From Acidobacteriota bacterium (GTDB taxonomy: Bacteria > Acidobacteriota > Terriglobia > Terriglobales > Acidobacteriaceae), in the NCBI GenBank assembly GCA_021780315.1, contig JAJXYY010000025.1:62001-126000 (forward strand): a stretch of 64,000 nucleotides of DNA. The letters are read 5' to 3'. Below the pieces are notes generated by a model. It did not search any database and was not told the DNA's origin. It saw only the letters and a program-made list of their open reading frames with translations. Shown here in pieces: positions 1 to 64,000 of the stretch. Each line of letters opens with the position of its first letter. Position 1 is the first letter of the stretch. Both the position numbers and the translations under genes were made by a program.

Positions 1-874
1 GAGCGGTGGACTGGCCTGCCTTGAGTCCGAAGGTCTGGTCTTCCAGCACCTTGGCCAGCGCGCCACGCTTGAACAAGCCCAGGTCGCCGCCCTGCGCCGC
101 GGTGGGTCCGCCGGAGTAGGTTTTGGCGAGGTCTTCAAATTTGCTTCCTGCTGCTAGTTTGGCGGCGACGTCCGCGGCCTTAGCCTGGGCTTGTGCGACG
201 ACATCATCCTTTGCATCGGCAGGGGTTGGAATGAGGATTTCGCTGAGCCGAATCTGTTCGGGCTGCTCAAACTCATTTTTGTGCGCCTCGTAGAAGGCCT
301 GTTCCTGAGCCTGGGTCATCTGCAGACGGCGGCCTACCTCGTCGCGAACGACCTGCTGGGTGATGACGGTGTTGCGGATGTTGGCCTTGAAGTCCTCGAA
401 GGAGACGCCCTGCTGACGGGCGGCCTTCTCAAGGTCTTCCATGGTGTCGAGGTGGTTTTGTTTGCGAATTTCGTCCAGGCGGCGAATCACTTCCGCATCG
501 GCGTTCAAGCCGAGTTCCTTGCCCCGCGAGAGGAGCAGTTGCTGGTCGATCATGTCGCGCAGCATATTCTTTCGGCGTTCAGCAGCATCCGCAGGGCTGG
601 CGTTGGTCTGTTGCAGTTCCTGCTCCAACTGCTGCTGGCTACGTTCGACGTCGCTGCGGCTGATGATCTGATCGTTGACCCGCACGATCACATCCTCGAC
701 CACGGTTCCGTTGGGGGTGATTGCGACCGGGGTTGGCAGCGTCAGTTGCGGTTGGGGCGCGGCTGGCACGGCGTAAGGGCTTTGGTAACGCGGGGTCTGG
801 GCAGACACCGCTCCCGGCAACGCGATCAGGCTGAGCCCGCACACGACCGCTAACTGCGAAATTCTCAAGGTCAT
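1..874 (-). CDS. SurA/PpiC-type periplasmic peptidyl-prolyl isomerase (3' end cut by window edge)
   Basis: Translating the minus strand gives an open frame running off the left edge, with 291 residues visible. It begins with a signal peptide (MTLRISQLAVVCGLSLIALP, then an Ala-Val-Ser-Ala-Gln cleavage region), followed by a SurA N-terminal-like helical region containing the stretch DVIVRVNDQIISRSDVE. The visible end enters a parvulin (PpiC) domain, with FEDLAKTYS followed by GGDLG. The family folds or escorts outer-membrane proteins in the periplasm. The start was taken at the ATG ending at 874; a GTG two codons upstream (880) is in frame and also possible. The gene diverges from the S41 protease, leaving about 258 bp for two promoters. 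The family assignment is secure, but SurA versus a generic PpiC foldase cannot be settled without the C-terminus. Confidence 0.85.
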   Translation of the reverse strand, partial: MTLRISQLAVVCGLSLIALPGAVSAQTPRYQSPYAVPAAPQPQLTLPTPVAITPNGTVVEDVIVRVNDQIISRSDVERSQQQLEQELQQTNASPADAAERRKNMLRDMIDQQLLLSRGKELGLNADAEVIRRLDEIRKQNHLDTMEDLEKAARQQGVSFEDFKANIRNTVITQQVVRDEVGRRLQMTQAQEQAFYEAHKNEFEQPEQIRLSEILIPTPADAKDDVVAQAQAKAADVAAKLAAGSKFEDLAKTYSGGPTAAQGGDLGLFKRGALAKVLEDQTFGLKAGQSTA

Positions 875-1132
875 CTTCACTCGTATCTTTATCAACGTCC
901 GCGATTGGGATGCCATCGATCAACACTCCCGAACCCCTCATAAGACTCGATGCAGGGATCGAACGGTATCCAGTGATAATTCTAACCGCCACTGCCATAT
1001 CGTGCGAATCCCACCCCTGTCCGGCTGCGTCGCTCACCTGCCGGTGCTATACTCCGTCCAAAGTAGGACGGTCTTGTGCCGGACCCACCGCGCTTACTCA
1101 GGCACTGTTTTCAATCGAGGTCATACCCGCCC

Positions 1133-2749
1133 ATGGCACCACGTACCCGCCGCGCCCTCTTCTCCGTAACCGTTTTTCTCGCGACCTGCGGGGTCTTCGG
1201 CACGCTCATCAACCAGAAGGTTGCAGCGCAGTCCGCGTCGGATGAGTCGACTCTCCGCGATAGCCTCCATGCCTTTACGGACGTTTACTCGATCGTGGAG
1301 CAGAACTACGCCGAAAAGCTGGACACGGACAAGACGGACAAGGTTATCTACGACGGTGCCATCCCGGGGATGCTGCACACGCTGGACCCTCACTCTAACT
1401 TCTACGATCCCAAGGCCTTCGCCCAGATGCGGGAAGACCAGCACGGCAAATATTACGGTGTCGGCATGTCCATCCAGCCGCAACCGGACAAGAATGGCAC
1501 GACGAAGATTGTTGTACTGGCTCCGTTTGAAGGCACTCCGTCGTACAAGGCGGGAATCAAGCCGGGCGACGTGATTCTGCTGATTGACGGCAAATCGACG
1601 GAGGGCATGGACTCGGCCGCGGTTGCCTCGCTGCTGAAAGGGCCTCGCGGAACCCATGTTTCGGTAACGATGAGCCGCGAAGGAGCCAGCAAGCCGCTGG
1701 TGTTCGACCTGATCCGCGACGAAATTCCGCGTAATTCCGTCGATCTGGCCTTTATGATCCGTCCGGGCATCGGCTATATCCATGTTACGAACTTCATGGA
1801 GACGACCAGCCGTGAGGTTGGCGACGCGCTGGACAAGTTCGGCGACATCAAGGGGCTGGTGATCGACCTGCGCGGCAACCCTGGCGGCCTGCTGAACGAA
1901 GCGGTCAACATGTCGGACAAGTTTTTACAAAAGGGACAGATCGTCGTCTCGCAACGCGGACGGGCGTTCCCCGATCAGGTCTACCGCGTCTCTCACGGCG
2001 AAGAGGGTACCAAGTATCCGATCGTCGTTCTGGTGAACCGCAACACGGCCTCGGCCGCTGAGATCGTATCTGGCGCGTTGCAAGATCATGACCGCGCTTT
2101 GATCGTTGGTGAGACCACCTTCGGCAAGGGCCTGGTGCAGACTGTATTCCAGATCACGGAGAACACTGGTCTGGCCTTGACCACTTACCACTACTACACG
2201 CCCTCGGGCCGGTTGATCCAGCGCAACTACGACCACGTCTCGCTGTACGACTACTACTACGTTCGCAACGACGCGGCCAAGCCGGACAAGAGCAACCTGG
2301 AGGTCAAACTAACCGACTCGGGCCGGACGGTCTACGGCGGTGGCGGCATCACCCCAGATGAGAAGATCGATAACCTGAAATCTAATCACTTTCAAGATAC
2401 GCTGCTGCAGCACTATGCTTTTTTCAACTTCAGCAAGCACTATCTGGCCAGCCACACCGTTGCGCGAGACTTCGTTGTGGATGATGCCGTGATGCAGCAG
2501 TTCAAGGACTACCTGAAGAGCAATTCCATTGAGTACACCGATGCCGACCTGGCGGGCGTGAGCGACTGGGTGAAGGAGAGCATCAAGAGCGAGCTGTTTA
2601 CGTCTCAGTTCGGCCAGTTGGAAGGCCTGAAAGTCCGTGCCGAATGGGACCCGCAGATTGCGAAGGCGGTAACGTTTATCCCTCAGGCCGAGGCTCTGGA
2701 GCAGCACCTGGCAGCGACACAAAAGACAGTTGCCAGCGCCAATCGCTAA
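1133..2749 (+). CDS. S41 family C-terminal processing peptidase
   Basis: 538 residues. An N-terminal signal/anchor (MAPRTRRALFSVTVFLATCG) is followed by a helical region, a PDZ domain (about residues 110-195, with YKAGIKPGDVILLIDGKS) and an S41 tail-specific protease domain. The expected Ser/Lys dyad is visible: S307 in NTASAAEIVSGAL and K332 in TFGKG, with the usual spacing of 25. Such enzymes sit in the periplasm and trim proteins or substrates with exposed C-termini. A GTG at 1076 would extend the protein by 19 residues, but that extension is not signal-like and the ATG at 1133 puts the signal sequence at the N-terminus; a GAGG lies 12-15 nt upstream. The gene diverges from the foldase gene and ends at a hairpin terminator. 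Confidence 0.92.
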   Translation: MAPRTRRALFSVTVFLATCGVFGTLINQKVAAQSASDESTLRDSLHAFTDVYSIVEQNYAEKLDTDKTDKVIYDGAIPGMLHTLDPHSNFYDPKAFAQMREDQHGKYYGVGMSIQPQPDKNGTTKIVVLAPFEGTPSYKAGIKPGDVILLIDGKSTEGMDSAAVASLLKGPRGTHVSVTMSREGASKPLVFDLIRDEIPRNSVDLAFMIRPGIGYIHVTNFMETTSREVGDALDKFGDIKGLVIDLRGNPGGLLNEAVNMSDKFLQKGQIVVSQRGRAFPDQVYRVSHGEEGTKYPIVVLVNRNTASAAEIVSGALQDHDRALIVGETTFGKGLVQTVFQITENTGLALTTYHYYTPSGRLIQRNYDHVSLYDYYYVRNDAAKPDKSNLEVKLTDSGRTVYGGGGITPDEKIDNLKSNHFQDTLLQHYAFFNFSKHYLASHTVARDFVVDDAVMQQFKDYLKSNSIEYTDADLAGVSDWVKESIKSELFTSQFGQLEGLKVRAEWDPQIAKAVTFIPQAEALEQHLAATQKTVASANR

Positions 2750-2768
2750 ACGCCATCCCTAGCAGCAG

Positions 2769-2799
2769 AAAGGCCGCCCGTCTATCCGGGGCGGCCTTT
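2769..2799 (+). terminator. Rho-independent terminator after the S41 protease
   Basis: An AAAGGCCGCCC arm (2769-2779) pairs with GGGCGGCCTTT (2789-2799) around a short loop, 19 bp after the stop codon. The right arm ends in TTT followed by GATTTT, giving a short U-tract. Confidence 0.85.
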
Positions 2800-2842
2800 G
2801 ATTTTGCGGGTGACTTCAGCAGCTATCTCTGCTTTGCATATC

Positions 2843-2917
2843 TGGAGCGGGAGACGGGGATCGAACCCGCAACCAACGGCTTGGGAAGCCGCTACTCTAC
2901 CATTGAGCTACTCCCGC
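2843..2917 (-). tRNA. tRNA-Gly (anticodon CCC)
   Basis: The minus strand folds as a cloverleaf. The acceptor stem is GCGGGAG/CTCCCGC, the D-arm is GCTCAATGGTAGAGT, and the anticodon stem CGGCT/AGCCG closes the loop TTCCCAA, giving anticodon CCC. The T-arm is GCGGGTTCGATCCCCGT. CCA is encoded (plus-strand TGG at 2843-2845). Confidence 0.97.
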
Positions 2918-3030
2918 TTCGAACCCAATTATAACTGCGAAACGGCCGCGAATCGAGCCGGACCGGAGCAGGCAACGTTTTTGTGTGGCCCCTGGGATGA
3001 GGGCATCGAAGCCTGTCCCGGTCAGGAGAA

Positions 3031-3525
3031 CTACTGTTCGCTGGTTCCAATCCTGTCGAGTTCCTGCTGTAACGCAAGCGAATCGAGACTGGCAATCGAC
3101 AGACTGAGAAAGAGGCGGATGCGCCGGCTCAGCAGCGTGAATGCCTGACTGAAGGCGTGTTCGATCTCTGCCGGGGTTCCTGTGACGGACGCAGGGTCGG
3201 AGATTCCCCAGTGGGCCGTGACGGGCTGTCCGGGCCAGATGGGACAGACCTCGTTGGCGGCGTTGTCGCACACGGTAAAGATGAAGTTGAGATGGGGCGC
3301 ATCCGGTTGGGAGAACTCTTCCCAGGACTTGCTGCGCAGAGTGGAGACTGGCCAACCAGCTTGCTCGATCTGATGGATAGCCTCAGGCCGAACGCGGCCT
3401 GCGGGGTGACTGCCTGCGCTGAACGCGGTGAAGTTTGCCCCGGCAAGATTATTGAGAATCGCTTCCGCCATGATGGATCGGGCGGAGTTGCCGGTGCAGA
3501 GGAACATTACGTTGTAGTGCTGCAT
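3031..3525 (-). CDS. arsC: Arsenate reductase, low-MW phosphatase/thioredoxin-coupled type
   Basis: 164 residues, the normal size. The N-terminal phosphatase-like loop is C10-TGNSA-R16 (CX5R), and the two further redox cysteines expected in thioredoxin-dependent ArsC occur as C86 and C94 in TVCDNAANEVCP. The enzyme reduces arsenate to arsenite in the cytoplasm, passing a disulfide from the CX5R cysteine through C86/C94 to thioredoxin. It lies 28 bp downstream of arsM on the same strand, so the two are probably co-transcribed from the divergent ars promoter. The C-terminus (LFLSLSIASLDSLALQQEL) is helical and slightly longer than in compact homologues. Confidence 0.93.
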   Translation of the reverse strand: MQHYNVMFLCTGNSARSIMAEAILNNLAGANFTAFSAGSHPAGRVRPEAIHQIEQAGWPVSTLRSKSWEEFSQPDAPHLNFIFTVCDNAANEVCPIWPGQPVTAHWGISDPASVTGTPAEIEHAFSQAFTLLSRRIRLFLSLSIASLDSLALQQELDRIGTSEQ

Positions 3526-3553
3526 GGGAGTTCTTGGCCTCTCAGTTTTAGAT

Positions 3554-4441
3554 TCAGGATGCGCTAGGCTTGACCGCGTAGACTTTGACGCTGGCCGCAG
3601 CGGCGTTGATGTCGTACTGCGCGAGCAGGGTGGTTAGCTCCTCGTGCAGGGTAGCTGACCGGGTTGGGGCTGGCGTACAACATGACGATTCGACGAGCTG
3701 AAACGGGCTTGCGTGGGCCATGGAAGGCGAGCAGCAACCGGACTGGTTCTCTACCTTCGCGTAGGCATTGAGGTCTGCACCGCTATCGACGATCTCCACG
3801 TGAGCGAAGCCAGCTGCGAGTAGCTGGGCACGGTAGTCCTCGATCAGGAGGGCTCCGGCGATACAGCCGACGTATGCCGCCACGCTTTGGGCGACGGCCT
3901 CCGGAAGCTCTTGCTTGAGCGCGATATCGCTAATGGCTACACGCCCACCTGGCTTGAGCACGCGCGCAATCTCGCGGAAGACAGCTGGCTTGTTGGGGGC
4001 AAGATTGATGACGCAGTTGGAGACGACACAATCCACCGAGGCATCGGGCAGCGGAATCTGATCGATGGTCGATTGGTAGAACTCAACGTTCTGATAGCCA
4101 CCTGAATGAGCATTGGCGCGGGAACGCTCAATCATCTCCGGCGTCATGTCGATGCCAATGGCACGTCCTTGCGGGCCGACCAGCTTTGAGGCAAGGAACA
4201 CATCGAGGCCACCACCTGATCCCAGGTCTACGACCACCTCGCCCGGCCGCAGGTGTGCGGTGGCGGTTGGATTGCCGCAGGACAGGCCCATATTGGCGTC
4301 TGCCGGTATGGAGGTAAGCTCCTCAGCGGAGTAGCCGAAGGCCTCTGCGACTGCTTTTACCCCTGCGTGATCGTTCGAAAGAGGACTTGCTGCGACGGCT
4401 CCGTACTTCGATTTGACCGATTCCAGTATCTGGCTTGCCAT
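3554..4441 (-). CDS. arsM: Arsenite S-adenosylmethionine methyltransferase
   Basis: 295 residues. A Rossmann methyltransferase carries the SAM-binding motif [15 protein letters not shown] and the later motif AISDIAL. Conserved cysteines typical of arsenite methyltransferases are visible in GLSCGNP, SNCVINL and YVGCIAG, which bind As(III). The enzyme methylates arsenite stepwise to volatile or less retained species in the cytoplasm. The C-terminal 70 residues carry extra Cys pairs (SGCCSP and SSCCTP); similar Cys-rich tails occur in some ArsM proteins, and I infer As(III) capture. First gene of the leftward arm of the divergent ars locus, with arsC behind it. Confidence 0.92.
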
Positions 4442-4457
4442 GGAACACCTCTGTAAA

Positions 4458-4513
4458 CATATTCGCTAAAGCGACTATATGCGTTGCGCAACATATTCGT
4501 CAAAGCGTATAAG
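4458..4513. promoter_or_regulatory. Divergent ars promoter with two ArsR operator-like palindromes
   Basis: The 78-bp gap between the arsM and arsR starts holds two related imperfect palindromes 34 bp apart: CATATTCGC...ATATG at 4458-4481 and CATATTCG...CGTATAAG at 4492-4513. Both share the core ATATTCG-N1-2-AAAGCG. One lies close to each start codon, which suits repression of both arms by the adjacent ArsR. That ArsR binds here is inferred from position and symmetry. Confidence 0.65.
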
Positions 4514-4519
4514 TGAGTC

Positions 4520-4927
4520 ATGGCACGAAAAGCATCCATGTTCAACCCCGAGCTATTTTTCAAGGCTCTCGGCGACCGAACCCGACTTCGCCTGCTGAAT
4601 CTGATGGGAGAGCAGGAGATTTGCGTCTGCTATCTAGTGGAGATTCTGGAGCAGGGTCAGCCGAAGATCTCGCGGCATCTGGCGTATCTGCGTCGAGCTG
4701 GGGTTGTCGAGGCGCGGCGCGATGGCAAGTGGATGCACTACCGAATCGTGATGCCAGCGGACAAGGGCGCGGCACAGATCCTGCGGCAGACGCTGGCGTG
4801 GCTGAACGAGGAGCGGTCGATGCAGGCTGATCGTTCGCGCCTGTCGAAGGCATGCTGCAGCCCCGCCAAGTATGTTGCGCTGCAAAGCGCTCCACTCCCC
4901 GTATCCGTAATGCTCGAGAGTCGATAA
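4520..4927 (+). CDS. arsR: ArsR/SmtB family arsenic-responsive repressor
   Basis: 135 residues. A winged-helix domain spans about residues 8-95 ([17 protein letters not shown], then [20 protein letters not shown] as the recognition helix and wing). The metalloid-binding motif in helix 3 is [10 protein letters not shown], the CxC arrangement of classical arsenite-sensing ArsR. The C-terminal tail has an additional Cys pair (ACCSP) of unknown use. As(III) binding should release it from the operators in the 4458-4513 gap. Its stop codon is followed after 2 bp by the acr3 start, so the two form one operon. Confidence 0.92.
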
Positions 4928-4929
4928 TT

Positions 4930-6045
4930 ATGTCCGTAGTCCCCTATACCTCCGCTACCTTGTGCGCACCTGCGGTTCGCAGGAAGCTCTCCTTTCTTGA
5001 TCGCTATCTCACTTTGTGGATTTTTCTAGCGATGGCAATCGGAGTCGCGATTGGTCACTTCGTTCCGTCGACGGCCGGATTCGTCAATCGCTTTCAGTCC
5101 GGGACGACGAACATCCCTATCGCGATCGGGCTGATTGTCATGATGTATCCGCCACTGGCGAAGGTCCGCTATGAAAAACTTGGTGAGGTCTTTCGCAACC
5201 GGCGAATTCTTGGCTTGTCTCTGCTGCAGAACTGGGCTGTTGGGCCAGTGCTGATGTTCGGGCTTGCACTGACGTTTCTGCGTGGTGAACCAGCGTACAT
5301 GCGCGGCCTGATTCTGATCGGGATTGCGCGCTGCATTGCAATGGTGATGGTGTGGAATGAACTTGCCGGAGGCGACACGGACTACGTGGCCGGACTGGTG
5401 GCTATCAACAGCGTATTTCAGGTGGTTTTTTACAGTCTGTATGCGTGGATATTTATCACGATTCTGCCTACATGGTTTGGGTTGCAGGGATCGGTAGTGA
5501 AGGTTGGCATAGGCCAGATTGCACACAGCGTATTTATCTATCTGGGAATTCCCTTTCTGGCTGGTATGGTGACGCGGTACACGCTGATCCATGCCAAGGG
5601 TGAGGAGTGGTACCGGACAGAGTTTATTTCCCGCATCAGTCCGCTGACCCTGATGGCGCTGCTCTTCACCATTGTGGTCATGTTCTCGCTGAAGGGCGAT
5701 CTGATTGTCAGACTGCCATTCGACGTATTCAAGATTGCGGTGCCGCTGCTGATCTACTTTGTGATCATGTTTCTGGTGAGCTTCTGGGCAGGCAGGCGGC
5801 TGGGCGCCAACTATGCGCAGTCTGCAACGCTTTCCTTCACGGCTGCGGGTAACAACTTCGAGCTTGCGATTGCGGTGGCGATCGCGGTCTTCGGGCTTAA
5901 CTCCGGAGAGGCATTTGTCGGTGTGATTGGGCCACTGGTTGAGGTGCCCGCGCTGATTGGTCTGGTGAACGTTGCGTACTGGCTGCGCAAACGGTACTTC
6001 GCCGGAGAGGACCCGGACGGGGTAACAGAAGCGCTGCATAGGTAG
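4930..6045 (+). CDS. acr3: Arsenite efflux permease, Acr3 family
   Basis: 371 residues with about ten hydrophobic segments. The Acr3 hallmark [18 protein letters not shown], with the essential cysteine in the fourth helix, is present. The protein exports arsenite across the inner membrane using the proton motive force. A longer frame starting at 4852 overlaps arsR and would add 26 non-membrane residues, so the ATG at 4930, 2 bp after the arsR stop, was chosen. With ArsC (reduction), ArsM (methylation) and ArsR (sensing) this makes a complete arsenic detoxification set. Confidence 0.93.
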
Positions 6046-6300
6046 TTCGACGTGGTTGCAAGTGTAGCTCGTGAGAGAGACCTTTCGTACTTCGTCTCCG
6101 TGTTCTGTTCGATGCAGAATAGCCTGTGGTATTTTTTGTGATCTTAGTCACTGCATGATTCCCCATGAGGCGTACTGTAGTGTTTGCAGGTAGTTTGCTG
6201 GCAACGCCGTCGGTTTCTCTATTGCAGATGCTCTGAAGAGGATGCTACCGAGTAAGCGTGGCTGGGCACGAAGCATGATCGAACGATGAGAGATCGAGCG

Positions 6301-7665
6301 ATGAAGAAGCAGGTTGTCTCCACGTTGAAAGTGCGGCGACGGGTTCACGCCGTATTGCTGATTGTCAGCTGGGGGAGCGTATTTGGCTGGGCTGATCCGA
6401 CCTTGGCCGATGACCTGAAGACGGCTTATCAACAGGCGGCATCGACGTCGCCAGTCCTTGCGCAGGCGCGTGCGCAACTGGATGCAGAGTTAGCCTCACG
6501 ACCGCTGGCTCGCGCTGCGCTGCTGCCGCACATTAATGCCGGAGCCAGCGGAGGGATGAATACGGCCCATGTGACGGGCTTTGGGGCTCAGCCACTTTCG
6601 ACGGGTTACCACTCGGATATCTTCAGTGCAAGCCTGACGGAGTCGATCTTCAACGGGCAGGCCTTGACCGCGATGAAACAGGCCAACAGCCGCATTCAGG
6701 CCAGCCAGGCAGCGATGGCCTTTGCCGAGCAGTTGGTAGCTCTAGAGGTTACCAAGGCTTACTTCAGCGTGTTGCAGGCGCAAGCCAACGAGCGCGTGGC
6801 ACGGCAGCAGATGGATCTGTTGCAGAGTATCTGCGACCAAACCACTGCCAGCCTGAAGGTGGGGACCGGAGATATCATCTCCGTGCAGGAAGTGCAGGCG
6901 CAACTGGATGCCGCGAGGGCCGATGTCATTACGGCGAAGAATACGGTGGCAATTGCGAAGAGCCAGTTACAGCGCCTGACGCATCATCCTGTGGGGACGT
7001 TGCAGGATATCACCACGCTGCAGGCGCTGGGGCCACAGCCGGATGCGATTGAGCCGTGGCTTGCTGCTGCACTGAACAACCAGCCTTTGCTGCAACAAGC
7101 GCAGCAGACCCTCAAGGTGTCGGAGCAGCAAGTGCAGTTTGCGCGGCGAGCGCGTTGGCCGACGCTAAGCATGAGCGGAGTGGGGCAACACGCCGCGGGC
7201 ATTCTGATTCCACCAGTTGCCATCGATCAGGGTGGAGCCTCATTGAACCTTTCCATCCCAATCTACGAAGGCGGAAGCACGCGGGCGAGAATCCACGAGG
7301 CGGAGGCACTGGCAAGGGCCAGCAAGGCGAATGTGGCCAATGTTCAGGACCAGATCAAGCTGGACACGCAGACGGCATTTCTTGAGTTGCAGAACAGCGT
7401 CGCGCAGTTCCGGGCAACACAGCAATCGGTGACCTCAGCGCAGGTCTCGCTGGCAGGTACACGCAAGGGCTATGAAATTGGAAGCCGCTCTATCATCGAC
7501 CTGCTGACGGCGACTACTAACCTCGCGGCGGCACAACGCAACTACTATCTTGCCCTTTACACGCAGTTGGTCGCTCGGACGCAGTTGAAGGCGGCCGCAG
7601 GTGTGCTGACGCCGCAGGATATTGAGTCCATCAATACCCTGCTCTCCAGCAATACTTCGCAGTGA
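6301..7665 (+). CDS. TolC-family outer-membrane efflux channel
   Basis: 454 residues. The N-terminus has a charged region and a hydrophobic stretch ending in WADPTLADDL, followed by two OEP repeats rich in Ala/Gln heptads (coiled-coil helices of the periplasmic tunnel). It should form the trimeric outer-membrane exit duct for the downstream ABC transporter. Alternative start ATG at 6286 adds MRDRA only. It is the first gene of a five-gene operon with the adaptor, ATPase and two permease genes; the gap to the adaptor is 30 bp. The 255 bp before it hold no recognisable gene and presumably the promoter. Confidence 0.9.
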   Translation: MKKQVVSTLKVRRRVHAVLLIVSWGSVFGWADPTLADDLKTAYQQAASTSPVLAQARAQLDAELASRPLARAALLPHINAGASGGMNTAHVTGFGAQPLSTGYHSDIFSASLTESIFNGQALTAMKQANSRIQASQAAMAFAEQLVALEVTKAYFSVLQAQANERVARQQMDLLQSICDQTTASLKVGTGDIISVQEVQAQLDAARADVITAKNTVAIAKSQLQRLTHHPVGTLQDITTLQALGPQPDAIEPWLAAALNNQPLLQQAQQTLKVSEQQVQFARRARWPTLSMSGVGQHAAGILIPPVAIDQGGASLNLSIPIYEGGSTRARIHEAEALARASKANVANVQDQIKLDTQTAFLELQNSVAQFRATQQSVTSAQVSLAGTRKGYEIGSRSIIDLLTATTNLAAAQRNYYLALYTQLVARTQLKAAAGVLTPQDIESINTLLSSNTSQ

Positions 7666-7695
7666 GCCGTATGCTGTTCCGTTGGGAGAAGACAC

Positions 7696-8781
7696 ATGAT
7701 TTCGGTCAAGAAGCGCGCTTTCCTTGCGGTACTTCTGGTTGTGCTGGTGAGTGCGGGTATTGCTGCACGCTACTGGCTGATGCACCGGCGTGCTCCTGAC
7801 GACACCATTACGCTGTACGGCAATGTCGATATACGTCAGGTTCAACTGGCCTTCAACGATAGCGAGCGGATTGAAAAGCTGCTGGTGGATGAAGGCAGTG
7901 CTGTACATGCAGGCCAGCTGGTGGCGCAACTGGTACAGCAGCGGTTTGTGGATGCGGTGGGGCAAAGCCAGTCGACGGTTGCAGCGCAACAGCAGTTGGT
8001 TGCGCGCCTGCTGGCCGGGAGCCGCCCGGAGGAGATTGCACAGGCGCGGGCCGATGTTGCAGCAGCGCGAGCCGACGTAGAAGCCGCCCAAGCCAATGTA
8101 AGCAACGCGGAGTTGTTGTTTCACCGCCAGCGGACGCTGGCTCAACAACAATATGTTTCGTTGCAGATTCGCGATGATGCGGAGCGCACCTACCTGGCGA
8201 ATGAGGCCAGTCTGGCAGCGAAGCAGCAGGCACTGGCGGCCAAAGAGCAGGGGTTGCGCCTGGCCGTGATTGGACCGCGCAAGGAAGATATCGCTGCAGC
8301 ACAGGCAACGGTGCGAGCAAGTCAGTCGGCGCTGGCTTTGGCGCAGAAGCAGTTGGCCGATACGCAGCTATTCGCTCCGGCAGAGGGCGTGATTCAGAAT
8401 CGGATTCTGGAGACGGGAGATATGGCGACTCCGCAGACGCCGGTGTTCACGGTTGCTTTGGACAATCCACTGTGGGTTCGGGCTTATCTGCCAGAGCCGG
8501 AGATGGGCAAGGTAGCCCTGGGCATGCGTGCGTGGATCGTGTCGGACAGTTTTCCGGGTCAACGCTTTCCGGGCTGGATCGGCTATATCTCTCCGGTGTC
8601 GGAGTTTACACCGAAGAACGTCGAGACCACGCAACTGCGCTCGCAGTTGGTGTATCGGGTTCGCGTGTATGCCTGCAACCCAGACCATCGTCTACGCCTG
8701 GGGATGCCGGCCACCGTTGTGATTCCGCTGGTCGACAATCCTGCCAACGCGATCGATGCGCATCCATGCGAGAAGAATTGA
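7696..8781 (+). CDS. HlyD/YbhG-type membrane fusion protein of an ABC exporter
   Basis: 361 residues. One N-terminal transmembrane anchor (RAFLAVLLVVLVSAGIAARY) is followed by a split lipoyl domain (IEKLLVDEGSAVHAGQLVAQ) and a long Ala/Gln-rich coiled-coil hairpin (about residues 85-225). The chain then returns through lipoyl (LFAPAEGVIQNRILETGDMA) and beta-barrel domains. It bridges inner-membrane permease and TolC in the periplasm. GGGAGA lies 6 bp before the ATG. The stop codon is 1 bp before the start of the ATPase gene. Confidence 0.9.
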   Translation: MISVKKRAFLAVLLVVLVSAGIAARYWLMHRRAPDDTITLYGNVDIRQVQLAFNDSERIEKLLVDEGSAVHAGQLVAQLVQQRFVDAVGQSQSTVAAQQQLVARLLAGSRPEEIAQARADVAAARADVEAAQANVSNAELLFHRQRTLAQQQYVSLQIRDDAERTYLANEASLAAKQQALAAKEQGLRLAVIGPRKEDIAAAQATVRASQSALALAQKQLADTQLFAPAEGVIQNRILETGDMATPQTPVFTVALDNPLWVRAYLPEPEMGKVALGMRAWIVSDSFPGQRFPGWIGYISPVSEFTPKNVETTQLRSQLVYRVRVYACNPDHRLRLGMPATVVIPLVDNPANAIDAHPCEKN

Positions 8782-8782
8782 T

Positions 8783-10516
8783 ATGGATGCCGTACTCGTC
8801 AGGAATCTGAGCAAGTCGTTCGGCAAGGGGGCTGGGCGCAGAGACGCGCTCAAGAATATTTCTCTGCGTCTTCCGGTGGGCAGTATGACCGCCATCATCG
8901 GGCCGGATGGCGCGGGTAAAACTACCCTGCTGCGACTGCTGGCTGGCATCCTGACGCCCATCGCGGATGAGATTCGTGTTCTCGATCATGCGCTGCCGCA
9001 GGAGGCACTGGCGCTGCAGAGCCAGATTGGCTATATGCCGCAGCGCTTTGGCCTGTACGAAGATTTGACGGTGGAAGAGAATTTGGATCTCTTCGCAAGT
9101 CTTCATGGCATCTCGCACGCGATGCGGGAGCACCGCTTCAACGAGTTACTAACGATGACCGCCCTCGGCCCATTTCGCCAACGACAGGCAGGGCAACTAT
9201 CTGGCGGGATGAAGCAGAAGCTGGGACTGGCCTGCACACTCATCCATCCGCCACAGTTGCTGCTGCTGGATGAGGCGAGTGTAGGGGTCGACCCAATCTC
9301 GCGGCGGGAACTGTGGAACATTATTCATCAACAGGTGATCAGCCAGAACGTGACCGTGCTGCTAAGCACGGCCTATATGGATGAGGCGGAGCGCTGCGAT
9401 CATGTGATTCTGCTACATGAAGGAGAGATTCTCGCGCAAGGCAGCCCGGAGCAGCTTGCCGCACCGCTGCAGGGCCATGCCTTCATGCTGGGAGATATCC
9501 CCACAGCAACGCGCAATCTACAGTCGCGCATAGCCCAGATGCCCGGCGTAGTGGACACGGTGATTCAAGGCGATGGACTACGTATCGTAATGCAGGAGGC
9601 GCAGCCGCCGCGATTGCAGGATGGTCTGGCTAGCTACGGCCAGCCGAGGGCTGTACCGGCACGGCTGGAAGATGCTTTTGTCAGCCTGCTCTTCAGCCGA
9701 AGTGTGCGGCATGTTGTACCGCTTCCACCGCATCGCGACAATGCCCACGACGGATCAACCATTGTGGAGGTGATCGATCTTTGTCGTAACTTCGGCGCCT
9801 TTACTGCGGTCAAGGATGTGTCGTTTACCGTTCGCAAAGGCGAGATATTCGGGCTACTGGGAGCGAACGGCGCGGGCAAGTCGACAACCTTCCGAATGTT
9901 GTGCGGACTGCTGCCGTCATCGTCTGGAAAACTGTTGGTTGCTGGTCTCGATCTGCGCAAGGCGACCGCGGCGGCACGTGCGCGAATCGGGTATGTCTCT
10001 CAGAAGTTCGCTTTATACGGAGCTTTGAGTGTGCAACAGAATCTCTCGTTCTTCGCTACGGCGTACGGCCTGAGCAAGCAGCACAGACAAGAGCGCATGA
10101 AGTGGGCGTTTGAAGAGCTTGAACTGCAGGAGTACGCAACGATGAATGCGAGCACCCTGCCGTTAGGCTACAAACAAAGGCTGGCGCTGGCCTGCGCGCT
10201 GATGCACGAACCGGACATTCTATTTCTCGATGAACCAACCTCCGGGGTTGATCCATTGGCACGTCGCGAGTTCTGGGCGCGGGTGAATGCGCTGGCCGAA
10301 GGTGGAACGACGTGCCTGGTGACAACGCACTTTATGGAGGAGGCAGAGTACTGCGATCATCTGGTGCTGATGTCGCTCGGGGAGATACTGGCACAAGGGA
10401 CGCCGTCCGAGATCAAGGCCAAGGCTCGTCGTGACGATCGCCCCAACCCAAGCATGGAAGAAGCATTTATCTCGCTGATCGAAGAGCACGAACAGCCAAC
10501 GCGGAGGGCATCATGA
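8783..10516 (+). CDS. Duplicated ABC ATPase (two nucleotide-binding domains), YbhF-like
   Basis: 577 residues, essentially the length of E. coli YbhF. NBD1 has Walker A GPDGAGKTTLLR, signature LSGGMKQKLGLA and Walker B LLLLDEASVGVD. NBD2 has Walker A GANGAGKSTTFR, a degenerate signature LPLGYKQRLALA and Walker B ILFLDEPTSGVD. The two domains would form an intramolecular ATPase pair powering the two downstream permeases. The start at 8783, 1 bp after the adaptor stop, was preferred over an overlapping upstream frame start at 8756. The last 4 bp overlap the first permease gene (ATGA), suggesting translational coupling. Confidence 0.92.
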   Translation: MDAVLVRNLSKSFGKGAGRRDALKNISLRLPVGSMTAIIGPDGAGKTTLLRLLAGILTPIADEIRVLDHALPQEALALQSQIGYMPQRFGLYEDLTVEENLDLFASLHGISHAMREHRFNELLTMTALGPFRQRQAGQLSGGMKQKLGLACTLIHPPQLLLLDEASVGVDPISRRELWNIIHQQVISQNVTVLLSTAYMDEAERCDHVILLHEGEILAQGSPEQLAAPLQGHAFMLGDIPTATRNLQSRIAQMPGVVDTVIQGDGLRIVMQEAQPPRLQDGLASYGQPRAVPARLEDAFVSLLFSRSVRHVVPLPPHRDNAHDGSTIVEVIDLCRNFGAFTAVKDVSFTVRKGEIFGLLGANGAGKSTTFRMLCGLLPSSSGKLLVAGLDLRKATAAARARIGYVSQKFALYGALSVQQNLSFFATAYGLSKQHRQERMKWAFEELELQEYATMNASTLPLGYKQRLALACALMHEPDILFLDEPTSGVDPLARREFWARVNALAEGGTTCLVTTHFMEEAEYCDHLVLMSLGEILAQGTPSEIKAKARRDDRPNPSMEEAFISLIEEHEQPTRRAS

Positions 10517-11628
10517 AGTGGATGCGTCTCTCTGGGCTGATGCGCAAGGAAGTGTACGAGATCGTTCGCGATCCCTCTAGCATTGCCATCGCGCTTGTTC
10601 TTCCGCTGGTACTGCTGCTGTTGTTTGGCTATGGCGTGTCACTAGATGCACGGCATATTGCTATCGCGGAAGTGGTCGATCAGCCCACCCAGCTGACGGC
10701 ATCTTTTCTAGCGGAGCTTGAAAGCTCGCCATGGTTTCGTCCGACCATCTATCCAGATCGAATCTCCGCGGAGCAGGCGATGATGCGTGGAGATGCCGAT
10801 GCCATCCTGTGGTTGCGAAGCGACTTCACACGACTCGCCTACCGATCGGGCAGTGCTCCGATACAACTCACCGTCAATGGCGTTGATGCCAATCAGGCAC
10901 GCATGATTGAGAACTACGTGACTGGAGCCTGGCTGATCTGGCTGCAACAGCAAGCAGCACAGGGGGCCACGGGCATTGCAACTCCGGTGATCGCGGATAC
11001 GCGAATCTGGTTCAACCCTTCGCTGCGGAGTCGTGACTATCTTATCCCCGGACTGATCGCAATTATCATGACGCTCATCGGCGCTCTGCTGACCGCGCTG
11101 GTCGTTGCGAGAGAGTGGGAACGCGGAACCATGGAAGGCATCATGGTAACTCCGGTGGCCAGAACCGAGATTCTGCTGGGTAAGCTGATCCCCTACTTCA
11201 TCATGGGCATGGGCGGCATGGTGATGTCTACAGCAATGGCTGTCTTTTTGTTCGGCGTTCCGCTGCGTGGATCGTTACTTATCCTCTTTGGTACTGCGGC
11301 ACTCTTTTTACTCACGGCGCTGGGCATGGGACTGGTGATATCGGTGCTGGCACGCAGCCAGTTTGTTGCTGCGATGGTGGCCATCGTCACAACGTTTTTA
11401 CCAGCATTTATCCTGTCCGGCTTTCTGTTTGATATTCGCTCCATGCCGCAAATTATTCAGGCACTGACGCACATTGTGGCAGCGCGCTATTTTGTGACCA
11501 TGCTGCAAAGCTCGTTTCTAGCGGGAGACATCTGGTCTGTGCTGATTCCCAATGCGTTGGGAATGGGCACCCTCTGCGCGGTGTTTCTAGGCATTGCGCT
11601 GCTACGGTTTCACAAGAGGCTGGACTGA
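10513..11628 (+). CDS. ABC-2 type permease, YbhS-like
   Basis: 371 residues. One N-terminal transmembrane helix (SIAIALVLPLVLLLLFGYGVSL) is followed by a large periplasmic domain of about 140 residues and a C-terminal block of five helices with the ABC-2 motif REWERGTMEGIMVTPV. It pairs with the next gene as the transmembrane half of the exporter. It overlaps the ATPase gene by 4 bp and the next permease by 1 bp (TGATG), so the three should be made stoichiometrically. The substrate cannot be read from the sequence; E. coli homologues are linked to drug and Na+/Li+ export. Confidence 0.9.
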   Translation: MKWMRLSGLMRKEVYEIVRDPSSIAIALVLPLVLLLLFGYGVSLDARHIAIAEVVDQPTQLTASFLAELESSPWFRPTIYPDRISAEQAMMRGDADAILWLRSDFTRLAYRSGSAPIQLTVNGVDANQARMIENYVTGAWLIWLQQQAAQGATGIATPVIADTRIWFNPSLRSRDYLIPGLIAIIMTLIGALLTALVVAREWERGTMEGIMVTPVARTEILLGKLIPYFIMGMGGMVMSTAMAVFLFGVPLRGSLLILFGTAALFLLTALGMGLVISVLARSQFVAAMVAIVTTFLPAFILSGFLFDIRSMPQIIQALTHIVAARYFVTMLQSSFLAGDIWSVLIPNALGMGTLCAVFLGIALLRFHKRLD

Positions 11629-12746
11629 TGCACCAGATATTCCAACGCGTGATTGCACTTGCCATCAAGGAACTGCTGGCCCTGTTGCGCGATTCAGCCA
11701 GCCGGGCTGTGTTGATTGGTCCGCCCATCATCCAACTGCTGGTCTTCGGTTACGCGGCGACCTTCGAACTGAAGCATGTTCCGTTTGTCGTATACAACCA
11801 AGATCAGGGGCAGATGTCGCGGGAGTTTATTGCCCGATTTTCAGGTTCGCCCACTTTTGATCTGCTGCGCGTGGTCCACGATCAGAAGTCGCTGCAGAGT
11901 GCGATCGACGATAAGTCCGCACTGATGGCGATGGACATCGGTCCGAACTTCAGCGCTGATCTGGAAGCCGGACGATCGGCACACATCCAACTGATTCTGG
12001 ACGGAAGAGACTCCAATACCGCCGGCCTTGCGATTGGCTATGCGCAGTCGATCGTCACCACATTCAACCAGACACAGATTGCAGCGAACGGAGCGCGAGC
12101 TCCCGCTGCGGTGTTGCTCAATCGGGCATGGTTCAATCCGAATCTCGACTCGCGCTGGTTTATCATCCCGGGCATCTGCGGCATCCTTACGCTGCTCGTA
12201 AGCCTACTTACCACAGGGCTTTCGGTTGCTCGCGAGCGTGAGATGGGAACCTTTGACCAATTGCTGGTGACGCCTATGCGGCCAAGTGAGATTCTGCTGG
12301 GGAAAGCGCTTCCGGGTTTTCTGGTTGGCACGGTCGAGGGTTCGCTGATTCTAATTGTGTCCGTTTTCTGGTTTCATATTCCGTTTACCGGAAGCCTGCT
12401 GGCACTTTATTTTGGATTGTTTTGCTTCCTGCTTTCGACCGTGGGGATTGGTCTGATGATCTCGTCGCTCGCGGCTACTCAACAGCAAGGTCTGCTGGGA
12501 GTGTTTCTCTTCATGGTTCCGGCGATTGTTCTATCCGGATTCTCAACGCCGATTGCGAACATGCCACTTGCGGTCCAGTACATCACCTTGATCGACCCAC
12601 TGCGGTATTTTCTGATTATTCTGCGCGGCTGCTTTCTGGAAGGAGGCAGCGCAGCGCTCTTCTGGCCGCAGTATTGGCCGCTTGTGCTGATTGGGATGAT
12701 CAGCATGATCATAGCTGGCAGACTCTTTCGCAGCCAGCTTGCATAA
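11628..12746 (+). CDS. ABC-2 type permease, YbhR-like
   Basis: 372 residues, a paralogue of the preceding permease with the same architecture: one N-terminal helix, a periplasmic domain, then five helices with REREMGTFDQLLVTPMRPSE. It ends the tolC-ybhGFSR-like operon. Convergence of two ABC-2 permeases with one dual ATPase, an adaptor and an outer-membrane channel indicates a tripartite type I-like exporter spanning both membranes. Confidence 0.9.
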   Translation: MHQIFQRVIALAIKELLALLRDSASRAVLIGPPIIQLLVFGYAATFELKHVPFVVYNQDQGQMSREFIARFSGSPTFDLLRVVHDQKSLQSAIDDKSALMAMDIGPNFSADLEAGRSAHIQLILDGRDSNTAGLAIGYAQSIVTTFNQTQIAANGARAPAAVLLNRAWFNPNLDSRWFIIPGICGILTLLVSLLTTGLSVAREREMGTFDQLLVTPMRPSEILLGKALPGFLVGTVEGSLILIVSVFWFHIPFTGSLLALYFGLFCFLLSTVGIGLMISSLAATQQQGLLGVFLFMVPAIVLSGFSTPIANMPLAVQYITLIDPLRYFLIILRGCFLEGGSAALFWPQYWPLVLIGMISMIIAGRLFRSQLA

Positions 12747-12881
12747 GGTGTTTCTCGATCAGCAGAGTGTGCCCTGGATGTGTAACGGAATATGCTTCGA
12801 ATCCATATGCGAACATGTATCCGTTCTTCTCGGCTGGCTTCCCTGATGGCAGTCAGCAGGCGGCGCAGTTAGACTGGATGC

Positions 12882-13337
12882 ATGACGAGCGGACGTGTCA
12901 TGGCGTTGGATGTCGGCAAGGTGCGAGTAGGGGTTGCACTGTCTGACCCTTTGGGTTTGACCGCTCAGCCACTGCTGACGCTTTGGCGAAAGGGTCGTGG
13001 GGAAGATATGCGCAGTCTGGTACGCATCATTCGGAAGCATCACGTGACCGAGATCGTCGTCGGCAATCCGCTGCATCTTTCCGGCGACATCAGTCCGTGG
13101 GCCTTGAAGGTACAGGAGTTTGCCGCAGAGTTGCACACCCGCTGCGGACTTCCAATTCACCTGTGCGACGAGCGACTTAGCTCGCGCGCTGCCCACGAGA
13201 TTCTCGACCACGCCGGACACAATCCACGCGACCGCAAACATCTGATTGACCAGGTGGCAGCTGTCGTCATCCTGCAAAGCTGGATGGACGCCCAACAACA
13301 CGCTGAGGCCCGGGCATCGCTGCCTGAAGCCCAGTAA
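12882..13337 (+). CDS. ruvX: RuvX/YqgF family Holliday-junction resolvase-like nuclease
   Basis: 151 residues, the usual size. The RNase H-like fold is marked by the first strand MALDVGKVRVGVALSDPLGL (catalytic Asp in ALDVG), EIVVGNPLHLSGD, the Glu of HLCDERLSS and the C-terminal DQVAAVVILQSWMD acidic motif. Members act on 16S pre-rRNA 5' end processing and/or branched DNA. ATG at 12882 was used; a Met seven residues in could also serve. It stands alone between the exporter operon and the sulfatase locus. Confidence 0.9.
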   Translation: MTSGRVMALDVGKVRVGVALSDPLGLTAQPLLTLWRKGRGEDMRSLVRIIRKHHVTEIVVGNPLHLSGDISPWALKVQEFAAELHTRCGLPIHLCDERLSSRAAHEILDHAGHNPRDRKHLIDQVAAVVILQSWMDAQQHAEARASLPEAQ

Positions 13338-13487
13338 CTCGACGCCCCATCCACAGACTATCGCCTTGTCGTGTTGTCCTGGCTCACAGGCATACACGAC
13401 GAGGCGTACATCATCTGGATGATGACGAAGCATGCCAGCGGGCGCGAACTGCTGTTGATATTCCGTTAGCGAAGCGTGCGGGGATAT

Positions 13488-14471
13488 CTAGAGAACGCAG
13501 CGAAAGCCCATGTGTGAGGTTGAGCTATCGGGGGTGTTGGACGTGCGTGCTGCGACCCGATACCGATTGCAGTAGGATTTGTGGCAGAGGAACGATCCAC
13601 CCTTGACGACGCGGTTTTGTCCGGTGGCCGGACCGGTGGGGTTATCCGCAGCAGACAACCGATGGGAGTCAGGCGAAAACCAATCGGCACACCACTCCCA
13701 GGTGTTGCCGGTCATGGAATACAAGCCATAGCCATTCGGAGGAAACGCGTCGACAGGAGCGGTGCCGGCGTAGCCATCTTCCGCAGTATCGTGGTGGGGG
13801 AAATCTCCCTGCCATATATTGCAGCGATGCTCGCCACCCGGACGGAGTTTGTCTCCCCAGGGATAGAGCTTCTGGTCCAGTCCACCGCGGGCGGCGTATT
13901 CCCACTCTGCCTCTGTGGGCAAGCGTCGGCCAGACCATTTGGCAAAGGCGGTCGCGTCGTTCCATGAGACATGTACGACGGGATGCTCGTCGCGGCCCTT
14001 GAGGTTTGACCCTGGACCTTCGGGTGCGGCCCAATTCGCTCCGCTGACCTTGCACCACCAAGGTGCGGCTGAGACCGTATCTTCGATGAGAGCATCGCGC
14101 CTCGACTCGGGGATGTGAGCCCAGAAGACGAAGGACCAGCCGAAGTGTTCCGCCTCGGTGCGGTAGCCGGTCTGCGTGACGAACTCACGGAAGCTGCGAT
14201 TGGTGACCGGGAATTTATCGATTGCGAAGGGTTGCAGATTGACGGCGTGGACGGGGCCTTCTCCATCGTTGGGAAAGCCATACTCATAGTCTGTGCCCAT
14301 GAGGAAGGATCCTCCGGGCAGATCCACCATCTGAGCACGTATCTCCGGTGGACACTGGCGCAGCGTTGTCTCAACCACTGCAACGACGCCCGGCAGTGCA
14401 TGAGCGGCAGAGGGAGCACAGCACGCTTTGGGAGGCGCACCGCAACCGGATGGATTGGCATCGATACTCAT
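13488..14471 (-). CDS. Formylglycine-generating enzyme (sulfatase-modifying factor)
   Basis: 327 residues. The FGE-sulfatase domain fills most of the protein: MVDLPGGSFLMGTDYEYGFPNDGEG at the start, WEYAARGG and GNTWEWCADWF in the middle. The end, GGSFLCHKSYCNRYR, carries C296 and C301, which match the two copper-binding catalytic cysteines of genuine FGEs, unlike the many cysteine-less homologues. It oxidises the Cys of sulfatase C-x-P-S-R motifs to formylglycine. The N-terminus has extra cysteines (CGAPPKACC). It lies downstream of a sulfatase on the same strand, the obvious client. Confidence is high because the active-site segment is almost identical in pattern to characterised FGEs. Confidence 0.93.
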   Translation of the reverse strand: MSIDANPSGCGAPPKACCAPSAAHALPGVVAVVETTLRQCPPEIRAQMVDLPGGSFLMGTDYEYGFPNDGEGPVHAVNLQPFAIDKFPVTNRSFREFVTQTGYRTEAEHFGWSFVFWAHIPESRRDALIEDTVSAAPWWCKVSGANWAAPEGPGSNLKGRDEHPVVHVSWNDATAFAKWSGRRLPTEAEWEYAARGGLDQKLYPWGDKLRPGGEHRCNIWQGDFPHHDTAEDGYAGTAPVDAFPPNGYGLYSMTGNTWEWCADWFSPDSHRLSAADNPTGPATGQNRVVKGGSFLCHKSYCNRYRVAARTSNTPDSSTSHMGFRCVL

Positions 14472-14701
14472 ATGTTCATTTTATGGTTTCGTCGTGCGAG
14501 TCACGCTTGCGGGCGCGGCTTATAAGCATAATTTTTGGCGGTATGGCTGTCCTCCAAGGAAAGGTTTTCGATGCCTCCAAGGAGATTGAGAGTAAAGCCA
14601 ATGAGAGATTCATACCGCAGGTTCCCCTCGTTGGAAGCACGGCGTCAAACAGGGTAGAGACCGTGAGGCGTGATGAGCAGGTCAGCGACATCCAGCAAAG
14701 C

Positions 14702-15925
14702 TCATGTGGACCAGAAGTAAGTACTGACGACCGAGGGATTGGCTATCGTTGTTCCAACAACCGATATATGGATCACAGCCTGAAAGTTCTTTTTCTGCCA
14801 GTCGGCTGGAGCATTCTTGAGCAGCGTGGAGAAAAGTGCCGGCTCCACGAGGTAGCGCGCGGCTGCTTCAGTTCCAAACGTGGTCACACCAGAGGCCACG
14901 AACACGGTCTGACCTACACCATCGTTGAAGAAACGAGTGACAACGCCGTAATCCTCGTCGCCAAAGTATCCGTTGGTTCGGACCACAGGCCCCCAGACGT
15001 GACCGGTGGCAAGGTCGCGCACGGCGATGGCCTGGTGCTGATCTTCCTGCTGTACGAGGGCAAAGCGGAACTGCTTGTTCAGTCTCGTGCGCCAAGCGGC
15101 GGAGAAGCCGCTCAGCAGAAGTGTTGGATGCTCACATATCTGTGAGTAGGTCAATTCAGCTCCGAGACGTAGCTCGTGATCGTAGTTACGGCGAGCGAGA
15201 AAGCCAATCACTTCACTGGCCGCAGCCGATGCTCCAAGGCCAACGCGATCAGTCATTTGTCCTGCATCGGTTGTCAAGATGGGGATCGAGATGATCAGCG
15301 GACGCCCGGTTGCGAATATAGGCTCCCACAGTTGATCGAGTTCATCATGACGAACTCGCCTTGCAAGGGGATAGAGTGCCGCAGCTATCGCAGCCGTGGT
15401 TCCAGCAGCCAACAATCGACGTCGAGACCAGCTGCTGGATCCTTGAGCTTTCGCCGTCTCTGCCAACTGCAGCAGAGTTGGATCCACTGGACATAACTGT
15501 TCGGCAATGATTTCGGGCGAGCTCTCCTGCGTGAGGATGAGCGGTATGTATCCGCCGACAGGGAGATCGATGCGGATGGAATGGTCGGGACTTGCGGTAT
15601 AGAAATCGTTGAGACGCTTCCTTACTTCGCGCGCCCTGACACGGACGACGGAGTCCTCGCCGGGCTCAAAGTTGATGCCTCTGCCGAAAACTTCCGTTGC
15701 GATGGTGCGCTCCTTGAGGGCATCACCACGGCCTGCGATGCCTTCAAGAACAACAAAGCGGAGGAAGTCACGACATTTGGGACTTGGACGGAAAGCTGGA
15801 CTGGCAAGGATCACCTCCAGATGCGCGAGTACCTGTACGTCGGCGGGGAGGACATTGCGGTCTGAAGGCTGCTTCGTCACGCTCCGAATAATATCACCCG
15901 AGCGAGACCATAGGCAGGCTTGCAC
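14702..15925 (-). CDS. Membrane-tethered protein with N-terminal winged-helix-like regulator domain
   Basis: 407 residues. Residues about 25-130 match in pattern a domain found ahead of TPR, cyclase or TolB-like modules (CRDFLRFVVLEGIAGRGD, LKERTIATEVFGRG, then EDSVVRVRAREVRKRLNDFY and VGGYIPLI), probably DNA-binding. A basic segment and one transmembrane helix follow (RRRLLAAGTTAAIAAALYPL, about 185-205), then an extracytoplasmic domain of 200 residues with no family I can name. This topology suggests a one-component sensor that reads the periplasm and controls the sulfatase locus; that role is inferred from position between the sulfatase and FGE genes. The start is uncertain: GTG at 15925 or GTG at 15880. 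Confidence 0.7.
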   Translation of the reverse strand: MQACLWSRSGDIIRSVTKQPSDRNVLPADVQVLAHLEVILASPAFRPSPKCRDFLRFVVLEGIAGRGDALKERTIATEVFGRGINFEPGEDSVVRVRAREVRKRLNDFYTASPDHSIRIDLPVGGYIPLILTQESSPEIIAEQLCPVDPTLLQLAETAKAQGSSSWSRRRLLAAGTTAAIAAALYPLARRVRHDELDQLWEPIFATGRPLIISIPILTTDAGQMTDRVGLGASAAASEVIGFLARRNYDHELRLGAELTYSQICEHPTLLLSGFSAAWRTRLNKQFRFALVQQEDQHQAIAVRDLATGHVWGPVVRTNGYFGDEDYGVVTRFFNDGVGQTVFVASGVTTFGTEAAARYLVEPALFSTLLKNAPADWQKKNFQAVIHISVVGTTIANPSVVSTYFWST

Positions 15926-15975
15926 AAGTGGTTGAAAAATCCAGAACTTGTGTCACTTTAAACCAGATTCAGAGG

Positions 15976-16370
15976 TCATGGAGTCTCATTGTCCCTGACG
16001 TCTGGAGTAAACAGGTATACGTTGGATGACTTGATATCGCGGTAGATTTCTCTACCGCTAACAGAGACCTTGGCGCAGCTATCGATCTGGAGATGTCTGG
16101 AACAGTAGAGACGAACTTGGCCCATGGTTGAGTTCCAATCATTCGGGCACTGGGGCAGGATCGATGATGCCCCCGATTGCTCACCGAGAGCGAGACTTCG
16201 GGCTATTACGCTCCAGATGCCTTCGCGGCTGGCAGAACAAAGCGGCGTGGCGGCATCGATGTTTGGCCTTCAGGGAGGGCATTGCCGTAGCAGCCAGGAG
16301 TCCCAGAGCGGAGGTCGTCCATCAGCATACGCACGATATTGGATTGTCGCTTGCTGTTGTTCGCCTTCAT
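15976..16370 (-). pseudogene. Decayed sulfatase gene (frameshift and internal deletion)
   Basis: Reading minus from the ATG at 16370 gives SNIVRMLMDDLRSGTPGCYGN, the N-terminal metal-binding strand of a sulfatase (compare PNIVIILSDD...ACYGG in the intact gene next door). That frame continues to a stop at 16206. At about 16265 the family's next landmark, PNIDA, appears in another frame and runs directly into TPLCSASREGIW, a C-x-x-S-R active-site-like motif. About 15 residues normally between them are missing. This second frame stays open to the TGA at 15976 but loses recognisable sulfatase features. So the gene has lost a segment, shifted frame and most of its 3' part. It lies between the intact sulfatase and the regulator, on the same strand. 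Confidence 0.7.
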
Positions 16371-16425
16371 GTTAAGTAACGAAAGCGTGCGGATACTGGT
16401 CGCACTCGCATGAATTCCCTTCTAT

Positions 16426-18018
16426 TTATTTTGCCCGCTCCTTGCTCAACATGGCTCGCAGTTGAGTTACCACGTCTGGGTATTTTGCAGCCACATTTCG
16501 AGTTTCACCGGGATCTGCAACGAGATCGTAGAGTTCTACCTCGGCTTCCGGATAGTCAACGGAACCGGGCATGAATCGTTGTTCATCTGCTTTTTGATTT
16601 ACTGCAGCGCGTTGCGGTATGGGTTGCCATTTGCGCTCCGCAAGGGTACCCGGGCGTTGGTCACGGTCCACAAGCTTCCATCGCTCCGTGCGGATGCTGA
16701 GAAACAGCGCTTCTTCCACCAGACTTTCGCGGCCATGTACAGACTTTCCCAGCATGGCGGGTAGTTCATTCAGGCTGTCGCCAGCTCCACCACTTGGAAC
16801 GGCAGCATGGGTAAGTGCCGCAAGACTGCGCAGCACATCAATCTGGTCGATCATCGCGTTCGAAACACCAGGATGAATTTTCCCGGGGTAGAGCGTAATA
16901 AATGGAATGCGCGTACCTCCCTCGTAGACGGAGTACTTGCCTCCGCGAAACGGCCCGGCCGGACGATGTGCTCCAAGAGTTGCGACAGAATTGTCGTTAT
17001 AGCCATCATTGACGACGGGGCCGTTGTCCGAGGTGAAGATCACTAACGTGTCCTTCTCGAGGCCGTTCGCTCGCAGCGTCTGCATCACGCGTCCGACACA
17101 GTCGTCTAGTTGCAGGATGGTATCGCAGCGGATGCCACACTCGCTTTTGCCTGCAAATTGCTTTGCGGGAGCATGTGGAACATGGATATCGCTGGGGGTG
17201 AAGTACAGCAGGAAGGGATGATGTTTGTGCGTCTCGATGAACTCGCATGCCTTATCGGTAAAAGTCCTGGCCATCGTTTCATCATTCCAGCGGGCGGCCT
17301 TACCGCCAGTCATAAAGCCAATACGGCTAATTCCATTGACGATCGTTCCATCATGGCCTTCGCTGAGTTTCATCGTCAGCAACTCCGGGTCTTCCTTGCC
17401 GGTAGGCTCATCGCCGATTTTATTGGTGTATGAGACGGAGATAGGATCTTTTGGATCGAGATTTACGACGTGGTGGTTGTGAATGTAGACGGTGGGTACG
17501 CGGTCGGCAGTGGCTGCGAAATAGAATGCGTCATCGAACCCAGCTTCGCAAGGCCCCGGCTTGATCGCACCGTTCCAGTCGATCTTGCCATCGCCAAGTC
17601 CAAGATGCCACTTGCCAACGAGGCCTGTCGCATAGCCGGCAGACTTGAGCACCGAGGCGATGGTAGCTTGCCCGGGTCGCACCAAAGACGCTGCATCACC
17701 TGGCAGAACATGCACACCATCACGCCGCCACGCATACTCCCCGGTCAGCATCGCATAGCGCGAGGGCGTGCATGTCGCCGCATCGCAATGAGCGTCTGTG
17801 AAACGCAATCCGTGACGCGCAAGCGCATCGATGTTCGGCGTACTGACATTGATGCCGCCGTAGCATGCCAGGTCTCCATAGCCAACGTCGTCCGACAGAA
17901 TAATGACTATGTTGGGCTTGCGCTCTTTGGGCGAGTCGGCCACGACTTCAGACGCCCTCCCCAGTGCAAGCGCCGCGCCTGTCATTCCTAAACGTTTTGT
18001 AAAGTCTCTACGATTCAT
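16426..18018 (-). CDS. Secreted sulfatase (arylsulfatase family, Tat signal)
   Basis: 530 residues. A twin-arginine signal (MNRRDFTKRLGMTGAALALG) is followed by the alkaline-phosphatase-fold sulfatase domain. Ca-binding aspartates lie in IILSDDVGYGDLACYGG, the modified cysteine is C83 in CTPSRYAMLTG (formylglycine site), and later metal ligands lie in FTSDNGP. GKWHLGL is also typical. The enzyme hydrolyses sulfate esters outside the cytoplasm once FGE has converted C83. ATG at 18018 was chosen over an upstream in-frame start because it puts the RR motif at the N-terminus and has AAGGAA upstream. FGE lies two genes downstream on the same strand. The substrate (aromatic or polysaccharide sulfate) cannot be decided. 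Confidence 0.93.
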   Translation of the reverse strand: MNRRDFTKRLGMTGAALALGRASEVVADSPKERKPNIVIILSDDVGYGDLACYGGINVSTPNIDALARHGLRFTDAHCDAATCTPSRYAMLTGEYAWRRDGVHVLPGDAASLVRPGQATIASVLKSAGYATGLVGKWHLGLGDGKIDWNGAIKPGPCEAGFDDAFYFAATADRVPTVYIHNHHVVNLDPKDPISVSYTNKIGDEPTGKEDPELLTMKLSEGHDGTIVNGISRIGFMTGGKAARWNDETMARTFTDKACEFIETHKHHPFLLYFTPSDIHVPHAPAKQFAGKSECGIRCDTILQLDDCVGRVMQTLRANGLEKDTLVIFTSDNGPVVNDGYNDNSVATLGAHRPAGPFRGGKYSVYEGGTRIPFITLYPGKIHPGVSNAMIDQIDVLRSLAALTHAAVPSGGAGDSLNELPAMLGKSVHGRESLVEEALFLSIRTERWKLVDRDQRPGTLAERKWQPIPQRAAVNQKADEQRFMPGSVDYPEAEVELYDLVADPGETRNVAAKYPDVVTQLRAMLSKERAK

Positions 18019-18193
18019 GTGGCCGAGGTTCCTTTCTGATGTTGCAGCGGCTTTGCTTGAAAACACACTTGCGGGCGTTGTTGTCTGCTCGATTAGACTC
18101 CTACTACCTGTTGAAATAGCGGGAGATCAGAACGGCATTTTTAGCGCGAACCTCAGAATGCGTTGTGGGGCTACCATCAGCATCTCTCCGACC

Positions 18194-19102
18194 TTAGGAC
18201 TGGTGCGGGTGCCGGCCAGATGGCCCTGGTTTACGTTCTTGAATGTGTCGAATGCTTCGGTACGACACTGAAGCGCTGTACGATCGGTCAGTGCGACTGT
18301 TTGAATATTGATAAGTGAGTGTCGATAAACCCCGGACCGATAAGATCATTTCGCTGCTCGCGGTAAGAATGCCGTTATCCTGGAAGCCGCCATTGAATGC
18401 ATATTTGTTCGCCACAAACGCTTCGCCAGCGTTGATACTATGACGCACTCGCGTCTTCGTCAGGGTTTCTATGGTGCCAAGGGCAAGCTGGGCATTGTCG
18501 TTTGGTACACCCCGGTTGGCGCCCTCATTGAAGTAACCGTTGATCGCAATATTGGGTTGAGCAAAAGACGGGCCTCCCGCAGCAAGCGTACTGCCGAGGG
18601 AGGTCCAAGTGTGGCCGGGGAACATTGGAGAGACTATGGAACGATTGTGCGCACTGAACAACCGGATGCTTTGCTTCAGCGGGGCCAGGCCATTGCGCCA
18701 GTAATTGGATATGCTGAAGGCATCTTTGTGAATGTAGTCGAATGTCAAGCTATGATGTTGCGTCGTTCCAGACCTGGTGATCACACTGAGCAGACCGATG
18801 GGCGACTTTCCAAACTCTGCAGCGAAGATGCTGCTTAGAAGCCGCACTTCCAGTAGCGGATTCGGGCTACGCAGAGTGTTACCGCCGCTTAACTGGTTCG
18901 AGATCGCGAGATCCAACTGAGTGCCTGCCTTGAATCCAGACACAACTGCCTTGACGGCATATTTTTCGAGGTTCAAGGTCGGGAAGAGATACTCCCCTTG
19001 GGAGTTGGATCTGGTCGTTTGGGTCAGGCGCGCATCAACTGCGCCACTTCCCGCTCCGTCAGGTGGGGGTACCTGGTCGAATTCGATCCAGCCAATTTTC
19101 AT
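18194..19102 (-). pseudogene. Remnant of a TonB-dependent receptor (carboxypeptidase-regulatory/Oar type)
   Basis: The 302-codon frame has the start of the large acidobacterial TonB receptors: TTRSNSQGEYLFPTLNLEKY (regulatory beta-sandwich) and then EVRLLSSIFAAEFGKSPIGL and LLSVITRSGT (plug-domain end). It then passes into barrel-like strands such as HHSLTFDYIHKDAFSISNYW. Intact family members are about 1000-1200 residues. Here the plug is mostly missing, with ISNQLSGG joined to RSPNPLLEV, and the barrel is reduced to about 180 residues ending in a low-quality tail. It lies upstream of the sulfatase on the same strand, as expected of a nutrient-uptake locus whose receptor has decayed. Confidence 0.65.
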
Positions 19103-19634
19103 TTGCGTGATACTGCAGGTTCACGACAAACAATTACTAGGATATTCGCCGTGCGTTACTGTTGCATTAGGGAAAATTTTCTAAATCATTGTTAATAAGT
19201 GCTTTCGCTGGAAAGGTTACGCGGATAGCGCTGACGTTACGCGGAGTTACTTGCTCCATTGGCTCTCCCATCGCTGACACTGGATGCTACCGGAACCCGG
19301 CAAGCTGGCTATTCCAGCATGGTAGCCTGACAAGGTTCCCACGGGTAGGCATCCGCGTTGAAGAGGAGCGACTACACGGGCGGCTCGTTCCCCTGGCTGC
19401 CGAATTGGCCATCCAGATGGAAATCGGGCGCACGCTGGAAAATTACCGTTTCGTCCGCTACTCCCCAGCCAGTCAAAGAAAACTAGAAGTTACACTCCTC
19501 TGGTACCAGATGTTATCTGGGGTGATGATGGCAAGTAACGCGGCTTGTGGTCTGGCTCACGTTCATGTGCAGTGACACTGCTGGTTCCGTTGAGTTGCAC
19601 CCGCCTGATGGAGACGAGTATGGACTATCTGTTG
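19103..19634. other. Gene-free stretch between the TonB remnant and czcA
   Basis: 532 bp. It holds a plus-strand open frame of 128 codons (19189-19575), but its composition is not protein-like and no motif or family is recognisable on either strand. It probably contains decayed sequence upstream of the receptor remnant and the region after czcA. Confidence 0.4.
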
Positions 19635-22600
19635 TTACGCAATTACTCCTGTCGACTTTGGAGCTTTGTCAAACGACTCGTACAGCATCGGTAATAGAAA
19701 AAGAGTGAGGAGCGTTGAGCTGATCAGACCGCCAATGACCACTGTGGCGAGAGGCCGTTGAATTTCAGCGCCGATCGATGTGGACATCGCCATTGGAACG
19801 AAGCCGAGGCTGGCAACGAGCGCTGTCATGAGAACAGGACGTAGACGACGTCCGGCTCCCTGCAGAATGGATTCGTGCAGCGATGCTCCACTTTCGCGCA
19901 GTTGATTGATGGAACTTACCAGAACCACTCCGTTCAGCACGGCTACTCCCAGTAGAGCTATGAATCCGACGGATGCTGAGAGATTCAAGTTGAGGTGGAA
20001 AATCCATAGTGCGGCGACCCCGCCGACGAGAGCAAACGGAACGTTAATAAGGATGAGCATGGCTTGTTTCATCGAGTTGAAGGTGAGGTAGAGCAATCCC
20101 GTTACGATCATCAACGCGAGCGGAATGACCAGCAGGAGTCGGTGCGTCGCACGCTGCTGATTTTCAAACTGTCCGCCGTAGCTCAAGGAGTATCCCGGTG
20201 GCAGCTTTACGGCGGCACCCACCTTTTGCTGCACCTCTGCAACGAAGCTGCCCAGATCTCGACCTCGCACGTTCGCCATTACGACGATGCGGCGCTGCCC
20301 CTCTTCCCGGTTGATCTTCTCAGCCCCGCGCGTGACGGTTACGTCAGCGACCTGACCCAGAGTCACGATCTCACCTCCTGGGGCGTGGAGCGGAATGGAT
20401 CGCATGGATTTGAAATCAGTCCGATACTGGTCGGGCAACCGCAAGGCAATGGTGTAGCGACGTTGTCCTTCTATAACCTGAGATACGATGGCTCCCGATG
20501 CTCCAGCTTCGACTGCCTGCTGTACGTCGACTACATTCATGCCATAGCGAGCGAGAGCATCCCTTCGGATGTTTACGGTCAATTCCGCCACTCCGGAGTT
20601 GATTTCCATTTGCGCATCCGCAGCACCCTGGACTGAGTTAACCTGGTGCAAGACCTGCTGGGCCAAGGAGTCTAACTGCTGGAAGTCGTCGCCGAAGATC
20701 TTGACTGCCAGGTCAGCTTTGACGCCCGAGACTGTCTCGTCAAGACGCATGGCCATCGGCTGAGTGAAGTCATAGTTGATACCTGGAATCTGAGAGAGCG
20801 CCTTATCCATAGCATCGATCAGTTCTTCTTTGGAGTGATAACGCTTCCATTCTTTCGTAGGTGTGAGCGCGACATATACGTCTCCTTCGTTGATACCCAT
20901 TGCCTCTGTTGCGAAGTCGGGACGGCCAATCTTCGTAGTGACATCCTGAATTTCGGGGAAGGATCGTAGAGTGGCTTCCACTCGTTGTGATATCTGAATT
21001 GAGTCGGTGAGCGAGATGCCAGGCAGCTTGCGTGTCTCCACAAGGATGGAACCTTCGTCAAGGCGAGGCATGAACTCCGTCCCGATGTAGGCAAGTGATC
21101 CGAGCGAAACGATCATGACCACCGCGGATATGGCAACGACCGCGATCCTGTGACGAATGACCCACGAGAGACCACCCATGTACCGCTTGACGATGCGATC
21201 CATACGGGTTTCGACATGGTGTTGTTTGACCTTCGCTTTGCCATGAAGTCCATGGCGAAATACGAAGGAGCTCAGGACGGGGATGACCGTGAGCGCGAGG
21301 AACAAGGAGCCGAGCAGAGCTGCGCAGACCGTAATCGCCATCGGACGAAACATACGACCTTCCAAGCCTTCGAGGAAGAGGATGGGGAGATAGACGGCGA
21401 TAATGATGGCCACACCGAACGACATAGGCCTGGCCACTTCCACACCGGCGATGGAGATGGAGGTCATCACGTCTTCTTCATCGCCATGCTCCTGCATCCT
21501 GTGGACGGAGTTCTCGATCATCACGACGGCACCATCGACGATCATGCCGAAGTCGATCGCTCCGAGACTCATCAGGTTGGCGCTGATCCCGAAGAACTTC
21601 ATCCCGAGGAAGCTGAAGAGCAAAGACAGCGGGATAATCGATGCCGTCACCATGGCCGCACGGAAGCTACCGAGAAACAGCAGAAGCACAACTGTGACCA
21701 GAATGAAGCCTTCAAAGAGATTGTGCTCAACAGTATGAATGGTTCCGTCGATGACCGTCGATTGGTCGTAGAAGGGCTTCAACTCAACGCCTGCGGGCAG
21801 GTGCAGGCTCGCTAGCTTCTGCTTCACCAGTTCAATGACGCGCTTGCCATTCTCGCCCTTCAGCATGATGACCATGCCAGAGATAGCTTCTCCGTCGCGC
21901 AGAACAGCTCCCTGGCGTGGAGCTGGCCCGATTTCAATCTGGGCAACATCGCGCAACACAACGGGTGCTCCCTGATTCGCAAGCAGCACGATGTTGCCGA
22001 TGTCTGAAGTGTTTGCCGACCTACCGAGACCCCGGAGAGTGTATTGCTCATAAGCGTGCTCGATGTATCCGCCACCGAAGTTGGTATTGTTTTCGGCGAC
22101 ACGAGCGGCTACATCCTTCAACGTGAGTCCATATTGCTGAAGCAGAGCCGGATCAACTTTTATCTGATACTGCTTGGTTTCTCCGCCCCAGGTGTTGACA
22201 TCGCTGACACCGGGCACGGTGCGAAGTTGCGGCTTGATCTCCCACTCCTGAACATCCTTCAACTCCATTGGGGTGAGACCTGTTCCGGTCAGGGTGTACT
22301 GATAGAGTTCGCCAAATGCCGTAGAAGGCGGCGTGAGTATAGGCTGAATGCCCGCTGGGAGCGAGCTGGATGCCTGCTGTAGCCGCTCGTTCACCAGTTG
22401 TCGTGCGAAGTACGTCGGTACGTCATCATCGAAGACGACCGTAACCATCGAGATTCCGAGCTTCGATAACGACCGCACCTGCTGCTGCTTGGGTATGCCC
22501 AGCAACGTCCGTTCGATGGGATACGTGACTAACTGTTCCACCTCTACCGGCGGCATGGAGGGGGCTTCGGTCACAATGACGACCTGGTTATTGGTGAGAT

Positions 22601-22721
22601 CGGGGAAGGCATCAACCGGGATGGTGCTGACGACCCAGCCACCTACGGCGATAAGAGCAACGACGCCAAGCAGCACCGTCCAGCGATGGGCTAACGAGAA
22701 AGTAACAATCTTTGCAAACAT
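19635..22721 (-). CDS. czcA: Heavy-metal efflux RND pump, CzcA/CusA family
   Basis: 1028 residues with the RND layout: one N-terminal helix, a periplasmic porter domain, a central helix bundle, a second porter domain and a C-terminal bundle. The heavy-metal subfamily motif DFGMIVDGAVVMIEN with its charged proton-relay residues is present in TM4, and the N-terminus has FPDLTNNQV. It drives metal cations from periplasm or cytoplasm out through CzcC, energised by protons. It is the last gene of the leftward czcCBA operon, 5 bp after czcB. Metal specificity (Co/Zn/Cd/Ni versus Cu/Ag) cannot be fixed by eye. Confidence 0.92.
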   Translation of the reverse strand: MFAKIVTFSLAHRWTVLLGVVALIAVGGWVVSTIPVDAFPDLTNNQVVIVTEAPSMPPVEVEQLVTYPIERTLLGIPKQQQVRSLSKLGISMVTVVFDDDVPTYFARQLVNERLQQASSSLPAGIQPILTPPSTAFGELYQYTLTGTGLTPMELKDVQEWEIKPQLRTVPGVSDVNTWGGETKQYQIKVDPALLQQYGLTLKDVAARVAENNTNFGGGYIEHAYEQYTLRGLGRSANTSDIGNIVLLANQGAPVVLRDVAQIEIGPAPRQGAVLRDGEAISGMVIMLKGENGKRVIELVKQKLASLHLPAGVELKPFYDQSTVIDGTIHTVEHNLFEGFILVTVVLLLFLGSFRAAMVTASIIPLSLLFSFLGMKFFGISANLMSLGAIDFGMIVDGAVVMIENSVHRMQEHGDEEDVMTSISIAGVEVARPMSFGVAIIIAVYLPILFLEGLEGRMFRPMAITVCAALLGSLFLALTVIPVLSSFVFRHGLHGKAKVKQHHVETRMDRIVKRYMGGLSWVIRHRIAVVAISAVVMIVSLGSLAYIGTEFMPRLDEGSILVETRKLPGISLTDSIQISQRVEATLRSFPEIQDVTTKIGRPDFATEAMGINEGDVYVALTPTKEWKRYHSKEELIDAMDKALSQIPGINYDFTQPMAMRLDETVSGVKADLAVKIFGDDFQQLDSLAQQVLHQVNSVQGAADAQMEINSGVAELTVNIRRDALARYGMNVVDVQQAVEAGASGAIVSQVIEGQRRYTIALRLPDQYRTDFKSMRSIPLHAPGGEIVTLGQVADVTVTRGAEKINREEGQRRIVVMANVRGRDLGSFVAEVQQKVGAAVKLPPGYSLSYGGQFENQQRATHRLLLVIPLALMIVTGLLYLTFNSMKQAMLILINVPFALVGGVAALWIFHLNLNLSASVGFIALLGVAVLNGVVLVSSINQLRESGASLHESILQGAGRRLRPVLMTALVASLGFVPMAMSTSIGAEIQRPLATVVIGGLISSTLLTLFLLPMLYESFDKAPKSTGVIA

Positions 22722-22726
22722 GACTT

Positions 22727-23968
22727 TTACTCTCCCTGCATCGAGGTTTTGAGAAGCTGAGATTTCAGGAGGAAGCTACCTTGCGTAACGACCTCTTCTC
22801 CAGAGTGGACACCGTCGAGGAGAGGGACTTTGCCGTTGATCGTGTCGCCCACTCGGACCGGCCGCAGTACGAAACGATCAGCAGCTTTGCGGACGAATAC
22901 CACATCCTGACCATTCACTTGCTGAATGGCGTCTGGTGCCACGAGCACGACAGGATGAGTCTCGCCGACTGAAATCTCTGCAGTGGCCAACATCTCCGGG
23001 CGGAGAATCTCTTTGGCGCGATCCAAGTCGATCCGGACCTGAAGACGACGCGTGGTCGGATCGAACTCCTGACCGAGATTGGTGATTCTTCCGGAGAAGT
23101 GCTCGCCTGGTATTCCGGGCAGCGTAATCGAGGCCAACTGACCGACTTTTAGCCGACTCACTTGTTCCTGCCCGACAGAAGCCAACATCCAGAGATGACT
23201 CGTATTGCCGAGCACGAAGATATCCGTAGCGGGACCTACAGTAGTTCCTGGAGTAGCGCTTTTTTGCAGAACGTACCCACTAGCCGGGGCGATGATGGGA
23301 ATCAGTTCGGCGGTTGCTGGATTTGCATCTGCGGGGAGATCGGCTGGAATACCGAGGTTCTCCTCCAGATGAGTCTTGCTTCGCACCACGTCGATCTGGC
23401 CATTCTCCAAAGCGGTCTTTGCGTTGACGAGTTCCTGACGCGATTGCTCGACCTGCTCCACGGAGGCGGCACGCAGTGCAAAGAGTCGCTGCATGCGGTC
23501 ATAGTTGATCTGAGCAAGCGATGCTGCTGCTTGCAGGCGGCTCTTCTCAGCGACGCCCATGGCGTAGGTCGCCTTGGCTTCATGTACGTCGTGACTGTGC
23601 ATCCGAGCCAGTACCTGCCCCTTGTGGACGAAGTCGCCAAGGTTTGCATAAACCCGCTCGATACGCCCAGTTGAAAGAACTCCTACGTGCCAGCTCTCAT
23701 TGTCTGGCAAGACAATCTTGCCGGGAAATTGAAGTTGATCAGGCTCCGCCTGAGGCGACAGGACGGTTGTTGTGATTGCTCCACGCTGCTCAGCGGCAGG
23801 AAACACGATCTCACCAGCCGCAGCGGGTATGTGCTCTGGAACGTGAGCCACGGGAGTCTCGGTCGGGCGGCAGCCCAGAGCGCCTAGACCAGTTGCAATC
23901 AGCGCAAGCATAGCCAGAGTGCCAGGGTGATACGCCGGAGGGCTGGATAACTTCCATTTACGATTCAT
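22727..23968 (-). CDS. czcB: CzcB-type periplasmic adaptor, predicted lipoprotein
   Basis: 413 residues. The N-terminus ends in the lipobox LGALGC, so the protein is probably a lipid-anchored periplasmic adaptor. A split lipoyl/alpha-hairpin region follows (ERVYANLGDFVHKGQVLARM, coiled coil, IIAPASGYVLQKSATPGTTV), then beta-barrel and membrane-proximal domains. The ATG at 23968 is preceded by AAGGAA at a suitable distance. An alternative ATG at 24007 overlaps the czcC stop as ATGA and would permit translational coupling, with 13 extra residues before the signal. It links CzcA to CzcC. Confidence 0.9.
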   Translation of the reverse strand: MNRKWKLSSPPAYHPGTLAMLALIATGLGALGCRPTETPVAHVPEHIPAAAGEIVFPAAEQRGAITTTVLSPQAEPDQLQFPGKIVLPDNESWHVGVLSTGRIERVYANLGDFVHKGQVLARMHSHDVHEAKATYAMGVAEKSRLQAAASLAQINYDRMQRLFALRAASVEQVEQSRQELVNAKTALENGQIDVVRSKTHLEENLGIPADLPADANPATAELIPIIAPASGYVLQKSATPGTTVGPATDIFVLGNTSHLWMLASVGQEQVSRLKVGQLASITLPGIPGEHFSGRITNLGQEFDPTTRRLQVRIDLDRAKEILRPEMLATAEISVGETHPVVLVAPDAIQQVNGQDVVFVRKAADRFVLRPVRVGDTINGKVPLLDGVHSGEEVVTQGSFLLKSQLLKTSMQGE

Positions 23969-24003
23969 CGTTTTGGTTCCTTGTAATTTCAGGTCAAATA
24001 TCT

Positions 24004-25257
24004 TCATGGTTCGAGGCCTTCTGCGTACTGGAGTGCGAGGACACTCTGGTGGTAGTTGCCCAGTGCGTCGACCCACGAACTCTGGGTATCAACGCGCAGT
24101 TTTTCCGCGTCCAGAAGGCGTAAAAAATCTATGCCTCCTTCGCGATAGGCGGAACGCCCAATGGTCGCGATGTCGATCGCCTGAGTGAGAAGTGGACGAT
24201 AGCGTTCGGTGATCTGCCGTTTCCACATCTCGTAGACCATGCGGGCTAACTCCAACTCACTCTCGCTTTGCAGCTGGGCTGCGGCAAGGTTGGCTCTGCT
24301 CGCCTCTACGTCAATTCTTGCGGCAGCTACCGCACCCTGATTGCGATCAAAGAGTGGTAGGTTCACCTGTAGTCCGGCAATCATGGTGTTCAGTCCCGCG
24401 GTACGCTTGTAGCCGAAGAGAGTATCTATGTCCGGTCGCCCCTGCGCCTTTTGAGACAAGAGGTTGGCACGTGCAGCGTCGATTGCCTGCTGCGCCGAGC
24501 GAATCTCGATACGCGCTTGCTCAGGATGGTTTACGTCGTTGGGTAGCCGCGGCTCATTCAACACTTCAAACGACTCGCTGAGATGCCATGATTCTGGCTT
24601 TGGCAATCCCATCTCACGGGCTAGCCGCTGCTGGCCTTCTGCTTCGCTTAGTCGGCTAAGCTCCAGGCTGGCCTCCGACCTTGCCTCTTCCAGTCGTAGG
24701 CGCATAACGTCTACTTCGGCAAGCTTTCCCTCGTTGAGGCGCTTCTGCTGGTAGTCGAGAATCTCGCGGTAGTAAGTTACGTTTTGCTCGGCCAGTGCGC
24801 GCTGGTATTGCAGTCGGACGACATCCCAATATGCTTGAGCGACATGAAGCTCGACCAGTCGCTTCTGCTGCTCAAAGCTCAGTTGACTGCGAGCAACTGC
24901 ACTGTCAGCTACCGAGATGCGTGCTGCACGCTTCCCCGATACTTCGAGGACTTCTGATACATAAGCGTAGGTGTCGACGTTTTGGCTAAAGTCACCCCCC
25001 GGACGCAGGTTCTCGGACTGATAGAACACCCTGGGATTAGGTATGTAGGCAGCCTGCCTTCTCCATTGAGATGACGCCTGCTGCCCCAGACCTGAGGCGA
25101 CAAGCTCTGGCCGTTTGTTGAGTGCAGTAGTGATGGCGTCACGAAGTGAGAGGTCGCGAGCCAACGGTTCGTCTGCCCAGGCACGCAACGACCCTAATAC
25201 GAGTATGCCGAGCGCTAGGAGCGAAACAGTTACGGAGAATGTCTTTTGCGGGCTCAT
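24004..25257 (-). CDS. czcC: CzcC-type outer-membrane efflux channel
   Basis: 417 residues, TolC/OEP family. The signal peptide SLLALGILVLGSLRAWADEP is followed by two outer-membrane efflux repeats with coiled-coil helices (AVARSQLSFEQQKRLVELH and similar). First gene of czcCBA; the ATG at 25257 lies only about 18 bp from a sigma-54-like promoter. An upstream in-frame extension (to 25353) runs through that promoter and the palindromic sites and was rejected. Confidence 0.9.
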   Translation of the reverse strand: MSPQKTFSVTVSLLALGILVLGSLRAWADEPLARDLSLRDAITTALNKRPELVASGLGQQASSQWRRQAAYIPNPRVFYQSENLRPGGDFSQNVDTYAYVSEVLEVSGKRAARISVADSAVARSQLSFEQQKRLVELHVAQAYWDVVRLQYQRALAEQNVTYYREILDYQQKRLNEGKLAEVDVMRLRLEEARSEASLELSRLSEAEGQQRLAREMGLPKPESWHLSESFEVLNEPRLPNDVNHPEQARIEIRSAQQAIDAARANLLSQKAQGRPDIDTLFGYKRTAGLNTMIAGLQVNLPLFDRNQGAVAAARIDVEASRANLAAAQLQSESELELARMVYEMWKRQITERYRPLLTQAIDIATIGRSAYREGGIDFLRLLDAEKLRVDTQSSWVDALGNYHQSVLALQYAEGLEP

Positions 25258-25274
25258 ATGTCTGTCATGTCTAT

Positions 25275-25290
25275 GGCAATCGGCTGGCCA
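25275..25290 (-). promoter_or_regulatory. Candidate sigma-54 promoter of czcCBA
   Basis: On the minus strand TGGCCAG-CCGA-TTGCC matches the sigma-54 pattern TGGCACG-N4-TTGCA at 9 of 12 defined positions, with the invariant GG (-24) and GC (-12) at exact spacing. The start point would fall around 25263-25265, giving a very short leader before the ATG at 25257. A perfect -24-like TTGGCACG (25298-25305) just upstream lacks a good -12 element. Confidence 0.5.
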
Positions 25291-25348
25291 AACCAGACGT
25301 GCCAAAAGCCGCGTATTAGGCACGTTGATCTCTGGAGAGCAGCCAGAA

Positions 25349-25384
25349 TTCAAGAATTTGAACTCGTCAGTTCAAAGACTCGCA
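25349..25384. promoter_or_regulatory. Palindromic activator site(s) upstream of czcCBA
   Basis: TTCAAGAATTTGAA (25349-25362) is a palindrome with TTCAA/TTGAA arms. A degenerate copy, TTCAAAGACTCGCA, starts 22 bp later (25371-25384), about two helical turns. The sites lie about 85-120 bp upstream of the inferred sigma-54 start, where NtrC-type activators bind. A related palindrome precedes the kinase/regulator operon. Confidence 0.5.
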
Positions 25385-25406
25385 CTCGATACATACCCGG
25401 TCGACC

Positions 25407-25781
25407 TTACTGTCCAGTTCGAACGCGAGCCCACTGCGAGCTTCTGTGGTCTTTCCTGTAACAACGAGTGCCGCCAAAGCCGGATTCATATCCTAGCCAA
25501 TAGTGGTCCATTGCTTCAGCCGTCAGACACTTGGTGGAATGCCTGCGTCGTGCGGCAAGTCTATGGTCTTGTAATCCATCTCGATTGCCGATGTTGAAGC
25601 AATGGTTGAGCCTGAAGTCTTGCTCAGACTCTGCGCTGCTTGCCACGGGAGCAGTGACACCGCATGGTACGCCAATATTCGGGACTGTCGCCTGGGAATG
25701 GAGTGGGTATGATCCGAACAGGACGAACGTGGTCAGGATTAGAGTGAAGACTTTTGTGAGGGATAACGGTGGGGAACTCAT
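25407..25781 (-). CDS. Small secreted hypothetical protein, possibly frameshifted
   Basis: 124 residues from the ATG at 25781. Residues 1-31 form a clear signal peptide (LTKVFTLILTTFVLFGSYPL, then HSQA), followed by TVPNIGVPCGVTAPVASS. Beyond about residue 55 the frame becomes rich in Arg, His, Cys and Trp and looks out of frame. The neighbouring frame reads more like protein (SAIEMDYKTIDLPHDAGIPP, and after two stops NPALAALVVTGKTTEARSGL) and ends at 25371 inside the czc control region. So it may be a decayed periplasmic protein gene of the czc locus, or a real short protein. No family recognised. Confidence 0.4.
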   Translation of the reverse strand: MSSPPLSLTKVFTLILTTFVLFGSYPLHSQATVPNIGVPCGVTAPVASSAESEQDFRLNHCFNIGNRDGLQDHRLAARRRHSTKCLTAEAMDHYWLGYESGFGGTRCYRKDHRSSQWARVRTGQ

Positions 25782-25877
25782 ATGCCATCGGTACTGCAAT
25801 TGGATGGCCACGAACTGAGTTGGGCACTATGCGGAAGAGGTCGCGTGCAAAGTGCTAGGCAGTACTCTTACGCTAGC

Positions 25878-27251
25878 CTACAGGCCGTACTTTGAGAGCT
25901 TGTAACTGAGGTCACTCTTCGAGAGGCCCAGTCTGCGTGCTGCTTCAGTCTTCGCCCCATTGGTCTTCGCCAACGTCTGCTCGATAATCCGTTTCTCCCA
26001 TGATGCAAGCGTGCTTCTTAGGTGGAATTCTTCAGGTAAGGCGTCGCCCTGGAACTGGGGCAATGCCAGGCCGGCTGCGGGGTCTGGAGCCTCTTCTGGC
26101 AGGTCGATCCAGATAATCTCAGGCAAACTAGACAGAATGCAGGCACGCTCAAGTAGATTTCGTAGCTCTCGTACATTTCCTGGGAACGAATAAGACATGA
26201 GTTGTTGGAGAGCGTCGGGATGGAGCGCTCGCGGCGCAGCTAATTTCAAATCCTCGGCAATCCTGTGCAGGAGATACTGTGCGAGCTCCGGAATATCTGT
26301 TACCCGCTCGCGAAGTGGTGGAACGGAAATCGGCACGATAGCGAGCCGGTAGTAAAGATCTTGACGAAATCTTCCTTCCTGTACTTCCTTTCTAAGATCA
26401 CGATGTGTTGCTACTAGAACGCGAACATCGACATCTCGGGAAGCAGTCGAGCCGACTCGAGTAATTCTGCCCTCGGCTAACACCCGCAGTAGTTTGGACT
26501 GAGCGCCAGCCGACATCTCTCCGGCTTCGTCCAGAAAGAGCGTTCCCTGATGTGCCGCCTCAAAGACACCATGACGTGTTTTGTCCGCACCGGTGAATGC
26601 GCCGCGTTCATGACCGAACAACTCACTCTCAAGCAGAGTCTCAGTAAAGGCGGCGCAGTTGACGCTAATCATTGGCTTATCGGCTCGACGACTTGCCTTG
26701 TGGACGGCGCGTGCAACGAGCTCTTTACCAGTGCCAGTTTCCCCACTTATCAGAACGGTTGCATCGGTCGGGCCTACGCGATTGATGATCTCGCGAAGTC
26801 TGAGGATGGCTGCACTCGTGCCACGGATCTCCGATTCGCCCTCCAGGCGATCGACAGTCTCGCGTAGCAGATGATTCTCTCGATGCAGCGAAGCCCTCTC
26901 TGCAGCACGCCGGACCACCGCCCGCAGGTTGTCGGCGGAAAACGGCTTGGTAAGGAAATCGAACGCTCCATTTCTCATTGCCTCGACAGCAAGTTCTACA
27001 GTCCCATAGGCTGACAACATCACAACCGCAGTCGAAGGCTCTGCGATCTGCACGGCCTTTAGCACTTCAGCCCCATCACCATCGGGAAGTTTCTGATCGA
27101 GCAGGATCACATCGAATTCGTTTCCGTATACAGCCTGTAGGGCATCTTTGAGCGTTGCGGCCTCCAACAACACGTGAGCGTCCTGGCGCAGATTGGCGGA
27201 GAGCACCTTCCGCATATTCGGTTCATCTTCAACAACCAGAACTCTAGCCAC
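25878..27251 (-). CDS. NtrC-family sigma-54-dependent response regulator
   Basis: 457 residues. The receiver domain (1-120) has phospho-acceptor D52 in VILLDQKLPDG. The AAA+ domain (about 140-375) has Walker A GETGTGKE, the sigma-54 contact loop GAFTGA and Walker B GTLFLDEAGE. The C-terminal Fis-type HTH is TEAARRLGLSKSDLSYKLSK. It activates sigma-54 RNA polymerase when phosphorylated by the kinase encoded just upstream; the genes overlap by 8 bp. The flanking czc operon and this operon both have sigma-54-like promoters with matching palindromes, making them likely targets. Confidence 0.94.
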   Translation of the reverse strand: MARVLVVEDEPNMRKVLSANLRQDAHVLLEAATLKDALQAVYGNEFDVILLDQKLPDGDGAEVLKAVQIAEPSTAVVMLSAYGTVELAVEAMRNGAFDFLTKPFSADNLRAVVRRAAERASLHRENHLLRETVDRLEGESEIRGTSAAILRLREIINRVGPTDATVLISGETGTGKELVARAVHKASRRADKPMISVNCAAFTETLLESELFGHERGAFTGADKTRHGVFEAAHQGTLFLDEAGEMSAGAQSKLLRVLAEGRITRVGSTASRDVDVRVLVATHRDLRKEVQEGRFRQDLYYRLAIVPISVPPLRERVTDIPELAQYLLHRIAEDLKLAAPRALHPDALQQLMSYSFPGNVRELRNLLERACILSSLPEIIWIDLPEEAPDPAAGLALPQFQGDALPEEFHLRSTLASWEKRIIEQTLAKTNGAKTEAARRLGLSKSDLSYKLSKYGL

Positions 27252-28542
27252 GTGTCACCTCACTTAGACCTTGACGGCCTACACCGTGTTCATGCTTGTT
27301 CAATGGCAGCAGAATTGTAAAAACGATGTGGTCCGGATCGTTCCGTTCGAGCAGTAGCCTGCCATTACAACCTTCAATAAACTTTTTCGCAATCGCCAGG
27401 CCGAGCCCTGTACCTCCCACTTTATTTGTGAAGAACGGCTCAAAGATATGAGCAACAATGCTATCGGGAACAGCGGCACCGGCATTTTCGATCTTGATTG
27501 CGAGCCAGTTTGCCGATTCGCGATTGAGAGAGACTCCGATTGTTCGTCCCGGGGGTGACGCCTCAATTGCATTCTTCATGACGTTGAGGATCGCCTGCTG
27601 CAGATGACTCTCGTTGCCGTAGATATACCGAGGGCCATCGATATGTACGCCAACTTGGAGATTCTTAGCATGAGCCTGTGGCTGCACGATGGAAACGACA
27701 TACCCCAAGAGCAGCGAAGCCTCCAGCTTCTCGACTGTCGCTTTCGCAGGAGATGCATACGACAAGAAATCTGTCGTCAATGACTCAAGGCGCTTCGATT
27801 CAGATGACGCGATCTTTGACATCTCATCGCGCTCGGCAACACTGAGAAAGGTCGATGACGAGGCCTCCAGCGCACTGGCAATAATAGCGACAGGATTCCT
27901 GATCTCATGCGCAACGGCGCTTGCAAGCCGCCCGACGGCAGCGAGCTTCTCCTCTTCGATGAGTTTGGTGCGGGTCTGGCGCAGATCTTCGAGCTTCTGG
28001 CGGAGTTCCTCTTCCCGTTCCCTGAGGATGTTGATCAAAAGCCAGGTAAGGCCGCCGACAGCTAGATAGACGAGGATTAGCGTGGTCGACTCCAGAACCT
28101 CACCCAGCAGGATCGGCGCATGAAAGTGGGCAACAAAAGCAACCCAAAACGCAGAGATAGCTGATGCAGATAGAGCAACGAGAAGCGTCGTCGTCAGCGA
28201 GAAGTAGATGGCTGCTTCAAGGATTGGAAGGATAGACATTCCCAGATAATGGGTATCAGGCTGGCCTGTGAGAATAGCAAGGAACAGTGGGAGTAAGAGA
28301 GACCACACAATAGAGGGCACGGCAAAAGCGCGCACGTTCAGAATACTCCGCGCAAACCAAATCTCAAGGATGCGTACACCACAAGTGATTGCTACCAACG
28401 CGACAACGGATGGAGGAGGAAACGGCAGAAATTGGATGAAGCCCAACTGAACACCGAAAAAGACAACGAGCACGGCAAGATAGACCGTTCCAATCATCGA
28501 GCGGCCAACGATTCTATGTGTGGAGATGGTGCGCCGGTTCAT
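27244..28542 (-). CDS. Membrane sensor histidine kinase
   Basis: 432 residues. About six N-terminal transmembrane helices (residues 18-170) with very short loops form the input region, so sensing is probably within the membrane or at its surface rather than by a periplasmic domain. A short coiled coil (LREREEELRQKLEDL) leads to the H-box AVAHEIRNPVAII with H212. The ATPase domain follows, with N-box QQAILNVMKNAIEA and G-boxes VGGTGLGLAIAKKF. It phosphorylates the NtrC-type regulator encoded by the overlapping downstream gene. The signal is inferred to be metal stress because of the czc neighbour. Confidence 0.92.
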   Translation of the reverse strand: MNRRTISTHRIVGRSMIGTVYLAVLVVFFGVQLGFIQFLPFPPPSVVALVAITCGVRILEIWFARSILNVRAFAVPSIVWSLLLPLFLAILTGQPDTHYLGMSILPILEAAIYFSLTTTLLVALSASAISAFWVAFVAHFHAPILLGEVLESTTLILVYLAVGGLTWLLINILREREEELRQKLEDLRQTRTKLIEEEKLAAVGRLASAVAHEIRNPVAIIASALEASSSTFLSVAERDEMSKIASSESKRLESLTTDFLSYASPAKATVEKLEASLLLGYVVSIVQPQAHAKNLQVGVHIDGPRYIYGNESHLQQAILNVMKNAIEASPPGRTIGVSLNRESANWLAIKIENAGAAVPDSIVAHIFEPFFTNKVGGTGLGLAIAKKFIEGCNGRLLLERNDPDHIVFTILLPLNKHEHGVGRQGLSEVTRG

Positions 28543-28588
28543 TCGCTATCTTTCTCATGTTCTGACTCAAGACTACGCGAATTGAGCA

Positions 28589-28604
28589 TGCACTTCGAGG
28601 GCCA
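28589..28604 (-). promoter_or_regulatory. Candidate sigma-54 promoter of the kinase/regulator operon
   Basis: On the minus strand TGGCCCT-CGAA-GTGCA matches the sigma-54 consensus at 9 of 12 positions, with invariant GG and GC correctly spaced. The predicted start is around 28577, leaving a leader of about 35 nt before the ATG at 28542. Confidence 0.5.
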
Positions 28605-28674
28605 GTCCGAACATGCGGATTTACGCTCGCTTCGACCGTCATGAGACACAGGCTACCAACATTCGAACGACAGA

Positions 28675-28690
28675 GTTCAAATTCTCGAAC
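28675..28690. promoter_or_regulatory. Palindromic activator site upstream of the kinase/regulator operon
   Basis: GTTCAAATTCTCGAAC has GTTC/GAAC perfect outer arms and fits TTCAA-N4-TYGAA, the pattern also seen upstream of czcCBA. It lies about 105 bp upstream of the inferred sigma-54 start. This suggests autoactivation by the NtrC-type regulator. Confidence 0.5.
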
Positions 28691-28827
28691 TAGCAACTCT
28701 AATCGGTTCTCAGCTTCCGCCGTTGACTATCAGGGTCCCTGATAAGTTCCAAAGACATCGAAATAATTCCTAAGTTCGTGCTGAGCTCTCCGATCGAATG
28801 GCTGCTTGATATGAATTCTTGACCGCT

Positions 28828-29730
28828 CTACTTAGAATGCTTGCCAAGTACAGCTTCGTCCCTACGCTTCAGGAGAGATCGTAGAATTGGCGATTGAAAG
28901 TGTCTCTTTACCGTGATTGCGTAAAAGTCTTCAAACAGTTGAGGCACAACGCAATACTGTACCAGAACTCCAGTTCTCAACTCATCCTGCACAACTACCG
29001 TAGGTACGAGTGCGATGGCGTCTGTGTCCCGAGCGAGGAGTCGCAGCATCGCCATGTCATCCACTTCGGCAAGCACCCGATAGGTGACCCGATGTTGCTC
29101 GCAGAGGAGATCGAAGCCTGCACGGATCTCACTCTCCAGACTCGGAAGGACAATCGTAGCTGTATCCAGATCATCTGGAAATACAAACGGTCTTCTGGTG
29201 CGGCGAGGCTTTCCGACCAGACTTACCGGCTGCCTAGCGATCCGATGCGATTGCCATGGATTCTGAGCATCGCGGTAGACTCTACGGTTCGATAGAACAA
29301 GGTCCAGACTGTGAACGCTGAGACGATTGAGCAGGTCCGTCAGCGTCCCAGACCGTAGCACCATCTCAAGATCTTCAAGCTGCAGTAGTGGCCGCACAAA
29401 GTTGTCCTGGAAGTTACGGGAAAGGGTTGCTACAGCCCCGATTCTCACAGTCTGGCGCTTACGAAATTCTCCGTCCTTCATCAAGGCATAAAGCTCATTG
29501 CCTGCTGCAAAGATGGTCTCGGCGTAGGTCAACGCGAGACGACCTGCTTCGGTGAGTTGAAGCCTTCTGCCTTCACGCAAAAAAAGCGCCTGACCTAGAT
29601 CCTCCTCTAACGCTTTGATCTGCGACGAAAGCGCCGACTGCGATATGTGTAACTGCGCTGAAGTCCGGGTCAAATTGCCGTCCTTCGCAACAGCCCAGAA
29701 ATATTGCAGGTGGTGATAGTTCAATCTCAT
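28828..29730 (-). CDS. LysR-type transcriptional regulator
   Basis: 300 residues. The N-terminal winged HTH (LNYHHLQYFWAVAKDGNLTR, SAQLHISQSALSSQIKALEE) is followed by a periplasmic-binding-protein-like effector domain starting near residue 95 (VRIGAVATLSRNFQDNF). The opening sequence resembles NhaR-like LysR proteins. It is divergent from dabB with a 100-bp gap, the classical arrangement for a LysR regulator controlling its neighbour; LysR genes also accompany dab operons in autotrophs. The effector is unknown; bicarbonate/CO2 limitation is a reasonable inference. Confidence 0.9.
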   Translation of the reverse strand: MRLNYHHLQYFWAVAKDGNLTRTSAQLHISQSALSSQIKALEEDLGQALFLREGRRLQLTEAGRLALTYAETIFAAGNELYALMKDGEFRKRQTVRIGAVATLSRNFQDNFVRPLLQLEDLEMVLRSGTLTDLLNRLSVHSLDLVLSNRRVYRDAQNPWQSHRIARQPVSLVGKPRRTRRPFVFPDDLDTATIVLPSLESEIRAGFDLLCEQHRVTYRVLAEVDDMAMLRLLARDTDAIALVPTVVVQDELRTGVLVQYCVVPQLFEDFYAITVKRHFQSPILRSLLKRRDEAVLGKHSK

Positions 29731-29830
29731 TTATTTATCTTCTTTCAAATCGAACGTTAGCTTCTAAACAATGCATTTTACAGAACTGCGAGACTAGATC
29801 AAAGTCATAAGAGTGAAAGGACTTCCGCAA
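29731..29830. promoter_or_regulatory. Divergent control region between the LysR gene and dabBA
   Basis: 100 bp, clearly AT-richer than the coding sequence around it. It must hold both promoters and the LysR sites. An AAAGGA ribosome site lies 9 nt before the dabB ATG. I could not single out a convincing T-N11-A operator. Confidence 0.5.
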
Positions 29831-31492
29831 ATGGCTCACCTTCATCATCAATGGCCTTCTCACATGGCCGTTATCCTTTGTATTCCACCTCTCCTGTACT
29901 TTCTGGGTGTGGCGGGGATACGGATCTTACCAGCTACGAAGCTCTCGATTTCAAAAGCCTGGAGCTTGGCGAGGACTGTCAGTAATGCAGTCTTGTTCTT
30001 CTCGCTTGCCTGCTGCAGCGATGCACTTTGGGATGCACCCTCTCTGGCCGGCAGAGCGCACATCGCGTCCATCGTCTCACTTGGCCGAAGCCAAATCAGC
30101 TTCCGCTTCGACTTGGTCGAATCACTCATGCTACTGCTTGTGACCTTTCTGGGATGGGTCATTATCAATTACTCACAGGCCTACATGTCGGGCGATCCGC
30201 ACGAACGCAGCTACGTTGCGCGCTTGTTGCGTACGCTTGCCTGCGTAAGTTTGCTTGTAGTCACAAACAGCATCGCTGTCTTCCTGATCGCTTGGGTCTC
30301 TACGAGTCTTTCACTGCACGGTCTTCTCACCATCTACCCAACACGGCAGGCAGCGGTGATAGCCGCACATAAAAAGTTCCTTGCGAGCCGCCTGGGGGAT
30401 CTCACGTTGCTGGGTGGAGTCATACTGCTCGTATCGCAGACCAAGAGCTTTGAACTGGATCAAATCGCAGATTACGTCTCGAAGCTTCACGCTGTTCCCC
30501 TTTCGATCCACGTTGCAGCACTGCTTCTTGCTATCAGCGCGATCATCAAGTCTGCGCAGCTTCCATTGCATGGATGGCTGATTCAAGTAATGGAGGCTCC
30601 CACGCCTGTCTCCGCTCTTCTGCACGCAGGTATTGTCAATCTTGGCGGGTTCATGCTGATTCGGATGGCTTCTGTGATCAACACCACGCAATCAGCACAG
30701 GCCCTACTGGTGATTGTGGGTAGCGCGACTGCGGTCATTGCCTCGCTGGTAATGACCACCCGTATCAGCATCAAAGTCCATCTTGCGTGGTCTACCTGTG
30801 CGCAGATGGGATTTATGCTGATGGAATGCGGGCTCGGCTTATACGCTCTTGCGTTCCTGCATCTTCTGGCGCACTCGCTGTATAAAGCGCATGCATTCCT
30901 CGGTTCCGGCGGTACGGTAAACCAGGCGAAGATCAAGGGCGTGATCCCGGTGGTCCGCTCAGAGAAGCTCTCTGCACTACTCGCAAGTGGCCTCTACGGG
31001 CTCGTAATGGCGGCTCTAGGCGAGTTCTTGTGGCGGCCTACTGCCCGCATAGATGCGACTACCGGCTTCTGTGTTGTGGTCGTCGGGCTTGCTATTGCTG
31101 GCATTCTTGCTGCGGTGCACTCAACGCACAGCGTAGTAGTCTCGCTGATTCTTGCGGGAACCGCTTTCGCAGTTAGTATCCTCTATTTTGGCTATGACAC
31201 TCTCTTCCAGAGGGTCGTACCAGCAATAAGCATTAGCGTAGTACAGCAGAAACCCTTGATCCTCTTTGCGCTGGTCTGCTTCGGTCTTCTGTATGTCATA
31301 CAGACGATGATCCGTGTGTATCCTCGCGGGACTTTCGCTACTGCACTCTATCCGTGGATTTATGCCGGGCTCTACCTCGATGAGGTCTTTACACGGGCGA
31401 CGTTTCGTCTTTGGCCTGCGAATCAAGTTTCAAAACTAACAGAGCGAAATCACACCGCTCAGCTATTCGAAAGCAGAGGAGAGAGGCGATGA
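29831..31492 (+). CDS. dabB: DabB: NuoL/MrpA-like membrane subunit of the DAB inorganic-carbon accumulator
   Basis: 553 residues with about 14 transmembrane segments and the proton-translocation fold of complex I subunit L. Landmarks are the TM7/TM8 region LLLAISAIIKSAQLPLHGWL followed by MEAPTPVSALLHAG, with the conserved Lys and Pro. In DAB systems this subunit uses the cation/proton gradient to drive carbonic-anhydrase-like hydration of CO2 by DabA, trapping bicarbonate in the cytoplasm. ATG 29831 was chosen over a GTG at 29813 because of AAAGGA 9 nt upstream. It overlaps dabA by 4 bp (ATGA). No other complex I genes are present, supporting DabB rather than NuoL. Confidence 0.88.
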   Translation: MAHLHHQWPSHMAVILCIPPLLYFLGVAGIRILPATKLSISKAWSLARTVSNAVLFFSLACCSDALWDAPSLAGRAHIASIVSLGRSQISFRFDLVESLMLLLVTFLGWVIINYSQAYMSGDPHERSYVARLLRTLACVSLLVVTNSIAVFLIAWVSTSLSLHGLLTIYPTRQAAVIAAHKKFLASRLGDLTLLGGVILLVSQTKSFELDQIADYVSKLHAVPLSIHVAALLLAISAIIKSAQLPLHGWLIQVMEAPTPVSALLHAGIVNLGGFMLIRMASVINTTQSAQALLVIVGSATAVIASLVMTTRISIKVHLAWSTCAQMGFMLMECGLGLYALAFLHLLAHSLYKAHAFLGSGGTVNQAKIKGVIPVVRSEKLSALLASGLYGLVMAALGEFLWRPTARIDATTGFCVVVVGLAIAGILAAVHSTHSVVVSLILAGTAFAVSILYFGYDTLFQRVVPAISISVVQQKPLILFALVCFGLLYVIQTMIRVYPRGTFATALYPWIYAGLYLDEVFTRATFRLWPANQVSKLTERNHTAQLFESRGERR

Positions 31493-34029
31493 AGACATCT
31501 GACTACACAGCTGCAACAGACGCTCATACCGACACAGTGTTGAAGGCCATAGGCACTGCCTGTCGACGGATCGCTCCAACCTGGCCGTTGGATCAATTCA
31601 TAGCCGTAAACCCCTACTGGGGCTTGATTGATGAGTCCATCGACGATGCTGCACTCCGTCTAGAGAGCTACTCCGGCTCTCGCATGCTGATGCCGCGGAG
31701 CTTTTATCGCAAACTGTGGAAGACAGGTTCGCTGCGCTCCGTGCACTTGCAGCAGGCACTGCAACGCTGTTTGGCCAGCATTTCGCTGCAAGAACTGCAG
31801 GACGAGCTTGAGAACGAGCCGCCGTCCGCTCCTCGCCTGCCTCTCATGACATCGATCGCCGATTCCCAACGCGACTTGCTCCACGGGATGTCTATCAACG
31901 ATTTTGTCAGGCACACTGTCAGTCAGCACTGCGCGTCTTACTTCGACCATGTTCAATCCTCATGGGATGCGCAACACAAGAAGAACCTCTACCAAAGCTG
32001 GTTGCACCATGCATCGGCAGACATGAGTCCGTGGTTGCTCATGGGATTGCACAAGGTGCGTCATCACGCTCGTTCCTTGCCCACCGACCCGTTCGCAATG
32101 ATCACGCTCGCGTTGCAGACACTGCCTGTACCAAAGGAAGAGTGGGCAGAGTACCTGACAGCCCTCCTGATGAATATCAATGGTTGGGCTTCATGGTGTG
32201 CTTTTGAACGCTGGCAAGCTGTGCTGGCTGAAAGGAATGATGACCACATCGTTCAACTGTTGGCGATCCGACTGGCCTGGGAGCATTTTGTGTTCGTGCA
32301 TCTGCTTGATGCCAATGAGCCATCGGCCTGGACGATCGGGTGGGATACGCTTCGGGTGTGGCGCCTGCAGTCGCGGACTCAGCCGTCCGTTGACTGGATC
32401 CTGCAGGAGGCGCTCGAAATCTCATACCAAACCGATCTTTGTACAGGGATGAAGAACCATTTGCCCGAAGTAAGTTGCCATGGTCCAAACATTCCTGACG
32501 TACAAGCGGTGTTCTGTATCGATGTTCGCTCAGAGGTGTTTCGTCGCGCCTTTGAGAAGTGTTCCAGTTCGATTCAAACGCTGGGCTTTGCTGGCTTCTT
32601 TGGTTTGCCCATCTCCTACACGCCACTTGGAACTGTTACCGAACGTCCACAGTTGCCTGGTCTACTCGCTCCCAAACTGCGTGTGACTGACAGCACCGGC
32701 TCACCGAAAATAGACGACCAAACGAGAAGCCAAAGAGCACTCAATCTACGACTGAAATCCTTCTGGAAAGACTTCCGCTCGTCCGCAACCTCCACGTTCA
32801 CATTTGTTGAGTCATGTGGGCTCTTCTACTCCATCGCATTACTCAAAAGCACTCTGCCCAATCTGAAGCTCAAACTCGAATCTGGCAACAACGCGTCTGC
32901 TAGCGATCCTTCCCTGCGCCCACACCTCTCTGAGGCCAGCGATCATGACGCTCCCTCGATAGAAGCGTTGTGTGATTTGGTTGCTGCCATTCTAACCAAC
33001 ATGAGCCTTACGACAGGCTTTGCGCGACTGCTTTTACTTACGGGACACGGTAGCCAGACGGTCAACAATCCGCACGCTGCAGGACTCGATTGCGGGGCCT
33101 GTGGTGGCCAGTCTGGCGAAGTGAATGCAAGAGTGCTCGCAGGACTTCTAAACAAGTCTTCAATACGAGCTGGCCTTGTCGCGCGCGGTATCCTACTACC
33201 CGACACCACGTATGTTCTTGGAGCATTGCACAACACGACAACCGACGAAGTCACAATCTTTGACACTGACCTGTTACCGGAGAGCCATGCCTCTGATTTC
33301 ACGCGGGTGAAGGTGTGGCTGGAGCAAGCGGGTCACCAGGCACGGGTCGAACGTGCTGCTTCCGTTGGGATCAAGGCACACGGAGCCACTTCGGAACAAC
33401 ATCTACTCGACCAATTCCGTCTTCGCAGCCGGGATTGGTCTCAGGTGAGGCCGGAGTTGGGACTTGCGAACAACGCCGCCTTCCTCATCGCGCCACGTGT
33501 GCGCAGCAGAGGCCTTGATCTGCAGGGCCGTGTCTTCCTGCACGAGTACCAGAGCGCGAGCGACCCCAACGGTACCGTCCTCGAGTCCATCATGACCGCT
33601 CCGATGATTGTCACCAACTGGATCAATATGCAGTACTACGCATCCACTGTCGATAATCGCCAATACGGGAGCGGAAACAAGGTCCTTCACAATGTCGTGG
33701 GTGGACGCCTGGGGGTATTTGAAGGCAATGGCGGCGACCTTCGTATTGGGTTGCCGCTCCAGTCCCTGCACGACGGACAGATGTTACGACACACACCTCT
33801 CCGGCTAAGTGTATTCATCGAAGCTCCACAAAGTGCAATCAGCGCGGTCATCTTGAAGCACAAAGTTGTCGAAAGCCTCATCCATAATGCCTGGCTTCAT
33901 CTATTCCAGATCGCGCCGGAATCAGGGACCATCTCACGCTACACGAATGGAGTCTGGGAGCCGATCGAACGGAACGACTCCAAGTCAACCCAAGAGGAAA
34001 CGGTAGTCACGAAAGAAGCTTATGCGTAA
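31489..34029 (+). CDS. dabA: DabA (UPF0753/DUF2309): zinc-dependent carbonic-anhydrase-like subunit of DAB
   Basis: 846 residues. The beta-carbonic-anhydrase-like zinc site is visible: C343 and D345 in VFCIDVRSE, H520 in TGHGS and C535 in LDCGACGG. The H-to-C spacing of 15 is the same as in the characterised Halothiobacillus protein. The protein is soluble, docks on DabB and converts CO2 to bicarbonate in an energy-coupled, one-way manner. The ATG at 31489 with GGAGAG upstream overlaps the dabB stop; a longer upstream frame runs through dabB and was dropped. Unusual context: no carboxysome, RuBisCO or other carbon-fixation gene occurs in the window. Confidence 0.9.
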   Translation: MKTSDYTAATDAHTDTVLKAIGTACRRIAPTWPLDQFIAVNPYWGLIDESIDDAALRLESYSGSRMLMPRSFYRKLWKTGSLRSVHLQQALQRCLASISLQELQDELENEPPSAPRLPLMTSIADSQRDLLHGMSINDFVRHTVSQHCASYFDHVQSSWDAQHKKNLYQSWLHHASADMSPWLLMGLHKVRHHARSLPTDPFAMITLALQTLPVPKEEWAEYLTALLMNINGWASWCAFERWQAVLAERNDDHIVQLLAIRLAWEHFVFVHLLDANEPSAWTIGWDTLRVWRLQSRTQPSVDWILQEALEISYQTDLCTGMKNHLPEVSCHGPNIPDVQAVFCIDVRSEVFRRAFEKCSSSIQTLGFAGFFGLPISYTPLGTVTERPQLPGLLAPKLRVTDSTGSPKIDDQTRSQRALNLRLKSFWKDFRSSATSTFTFVESCGLFYSIALLKSTLPNLKLKLESGNNASASDPSLRPHLSEASDHDAPSIEALCDLVAAILTNMSLTTGFARLLLLTGHGSQTVNNPHAAGLDCGACGGQSGEVNARVLAGLLNKSSIRAGLVARGILLPDTTYVLGALHNTTTDEVTIFDTDLLPESHASDFTRVKVWLEQAGHQARVERAASVGIKAHGATSEQHLLDQFRLRSRDWSQVRPELGLANNAAFLIAPRVRSRGLDLQGRVFLHEYQSASDPNGTVLESIMTAPMIVTNWINMQYYASTVDNRQYGSGNKVLHNVVGGRLGVFEGNGGDLRIGLPLQSLHDGQMLRHTPLRLSVFIEAPQSAISAVILKHKVVESLIHNAWLHLFQIAPESGTISRYTNGVWEPIERNDSKSTQEETVVTKEAYA

Positions 34030-34318
34030 AATTCTGTTGGTTCACAAGAGTTGCATCCAGTGTATGGCCTCCTGGGCGAGCAACAAGAACATGACGCCCT
34101 TGTCCTTCCTATTCGAAGGCATCATCACGCCACGGAGGATGTCGTAGGCCGGTTGCTTCTCTAGGACGCCTCGCTCCTTGAGAACTACCTTCCTGGGCAT
34201 AGGAAATTTTCTTAGCTCTAACGTTCAGAAAATTTGAACCGTATGACACCAGAAGCGACACTGCTACTCAATCGCAACCTTGTCACTTACCATTTCCAGC
34301 TATAACCTGTTGATTCTA
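34030..34318. other. Intergenic stretch between dabA and tRNA-Leu
   Basis: 289 bp with no convincing gene. A 52-codon minus-strand frame (34042-34200) begins MPRKVVLKERGVLEKQPAYD but lacks a ribosome site and a recognisable family. A palindrome GTTCAGAAAATTTGAAC lies at 34223-34239, similar to the czc-region sites but with a wider spacer. Confidence 0.4.
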
Positions 34319-34407
34319 TGGTGCCCGGAGGGGGACTTGAACCCCCACGACCGGTTAAGGTCTGCGGATTTTAAGTCCGCTGTGTCTGCCGATTTCACCA
34401 TCCGGGC
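34319..34407 (-). tRNA. tRNA-Leu (anticodon TAA)
   Basis: A class II tRNA on the minus strand. The acceptor stem is GCCCGGA/TCCGGGC, the anticodon stem GCGGA/TCCGC closes the loop CTTAAAA (anticodon TAA), a long variable arm follows (AGACCTTAACCGGTCG), and the T-arm is GGGGGTTCAAGTCCCCC. CCA is encoded (plus-strand TGG at 34319-34321). Confidence 0.97.
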
Positions 34408-34531
34408 GGAGCAGGCAATATCTACTCGCTCTGCCTATCTTAGCCCATTGGAATTGTTGCGCGACACGGAACCGCGACGCATGGCACAACGTACCTGAAC
34501 TACCAGACATCGTCTGCTACGCGATCAAGCT

Positions 34532-35788
34532 ATGCCACTCTTCGAGATCCTCCGACAAACGCTGTACGCACTCTGGGAGAACAAACTCCGCAGCTTCCTC
34601 ACCATGTTCGGTATCGTGTGGGGCATCACCTCGGTCATTTTGCTGGTCGGTCTGGGCATAGGCTTCAACCTTGACCAGAAAGAACATCTCAAGACCATCG
34701 GCACTGACATCGCCATCATCTTCGGCGGCAAGACCGGCGCGCAGGCTGGCGGTTATGCGGCCGGCAGAGATGTCATTCTCACAGTTGATGATGCCATCGC
34801 CATCCAGCAGCAGGCGTCACTGGTCAAGACGGTTAGTCCTGAGCTGCGCCGCACCGTCGCAGAGGTCAGTCCATGGAACGCTGCGAATCGTGCCGTGCGT
34901 GGAGTGTGGCCTCAATACCAGCGCTTCCGCTCTCTTACCGTCGCGCAAGGTCGGCTCATGTCCGAGCAGGACGAGCGGAACGGTGAGCGAGTCCTGCTGC
35001 TGGGGGCCGAAGCCAATCGGCAACTGTTTCCCGGCAAGCCTGTCATCGGGCAGACGCTGCTCGTGGCCGGATATCGCTACACCGTCATTGGCGTCCTCGC
35101 CGACAAGAAGCAGAACGGCAGCTACGGCAGCGGTCCCGACAACACCCAACTGTTCACCACCTACTCCGCAATGGCTCGCGACTTCCCTCCTCCGGAGCAG
35201 CCTGGCGTCATCCGCGGTTACGTCAACAACATCGTGGTCGAACCCGTCTCGCCCGATCTCCACGAGCAGGCCATGGATCAGGTGCGTCGCATCCTGGCCG
35301 AGCGACATCACTTCGATCCCAACGACAAAGAAGCCCTCTGGGTATGGGATACGCTGGAGGGATCCAAATTCACAGAACGCATCTTCAGCGTTATGACCTT
35401 CTTCTTTGGTGCCGTGGCCCTGCTCACACTTGCGCTCGGCGGCATCGGCGTCATGAACATCATGCTGGTCGCAGTTACGGAGCGAACCCGCGAGATCGGC
35501 GTCCGCAAGGCACTGGGTGCAACGGCGATCGATATCCGCCGTCAGTTTCTGGTCGAATCCGGCATCATCACTATCGTCAGTGGCGTCACCGGTCTCCTCT
35601 TCGGTGTTGGCACTTGTCTTGCCATGCGCTGGATTCCTTTGCCTGACTTTGTCCCCCATCCGGTCATCTCGCCTGCTGCCATCATCGCTTCGCTGGTCAC
35701 GCTCACCGGCATCACCCTGTTCTCCGGGATGTATCCCGCGATGCGTGCTGCCAATCTCAGCCCCATGGAGTGTCTCCGAACGGAGTAA
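34532..35788 (+). CDS. MacB/FtsX-type ABC transporter permease (first of a pair)
   Basis: 418 residues. One N-terminal helix (MFGIVWGITSVILLVGLGIG) is followed by a MacB periplasmic core domain of about 210 residues and a C-terminal FtsX block of three helices with VTERTREIGVRKALGAT. Such permeases do mechanotransmission or lipoprotein/macrolide export with a separate ATPase. No ATPase gene lies adjacent, so one is needed from elsewhere. The next gene starts 2 bp after this stop and is a paralogue, so a heterodimer is likely. Confidence 0.9.
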   Translation: MPLFEILRQTLYALWENKLRSFLTMFGIVWGITSVILLVGLGIGFNLDQKEHLKTIGTDIAIIFGGKTGAQAGGYAAGRDVILTVDDAIAIQQQASLVKTVSPELRRTVAEVSPWNAANRAVRGVWPQYQRFRSLTVAQGRLMSEQDERNGERVLLLGAEANRQLFPGKPVIGQTLLVAGYRYTVIGVLADKKQNGSYGSGPDNTQLFTTYSAMARDFPPPEQPGVIRGYVNNIVVEPVSPDLHEQAMDQVRRILAERHHFDPNDKEALWVWDTLEGSKFTERIFSVMTFFFGAVALLTLALGGIGVMNIMLVAVTERTREIGVRKALGATAIDIRRQFLVESGIITIVSGVTGLLFGVGTCLAMRWIPLPDFVPHPVISPAAIIASLVTLTGITLFSGMYPAMRAANLSPMECLRTE

Positions 35789-35790
35789 CA

Positions 35791-37047
35791 ATGAACCTGA
35801 TCGAGATCATTCGTCAAAGCTTTGACTCGCTCCGCCGCAATCGACTGCGCTCCGGACTTACCATGCTCGGCATCCTCTGGGGGCTCGTCACGGTCGTACT
35901 TCTGCTCAGCTACGGCCGCAGCCTGGGGCAGGAAGTGCTCAATGGATTCATGGGTCTCGGCGACAATGTCCTGATGGTGTGGGGCGGACAGACCAGCATG
36001 CAGGCCGGCGGGGAGCGCTCCGGAAAGAGAATCAAGTTCCGCGACGGCGACACCGAAGCTGTTCGCGATGCCGTGCCTTTCCTCAAAGCCGTTAGCTCCG
36101 AAACCGACTCAGGCTTCAGCTTCAAGTACGGCCCGAAAGTCGTCAATATCCAAAGCAAGGCGATTGAACTCCCCTATGCCGGTATGAGACGCCTTAATAT
36201 CGCACAGGGCCGCTATTTCGAACCTGCGGACTTCACCGACCATCGACAAGTGGTCATCTTCGGGCCCCACGCCGCACAAAAGCTCTTTAATGGATATCCA
36301 CCGGTCGGCGAGTCCGTCGAGATTGAAGGCCACGTCTTCCAGGTAATCGGTGTGCTCCAGAACAAGATTCAGGACTCCTCTAACAATGGTCCCGACAATG
36401 AAAACGCCTTCCTCCCCTTCGACATGATGCGTCTGCTCGCAAAGCAACGCGATCCGGACAGCATCGTCTTCCAACCCAGTTCGCCGGAGCTACACCTCAA
36501 GGCACTGCAGGCGGTTCGCGCCGTTCTTGCTCAGCGGCATCACTTCGATCCCCGCGACGACAAGGCGGTTCCGGTATGGGATACCGTCGAAGACTCCGCT
36601 CAGATCATGCAGTTCAGCCTTGCGCTGCAGCTGCTCCTCGGCATCATTGGAGCCATGACGCTGGGCGTTGGAGGAGTTGGCGTGATGAACATCATGCTGG
36701 TCTCCGTCACCGAGCGAACCCGCGAAATAGGCCTGCTCAAAGCGCTCGGTGCGCGTCGCCGCGAAATCCTCGCCCAGTTTTTATTGGAGAGCCTTACGCT
36801 TACGTTCCTTGCAGGTGCAGCTGGCATGGTGGTTGCAACGGTCGTCGGCTATATCATTCCACCCATGCCGCTCTACTCCGACATATACAAGACCGCAAAT
36901 CACGAAGGTGACATTATGCTGCACGCGTCTCCCCTGATCATGCTGGTCTCGTTTGCAGTGCTGGCGATCGTCGGAGTTGTCTCTGGCTTGTTGCCAGCCG
37001 TGCGCGCTGCCAACATGGACCCAGTGGAAGCACTGCGCCACGAGTAA
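35791..37047 (+). CDS. MacB/FtsX-type ABC transporter permease (second of a pair)
   Basis: 418 residues, the same length and architecture as its neighbour: N-terminal helix, MacB core, then three helices with VTERTREIGLLKALGARRRE. The ATG at 35791 is 2 bp after the preceding stop; a 7-codon upstream extension overlaps the first gene and was rejected. Matching lengths and shared motifs indicate tandem duplication followed by divergence. Ends 30 bp from a convergent small gene. Confidence 0.9.
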   Translation: MNLIEIIRQSFDSLRRNRLRSGLTMLGILWGLVTVVLLLSYGRSLGQEVLNGFMGLGDNVLMVWGGQTSMQAGGERSGKRIKFRDGDTEAVRDAVPFLKAVSSETDSGFSFKYGPKVVNIQSKAIELPYAGMRRLNIAQGRYFEPADFTDHRQVVIFGPHAAQKLFNGYPPVGESVEIEGHVFQVIGVLQNKIQDSSNNGPDNENAFLPFDMMRLLAKQRDPDSIVFQPSSPELHLKALQAVRAVLAQRHHFDPRDDKAVPVWDTVEDSAQIMQFSLALQLLLGIIGAMTLGVGGVGVMNIMLVSVTERTREIGLLKALGARRREILAQFLLESLTLTFLAGAAGMVVATVVGYIIPPMPLYSDIYKTANHEGDIMLHASPLIMLVSFAVLAIVGVVSGLLPAVRAANMDPVEALRHE

Positions 37048-37077
37048 AAAGCAACTGGAGCCAGGCGGATGTGCTGC

Positions 37078-37341
37078 CTAGTTCACCGGACGGTAGCGAA
37101 TCGTCTCTGCCTCGAGATAGTACTCCGCAGAACACACATTCGAACCGCAGATCATCGCCTCGATCCCTGCATACTGCTGTCGTGTGATCAGCCCTAGCGA
37201 CCCGCAGGAAGGACATGCAAGCACCGCCCAGAACGGGTTCTCGACCTTGCCCTGCTGCCCGGCTTGCTCCAGGAGAAACAACGTGCCCGGCTGCATCTGT
37301 TCCGGGATCCAGACTTCGAGAAGATTTAGCTCCGCTACCAT
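37078..37341 (-). CDS. Small zinc-ribbon-like hypothetical protein
   Basis: 87 residues. Four cysteines are arranged as CPSC near residue 45 and C-x4-C (CGSNVC) about 20 residues later, a zinc-ribbon or rubredoxin-like knuckle pattern. No signal peptide or membrane segment. The ATG at 37341 has GAGGT 5 bp upstream; a second in-frame ATG at 37356 is possible. Function unknown. Convergent with the MacB pair and separated by 182 bp from the transglycosylase gene on the same strand. Confidence 0.65.
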   Translation of the reverse strand: MVAELNLLEVWIPEQMQPGTLFLLEQAGQQGKVENPFWAVLACPSCGSLGLITRQQYAGIEAMICGSNVCSAEYYLEAETIRYRPVN

Positions 37342-37523
37342 GCTTACCTCGTTCATCTCACGGTTTTATTCGTGATGCGGACTGCTCTCTACAGGCATGA
37401 CCTGGTCTTCCGATGCCATTGCAGCCTGGTTCAACCCCAGGTTGAAATGCACTACATCTGGTGCAAAGCATAAACCAAATATTCACTCTGTCAACCGCCC
37501 CCTGTTGAAAACCGGGACTCAAA

Positions 37524-39938
37524 CTATCGACTGGGGTAAAGCGCCCGGTACATCTCTCGGTTGCGGAGAATGGCCTGCACGTACTCACGCGTCTCGGTAT
37601 ACGGAATCGACTCCACGAACTCCGGAATATCCTTGTAATCCGCGCTCGCCATCCATTGCCGCACCGGCACATCGCCTGCGTTGTAGGCCGCAAGTGCATA
37701 CTCCGGCTGACCCCCAAACCGGTCGAGGACCTGCTTCAAATTCAGCGTCCCCAACTGCAGATTCACAGTGGGATTCAACAACAGGTCTGTATGGAAGCCC
37801 TTGATTCCGTCTTTTCTGGCCAACGACTTCCCTACCGACGGCAGCAACTGCATCAGCCCGTATGCATTCGCGTGGCTGACCGCACTGGCATTGAACTCCG
37901 ACTCCTGACGGATCAACGACGCAACCAGCGAGGGGTCCATCCCGTTCCGCTGCGAACTCGCCACCAGCTCTCCCCAATATGGCTGCGGAAACAGCAGGTG
38001 CCAGTACACCGATGGCACCTGGTCCATCGGCAAGGCGAAGAAAGGAATTCCGCTATGCTTCATCGACTGTAGCGCCCTGGTGTACTCCCCATAGGAGACA
38101 AAGATCTCCGCCTGGGCGAGCGCTCCCCACTGCCCGGACTCCGGGCTGGCCTGGATCTCAGGCCCGATATATTCGTTCAGCGCAGCGTTCGCCAACAGCC
38201 TGGCCTTGATCAGGTGCGGCTCATTCTCCGGCAACTCGCCGGTCAACGACGGAGGCTCCGGCACATGGACCGCAGCGAGCACCGCCGCAGGAGCCACTGC
38301 AGCCTGCGCCCCCAGCACCTGTAGCCGTTGCCGGGCCAGATCGGCATAGTAAAAATTGATGTACGCCGTGGACAGCAGCCGGTAGTAATTTACCGCCTGT
38401 CCAAAGTTACGCTCTTCATCCTCGTAGATACGTCCACGCCAATACAGGGCGCTTGGCACCTCGATGCCCGCCGGATAATGCGCAATCTGCTCATCCATCA
38501 GGCGCGCCGCCTCGCTGTAGTTGCGCAGACGATAGTTCATCCAAGCCGCGCGCCAGTGCGCTGAGGCAGCATACGTACTCTTCGGAAACATCTGTACCAG
38601 CAGCGAATAGTGATACGTCGCCTGCTTGGCATCATGCTTTAGCAGGTACATATTTCCACCCGAGTACAACGCCTCCTCCAGCCATCGGCTGGTCGGAAAC
38701 CGTTTCACCATCGCCGCGATCAGATCATCATGCCCCTGCTGATCGTTCTCGCTGCGCGAGATCTCAGCCAGCATGTACATCTTCAGCGCTGCGCTGTCGT
38801 CGGCCGTATCCGGCAGCCGCTCAACGTCGTGCCGGCTCAGGTGCTTCAGCTTCAGGTCACACACGGCTGCGTATATGCTCAACGCGTTTTGGTCGGCGGC
38901 ACTCAAGCTTGCATCACTCTTCGCAATCGAGTGATACTCCTCGCCAGCCTCCCCATAGTGCTTGGCGTTGAACAGTTGATCGGCATGGATCTTGCGCTCC
39001 GCCGCCGTCAGGCTAACCCCCAGGGCCTGCATCTGCTGTCGCGACTGGCTCGCCTCCACCGTCAGCGGCTGGGTCAAATACAGGCTCCGGAAGATCGCCA
39101 CCGCATGGTTCGTATCGCCTGACTGCTGGTACGCCCGGCCCAGCGTGTACCGAAAATCAAGATGTCCCCCCTCAGCACTACTGGCCAGTGGCTCCAGAAC
39201 ATGCAGCGCACTTTGCGGGTTGTTTTGCTGGAGGTACGCATTGGCCAGAAGTACCGGGGCGTTCGCCTTGAAGATGCTCTCAGGATGCCGCTCCGCAAAA
39301 TGATCCAGCAACGGATACGCATCCGCGGCATCACCCCCCTGCAACGCCGCCTGTGCGCCTAGATAGTCGCCATAGTCGTCCAGCGCCTCACCGCTCTGTC
39401 GTGCCTGACGATAGCTGGCCATCGCCTCCTTGTAGCGGTGATCAAGAAAGTAAGCATGGCCGATCGCCAGATACGCTGCCGCCGCACCCTCCCCCGGATG
39501 GCCCTGCGCATAATGCAGCACTCCACTGTAGGCAGCAACCGACCGCGTCGCAGCCAGTTGCTGCGCCATTGGACGCAACTGCGCCGAGGCCATAAACGCG
39601 CTCTGCAGCTTGATCGTCTGCTTCGTTGGCCCTTTGACGCGACGCTTGGCCACTGCGGCCTTCTTCCCTGCTCGCGGCCTGCTTCCCGAGACAGAGTTGC
39701 TGGTGGAACTCGCGGCCGACGCCTTCGGTGCGCTCTTCTTACGCGCGGACGGCTTCGTGCTCCCCGATCGGCTCTTCAGTCTGCTGCTGGTACCAGACGC
39801 ATCCCCCGATGCAGCAACAGCAGACGCACTGCTCGCCTGCTTCCTCGACTCACTGGCCGCGCCTGCTCCGGCAGGCGGCAACAGCGCAGCCATTACCAGA
39901 ACACCCATCGCCATCCGAATTTGCTTCCAACCGCTCAA
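37524..39938 (-). CDS. Slt-type soluble lytic murein transglycosylase with TPR-like repeats
   Basis: 804 residues. A signal peptide (MAMGVLVMAALLPPAGAGAA) is followed by a low-complexity Ser/Lys/Ala-rich linker (about 30-105), then a long superhelix of TPR-like helical repeats (about 120-600) like the doughnut of Slt70. The C-terminal SLT domain (about 660-800) has the catalytic Glu in IRQESEFN, then AYGLMQLLP and YALAAYNAG. It cleaves peptidoglycan to anhydromuropeptides in the periplasm. The start TTG at 39938 keeps the basic n-region; ATG at 39914 is possible. Confidence 0.9.
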   Translation of the reverse strand: MSGWKQIRMAMGVLVMAALLPPAGAGAASESRKQASSASAVAASGDASGTSSRLKSRSGSTKPSARKKSAPKASAASSTSNSVSGSRPRAGKKAAVAKRRVKGPTKQTIKLQSAFMASAQLRPMAQQLAATRSVAAYSGVLHYAQGHPGEGAAAAYLAIGHAYFLDHRYKEAMASYRQARQSGEALDDYGDYLGAQAALQGGDAADAYPLLDHFAERHPESIFKANAPVLLANAYLQQNNPQSALHVLEPLASSAEGGHLDFRYTLGRAYQQSGDTNHAVAIFRSLYLTQPLTVEASQSRQQMQALGVSLTAAERKIHADQLFNAKHYGEAGEEYHSIAKSDASLSAADQNALSIYAAVCDLKLKHLSRHDVERLPDTADDSAALKMYMLAEISRSENDQQGHDDLIAAMVKRFPTSRWLEEALYSGGNMYLLKHDAKQATYHYSLLVQMFPKSTYAASAHWRAAWMNYRLRNYSEAARLMDEQIAHYPAGIEVPSALYWRGRIYEDEERNFGQAVNYYRLLSTAYINFYYADLARQRLQVLGAQAAVAPAAVLAAVHVPEPPSLTGELPENEPHLIKARLLANAALNEYIGPEIQASPESGQWGALAQAEIFVSYGEYTRALQSMKHSGIPFFALPMDQVPSVYWHLLFPQPYWGELVASSQRNGMDPSLVASLIRQESEFNASAVSHANAYGLMQLLPSVGKSLARKDGIKGFHTDLLLNPTVNLQLGTLNLKQVLDRFGGQPEYALAAYNAGDVPVRQWMASADYKDIPEFVESIPYTETREYVQAILRNREMYRALYPSR

Positions 39939-40173
39939 AGTCTCTTCACTCCGTAACTACCTGCTCTTTCACTCTAAGCTGCCCGGATTCTCCGCGGCGT
40001 GGTCAACCAGCAGCAGAACCACCGCAGGTACGCTGCACCCCTACCCTTTGGACGCAGTTCTACTGCCCAAAGCATTGCTCCACAGCCCCTGCCCATTTAC
40101 ACTCATCATCAGCGTGCGCGACGCCTTGCCTCCTGCAAAGCCAGCGGCGCGCAGATAGTTGCGACTTTTGCTC

Positions 40174-40800
40174 ATGCCTGCCATCCAATCCACAGTGACG
40201 GAAGAGATTCACCCAGATGTTGCACTCGTAGCGCGTGCAAAAGATGGCGATACTGCCGCATTCGAGCAGTTGGTGCGACAGTACGAGCGGCAGATCTTTC
40301 GCGTAGCCCAGCATATTACCCAAAACCGTGAAGACGCTGAAGACATTACGCAGGACGCTTTTCTCAAGGCCTACGAGAAGCTGGACCAGTTCCAGGGAAA
40401 CTCCAAGTTCTCTACCTGGCTCGTCCGCATCGCAGTCAATGAGAGTCTTATGCGCCTGCGCAAGCGCAAAACCAGCAAAACCGTCTCCATGGACGAAGAC
40501 GTGCAGACGGAAGAGGGCTCCATCCCACGCGACTTTGCCGAGTGGCGGCCAAACCCCGAGCAACTTTATGGGCAGTCTGAACTTAGCCATATCCTACGCA
40601 AAACCATTCAGGGTCTCCCACCAGGCTTTCGCACCGTCTTTACCCTGCGCGACATTGAAAATCTCTCAACAGAAGAAACAGCAGAGGCCCTCGGCTTGAG
40701 CGTCCCCGCCGTAAAATCTCGATTGCTCCGCGCCCGGCTGCAACTGCGGGAACGTCTCAGCCGCCACTTCGGCCACAAAAAGGAGGGTTTGCCAGCATGA
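40174..40800 (+). CDS. ECF-type RNA polymerase sigma factor
   Basis: 208 residues. Region 2 is visible (FEQLVRQYERQIFRVAQHIT, EDAEDITQDAFLKAYEKLDQ, FSTWLVRIAVNE) as is region 4 (LPPGFRTVFTLRDIENLSTE, AEALGLSVPAVKSRLLRAR). It recruits RNA polymerase to stress promoters. The ATG at 40174 begins ahead of region 2 with a short acidic leader; a TTG at 40159 would add five residues. It overlaps the next gene by 4 bp (ATGA), and that gene encodes a zinc-type anti-sigma domain, so the two are co-regulated partners. Confidence 0.92.
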   Translation: MPAIQSTVTEEIHPDVALVARAKDGDTAAFEQLVRQYERQIFRVAQHITQNREDAEDITQDAFLKAYEKLDQFQGNSKFSTWLVRIAVNESLMRLRKRKTSKTVSMDEDVQTEEGSIPRDFAEWRPNPEQLYGQSELSHILRKTIQGLPPGFRTVFTLRDIENLSTEETAEALGLSVPAVKSRLLRARLQLRERLSRHFGHKKEGLPA

Positions 40801-41033
40801 CCTGCACAGACTTTCTCAGCCAACTCACCGACTACTTCGACGGACAGATTAGCCCCGAACTGCTGGAAGAAGTACGCGCGCACACTGCAACCTGCTCCCA
40901 CTGCGAGGTCGTCCTCGACACCACCAGCAAGACCATCGCTGTCTATCGCGATCATGAACTCTACGAGTTCTCTCCGGAGCTTCGGGACCGCCTACACGCA
41001 GCCATCATGGCAAAGTGCAGCCCAAAGACCTAA
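40797..41033 (+). CDS. Short zf-HC2 anti-sigma factor without a membrane anchor
   Basis: 78 residues. The zinc-binding anti-sigma signature H-x3-C-x2-C is present in VRAHTATCSHC, preceded by LSQLTDYFDGQISPELLEEV. No transmembrane helix follows, so this is a soluble anti-sigma that probably senses redox or zinc state directly by its Cys/His site, as RsrA-like proteins do. Translational overlap with the sigma gene supports partnership. The copper chaperone and ATPase downstream may be part of its regulon, which is inference only. Confidence 0.85.
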   Translation: MTCTDFLSQLTDYFDGQISPELLEEVRAHTATCSHCEVVLDTTSKTIAVYRDHELYEFSPELRDRLHAAIMAKCSPKT

Positions 41034-41156
41034 GCCTCCCCTGATACTTCTATACCAACCCACATCACCCCCAGCCTAACCTCTTACCTTGCTTACGCAG
41101 AAGCCTATACTGCATCTAAAGGTTCTTTACGCGTGATGCGTTGTGAGGTAGGCAGA

Positions 41157-41366
41157 ATGCAACAGACACTCAAAATCTTGATCGACGGCATGCACTGTGG
41201 CGCCTGCATACGCAGGGTCACCACCGCACTGCAGTCCATTCCCGGAGTCCAGCTAAACTCAGTCGAAATCGGTTCTGCTGAGGTCGCTTTCGATCCCGCC
41301 GCCCTGAACCCTGCACAGATCACCGCGGCCATCGACCGCATAGGATTTACAGCGCGTCCCGTCTAG
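41157..41366 (+). CDS. Heavy-metal-associated (HMA) domain protein, CopZ-like chaperone
   Basis: 69 residues, a single ferredoxin-like HMA domain. The metal-binding motif is GMHCGACIRRV (C14, C17), with SIPGVQLNSVEIGSAEV and ITAAIDRIGF completing the fold. It binds Cu(I) and hands it to the P-type ATPase encoded 15 bp downstream. ATG 41157 was chosen because GAGGTAGG precedes it; an ATG at 41133 is also in frame. Confidence 0.88.
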   Translation: MQQTLKILIDGMHCGACIRRVTTALQSIPGVQLNSVEIGSAEVAFDPAALNPAQITAAIDRIGFTARPV

Positions 41367-41381
41367 TAGCCGGTGAGTCCC

Positions 41382-43817
41382 ATGTCCAGTGAAATCATCG
41401 ACGGTGCGCAATCCACTGCTGCGACACCTTCCATTCCGCCTTCCCTCCCCGCCTCGCTCCAGCGCATCACCATCCCGGTAACGGGAATGACCTGCGCCGC
41501 CTGCCAGTCCTTCGTGCAGCGAACCCTGGCGGAGCAACCTGGCGTTCAGGACGCCTCCGTCAACCTGATGCTGAACAACGCCACCGTCCTCTTCAACCCA
41601 CTGCTTACCTCTCCCGAGGCGCTCGTCAACGACATTCGCAAAACCGGATACGGGGCCGAGATGCCGGTCCCGGACCAATCCATCCTCGAAACCCAGGAGC
41701 GCAACGACCAGGAGCAACGGGACGAATACCACCGTCTGCGGCTCAAGGCCAGCGTCGCTCTCGTCGCCGGAGCGGTTGCCATGCTGGCATCCATGCCGCT
41801 GATGACCATGTCGATCGCCCCCGGGACGCAGCGCATTCAGGACCCCGCTATCGACTGGTCCATGCGCGTCCTCACTCCAGCTCTGCGCTCGGTCATGCCG
41901 GGGCTCTACGCCATCAATGCCGACGCCATGCGTTGGTTCCTGCTGGTGCTGGCCGCGTTCATCGTCACCTGGGCAGGCCGTCACTTCTACATCAAGGCGT
42001 GGTCCGCGCTCATGCACAAGACCGCGGACATGAACACGCTCGTAGCCCTGGGTACCGGAGCTGCGTTTCTCTACTCCACCGCCGGAACCATTGCTCCCAG
42101 CTTCTTCCTGTCCCACGGAGTCGCACCCGACGTTTATTTTGAAGCCGTCATCCTCATCATCGGGCTCGTCCTGGTCGGCAACACCCTGGAAAGTCGCGCC
42201 AAAGGCCAAACCGCATCCGCCCTGCGCAAGCTCGTCCAGATGCAGCCCTGGACCGCACGCGTGCTCCGCGATCAAGCCGAGATCGATCTCCCCATCGAAG
42301 CTATCCTGCATGGCGACCTCATCCTCGTGCGCCCGGGCGAACGCATCCCCACCGACGGCCAAGTCGTATCCGGCAAAAGCAGCGTCGACGAGTCCATGCT
42401 CACCGGCGAGTCCCTGCCCGTCGAAAAATCCCCGCAGGATCGTCTGATCGGTGGCACCATCAATCAAAACGGCGCGCTGCAATACCGCGCCACCACCCTC
42501 GGCACCGAGAGCACCCTCGCCCAGATTGTCCGCCTCCTGCGAGACGCACAAAGCTCCCGTGCCCCCATCCAGAAGATTGCCGACCGTATCAGCGCCATCT
42601 TCGTCCCCACTGTACTCGGCATCGCCATCGTCACCTTCTTCCTCTGGCATCTGCTCGCGCCAACTGCCGGCATCATGCAGGCCTTTGCCGCCGCAGTCAC
42701 CGTGCTGGTCATCGCCTGCCCGTGTGCGATGGGCCTTGCGGTACCCACTGCCGTCATGGTCGCCACCGGACGCGGTGCCACCTTCGGCCTGCTCATCAAA
42801 GGTGGAGAGGCACTCCAGCGGCTCGAAAAGATTGACACCGTTGTACTCGACAAGACTGGAACCATCACTCAGGGGCGGCCTCAAGTCACCGATGTCGTCA
42901 TGGCACCCCCAACGCCTGCCGCTGATCAGGATCTTGCAGCAGACACGCAGCGCATGGTCCGCCTGGCCGCAGCCCTGGAGCGAGCCAGCGAGCACCCCCT
43001 CGCCACCGCCGTCGTGCACTACGCCCAGCAGCAGCAACTCACCATACCTGCCGCAGAAACCTTCGAGTCCCACAGTGGACAAGGCGTGGTCGGCATCGTC
43101 GCAGGCACCGCAATCCTCGTTGGAAACCCCGTCTTCCTGCAGCGGTACAGCGTCGCCACCGCGCCGCTTCAATCCCAATCCGACCACCTCGCAGCGGCCG
43201 GCAAGACGCCTCTGTGGATCGCTATCAATGGTGCTCTGGCCGGCATCATCGCCGTCGCAGACACGGTCAAGCCAACCTCTGCAGGCGCCATCCGCCACCT
43301 GCAGACACTTGGTCTTCGCATCGTCATGCTCTCCGGCGACAATCTCCAAACCGCCACCGCTATCGCGCACACAGTCGGCCTTACCGAGGTCATCGCTGGC
43401 GTCCTGCCCGCCGGCAAGTCTGACGCCATCAAGCGTCTCCAGGCCGAGCACCGCGTCATCGCCATGGTAGGCGACGGCGTCAACGACGCGCCCGCCCTCG
43501 CCCAGGCAGACATCGGCATCACCATGGCCACCGGTGCCGATGTCGCCATCGAAGCCGGTGACGTCACCCTCATGCGCAGCGACCTCAACGGAGTCGCTGC
43601 AGCCATCGCACTCTCCCGCGGAACCATGCGCGTCATGCGCCAGAATCTCTTCTGGGCCTTCATCTACAACGTCATCGGGATCCCACTCGCGGCCGGTGCC
43701 CTTTATCCCGCCTTCGGTTTGCTGCTCAGCCCTGTTCTGGCCAGCGCCGCCATGGCCCTTAGCTCCTTCAGCGTTGTCACCAACAGCCTCCGCCTGCGCA
43801 GCCTCAAACTCTCCTGA
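41382..43817 (+). CDS. copA: Copper-exporting P1B-type ATPase
   Basis: 811 residues. One N-terminal HMA domain has C38 and C41 in [11 protein letters not shown]. Transmembrane helices follow, with an actuator domain ([10 protein letters not shown]), the ion-channel motif [11 protein letters not shown], phosphorylation site DKTGT, nucleotide-binding HP motif SEHPLA and hinge [11 protein letters not shown]. It pumps Cu(I)/Ag(I) out of the cytoplasm. The ATG at 41382 follows GGTGAG; the GTG at 41373 is an alternative. Operon with the HMA chaperone. Confidence 0.94.
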
Positions 43818-43849
43818 CCGCGACGAAACATACTGTCCCCAGAACAAAA

Positions 43850-43879
43850 AACCAGAAGGCCTGCACAGGCCTTCTGGTT
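43850..43879 (-). terminator. Terminator at the copA/universal stress gene junction
   Basis: A perfect 30-nt palindrome (14-bp arms AACCAGAAGGCCTG and its complement around CA). On the minus strand it is followed by TTTTTTG, so it terminates the universal stress gene. It also sits 32 bp after the copA stop and could stop plus-strand transcripts weakly. Confidence 0.88.
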
Positions 43880-43901
43880 CACGCTCCACTTTCTGTCAGT
43901 T

Positions 43902-44819
43902 TCAGCGGTTGTGAATCGTTAGCAACGGACAAGTCGATCGAACCAGCAGTTCGTACGCCAGACTCGTATGCAAATGACGCCCCAGATGAGACTGTGTCTT
44001 CACTCCCAGAACGATCAGACTGCCGGGATCGGACTTCGCTCGCTCCAGCACCTGCTCTGCCACCAGACTGCGTTTCAGTTGATACGCCGGCTTGCACCAG
44101 TTCTCATGCTCCGCAGGCAAAACCGGTCGGATAGCATCGCAATACTGCTTGATCAACTCATCGCGAAGGATTGGATTGTCTTCTGCTATCTCCGGCAACA
44201 TCTGACACAGCTCTACGGGTGCACTGAAGTCCCGCCCCAGAGCCAGGGCATACGGCGCCGCGGCCGCAGCCTCCGGAGTAAAGTCGGAGATGTACAGAAT
44301 CTCACTGAACTTCATATTCAGATCGATACCTCCCAACACATACCGTCCAATCGTCAATGTTGGGCAATGCGCAGCCAGTAGGATCTTCTCCGTATTCGAC
44401 CCAATGACCAGATGGTCCAACCCCTTGTGCATTCCATGCGTCCCCATCACCAGAAGATCTACATGGTTGCGTCGCGCCGAATCCAGAATCACCTGGCACG
44501 GTTCTCCATCGCCCAGATCTAACTCCACACTTACGCCCGCCCGCCGCACCTTGCTTGCCAGCGCCTCCAGACGGTCCATCGCCGCGCGCCGCGAAACACT
44601 GGGCCGAACGCTGATCATCTCCGCTTCACGCGCAGCCTGTGACAGCTCTACCGCATGAACCATCAGCAGCGTGGCCCCATAGTGATGCGCAAACGCAACC
44701 GCATAATCCAATGCCAGGCGCGAGCTCTCTAAAAAATCGGTAGCATACAGAATTCTACGAATGGGAAACTGTTTCAGATGGCTTTCTTCAGTCACGTCTG
44801 CGTCGCTCCTCGCAATCAT
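43902..44819 (-). CDS. Tandem-domain universal stress protein (UspA family)
   Basis: 305 residues, two Usp domains in one chain (about 15-160 and 170-305). Domain 1 has RRILYATDFLESSRLALDYA and the ATP-binding signature MGTHGMHKGLDHLVIGSNTE. Domain 2 ends with LGVKTQSHLGRHLHTSLAYE, where the G-x2-G-x9-G pattern is less complete. Cytoplasmic nucleotide-binding stress protein; partner unknown. It runs convergently to copA and ends at the palindromic terminator. Confidence 0.9.
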   Translation of the reverse strand: MIARSDADVTEESHLKQFPIRRILYATDFLESSRLALDYAVAFAHHYGATLLMVHAVELSQAAREAEMISVRPSVSRRAAMDRLEALASKVRRAGVSVELDLGDGEPCQVILDSARRNHVDLLVMGTHGMHKGLDHLVIGSNTEKILLAAHCPTLTIGRYVLGGIDLNMKFSEILYISDFTPEAAAAAPYALALGRDFSAPVELCQMLPEIAEDNPILRDELIKQYCDAIRPVLPAEHENWCKPAYQLKRSLVAEQVLERAKSDPGSLIVLGVKTQSHLGRHLHTSLAYELLVRSTCPLLTIHNR

Positions 44820-44895
44820 TCAATCAGTTCAATAACAGGAAGCCGCCGCAAAGCGATCGCCACCAATCGAGTGGCGACCGCCCTTGGGCATCCAC

Positions 44896-46275
44896 CTACG
44901 GCTGCGTTCCTGTCTGGAAACGAATCGCGGCCATATCCGACTCGAAGAGGTACTTCGCATTGGCGTCCGAGATCGCAGCCTGCGTCTGTTGCAGTTGCGC
45001 TTGGCTCAATTCAACAATCGAACCCAATCCCAGTTGATAACGCGCCTTCGCCAGGTCGAGTGCCGAGTTCGCTTCCATCACCAACTGCTTGGTCACCAGC
45101 ATACGTTGTTGGTCCGTATTGGCTGTCAGCCAGGCAGTACGCACGTCGCGAACGATCCGATCATGCAGGTTCCGTGTCTGCTCCGAAACGGCCTTGGCCC
45201 GGAAGTCCGCCTCCGACGCCTCGGCAGTAAACCGAAATCCATTGAAGATCGGAACATTGATATTCACCGCAGCGGCACCATACCAGTTGGGAGAATAGTA
45301 CGTGCTGGATCCGAGCGGCGTCGTACCGACGACACCCATCGCAGACACAGTAGGCAGCAATTGTTCGCGTTGAGCACGGGTAAACTTCTGTGCAGCCTGA
45401 TGGGCAAGGTCCAACGCCATCAGATCCGGACGCTGCTGCAGTGCAGACTGAATCAACGCATCGGAATCCGGAGCCAGAGCCGACGGCGCCGCAGTATCAT
45501 CCACCAACTGATATTGCTTCATGGTCGGTAAACCAAGAATCTCGTTCAGTTGTGCATTCGCTGCATCGACATTGTTCTGCGCATCCAGAACTAGTAGCTT
45601 CGCTTCGGACAAATTAACATCGGCAAAGCTGAGATCCAGGTCAGACTTCAACTTGCTCGCCGTCAAAGCCCGCACCTGATCATCCACCGACTGTCGCGCC
45701 GCCACCGTGCTCTTCGCAACTTCAAGCGTGGCCTGCGCCTCCAAAGCACGATAGAAGGCTAGGTCCGTTGCCAGCACAATATCCTCGCGCGTTGCCTCCG
45801 CATTCGCAGCAGCAGCCTTGGCCTGCAAAGAGGAAGATGCAATCAGGTTGGTCGTACGGCCAAAGTCGGAGATCAACTGGTTCAACTCGACACCAGCGCC
45901 CATGTGATTCAACAGCCTCGACGACGCCAGCGATCCCGTAGCAAGACGTGAAGCCTGCTCCGCACCGACCCCCGTCACCGAGCCAAACAGTGTAGGCAAA
46001 TAATCCGCGCGCGTCTCACGAACTACCTGCTTTTGAGCCAGGGCCAGCAACCGCGTCACGCTGATTTGCGGATTGTTCGCCAGTGAAATCTTCTCTGCTT
46101 CCTGTCGCGTCAGCAAGGTGGGAGCGTCCGCACTGCTCCCACTCCCGCTGGCCGACGCCGACTGGTACGCAAGGTTCAATGGTGCCGCAGGCAAAGGCAA
46201 CATCGACGTTTGTGCACTCAGCGAAACCACCAGCACACTCCACGAAAGTAGGCTCACTCTCACTAACTTATGCAT
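44896..46275 (-). CDS. TolC-family outer-membrane channel of the RND operon
   Basis: 459 residues. Signal peptide (MHKLVRVSLLSWSVLVVSLS) followed by two OEP domains with long coiled-coil segments (ALAQKQVVRETRADYLPTLF; QAKAAAANAEATREDIVLAT). The ATG at 46275 has GGAGGTG 5-6 nt upstream and overlaps the end of the RND gene by 8 bp; an upstream in-frame start at 46305 lies deeper in the RND gene and was rejected. Last gene of the adaptor-RND-channel operon. Confidence 0.9.
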   Translation of the reverse strand: MHKLVRVSLLSWSVLVVSLSAQTSMLPLPAAPLNLAYQSASASGSGSSADAPTLLTRQEAEKISLANNPQISVTRLLALAQKQVVRETRADYLPTLFGSVTGVGAEQASRLATGSLASSRLLNHMGAGVELNQLISDFGRTTNLIASSSLQAKAAAANAEATREDIVLATDLAFYRALEAQATLEVAKSTVAARQSVDDQVRALTASKLKSDLDLSFADVNLSEAKLLVLDAQNNVDAANAQLNEILGLPTMKQYQLVDDTAAPSALAPDSDALIQSALQQRPDLMALDLAHQAAQKFTRAQREQLLPTVSAMGVVGTTPLGSSTYYSPNWYGAAAVNINVPIFNGFRFTAEASEADFRAKAVSEQTRNLHDRIVRDVRTAWLTANTDQQRMLVTKQLVMEANSALDLAKARYQLGLGSIVELSQAQLQQTQAAISDANAKYLFESDMAAIRFQTGTQP

Positions 46276-49200
46276 GGGCCACCTCCTCATCCGTCTTCTC
46301 CTCATGCCGTCCGTGAATCAGTAGATACGCAGTCGGAACCAGAAACACCGTAACAATACCCGACACCGTCAGACCACCGAGAATCGCACGGGCCAACGGG
46401 GCATACTGCTCGCTACCTGGCTCCAACGCCAGCGCCATCGGAATCAATCCGAGAATCGTCGCCAGTGTCGTCATCAGGATCGGCCGCAAACGCACCTTGC
46501 AGGCCTCCGCAAGTGCTTTCTTGATTGGCATCCCCTGCGTCCGCAAAGTGCCCACAAATTCAACGATCAAAATACTGTCCGACACCGCAATGCCGGTCAT
46601 CATGATGACACCCATCAACGACATGACATTCAATGTCGTGCCAGTCGCCAACAGGAAGATCAGCACGCCGGAAAGCCCCGGAGGAATCGCCAGAAGAATA
46701 ATGAACGGATCGGCAAACGAAGCAAACTGCGCCATCAGAATCAGGTAGACCAGCACTACCGCCAGTACCAGACCGATGCCGAAGCTCTTGAACGACGAGT
46801 GCATATCGCTCACCGCTCCGCCAATCTGCACCGTTACGTTCTTCGAGTGGCCAAACTCCGCCAGCACCTTATCGACATCGGAACTTACCTTTCCAAGGTC
46901 TTCCTTCTTCGGCATCACATACACATCGAAACTGCGGCGCAACTGGTAATGATCCACTTCCGTCGGCGTATCGATCTGCTTGATATCGGCAACAGACTGC
47001 AAAGGAGTGGTCTGCGGATTGCCCGGCGCGCGCAACGGAATCTGTTCAAAGTCCGTCAGCGTTTTGATCTGGTTATCCGGGTACTGCACCGTCAGCATGT
47101 AGTTGTTTCCGGTCTTCGGATCAACCCAGAAGCTGGGTGCAATCATCGAGTCCGAAGTCAACGCCGTAATCACGTTGTTGATGGCCATCTGTGGTGAGAT
47201 TCCCAGCAAGGCTGCCTGCTCACGCTTGATGTCCAACTCCAGACCGGGATAGTTCAGGTCCTGGGGAATCAACACGTCGTTCACGGAATTGAGGCCGCGC
47301 AGCTTGGTCGCAATCGACTCCGCCAACTGGAAGCCTTCCTGCAAATCGCTTCCGCCAATACGGATGTCCAGCGGTGCCGGCTGACCTTGATTCACAACCG
47401 AATCCACCAGACCACCTGTCTGGAAGTATGTGCCAACCTCAGGAAAATCATTGGCAAACTTCTCGCGCAAACGCTGCATGTACACAAAGCTGCTGGTCTT
47501 GTGTTCTTCCTTCAAGCTCACCTGGATGAACGCAGTATGCATGCCGGAGTTGCTCGTATAGATGGCGGAAAGGTCCGGAGTAATACCGATGTTCGACACG
47601 ATCATGTTCATGTCTTCCGGCGATACAACGTCCCGCACCTCCTTCTCCATCTTTGCTATGTACTCATCGGTCACTTCAATACGTGTCCCCGGTGGCACCT
47701 TCACGTTCACAACAAACTGCCCCGGGTCCGTCCTCGGAAAGAACGCCACGCCAAGGAACGGAAACAGTGCAAAACTCACAATCACGAAGAGACTGAAGCC
47801 CGAGACCACCAGCACCGGACGTTCCAGACACACCGCGATCGCGCCCTCATACTTGGTCTGCAACCGATGGAACAGATGATTGAAGCCATTCACAATCCGG
47901 CGAAAAATACCCGGCCGCGCAACGGCGTGCTCCGCCTCTGCAAGGTGCTCCTCTACATCTTCAGGCGACTGATGTCCGTGGCCCGGTTCCAGCGTAATAA
48001 ACTTCGCGCAGAACAGCGGAACTACGGTCATAGCCACCAGGTACGAAGCAAACAGCGCCAGAACTACAGCCAAGGCCAGTGCTGTGAAGAGATACTTACT
48101 CACACCCACCAGCATGATGACGGGAAAGAACACGATGCTCGTACTGCACGTCGCCGCCAGTACCGCCAACTGAACTTCCTTGCCACCTTCCTCTGCTGCA
48201 ACCGCCGGAGACTTGCCCATCTCCATATGCCGGAAGATGTTCTCCAGCACGACGACAGAGTTATCGATCAAGCGCGAAAGAGCCAGAGCAATTCCGCCCA
48301 GCACCATCGTATTGATGGTGCTCGCTCCCAGATTCAATGCAATAAACGCAGCAAGACAGGAGATCGGGATCGAAAGTAACACCGAGATCGTCGCCCGAAC
48401 ATTGCCCAGAAACAGCAGAATCATCAATGCCGTAAGACACAATCCGATACTGCCTTCGTTGATTACGTTCTTGACCGCAATCTTCACAAACACAGATTGG
48501 TCGAACACCACGTTCGTCTTCAACGCACTCGGCACATCCAACAAATGACTGACGGCTTCTTTCACTCCATTCACGATACTGATCGTGTTGGAGTTACCGC
48601 CCTGCTTCAGGACCGGAATGTAAACAGAGTGCTGTCCATCCACACGAACGATGTTCGTCTGCAACTGCCCGGCATCTTTCGCTTCACCAATATCGCCAAC
48701 AAAGACGGAAGCACCCGTCTCTGTCTTGATCGGCATCGCGTTGATCTCTTCCACCACAGGAATCTGACTGTTTGCGTAGATGTTGTAGTCCTTCGGGCCG
48801 ATCCGCACATCGCCTGCTGGCAGAATCAGGTTGGACTCATTGACCGACTTCACCACGTCCATCAAACTCAGTTGATGCGCTTCCAGCTTCACCGGATCGA
48901 CATACACCTGAATCTGCCGATACTTACCGCCATAGGGCTGCGGCACCGAAGCGCCAGGAACATTGGCCACCTGGTTACGAACCGAAAACTGCGCAAGGTC
49001 TTTAAGTTGTGTCTGGTTTAGCCCTTCACCTTCGAGCGTAATCAAGCACACCGGAAGATTCGATGCATCGAACTTGAGCACAACCGGAGGCAATGTACCC
49101 GGCGGCAAGCGGCGCAAATTAGCCATCGCAAGATTCGAGATATTGCTCACCGCGGCATTGGCGTCCGTACCCGGCTGAAAATAAATCTTTATCAGGCTCA

Positions 49201-49456
49201 CACCTGGCAACGAGCGCGATTCAATATGTTCGATACCGCTACCCAGCGTGAAAAACCGCTCGTAGCTGTTCGTAATATCTGCCTCAATCTGCTGGGGAGG
49301 CATACCCGAATAGAACGTTGCGACCACGACAACCGGAATATTAATCTCCGGAAAGAGATCTACCGGCATACGGGTCACGGTCGCGGTACCGACAACGACC
49401 ACCATCAAACACACCATCAAGATAAAAAACGGAAACTTCAGCGCAAAGGATGACAT
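46268..49456 (-). CDS. Hydrophobe/amphiphile-type RND efflux pump
   Basis: 1062 residues with the standard twelve-helix, two-porter-domain RND layout. N-terminus TRMPVDLFPEINIPVVVVAT; TM4 segment LALSRLIDNSVVVLENIFRH has a single Asp (DN instead of the DD of AcrB), a variant known in other RND branches. It exports drugs, lipids or other amphiphiles through the adjacent adaptor and channel. Overlaps the adaptor stop by 1 bp (TAATG) and the channel start by 8 bp, so the operon is tightly coupled. Substrate unknown. Confidence 0.92.
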   Translation of the reverse strand: MSSFALKFPFFILMVCLMVVVVGTATVTRMPVDLFPEINIPVVVVATFYSGMPPQQIEADITNSYERFFTLGSGIEHIESRSLPGVSLIKIYFQPGTDANAAVSNISNLAMANLRRLPPGTLPPVVLKFDASNLPVCLITLEGEGLNQTQLKDLAQFSVRNQVANVPGASVPQPYGGKYRQIQVYVDPVKLEAHQLSLMDVVKSVNESNLILPAGDVRIGPKDYNIYANSQIPVVEEINAMPIKTETGASVFVGDIGEAKDAGQLQTNIVRVDGQHSVYIPVLKQGGNSNTISIVNGVKEAVSHLLDVPSALKTNVVFDQSVFVKIAVKNVINEGSIGLCLTALMILLFLGNVRATISVLLSIPISCLAAFIALNLGASTINTMVLGGIALALSRLIDNSVVVLENIFRHMEMGKSPAVAAEEGGKEVQLAVLAATCSTSIVFFPVIMLVGVSKYLFTALALAVVLALFASYLVAMTVVPLFCAKFITLEPGHGHQSPEDVEEHLAEAEHAVARPGIFRRIVNGFNHLFHRLQTKYEGAIAVCLERPVLVVSGFSLFVIVSFALFPFLGVAFFPRTDPGQFVVNVKVPPGTRIEVTDEYIAKMEKEVRDVVSPEDMNMIVSNIGITPDLSAIYTSNSGMHTAFIQVSLKEEHKTSSFVYMQRLREKFANDFPEVGTYFQTGGLVDSVVNQGQPAPLDIRIGGSDLQEGFQLAESIATKLRGLNSVNDVLIPQDLNYPGLELDIKREQAALLGISPQMAINNVITALTSDSMIAPSFWVDPKTGNNYMLTVQYPDNQIKTLTDFEQIPLRAPGNPQTTPLQSVADIKQIDTPTEVDHYQLRRSFDVYVMPKKEDLGKVSSDVDKVLAEFGHSKNVTVQIGGAVSDMHSSFKSFGIGLVLAVVLVYLILMAQFASFADPFIILLAIPPGLSGVLIFLLATGTTLNVMSLMGVIMMTGIAVSDSILIVEFVGTLRTQGMPIKKALAEACKVRLRPILMTTLATILGLIPMALALEPGSEQYAPLARAILGGLTVSGIVTVFLVPTAYLLIHGRHEEKTDEEVAHA

Positions 49457-50682
49457 TATTCACTCACCTCCTGCGCCGTCGTCGGAATAAACGCGGGCCG
49501 TGGATTCACCTGTTGGCCAACCTCATAGTTGGCCTGGCCAGACGCAATCACGCTGTCCCCTTCATTCAGGCCACTCGTAATTTCGCTCCGGTTCGCCGTC
49601 TGGATCCCCACCGTTACCGTCCGCTTCTCCACCCGATTCTGCTTGTTTACCACCAGCACATATTTCTGGTCGCCGCTTTCCACCACAGCCTGTGTCGGTA
49701 TCGACAACGCATTGCTGCGGTGCTGTAGATCAATATCCGTCTCCGCATACATGCCTGGGCTCAGCACCAGATCTGGATTCTCAACATCAACTTCAGTAAT
49801 CATCGTGCGTGTTGTGCTATTCAGGTCGCGGCTGAAGCGAACGATCTTACCCGTAAAGTCCTTGCCGGTAGCCTGCACGTGGACTCGCACCACTCCACCT
49901 TCAGCAATGTACGGAACATCCGTCTCAGGCACGGGCATGCGCAGTCGCAGCAAGTCACTCTGAGCCAGACGTACCACGGGCATGGACTGCGTATTCGAAG
50001 ACGTACCTGCCTGGATCAATGACCCCGTATCCGCGTACCGCATCGTCACAACACCGGTATATGGCGCAATGATGTAGGTGTAATCCGACAACGTCTTGTA
50101 TCGGTTGCTATTGGCCTGCGACACGCCCAACTGTTGCCGTGCCGCCTCCAGTGCTGCTTTGGCAACATCGATCTGCGCCTGCGACTCAAGATCCTTCGCA
50201 CGGGCATCGTCCAGTTCCTGCTCTGCAATCAACCCAGGCTGCTGCTTCGCGGCCTGCTCCAACCTCGTATACGCTGCATGTAGCGCGGCATGGGTCGACT
50301 CGGCGCTAACCACCTCGCTCTGCGCCTTGCCAATCTGCGACTCGCTGTGACGCACCTCAGCCTGCGCCCCCTGTACCTGGTCCTGCAGTTCAGGAACCTC
50401 CAGTACCGCCAGCACCTCGCCCTTGTGAACACGATCGCCTATATCAACCGAAATCTTGCGGATATATCCGGATACCTTTGCATGCAGATCAACGTCCTGA
50501 TAAGGCTGAAACTGACCAGCAACCGTCAACGCACTGGTCAAATCCGAACGCTTCGCCGACACCACGGAAGCACTGGCAACCTTCTCCGCCTCCGGCTTAC
50601 CACCATGATGCAAAAAGAAATACCCCGCCAACGCCAAGACCACACACACTACAACCACCAAAAACGAACGCTTCCGTATCAT
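49456..50682 (-). CDS. RND periplasmic adaptor (HlyD/MdtA-like)
   Basis: 408 residues. An N-terminal helix (SFLVVVVCVVLALAGYFFLH) anchors or exports it. A lipoyl half (IRKISVDIGDRVHKGEVLAV), a coiled-coil hairpin (about 105-205), the second lipoyl half (YIIAPYTGVVTMRYADTGSL) and beta-barrel domains follow. ATG 50682 has AGGTGAG 3 bp upstream; an upstream frame (to 50775) adds a non-signal extension. First gene of the three-gene efflux operon. No adjacent regulator gene is seen. Confidence 0.9.
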   Translation of the reverse strand: MIRKRSFLVVVVCVVLALAGYFFLHHGGKPEAEKVASASVVSAKRSDLTSALTVAGQFQPYQDVDLHAKVSGYIRKISVDIGDRVHKGEVLAVLEVPELQDQVQGAQAEVRHSESQIGKAQSEVVSAESTHAALHAAYTRLEQAAKQQPGLIAEQELDDARAKDLESQAQIDVAKAALEAARQQLGVSQANSNRYKTLSDYTYIIAPYTGVVTMRYADTGSLIQAGTSSNTQSMPVVRLAQSDLLRLRMPVPETDVPYIAEGGVVRVHVQATGKDFTGKIVRFSRDLNSTTRTMITEVDVENPDLVLSPGMYAETDIDLQHRSNALSIPTQAVVESGDQKYVLVVNKQNRVEKRTVTVGIQTANRSEITSGLNEGDSVIASGQANYEVGQQVNPRPAFIPTTAQEVSE

Positions 50683-50803
50683 CGACTCACCTGTCCTGAG
50701 TGCCGTACCCATCTGCGTGGGTCGTGCGCATACATGAGATTCGGTGGTGCCCCAAAGGACAACCACGCAGTTCAATCACTCTATTGTCAGCAAGAAAAAG
50801 AGT

Positions 50804-51184
50804 TTAGCTGATACTTGGGGGAGGCCTGAAAGCAAACGCCGGTAGGCCACGGTGCAGCCTGAAACTAATCGGGAGATCCATCGCTCTGGTCCACGAATGC
50901 CGACGACTGCTGCCGATCAGCGACGTCGATAGCACCGCCAGAACCAGAACAAAATCGGCAATCATCGCTACTGGAAAGTCCGTAGCCTGCTCGGGAGCAA
51001 TCGTAAGCCCCTCCGATTCTCGATCCGATAGCTTCGCCGTCAAGGACAGTGCACTCACCCGGTCCGGCGCCTTGTAGAGAGAAAGCTTGTACTGTAGCCC
51101 CCAACAAAATACCGCAACCGCCAAAGCGACGAGCAGACACATCGTCGTGCGGGAGAGAAATCGAGTTGGGCTGTTATTCGACAA
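50804..51184 (-). CDS. Hypothetical membrane protein with two transmembrane helices
   Basis: 126 residues from a TTG at 51184 that has TGGAG 5-6 nt upstream; an upstream TTG at 51229 and ATG at 51142 are alternatives. Helix 1 is MCLLVALAVAVFCWGLQYKL, helix 2 is MIADFVLVLAVLSTSLIG, with a short loop (LYKAPDRVSALSLTAKLSDR) between. The C-terminus is Pro/Arg-rich. No family recognised. It lies 121 bp upstream of the RND operon on the same strand and might be part of it. Confidence 0.55.
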   Translation of the reverse strand: MSNNSPTRFLSRTTMCLLVALAVAVFCWGLQYKLSLYKAPDRVSALSLTAKLSDRESEGLTIAPEQATDFPVAMIADFVLVLAVLSTSLIGSSRRHSWTRAMDLPISFRLHRGLPAFAFRPPPSIS

Positions 51185-51596
51185 AATGCTCCACAGATTC
51201 GAAATCAGAACCTGACAGAATTCAATCAATTTGTTGATTCAAACCAGACTGTACATCACTGTATCACCGTGGCGAAGGTTGTGTGTTAAGCCTCCACAAC
51301 ATGACTTGCACATTAGACGGTGGAGCTTGGCAAATCGCACTATCCGCTCTACCGCCTCCAACCAGATACCTGTATCTTCATGAAATCAAAATGCATTGAT
51401 GCCGGCAAACCAAACGAGGTCACGAGAAAGCAATCCCAAGCGTCCAGAATGGCCGATTAGGCGCTCGTCATCTACACAAAGTGCCAACGTACGAACCCCA
51501 ACCACCTGCCACACGCAAATGTTGCAGAAGACAGGGCACTCTTCTCCCCGTCTCCTGCATCTAAACGTGCATCACTTCTCAAGAAATTCGATTGCC
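51185..51596. other. Gene-free stretch between the membrane protein and PEP-CTERM gene
   Basis: 412 bp, AT-richer than its flanks. No open frame of protein-like composition, repeat or hairpin with U-tract was found; probably the upstream region of the small membrane-protein gene and the 3' region of the PEP-CTERM gene. Confidence 0.4.
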
Positions 51597-52169
51597 TTAG
51601 GCGAGAAAGCGACGCTTCGCTATGCCAGCAATCCCGATCAGACCGGTTCCCAGCATGGCCAGCGTAGAAGGCTCTGGAACGGCAGAGATGGTGTCAACTG
51701 TCGCCGAAAAGGTCGTGTCGCCGCTGCCCTGGGTCGAAAACGTCAACGACGCAGGAGCCGAGGAGAAGCCGGCAACGTTGCTCGTAACCATGCCCGTGCC
51801 CGTGAAGATCGCAAAGTTGGAAAGGTTGCTCGCGCTCGTCACTTCCGTCAGGCTCGAAATCGTAAAGTCCACCGCGCCGTTGCCAAACACTATCTGTGCG
51901 GGCGTCTGCGCGCTGTAATTCATGTAGTTGATAGGTGAAGTTATCGAACCGCTCTCGCCAGCGGTAAGCAGAGAAAAAAAGCTTCCCGAGATGGTATTGG
52001 CAGCACCGACAACAATCGTGCTGGGCGTAAAGGTCAAGCTCGTACCGTTATCGGAGATAGACGAACCGGTAATGGAGAACTGACCGCTGATGGGGCTGAT
52101 CGTGGAAGCCTGGGCGGCGAACGGTGCAAAGCCCAGGGCGAGGATGGCAACAAGCTTCGGCAAATACAT
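51597..52169 (-). CDS. PEP-CTERM sorted exported protein
   Basis: 190 residues. An N-terminal signal peptide (LVAILALGFAPFAAQA) is followed by a Ser/Thr/Gly-rich, Cys-free beta-type body. The C-terminal sorting signal is textbook: VPEPSTLAMLGTGLIGIAGI, then AKRRF, i.e. PEP motif, hydrophobic helix and basic tail. Such proteins are processed by exosortase and linked to extracellular polysaccharide. No exosortase gene is in the window. Function of the body unknown. It is flanked by AT-rich gene-free DNA on both sides. Confidence 0.9.
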   Translation of the reverse strand: MYLPKLVAILALGFAPFAAQASTISPISGQFSITGSSISDNGTSLTFTPSTIVVGAANTISGSFFSLLTAGESGSITSPINYMNYSAQTPAQIVFGNGAVDFTISSLTEVTSASNLSNFAIFTGTGMVTSNVAGFSSAPASLTFSTQGSGDTTFSATVDTISAVPEPSTLAMLGTGLIGIAGIAKRRFLA

Positions 52170-52432
52170 GATTGAAACTCCAGAGTGATTAGATAATTTG
52201 TAACCACTTCTAGCTCAGATGCCAAAGGCTGCTGTTTCGCAGTACCAAATAACTAGATAGTTTTCCCTGATTCCAGTGAGCAATATAGAACATGTAATAA
52301 AGACAAGCACAATACTGTTCCACTTCCGCGCAATACGCTACACCCAACAATTGCGGATAGAGTCACAATTGGCAAACAACTTTTTACCGCGCACCAGCCG
52401 CCTCATCTAATCCCCGCCAATCTACTCCATAA
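52170..52432. other. AT-rich upstream region of the PEP-CTERM gene
   Basis: 263 bp, markedly richer in A+T than the surrounding genes. It presumably carries the PEP-CTERM promoter; no specific element could be assigned. With the hairpin at 52433-52467 it fills the gap to dnaJ. Confidence 0.4.
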
Positions 52433-52467
52433 ACAGTGATGCCCGGAAAGCCTCCGGGCATCACTGT
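52433..52467 (-). terminator. Hairpin downstream of dnaJ
   Basis: A perfect 15-bp stem (ACAGTGATGCCCGGA and its complement) with a 5-nt loop, 18 bp past the dnaJ stop. On the minus strand it is followed only by TTTATGG, so the U-tract is weak; likely a terminator or mRNA 3'-end stabiliser. Confidence 0.7.
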
Positions 52468-52485
52468 CATCGAATCGAAAGTGCC

Positions 52486-53649
52486 TTAGCTGAACATGTC
52501 CTTTACCTTCTCAAACAGGCCCCGCGAAGTCGGGGTATTCTCCACGATCATCGTCTCGCTCAACTGTCGCAGTAATTCTTTCTGGGTCTTCGTCAGTTTG
52601 TTCGGGGTCTGCACGCGTATCTCGACAATCAGGTCGCCCTTGCCGCTCGAATTCAGATGCGGTACGCCCTTGCTGCGCAATTTGAACTCCTTGCCGCTCT
52701 GCGTCCCTTCAGGGATTTTGATCGTCGCCGGCCCTTCCAGCGTCTGAATCTCCAACTCCGTCCCCAGTGCAGCCTGCGGAAACGAAATCGGCATCACACA
52801 GTGCAGGTCGTCTCCATCGCGCTCAAAAAACTTGTGCGCCTTCACGTTCAATACCACGTACAGATCACCGGACGGCCCGGCAAACTTCCCTGCCTCACCC
52901 TCACCCTGATAACGAATCCGCGTGTCCTGCTCGACTCCCGCCGGCACCTTTACCAGAATGCTGTGCTCCTGCTGCACCACCGTCTGGCCCTTGCAGGTCA
53001 CACACGGATCCACAATCAACGTGCCGGTACCACCGCACACCGAGCACGCCCTCGCCACCGAAAAGAAACCCTGCTGGAAGCGCTGCTGGCCGCGTCCGCC
53101 GCACTGCGTGCACGTCACCGGAGCCTTGCCCTTTGCTGCCCCGCTGCCCTTGCAGTCCACACACGTCTCCATGCGCCGAATCGTAATCTCTTTCTCCACG
53201 CCGAAAACCGCTTCTTCAAACGCCAGCGTCAAGTCATAGCGCAGATCGCGTCCTCGCTGCACCCGCGAGGCCTTCCGTCCCCCACCACCGCCCATATTGA
53301 ACATCTCGCCAAACAGATCACCGAAGATGTCCCCCAGGTCCTGGCCATTAAAGCCCTGAGCGCCACCAAAGCCGCCGCCCGCAAATGGATTTCCACCGCC
53401 TGCTCCGCCCGTGAAGGCTGCATGGCCATACCGGTCATACGCCGCGCGCTTGTCCGCATCGCTCAGCACCTGGTAGGCCTCGCTGCACGACTTGAACATC
53501 TCCTCCGCCTCCGGATTATCCGGATTGCGGTCAGGGTGATATTGCATCGCCACCTTGCGGTAAGCCGTCTTCAGTTCCTGCTCGGAAGCATCCCGCGAAA
53601 CACTCAACAACTCGTAATAGTCAGTCTTCGTCACGTCCGCCGTCGCCAT
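52486..53649 (-). CDS. dnaJ: Chaperone DnaJ
   Basis: 387 residues. The J domain (1-75) has the DnaK-activating HPD in YHPDRNPD. A Gly/Phe-rich region (about 80-125) is followed by the zinc domain with four repeats: CVDCKGSG, CTQCGGRG, CSVCGGTG and CVTCKGQT; the fourth ends in Thr rather than Gly. Two C-terminal substrate-binding domains follow. It delivers unfolded clients to DnaK and stimulates its ATPase. Preceded by grpE and hrcA on the same strand; dnaK itself is not in the window. Confidence 0.95.
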   Translation of the reverse strand: MATADVTKTDYYELLSVSRDASEQELKTAYRKVAMQYHPDRNPDNPEAEEMFKSCSEAYQVLSDADKRAAYDRYGHAAFTGGAGGGNPFAGGGFGGAQGFNGQDLGDIFGDLFGEMFNMGGGGGRKASRVQRGRDLRYDLTLAFEEAVFGVEKEITIRRMETCVDCKGSGAAKGKAPVTCTQCGGRGQQRFQQGFFSVARACSVCGGTGTLIVDPCVTCKGQTVVQQEHSILVKVPAGVEQDTRIRYQGEGEAGKFAGPSGDLYVVLNVKAHKFFERDGDDLHCVMPISFPQAALGTELEIQTLEGPATIKIPEGTQSGKEFKLRSKGVPHLNSSGKGDLIVEIRVQTPNKLTKTQKELLRQLSETMIVENTPTSRGLFEKVKDMFS

Positions 53650-53695
53650 ATCCTTAAAATCTCTCTTCGCGTTCTAAATTCGTCTGCGTGCCGTG

Positions 53696-54277
53696 CTACT
53701 CCGCAACCTGCTCCGCATTCGCTGCTATCCGCACCAGCGCCGGTCGCAGCAATTTGTCCTTGATCCGGTAGCCCCGCCGTATCTCTTCCAGAACCTGGTG
53801 ATCAGGAAACTCCTTGGTTTCGATGCTCCCCAGCGCCTCATGGATTCGTGGATCGAACTGCGTGCCCACCGACTCGACCGGCTGCACATTCAACCCCCGC
53901 AGCGCCTCTTCCATCTGCTTTAGAATCAGTTCCACGCCGCCGCGCAATTGCTCCGCCGTACCATCCGCCTTTAGTGCCAACTGGAAGTTGTCCATCACGC
54001 CCAAAAAGGGCTCCACAGCGTTGGAGATTGTGTAGTCGCGAGCATCAGCGCGCTCTTTTGCCTCACGCTTCCGCGCATTGTCAAACTCGGCCTGTAACCG
54101 TGCCAGCCGGTCCAGCAACTGGTTCCGCTCCCCCTTCAACTGCTCCAACTCCGCCTGTGCGGCACTCACCTCGTTCACGGGATCCAGCGGAAACTCATCG
54201 CCACTCACCATCTCAGGCTCCTGCCCATCGCGTGCCGTCATCTCGTCCTGCATCAGTTCCTCGTTCGTTGTCGTCAT
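53696..54277 (-). CDS. grpE: Nucleotide exchange factor GrpE
   Basis: 193 residues. An acidic disordered N-terminus (about 1-45), a long coiled coil (AQAELEQLKGERNQLLDRLA), the core RLQAEFDNARKREAKERADA and the beta-wing end VLEEIRRGYRIKDKLLRPAL are all diagnostic. It releases ADP from DnaK. ATG 54277 has AAAGGA 5 bp upstream; a longer frame to 54346 has a basic extension and was rejected. 46 bp upstream of dnaJ, same strand. Confidence 0.95.
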   Translation of the reverse strand: MTTTNEELMQDEMTARDGQEPEMVSGDEFPLDPVNEVSAAQAELEQLKGERNQLLDRLARLQAEFDNARKREAKERADARDYTISNAVEPFLGVMDNFQLALKADGTAEQLRGGVELILKQMEEALRGLNVQPVESVGTQFDPRIHEALGSIETKEFPDHQVLEEIRRGYRIKDKLLRPALVRIAANAEQVAE

Positions 54278-54445
54278 ACTTTCCTTTCTATTGTTGCCCA
54301 TTCGGGCCCATCGCGATAGTCGTTCCAATCGCTCTTCCATCGTCATTCTGTCCCACTTTCATCTTCAGGTCTCCCCGTACAGCGCGAGCAGTCGCACCCC
54401 GATCGCGGATCCCCTGCAAAAAACCAGCCCCACACCTCGCCCAAC

Positions 54446-55570
54446 TCACTCCATTGGATGCAGCATCCGGTCAAACACATTTGCGATATAGCTCACCGCA
54501 TTCATCGTGTTCTCATAGTGCATCCGCTTCGGCCCAATCACTCCCACCGTCCCCCGGCTCTCCCCCGCCATCCGTGCCGGAGCAGCAATCAACACCAGGC
54601 CCGCCATCTCCGGAGCATGTTCCTCCAAGTCAAATACCACTCGCACGCTCTCCTGCCGCGCATCGATGTACGCATTCAATAACTCCACCAACCGCTGCTT
54701 CGCCTCCAGCGCAGCCAACACCTCCCGCAGCCGCTCCCGGTCCTCATAGCTGCCGCCGCTCTGGCTCCCAACCAGGTTTGCAACCCCCTCTACATACACC
54801 GTCTGCGCCGCAATCTCGCGCTCCGGAACCGTCTTCATCCACAACTGTTGCACCGAATTCACCAGCAACTGGTACGCACTTCGCTCCTGTTCCACCAGCC
54901 GCGCCAGTTCGGCACGCACCCGTTCTACACTCCACCCGCGAAAGTTCTCATTCAAAAAACTTGCCGCCGTCTCCAACTCCCGCAACGTCAGATCCTGATC
55001 CAGCGCCAGCACCCGGTCCCGAACCAACCCACTACGCGTCACCACCACCGCCAGCACCCGCCGCGACGCCAGCCGCGAAAAATGCACATGCTCCAGCATG
55101 TCGCCCTCGGTGGCCGCGGCAATCGCAACGCCCACTCCGCTTGAGAGCGTCGCCAGCACATGCGACGTCCGCTGCAGTAATGCCTGCGTCCCTGCCAATC
55201 CCACAAAGCTGGAGTCAATCTGCTGCCGGGACTGCACCGACAAACGTGCCGCATCAATCCGCGGATGCACCCCGCCGCTCAAATCCTCCACATACATCCG
55301 AAACGCCCGCGCCGTCGGCACCCGTCCCGCCGAAGTATGCGGCTGCTCCAGCAGCCCCGTCTCCGCCAGCGCTGCCATCTCATTGCGAATCGTCGCTGCA
55401 CTCAGCCCCGCACCCAAACCCGCACCCAGCCCAGCGTCCTCCCCCGTTCGCCGAGCCATCGCCTCCGCCACCGTACCCGAACCCACCGGCTCCCCGGTAT
55501 CGATATAGCTCTCCACCACGGCCGTCAGAATAGCCCGCTGCCGCGCCGTCACCCGCTCCGCATCCGCCAT
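54446..55570 (-). CDS. hrcA: Heat-inducible transcription repressor HrcA
   Basis: 374 residues. N-terminal winged helix (VTARQRAILTAVVESYIDTG, AATIRNEMAALAETGLLEQP, HTSAGRVPT) and the HrcA core domain with GPKRMHYENTMNAVSYIANV at the C-terminus. HrcA represses chaperone operons by binding CIRCE. A Gly/Ala/Leu insertion (GLGAGLGAGL) sits inside the DNA-binding domain, before the AATIRNEM helix, where homologues are compact. ATG 55570 has GGAGGTGG upstream. First gene of hrcA-grpE-dnaJ. No CIRCE element is visible upstream. Confidence 0.94.
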   Translation of the reverse strand: MADAERVTARQRAILTAVVESYIDTGEPVGSGTVAEAMARRTGEDAGLGAGLGAGLSAATIRNEMAALAETGLLEQPHTSAGRVPTARAFRMYVEDLSGGVHPRIDAARLSVQSRQQIDSSFVGLAGTQALLQRTSHVLATLSSGVGVAIAAATEGDMLEHVHFSRLASRRVLAVVVTRSGLVRDRVLALDQDLTLRELETAASFLNENFRGWSVERVRAELARLVEQERSAYQLLVNSVQQLWMKTVPEREIAAQTVYVEGVANLVGSQSGGSYEDRERLREVLAALEAKQRLVELLNAYIDARQESVRVVFDLEEHAPEMAGLVLIAAPARMAGESRGTVGVIGPKRMHYENTMNAVSYIANVFDRMLHPME

Positions 55571-55818
55571 CTGTCGCCACCTCCACTCCTCTAAGTTTAC
55601 GCCAGTCGTCAACTACGTCGTGCGCACGGCGGATCGCACTGAGGCGCATGACCATGGGAGATTCGTCCTGGATTCACACCAGACTGACCAAACCGGTTCG
55701 CCTATACCGGCATCGGGAATCTCTGCATCCTCGGGACCAGTACATTCAAAACCACCAGACGCACAGCGAATGCTCGCTCCAACAGCCAGTTGCCTTCAAG
55801 CTCCAACGTTGCGAAGGG

Positions 55819-56652
55819 TTACGAAATCTCCAGTACGCTCCCACCCTGAGCCGCAATCTTCTCCGCCGCCAGCGCCACCTTCTTCGCGACCTCATAAAAG
55901 CTCTTGGCCAGCTTCGAGTCCGGCCCCGCCAACGTCACCGGCAACCCCTTATCGCCGCCTTCGCGAATCGCAGGATCAAGCTCGACCGCGCCCAGAAACT
56001 CCAGCCCAAACTGCGCCGCCGTTCGCTCCGTACCACCCGCGCCAAACACGTCGATCACCTCGCCGTTCGGCAGCGTCATCTGCGACATGTTCTCCACCAG
56101 ACCAATCACATCCACATTCACCTGATGAAACATCTCCAGCGCCTTCCGTGCATCCTGAAGCGCCACGCTCGACCCCGTCGACACCACCACTGCACCCGTC
56201 AACGGAACCGTCTGCACCAGCGAGATCACAACATCGCCCGTTCCCGGCGGCAGATCCACAATCAGAAAATCCAGTTCGCCCCACTCCACCTGCGTCAGAA
56301 ACTGGCGGATGATCTGGTGCAACATCGGCCCCCGCATCACCATCGGCTTATCGCCCGGCGAGATCAGTCCCACCGAAATAAACTTCACCCCATGCGACAG
56401 GATCGGCTCAATCCGGTTGTCTCCCACTACATTCGGCTGCCGCGTAACCCCCAGCATCATCGGCACATTCGGCCCATAGATGTCCGCATCAATCAACCCC
56501 ACCTTGTACCCTAGCTTGCCCAGCGAAACCGCCAGGTTCACCGCTACCGTGGTCTTACCCACGCCACCCTTGCCACTACCCACGGCCACCACATGCGCCA
56601 CTCCCGGCAAAGGCTGCGGCCCCTGCGGTGCTCCTGCTCCCATATGTCCCAT
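55819..56652 (-). CDS. Mrp/NBP35-family P-loop ATPase lacking the CxxC cluster motif
   Basis: 277 residues. Deviant Walker A GSGKGGVGKTTVAVN, then VGLIDADIYGPNVPMMLG and FLIVDLPPGTGD, all typical of Mrp/ApbC iron-sulfur carrier ATPases. The N-terminal MIP18-like domain found in many homologues is missing. Where the family has ENMS..CPxCG, this protein reads ENMSQMTLPNGEVIDVFG, so the CxxC pair that bridges a [4Fe-4S] cluster in the dimer is absent. Its role in cluster transfer is therefore doubtful; ATPase activity looks intact. Start has GAGGAG upstream. Confidence 0.9.
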   Translation of the reverse strand: MGHMGAGAPQGPQPLPGVAHVVAVGSGKGGVGKTTVAVNLAVSLGKLGYKVGLIDADIYGPNVPMMLGVTRQPNVVGDNRIEPILSHGVKFISVGLISPGDKPMVMRGPMLHQIIRQFLTQVEWGELDFLIVDLPPGTGDVVISLVQTVPLTGAVVVSTGSSVALQDARKALEMFHQVNVDVIGLVENMSQMTLPNGEVIDVFGAGGTERTAAQFGLEFLGAVELDPAIREGGDKGLPVTLAGPDSKLAKSFYEVAKKVALAAEKIAAQGGSVLEIS

Positions 56653-56739
56653 ACACTGCTCCTCTTCCGTTCAAAAAACTAAACTCGTCGCCGCGACTCC
56701 CCAACTGATCGTCAGGCAATCACCCGTCCAACTTGTCCC

Positions 56740-57261
56740 TTACAGATGCCACTCCGGCGGCAACTCTTCCCGCAGCCGCTTCTTTCGCAAAGTCTCTCCC
56801 GCACGCATCTCCCGTCGCCGGCCCGCATCCTCATACCGTCGCCGCTGATGGTCCGTCTCGCACACCAACTGCGGCACCACCAATCCATGCCCCGTCGGAT
56901 CAACCGCCACGTACGTCAGGTACGCCGAAGACACATGCTTCAGTCGCTGCTCCCGCACGTCCTCCACCATCGCCTTCACGCCCACTTCCATGCTCGTCCG
57001 AAAGGCCCGGTTCACACTCGCCTTCAAAATCAGTAGGTCACCAACATGCACCGGAGCCACAAAGTCCAGATGGTCCATACTCGCCGTCACCGTGGTCGCC
57101 CGTGCATGACGACTCGCCGCCATCGCTCCCACCAGGTCGATATACTGCATCAACCGTCCACCAAACAGGTTTCCCAATCCATTCGCATCCGCCGGAAAGA
57201 TAATCTCACTTCGCTCCGACTGCGACTCCGCCACCGTCCGCATCACTAACTGTTCACTCAT
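56740..57261 (-). CDS. Hotdog-fold acyl-CoA thioesterase (YciA/BFIT-like)
   Basis: 173 residues. The hotdog signature is FPADANGLGNLFGGRLMQYI, with the catalytic-type Asn/Asp region, followed by ATTVTASMDHLDFVAPVHVG and SSAYLTYVAVD. Such enzymes hydrolyse acyl-CoAs in the cytoplasm; chain-length preference cannot be read. The C-terminal 40 residues are Arg/Glu-rich helix (HQRRRYEDAGRRREMRAGET), longer than in minimal homologues. It is 87 bp upstream of mrp on the same strand. Confidence 0.88.
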   Translation of the reverse strand: MSEQLVMRTVAESQSERSEIIFPADANGLGNLFGGRLMQYIDLVGAMAASRHARATTVTASMDHLDFVAPVHVGDLLILKASVNRAFRTSMEVGVKAMVEDVREQRLKHVSSAYLTYVAVDPTGHGLVVPQLVCETDHQRRRYEDAGRRREMRAGETLRKKRLREELPPEWHL

Positions 57262-57288
57262 CCTTCCTATTCTAAATCCCCGCGCGCC

Positions 57289-58581
57289 TCACCCCTCCGT
57301 CAACGCATGGTCCGCCGCTAACTCCTTGCCGCTCCATGCCCGGCGCGAACTCCAGTCCATCCCCGTCCCCGTCCAGAAACGGCTGCCCACGCTCAACCCC
57401 AGCGGCAGAAATATCGCCGAGCAAAGGTACAGGCTGCCCGTCGAGATATACGCCTCGCCCACCTCCGGCTGGTGTCCGCAGAACCCGATCGTCAGCCACC
57501 CCTGCTCATCGAACGTCCCCGCCGCTCCCAGCGAGCGCCGCATCACCGCCGTCAGCGCCGACCGCACCTGCTCCGCCGCCACCCCGTCTGGCAGCCGCTC
57601 TCGCCGGCTCATCTCCGCCAGATGATGAAACGCCCCACACCGGTACGCCAGCGACCGCCCCACCGCCGGATAGCTCCCCTCCGGTGAGATCAGCCGCTCC
57701 TGAATCGCCGCATACCGCACCGCCCGCGCCTCCATCTTCGCCCGCAGCCCCCGCCACGTCGCGTCACCCTCCGCCTCCCGCTCCAGAATCTGTAGCAAAA
57801 ACGGATGAATCACAAAGCTGTTGTAGTAATCCCAGTGGAACTCCGGGCCGTCACCATACATCCCATCCCCCACATACCAGTGCTCGAATCGCTCCAGCGC
57901 CAGGCTCACCCGCTCCTTCTCCCACGCCTCCCCGGCAAACTTCAGCGTCACTTCGACCATCGCGGAAAACAGCAGCCAGTTGCTATTCGGTGGCTTCACG
58001 GCCCGCGTAGCTTTCAGCCCCCGCACCAGATTCTTCTTCCCCTGCTCCGAAACCTTCTCCCACAACTCCACAGGAGCCCGCAAAATCCCCAACCCCAGAA
58101 ACGCCGCATCCACCAGACTCTGCCCCGTCTCCCCAAAGCGCAGATAGTCCACCGACGCCGGATCGCCCCCACGCTCCAAACCCGCCCGCGCCGCCTCCGC
58201 AAACCGCGCGCGCAACGCGCCCTCCTCTCCCTCACGTGGCCCATGCTCCAGCCACGGCGCCAGCCCGCTCAGCAGCCGCCCCACCGCCTCCAGATGCGAG
58301 CTCATCCGCCGCGCCGCCACCACCTCCACCTTCGCCTCCACCGGCATCAACTCCCGCAGCCGCCCCGCCTGCATCGCCATCAGCACCGGTTCGCCCACCC
58401 GCCGCATCATCTCCACCCAATACGCCCGATACTCCCCGCCACTCCGCAGCACCGGCACCGTCTCGCACCGCACCACCGCACCGCCCTGCGCCACAGCCCC
58501 GCCAACACTCCCCAGCCCCCCCGCACCCGCCGCCACCAACAGCTTCAACGCCGTCCGCCGATCCGTCCCCATCTCCGCCAT
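57289..58581 (-). CDS. DUF2264 family secreted protein with Tat-like signal
   Basis: 430 residues. The N-terminus has a twin-arginine-like signal (TDRRTALKLLVAAGAGGLGS). The body carries DUF2264 landmarks: an aromatic-rich helical core (HWDYYNSFVIHPFLLQILER), PPNSNWLLFSAMVE and YGDGPEFHWD. The family is common next to polysaccharide-degrading genes and is suspected to act on carbohydrate; no activity is claimed here. Start is uncertain between ATG 58581, 58572 and 58605. 27 bp upstream of the thioesterase on the same strand. Confidence 0.82.
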   Translation of the reverse strand: MAEMGTDRRTALKLLVAAGAGGLGSVGGAVAQGGAVVRCETVPVLRSGGEYRAYWVEMMRRVGEPVLMAMQAGRLRELMPVEAKVEVVAARRMSSHLEAVGRLLSGLAPWLEHGPREGEEGALRARFAEAARAGLERGGDPASVDYLRFGETGQSLVDAAFLGLGILRAPVELWEKVSEQGKKNLVRGLKATRAVKPPNSNWLLFSAMVEVTLKFAGEAWEKERVSLALERFEHWYVGDGMYGDGPEFHWDYYNSFVIHPFLLQILEREAEGDATWRGLRAKMEARAVRYAAIQERLISPEGSYPAVGRSLAYRCGAFHHLAEMSRRERLPDGVAAEQVRSALTAVMRRSLGAAGTFDEQGWLTIGFCGHQPEVGEAYISTGSLYLCSAIFLPLGLSVGSRFWTGTGMDWSSRRAWSGKELAADHALTEG

Positions 58582-58652
58582 CCTCACCCTCGCAGTCGCA
58601 GCCATTCTATCGGCGTTGCGCTATTCCTGCCCCCCTGTTGTAATTCTCCTCA

Positions 58653-58961
58653 ATGGACAAGATCGCAGCCCTCAACGAAATCCTGCAGCTAGACCCCACC
58701 AACGCCTTCGCCCGCTACGGCCTCGCCATGGAGCACGTCTCCCAGGGCAACCTCCCCGCCGCCCTCACCGAGTTCAACACCCTCATCGGCCACAACCCCG
58801 ACTACGTCCCCGCTTACCAGATGTCCGCCCAGACCCTCGCCAAATCAGGCCAAACCGAAGCCGCCCTCACCCGCCTCCACGAAGGCATCGCCGCCGCCAA
58901 CCGCACCGGTAACGCCCACGCACTCGCCGAGATGGAAGCCATGCGCGAGGACCTCGCCTAG
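58653..58961 (+). CDS. Small TPR-repeat protein
   Basis: 102 residues. About two to three tetratricopeptide repeats (NAFARYGLAMEHVSQGNLPA, YVPAYQMSAQTLAKSGQTEA) fill the chain. No signal peptide, so cytoplasmic; likely a protein-interaction module. It is divergent from the DUF2264 gene and 68 bp before the AAA gene. Confidence 0.8.
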   Translation: MDKIAALNEILQLDPTNAFARYGLAMEHVSQGNLPAALTEFNTLIGHNPDYVPAYQMSAQTLAKSGQTEAALTRLHEGIAAANRTGNAHALAEMEAMREDLA

Positions 58962-59029
58962 CCACGCCCCACTTCCATCCCACGCACAACCGCATCCTCC
59001 CGCTCTCGCCAAACATCTATACTTCACAC

Positions 59030-60562
59030 ATGGCGACTTCACTTCCCCAGACCCTCGGTGCTCTCCGCAACTCTGCCTTTACCCCCGCTCGCCTCGCCCG
59101 CTCCGTCAAAGACGAGCTCCGCGAGAACCTCATCGCCCGCCTGCGCGACACCGCCAAAACCAAAGTTCCGCTCTTCCCCGGCATCGTCGGCTACGAAGAC
59201 ACCGTCGTCCCCCAGATCGTCAACGCCGTCCTCTCCAAACACAACTTCATCCTCCTCGGCCTCCGCGGCCAGGCCAAATCCCGCATCCTCCGCGCCCTCA
59301 CCACCCTGCTCGACCCCGCCTGCCCCTACGTCGCCGGCTCCGAACTCCGCGACAATCCCTACGCCCCCATCTCCCAGTTCTCTAAAAACCTCATCGCCAA
59401 ACTCGGCGACGAAACCCCCATCGCCTGGCTCACCCCCAACGACCGCTATGTCGAAAAGCTCGCCACCCCCGACGTCACCGTAGCCGATCTCGTCGGCGAC
59501 ATCGACCCCATCAAAGCCGCCCGCTCCAATCAGGACCTCGGCTCCGAACTCACCATGCACTACGGCCTCCTCCCCCGCGCCAACCGCGGCATCTTCGCCA
59601 TCAACGAAGTCCCCGACCTCGCCGGAAAAATCCAGGTCGCCCTCTTCAACATCATGCAGGAAGGCGACGTCCAGATTAAGGGCTACCCCGTCCGCCTCCC
59701 CCTCGACGTCGCCATCGTCTTCTCCGCCAACCCCGAGGACTACACCGCCCGCGGCAAGATCGTCACCCCCCTCAAAGACCGCATCGGCAGCGAGATCCGC
59801 ACCCACTACCCCGAGAACATCGAAGAAGGCCTCACCATCACCGCCCAGGAAGCCTGGTCCACCCGCCCAGCCTCCAACATCGAAATCCCCCACTACATCC
59901 GCCAGATCGTCGAGCAGATCGCCTTCGCAGCTAGGGAAGATAAGAAAGTCGACAAGCGCAGCGGCGTCTCCCAGCGCCTCCCCATCTCCACCATGGAACT
60001 CGTCGTCTCCAACGCCGAACGCCGCGCCTTCCTCCACGGCGAAACCCTCGCCGTCCCCCGCGTAGGCGATATCTACGCCGCACTCCCCGGCATCTCCGGC
60101 AAAATCGAACTCGAGTACGAAGGCGAGATGCGCGGAGCCGACACCGTCATCCGCGAGATCATCCGCACCAGCGTCGCCACCATCTTCGACCAGTACTTCA
60201 CCGGCACCAACACCCAGCAGATCGAGCAGTGGTTCAACCTCGGCGGCACCGTCCAACTCAACGACGCTCAGGCAGCAGCCGACTCCCTCAAAGAGCTGCA
60301 ACAGATCCAGGGACTCTTCGAAAAACTCTCCCCCCTCAAAATCAACTCCAAGTCCACCACCGAAGTCGCCGTCAGCGCAGCCGAGTTCCTCCTCGAAGGC
60401 ATGTACGCCCACAAGCGCATCAGCCGCAGCGAAGAGCGCAGCTTCTCCGCCGCCGAAAAGAAACAGCGCAATCAGGACGCAGCCAACTACGCAGAAAAAA
60501 TCCGCGACCGCGAGATCGAAGACTACACCGCCAAAAACCGTACACGCCGCGGCTTCAACTAG
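59030..60562 (+). CDS. AAA+ ATPase of the magnesium-chelatase I/MoxR-like type
   Basis: 510 residues. Walker A is GLRGQAKS (about 78-85), a variant typical of ChlI/BchI-like ATPases outside pigment synthesis. Other landmarks are LVGDIDPIKAARS, the insertion before RANRGIFAINEVPDL (Walker B region), FSANPEDYTARGKIVTPLKD and the arginine-rich lid. With the VWA-domain protein encoded 108 bp downstream it forms the two-subunit chelatase-like or MoxR-VWA chaperone arrangement. No porphyrin or chlorophyll genes are present, so the client is unknown; related pairs mature metalloenzymes or respond to stress. Confidence 0.88.
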   Translation: MATSLPQTLGALRNSAFTPARLARSVKDELRENLIARLRDTAKTKVPLFPGIVGYEDTVVPQIVNAVLSKHNFILLGLRGQAKSRILRALTTLLDPACPYVAGSELRDNPYAPISQFSKNLIAKLGDETPIAWLTPNDRYVEKLATPDVTVADLVGDIDPIKAARSNQDLGSELTMHYGLLPRANRGIFAINEVPDLAGKIQVALFNIMQEGDVQIKGYPVRLPLDVAIVFSANPEDYTARGKIVTPLKDRIGSEIRTHYPENIEEGLTITAQEAWSTRPASNIEIPHYIRQIVEQIAFAAREDKKVDKRSGVSQRLPISTMELVVSNAERRAFLHGETLAVPRVGDIYAALPGISGKIELEYEGEMRGADTVIREIIRTSVATIFDQYFTGTNTQQIEQWFNLGGTVQLNDAQAAADSLKELQQIQGLFEKLSPLKINSKSTTEVAVSAAEFLLEGMYAHKRISRSEERSFSAAEKKQRNQDAANYAEKIRDREIEDYTAKNRTRRGFN

Positions 60563-60568
60563 TCCAAA

Positions 60569-60667
60569 GCCAGTCAGCGAGTCAGGAAGTCACCTGTCCC
60601 GCCCACAATCACCGAGTTATCAAGTCACATACATCGCTAACTCGCTAACCTGCTAACTCGCTGGCTC
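60569..60667. repeat. Octamer repeats and inverted repeat between the AAA and VWA genes
   Basis: Three tandem octamers AGTCAGCG/AGTCAGGA/AGTCACCT lie at 60572-60595. Four octamers GCTAACTC/GCTAACCT/GCTAACTC/GCTGGCTC lie at 60636-60667. The outer segments (60569-60586 and 60649-60665) are complementary apart from 3-nt bulges, so the whole gap could fold into one hairpin. The last octamer is 3 bp before the VWA start codon and takes the place of a normal ribosome site. Confidence 0.75.
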
Positions 60668-60670
60668 CCT

Positions 60671-61894
<1,224 letters not shown>

Positions 61895-61912
<18 letters not shown>

Positions 61913-62150
61913 CATCGAGCGAACCAGTTAGCCGCACGCTTAGCGTCAATGAAAACCGTACACTGACATTGAGCGAATCAGTTAGCCGCGCGCTTGGCGT
62001 CAATGAAAACTGTGCATTGACATCGAGCGAACCAGCCCAACCGCGCGCTTGGCGTCAATGAAAACCGTACACTGACATTGAGCGAATCAGCTAAACCTCG
62101 CGCTTGGCGTCAATGAAAAACAGTGCACTAGCATCGAGCGAATCAGCCTC
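61895..62150. repeat. Tandem array of five 54/55-bp hairpin-forming units
   Basis: Units start at 61895, 61949, 62003, 62058 and 62113 (periods 54, 54, 55, 55; the fifth is incomplete and diverged). Each of the first four begins ATGAAAACYGTRCAYTGA, that is, it repeats the last codons MKTVH and stop of the VWA gene with only synonymous differences. Within a unit, the start CAYTGACAT and the end GCGTCAATG are complementary, and GAGCG pairs with CGCTT further in, giving an imperfect 15-bp stem. Units 1 and 3 resemble each other, as do 2 and 4, suggesting duplication of a two-unit block. Confidence 0.9.
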
Positions 62151-62193
62151 AACCGCCCCATCCACGAAAAACATCCAACCGGAAGAGGCCCTC

Positions 62194-62976
62194 ATGTCCG
62201 CCACCCCACGCCAACACGCCTACACCGGCCCCGCCCTCCCCATCATCCCCGAACCCACCCACGCCGAGCGCGCCCGCACCCTCCTCCATCTCAACTCCAT
62301 CGCCACCCTCTCCACCCTCTCGCGTAAGCAACCCGGCTTCCCCTTCGGCTCCCTCATGCCCTACGCCCTCGACCCCGCCGGCCGCCCCATCTTCCTCATC
62401 AGCAACATGGCCATGCACACCCAGAACCTCAAGGCCGACCCACGCGCCAGCCTCTTCGTCACCCAACCCTCCCCCGACGGCAACCCCCTCGGAGCCTCCC
62501 GCGTCACCCTCATCGGCAACGTCACCCAAATCCCCGATCCCGACAAGCCCCTCGTCCGCGATCTCTACCTCGCCCGCCACGAAAGCAGCAAATACTGGGT
62601 CGACTTCACCGACTTCTCCTTCTTCCGCATGGACATCCTCGATCTCTACTTCGTCGGCGGCTTCGGCGTCATGGGCTGGGTCCAGCCCTCCGACTACGCC
62701 CACGCCCATCCCGATCCCCTCGCCAACTTCGCCAGAGGAATCCTCGATCACATGAACGCCGACCATCAGGACTCCATGATCCTCCTCGCCCGCACCCACG
62801 CCCAGATCGAAGCCTCCGAAGCCTCCATGACCGCCGTCGACCGTCTCGGCTTCCACCTCCGCCTCAAAACCAACGAAGGCTTCAAAGGCACCCGCATCGC
62901 CTTCCCCCACCAAGTCACCACCCCGCTCGAAACCCGCACCGCACTCGTACAGATGGTCCAGGCCGCCCGCGCCTGA
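62194..62976 (+). CDS. HugZ-like protein: PNPOx-type split barrel plus DUF2470 domain
   Basis: 260 residues. The N-terminal flavin-reductase/PNPOx-like split barrel (about 25-165) reads LLHLNSIATLSTLSRKQPGF, GSLMPYALD and ISNMAMHTQNLKADPRASL. The C-terminal DUF2470 domain (about 175-255) has DHMNADHQDSM. This combination is that of HugZ/HutZ heme-degrading or heme-binding proteins and of related plant plastid proteins. Heme use is inferred, not shown. The ATG at 62194 follows GGAAGAGG; a longer frame start at 62104 would translate the last tandem repeat and was rejected. Confidence 0.88.
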   Translation: MSATPRQHAYTGPALPIIPEPTHAERARTLLHLNSIATLSTLSRKQPGFPFGSLMPYALDPAGRPIFLISNMAMHTQNLKADPRASLFVTQPSPDGNPLGASRVTLIGNVTQIPDPDKPLVRDLYLARHESSKYWVDFTDFSFFRMDILDLYFVGGFGVMGWVQPSDYAHAHPDPLANFARGILDHMNADHQDSMILLARTHAQIEASEASMTAVDRLGFHLRLKTNEGFKGTRIAFPHQVTTPLETRTALVQMVQAARA

Positions 62977-63261
62977 CCTCGAACGCTTCCAGGCAAACAC
63001 GAAAGCCGTCACGTACAACTTTCGTTGCAAACCACCCCCAAAAGCACCACAACGCCATCGACGTCCCCCCATCCCCAATGCCATCATCGTCATGCCGCAA
63101 CCCACGGGCACCCACGCGATCATCAGAATCGCCACTGCACGCTGCGACCTGTAGCACTCTCCCTTACGTCAACCTCCTCCTCACGGTCTGCTCCATCATC
63201 CAGTCAGGCTGAATCTTGCCGTGCCCGTCCAGACCAATTCCATACCAGGAGCATTCCCCAC

Positions 63262-64000
63262 ATGACCACCCTCCCCTCTCGCACCACCCTCTGGCGAACC
63301 ATCCTCACCCTCGCTCTCCTCGCCACCCCGATCGCCGCCACCGCCCAGGGCAACGGCTACTGGCACACCAGCGCCAACCAGGTCCTCGACACCAATAACC
63401 TCCCCGTCCGTATCACCGGCATCAACTGGTACGGCTTCGAGACCACCCGCGCCGTCGCCGGCGGCCTCACCTCCCAGGACTACAAATCCATCCTCCAGAC
63501 CATCAAGACCCAGGGCTACAACACCGTCCGTATCCCCTTCTCTAACCAGATGGTCGAGACCCCCTCCGTTCCCTCCAGCATCAGCTTCAGCAACTCCACC
63601 GGCCCCATCAACACCGATCTTCAGGGCCTCAACTCCCTCCAGATCCTCGACCACATCATCACCTACGCCGGAACCCTCAACCTCAAGGTCATCCTCGACA
63701 ACCACCGCTCCGAAGCCGGAGACAGCGCCGAAGCCAGCGGCCTCTGGTTCACCGGCAGCTATCCCGAATCCGCCTGGATCAACGACTGGACCAATCTCGC
63801 CACCCGCTATCGCAACAACCCCACCGTCATCGGCATGGATCTTCGCAACGAACCCCACAACGCCTACAGCGGCGGAGCCTGCTGGGACTGCGGCGGCGCC
63901 AACGACTGGCATCTCGCCGCCCAGCGCGCCGGCAACGCCGTCCTCGCCATCAACCCCAGCCTGCTCATCTTCGTCGAAGGCGTAGACGCCTACAACAACG
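63262..64000 (+). CDS. Secreted glycoside hydrolase family 5 cellulase (3' end cut by window edge)
   Basis: 246 residues visible. A signal peptide (TLWRTILTLALLATPIAATA) is followed by the GH5 barrel start VRITGINWYGFETT, then YNTVRIPFSNQM, LKVILDNHRSE and IGMDLRNEPHN, where the Glu is the catalytic acid/base; the nucleophile Glu would be beyond the edge. The enzyme cuts beta-1,4-glucan or related chains outside the cell. CAGGAG precedes the ATG by about 11 nt. The visible end has a Cys pair (CWDCGG) likely forming a disulfide. Confidence 0.92.
   Translation, partial: MTTLPSRTTLWRTILTLALLATPIAATAQGNGYWHTSANQVLDTNNLPVRITGINWYGFETTRAVAGGLTSQDYKSILQTIKTQGYNTVRIPFSNQMVETPSVPSSISFSNSTGPINTDLQGLNSLQILDHIITYAGTLNLKVILDNHRSEAGDSAEASGLWFTGSYPESAWINDWTNLATRYRNNPTVIGMDLRNEPHNAYSGGACWDCGGANDWHLAAQRAGNAVLAINPSLLIFVEGVDAYNN

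Follow-up and report, generated by a model that had tools for sequence, protein, structure and literature searches.

A predicted CO2-hydrating DAB unit with a dedicated LysR-type partner beside a tRNA-Leu gene in an Acidobacteriota genome lacking RuBisCO matches

We suggest that lysR, dabB and dabA, found together in the 64,000-nucleotide stretch of an Acidobacteriota genome of the family Acidobacteriaceae analysed here (the window), form a unit for which we predict proton-driven hydration of CO2 at the membrane, yielding bicarbonate. The unit has an accompanying regulator and probably arrived by horizontal transfer, at a tRNA-Leu gene that serves as an island site. We consider this reading as a whole probable. 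What it adds to published work is a dedicated NhaR-like LysR partner, a conserved footprint and the apparent portability of the unit, with tRNA genes near some copies.

The LysR-type regulator (28828..29730, (-) strand, 300 aa; Pfam HTH_1 79.5 bits, LysR_substrate 70.3 bits) is divergent to dabBA. dabB (29831..31492, (+) strand) encodes a NuoL-like membrane subunit of 553 aa counted from ATG, with Pfam Proton_antipo_M/N domains (Proton_antipo_M 140.6 bits). It is followed on the same strand by dabA (31489..34029), which encodes the 846-aa beta-CA-like zinc subunit (PF10070, 864.2 bits). The ATG of dabA overlaps the dabB stop by 4 bp, and the two genes are presumably co-transcribed. Gene coordinates and Pfam thus agree with the first-pass annotation, which had described a LysR gene divergent to dabB and dabA with this overlap. 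GTG 29813 is an alternative start of dabB; however, the true start is probably ATG 29831, because AAAGGA is located 11 nt upstream of it and is kept in relatives, several of which align only from the ATG. A 41-codon reading frame (34022..34147, (+) strand) begins 8 nt before the dabA end and resembles orf4, a fourth gene that is full length (176-199 aa) in three relatives. Since the resemblance is limited to the first 8 or so codons, we only infer that the frame is a likely remnant of orf4. The orf4 product has no Pfam match and four homologues in the protein collection; with no function assigned, it was rejected as a known part.

The DabA and DabB of the window match DabA2 (615.8 bits) and DabB2 (248.5 bits) of the solved DAB2 complex of Halothiobacillus neapolitanus (PDB 9rd0); the likeness covers both subunits, and the window has the dabB-dabA order. 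With this complex as the reference, and with the roles of the residues taken from sections 8 and 11 of PMC13144422, 21 of the 22 checked functional residues are identical in the window proteins. DabA keeps all 11 of its checked residues. DabB keeps 10 of 11 (R, D, K, S, H, K, S, H, H and K), the exception being I151, which is replaced by V. C343, D345, R347, H520 and C535 of DabA align with C351, D353, R355, H524 and C539 of DabA2; four of them (C343, D345, H520 and C535) had already been named as zinc-site residues at first pass, and they are present with numbering from ATG 31489. The Cys-His-Cys zinc site and the Asp-Arg dyad of this PF10070 member are kept, as is the finger glutamate (E444 in DabA2, E441 in the window). 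Hence, judged by its sequence, the window encodes both DAB subunits in intact form, and the zinc site, the Asp-Arg dyad, the finger glutamate and the proton-path residues are as in DAB2.

Unlike the setting of DAB2, the window genome (G000, 99.8% complete) is without RuBisCO: the large-subunit family PF00016 has no match in the whole genome, while 5 of 14 control genomes are positive. The earlier remark that the 64 kb hold no carbon-fixation gene thus extends, for the RuBisCO large subunit, to the genome, and the RuBisCO that an autotrophic CO2-concentrating mechanism would feed is missing here. The carbonic anhydrase search proposed by the first-pass annotation revealed one full-length beta-carbonic anhydrase with intact CADSR and HTDCG motifs; a gamma-CA-like protein is also encoded. 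DAB as the sole carbon-supply system of the genome was rejected in view of these two proteins. Because the beta-CA is intact, we suggest that DAB adds to a resident enzyme rather than standing in for an absent one. A relative, G151, gave no match to beta-CA or to alpha-CA but does encode a gamma-CA-like protein. Two or more beta-CAs scoring over 100 bits occur in none of 19 DabA-bearing family genomes and in 11 of 20 congeners without DabA (P 1.5e-4); the groups, however, differ in genus and the DabA-bearing one has many incomplete genomes, and for this reason an exchange of DAB for extra carbonic anhydrases was dropped as evidence.

The claim that a DAB operon resides in a probable heterotroph is supported in part, by the complete operon, the divergent LysR and the lack of RuBisCO. 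It does not stand as a novelty, since both heterotroph DABs and the LysR arrangement are published. DAB-type complexes of heterotrophs and pathogens include those of V. cholerae and B. anthracis and MpsAB of S. aureus, as described in PMC13144422 and the MpsAB papers. MpsAB is reported to be a DAC-family pair of a non-autotroph that is able to replace carbonic anhydrase. S. aureus is reported there to be CA-free, whereas a beta-CA coexists with DAB in the window genome; one study states that MpsAB and CA seldom coexist and bring no gain together (PMC8552792). In the heterotroph Halomonas sp. CUBES01, which likewise has dabA and dabB, the pair was proposed to provide bicarbonate and to have been transferred horizontally; the excerpted text of that report (PMC11338360), however, names no LysR, footprint or tRNA site.

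The regulator also differs from the CbbR model (NF045990), which gives 57 bits on the window LysR against a cut-off of 450. The best NCBIfam model is NhaR (NF008284), at 131 bits against a curated cut-off of 219. NhaR is likewise the best model in all six module LysRs, the other five scoring 132-172 bits. With NhaR as the nearest curated model, though below its cut-off, Na+ or pH may be the LysR signal. A further step along this line would make the unit mainly a sodium- or pH-linked transporter of the MpsAB/Mrp kind, with the LysR sensing Na+ or pH and not CO2; DabB does match Mrp/NuoL families in Pfam and NCBIfam, and sodium coupling was argued for MpsAB in work cited in PMC13144422. We regard this as quite unlikely, as all six LysRs fall under the NhaR cut-off, the zinc site and the Asp-Arg dyad are kept, and DAB2, the nearest solved complex, needs no sodium according to section 11 of the same paper.

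The regulator gene accompanies the predicted CO2-hydrating pair across genomes. Among 39 family genomes, a LysR match at E<=1e-40 is present in 14 of 19 with DabA and in none of 20 without it, and all 15 close LysR matches adjoin dabB. The protein is 81-91% identical among close Acidobacteriaceae modules. Across 80 named loci, 23 have a LysR at least 52% identical, divergent to dabB wherever dabB is visible, and 57 lack a close one. Since in 16 of these 57 the same divergent place gives a weak match to the LysR N-terminus (26-41%, no more than 56 bits), a divergent LysR is wider than the window lineage; three DabA relatives (L045, L049 and L051; 46-51%) show no such LysR. By these comparisons the LysR, which is NhaR-like and evolves slowly, is dedicated to dabBA. 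For the 'clade A' of nuoL-ybcC(DUF2309) operons, the COGNAT study of 2017 (PMC5700660) reported a LysR gene in reverse orientation at their 5' end, a feature that the window operon shares. The available text of that study proposes a membrane energy-converting complex for the nuoL-ybcC products and, unlike the present analysis, does not bring in a footprint, a co-occurrence test, tRNA sites or a carbon function.

Between lysR and dabB, the intergenic alignment reveals an operator/promoter-like footprint, TTC-N9-GAAC-N19-ATTTTACAGAA (29740..29785, (+) strand), which is conserved from Acidobacteria through Polaromonas. The fit of the intergenic region to it beats all 200 shuffles in 28 of 31 modules; the footprint fails in the other three and on one of three plasmids. 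In a pattern search of 24 whole genomes, all hits with 0 or 1 mismatch are located at dab. We infer that the footprint is a candidate operator bound by the LysR protein. None of its 18 specified bases is mismatched in the window, which argues against a decaying passenger, that is, an operon once acquired and now unused; the full-length dabB and dabA frames, open throughout, and the kept functional residues point the same way. The apparent cut of orf4 to 41 codons would fit such decay, as would the resident beta-CA and a congener copy (L043) with broken dabA and dabB frames, which may be an assembly error. Taken together, we consider decay very unlikely for the window copy.

The predicted functional unit is distributed patchily, with DabA in 19 of 398 family genomes and in 2 of 29 congeners of the class sample. 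The cultured relative Acidipila rosea also has the module in its genome (L032). In the DabA tree the partner of the window copy (100/100) belongs to another genus and is not the congener G072. Copies of genus g14 fall on separate branches, and a single g14 genome carries two of these. Genes flanking the window unit give nothing above a weak hit against 11 other module loci, flanks being unrelated from copy to copy. A DabA relative is found on 123 of 72,556 plasmid records, and the arrangement recurs on a Pseudomonas plasmid that is mobilizable. The tree, the flanks and the plasmid records run against an ordinary, long-resident DAB that descended vertically and was lost in most relatives, with the tRNA vicinity a coincidence. 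Such descent has its own evidence: all close copies lie within one family and in a single supported DabA-tree group (98/96), and two g14 genomes, both among the 13 close copies, share a near-identical copy with identical flanks, which is therefore due to descent. For the window copy we judge it unlikely, also in the light of the tRNA genes described below. At the sequence level, then, the comparisons establish a patchy spread, unrelated flanks, a genus-crossing module tree, and a dedicated LysR separated from dabB by the conserved footprint.

The window unit is followed, 289 bp past the dabA stop, by a tRNA-Leu(TAA) gene (34319..34407, (-) strand; ARAGORN), with its 3' end toward the cassette. 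Of the 13 close copies, 5 have a tRNA gene no more than 600 bp away, compared with 3 among 76 others (P 0.0014 by Fisher's test, on the same set that first suggested the association), and the 3' end faces the cassette at all eight. The five close copies adjoin five different tRNA genes, and the remaining 8 of 13, in agreement with descent, have none within 600 bp. In congeners, where the tRNA-Leu and permease pair recurs, integrases are located 25 and 41 bp from tRNA-Leu (G091 and G591), and partial copies of the tRNA that look like att sites lie at distances of 5.7 and 10 kb (G591 and G239); the window cassette thus adjoins, at its 3' end, a tRNA gene which serves relatives as an island site. 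A classical att-bounded element at the window was rejected, as no direct repeat of tRNA ends was found at five modules and no second tRNA-Leu end in C15:2001-146000 of the window genome (E<=1e-3). Inspection of the window ORF list by eye turned up no integrase; these negative results speak for descent. On balance, the lysR-dabB-dabA unit looks portable.

We propose the following sequence of events for the acquired unit. tRNA-targeted islands or plasmids would carry it between genomes. Under CO2 or bicarbonate shortage, or alternatively in response to Na+ or pH, LysR would bind the footprint and turn on dabBA. The DabAB pumps would then, powered by inflowing protons, make bicarbonate from CO2 at the membrane, and this bicarbonate, beside that from the resident beta-carbonic anhydrase, may supply biotin-dependent carboxylases and PEP carboxylase. 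The unit would thus feed ordinary metabolism and not carbon fixation. More tentatively, and with somewhat more doubt than belief, we suggest that lysR-operator-dabBA is a plug-in CO2 pump with its own switch, which hops genera and phyla via tRNA-gene island sites and plasmids and provides energised bicarbonate for heterotrophs, the same tRNA-Leu site holding DAB in one species and an alpha-carbonic anhydrase in another species of the genus.

As to how bacteria sense a shortage of inorganic carbon, we found no answer in the open-licence papers searched, and the regulator with its candidate operator would offer a handle on what is sensed when inorganic carbon is scarce. If the proposal is true, energised CO2 hydration would not be confined to autotrophs; it would be a trait that moves, together with the element controlling it, among heterotrophs of soil and water.

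The unit consists of a LysR-type gene on the minus strand (28828-29730; Pfam LysR HTH and substrate domains) and, on the plus strand, dabB (29831-31492, alternative GTG start at 29813; Pfam NuoL/Mrp-type membrane domains) and dabA (31489-34029; Pfam DabA, 864 bits). These coordinates bear out the arrangement described in the first-pass annotation, with a divergent LysR and a 4-bp overlap of the dabA ATG with the dabB stop. The window DabA, to which no NCBIfam model corresponds, is the one DabA of the genome (4.06 Mb, 47 contigs, 99.8% complete). In the PDB, the sole match found for it is H. neapolitanus DabA2 (9rd0, 615.8 bits), and DabB2 of the same entries is the best match for the window DabB (248.5 bits). 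We mapped 22 residues named in the DAB2 structure paper (PMC13144422) onto the two proteins, which share 21 of them with DAB2. All 11 in DabA are identical, including the zinc ligands, whose conservation had also been claimed initially, the Asp-Arg dyad, the finger glutamate, and the alanine and leucine marking the DabA site. In DabB 10 of 11 are identical; the exception is I151, replaced by a valine, which likewise is not the glutamate of NuoL. In the model of that paper, proton inflow via DabB and the finger powers one-way CO2 hydration in DabA. Since 21/22 residues are identical, we predict that this proton-driven mechanism fits the window proteins. Judged from sequence, the mechanism is that of an ordinary DAB, and the setting was already known in outline.

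Among named relatives, Granulicella sp. clean312 (75% identity) and Acidipila rosea (69%) have the DabA nearest to that of the window, followed by Polaromonas (52-53%) and Vibrio (45-46%). The DabA of locus L043 is 78% identical; the record of this locus (L043/L157, genome G588) is labelled Rhodanobacteraceae, yet the genome collection places it in the window's genus, and its dabA and dabB frames are in pieces, owing to mutation or assembly error. In three relatives a fourth gene, orf4 (L032:10534-11061, L033:10534-11130, L043:7498-7974; 176-199 aa), overlaps the dabA stop by 8 nt; its products are 46-48% identical among the three loci, have no Pfam match and have 4 homologues in the protein collection. 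In class families f13 and f9, loci L004 and L006-L012 carry DabA with no dabB match in about 1.5 kb either side, and two such loci (L115, L116) have NuoL-like matches at least 4 kb off.

Of the 80 named loci, 23 have a LysR of 52-91% identity next to dab, and in the pairs compared it is closer to the window protein than DabA is (e.g. 90 vs 69% in Acidipila, 67 vs 53% in Polaromonas, 53 vs 45% in Vibrio). Such a LysR is absent from dab at L045, L049 and L051 (DabA 46-51%), and 16 of the other named loci have a weak LysR match only, in the same divergent place. Among 39 family genomes, LysR matches (E<=1e-40) occur in 14/19 with DabA vs 0/20 lacking it, and all 15 matches adjoin dabB. Of the five DabA-bearing genomes with no match, G327 and G557 are represented by contig-edge fragments, and G348, G472 and G592 have another DabA type. 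For 6/6 module LysRs the best curated model is NhaR, each scoring under its cut-off. The divergent arrangement as such is not new, because COGNAT (2017; PMC5700660) already reports nuoL-ybcC operons that have a LysR gene in reverse orientation at their 5' end, as in the window.

Alignment of the LysR-dabB intergenic regions reveals a common pattern with fixed spacing, TTC-N9-GAAC-N19-ATTTTACAGAA (window 29740-29785). Its TTC-N9-GAA part is an inverted repeat containing T-N11-A, the core of LysR boxes. Scored on the same 31 modules from which the consensus was derived, the footprint has 0-2 mismatches in 18 specified bases in all 13 close modules, each beating the best of 200 shuffles, and 1-4 mismatches in 15 of 18 other modules, again each under the best of 200 shuffles; three family-f6 modules fail this test (5, 6 and 8 mismatches). 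In a whole-genome search of 24 genomes at up to 2 mismatches, it lies at dab in 12/15 LysR-dab modules, including 11/11 close ones, and in 0/10 genomes lacking DabA, and the backward control pattern gave 0 matches. Four matches lie off dab, all at 2 mismatches; the window's genome has one (C45:242366). Since the matches cluster at dab and those elsewhere are few, the module LysR most likely has one target.

The module looks portable. DabA is present in 39/299 class genomes, 19/398 family genomes and 2/29 congeners of the class sample. The LysR and DabA trees of 29 modules recover the same major clades but differ in places. The window's partner is G151, a genome of another genus (support 100/100 for DabA, 97/93 for LysR), and not the congener G072. 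Copies from genus g14 fall on separate branches, and one genome, G260, has two. Comparison of 17 window flank genes with 11 other module loci and 10 stretches near the congeners' tRNA-Leu region gave weak matches only (28-38%). The cassette has a GC3 of 0.55-0.61, lower than the 0.70-0.74 of the permeases and heat-shock genes on its right; low GC3 is not peculiar to it, as other window genes are low too. DabA relatives are found on 123 of 72,556 plasmid records, with identity below 60% throughout. In all three plasmids examined of 25 listed the genes are arranged as in the window, with best footprint fits of 6, 3 and 3 mismatches, and in the mobilizable Pseudomonas plasmid pA16J1 (28.9 kb) recombinase genes flank the module on both sides. 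Horizontal gain of dab has been proposed for the heterotroph Halomonas CUBES01 (PMC11338360).

A tRNA or tmRNA gene lies within 600 bp of 5/13 close modules (Leu, Lys, Gln, Ser, Val), two of the 13 being near-identical and some flanks ending at contig edges, of 1/22 other LysR-dabBA modules and of 2/54 other DABs. The association, spotted first and then tested in the same loci, gives Fisher P 0.0014 for close modules vs the rest and Poisson P 4e-6 to 4e-5 by flank density. All eight genes point their 3' end to the module, and in L102 the dabA frame extends 44 nt into tRNA-Val. The module in L039 (about 10541-12200) abuts a frame that, by eye, reads as selB with no start. Two DABs of another type, in L076 and L103, also lie within 140 bp of a tRNA-Met and a tmRNA 3' end.

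The window's neighbourhood of tRNA-Leu(TAA) and a MacB-like permease pair recurs in congeners (tRNA in 12/16 loci by ARAGORN, one inverted), with no dab genes there. The genes by the tRNA 3' end differ among them: Pfam-confirmed tyrosine integrases at 41 bp (G091) and 25 bp (G591), and in G239 a Pfam-confirmed alpha-carbonic anhydrase at 200 bp (L201:538-1302). Partial tRNA 3'-end copies in the same orientation stand 10 kb off in G591 and 5.7 kb off in G239 (L221:14168-14211), where the att-like pair encloses the alpha-CA; in G242 two partial copies, separated by 7.6 kb, lie at a site unlinked to the permeases. Given these integrases, varied genes and partial copies, the sequences indicate that, in the window's genus, the tRNA-Leu end serves as an island site. 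In C15:2001-146000 no tRNA-end repeat was found for the window copy, which may be old, eroded or not site-specific. The ORF list, read by eye, places at 3554-28542 an arsenic methylase, ACR3, ABC export, a sulfatase with its maturation enzyme, Czc-type efflux and a two-component system, mostly of lowish GC3; this run may be further island cargo.

What this adds to prior knowledge is the footprint, the one-to-one pairing of LysR with dab and the location at tRNA sites. In the open-licence literature, subscription papers being mostly outside our scope, we found neither the footprint nor the tRNA sites described, nothing joining DabA with LysR and carbonic anhydrase or DabA and DabB with LysR, and nothing on DabA and carbonic anhydrase in Acidobacteria.

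The lack of a carbon-fixation gene, noted earlier within the window, holds genome-wide for the RuBisCO large subunit, which was not found by a search matching 5/14 control genomes. Carbonic anhydrases, raised in the same connection, are present: the genome encodes one beta-CA, in which the CADSR and HTDCG motifs are present, and one gamma-CA-like protein, and no alpha-CA was found in it. According to one study (PMC8552792), MpsAB and CA rarely coexist and there was no benefit from having both, which counts against an obvious gain from the combination. In the window's family coexistence is usual, since one or more beta-CA matches occur in 16 of its 19 genomes with DabA. Because a beta-CA is already resident, we suggest that the DAB would be supplementary, adding an energised, one-way supply of bicarbonate to the equilibrating CA.
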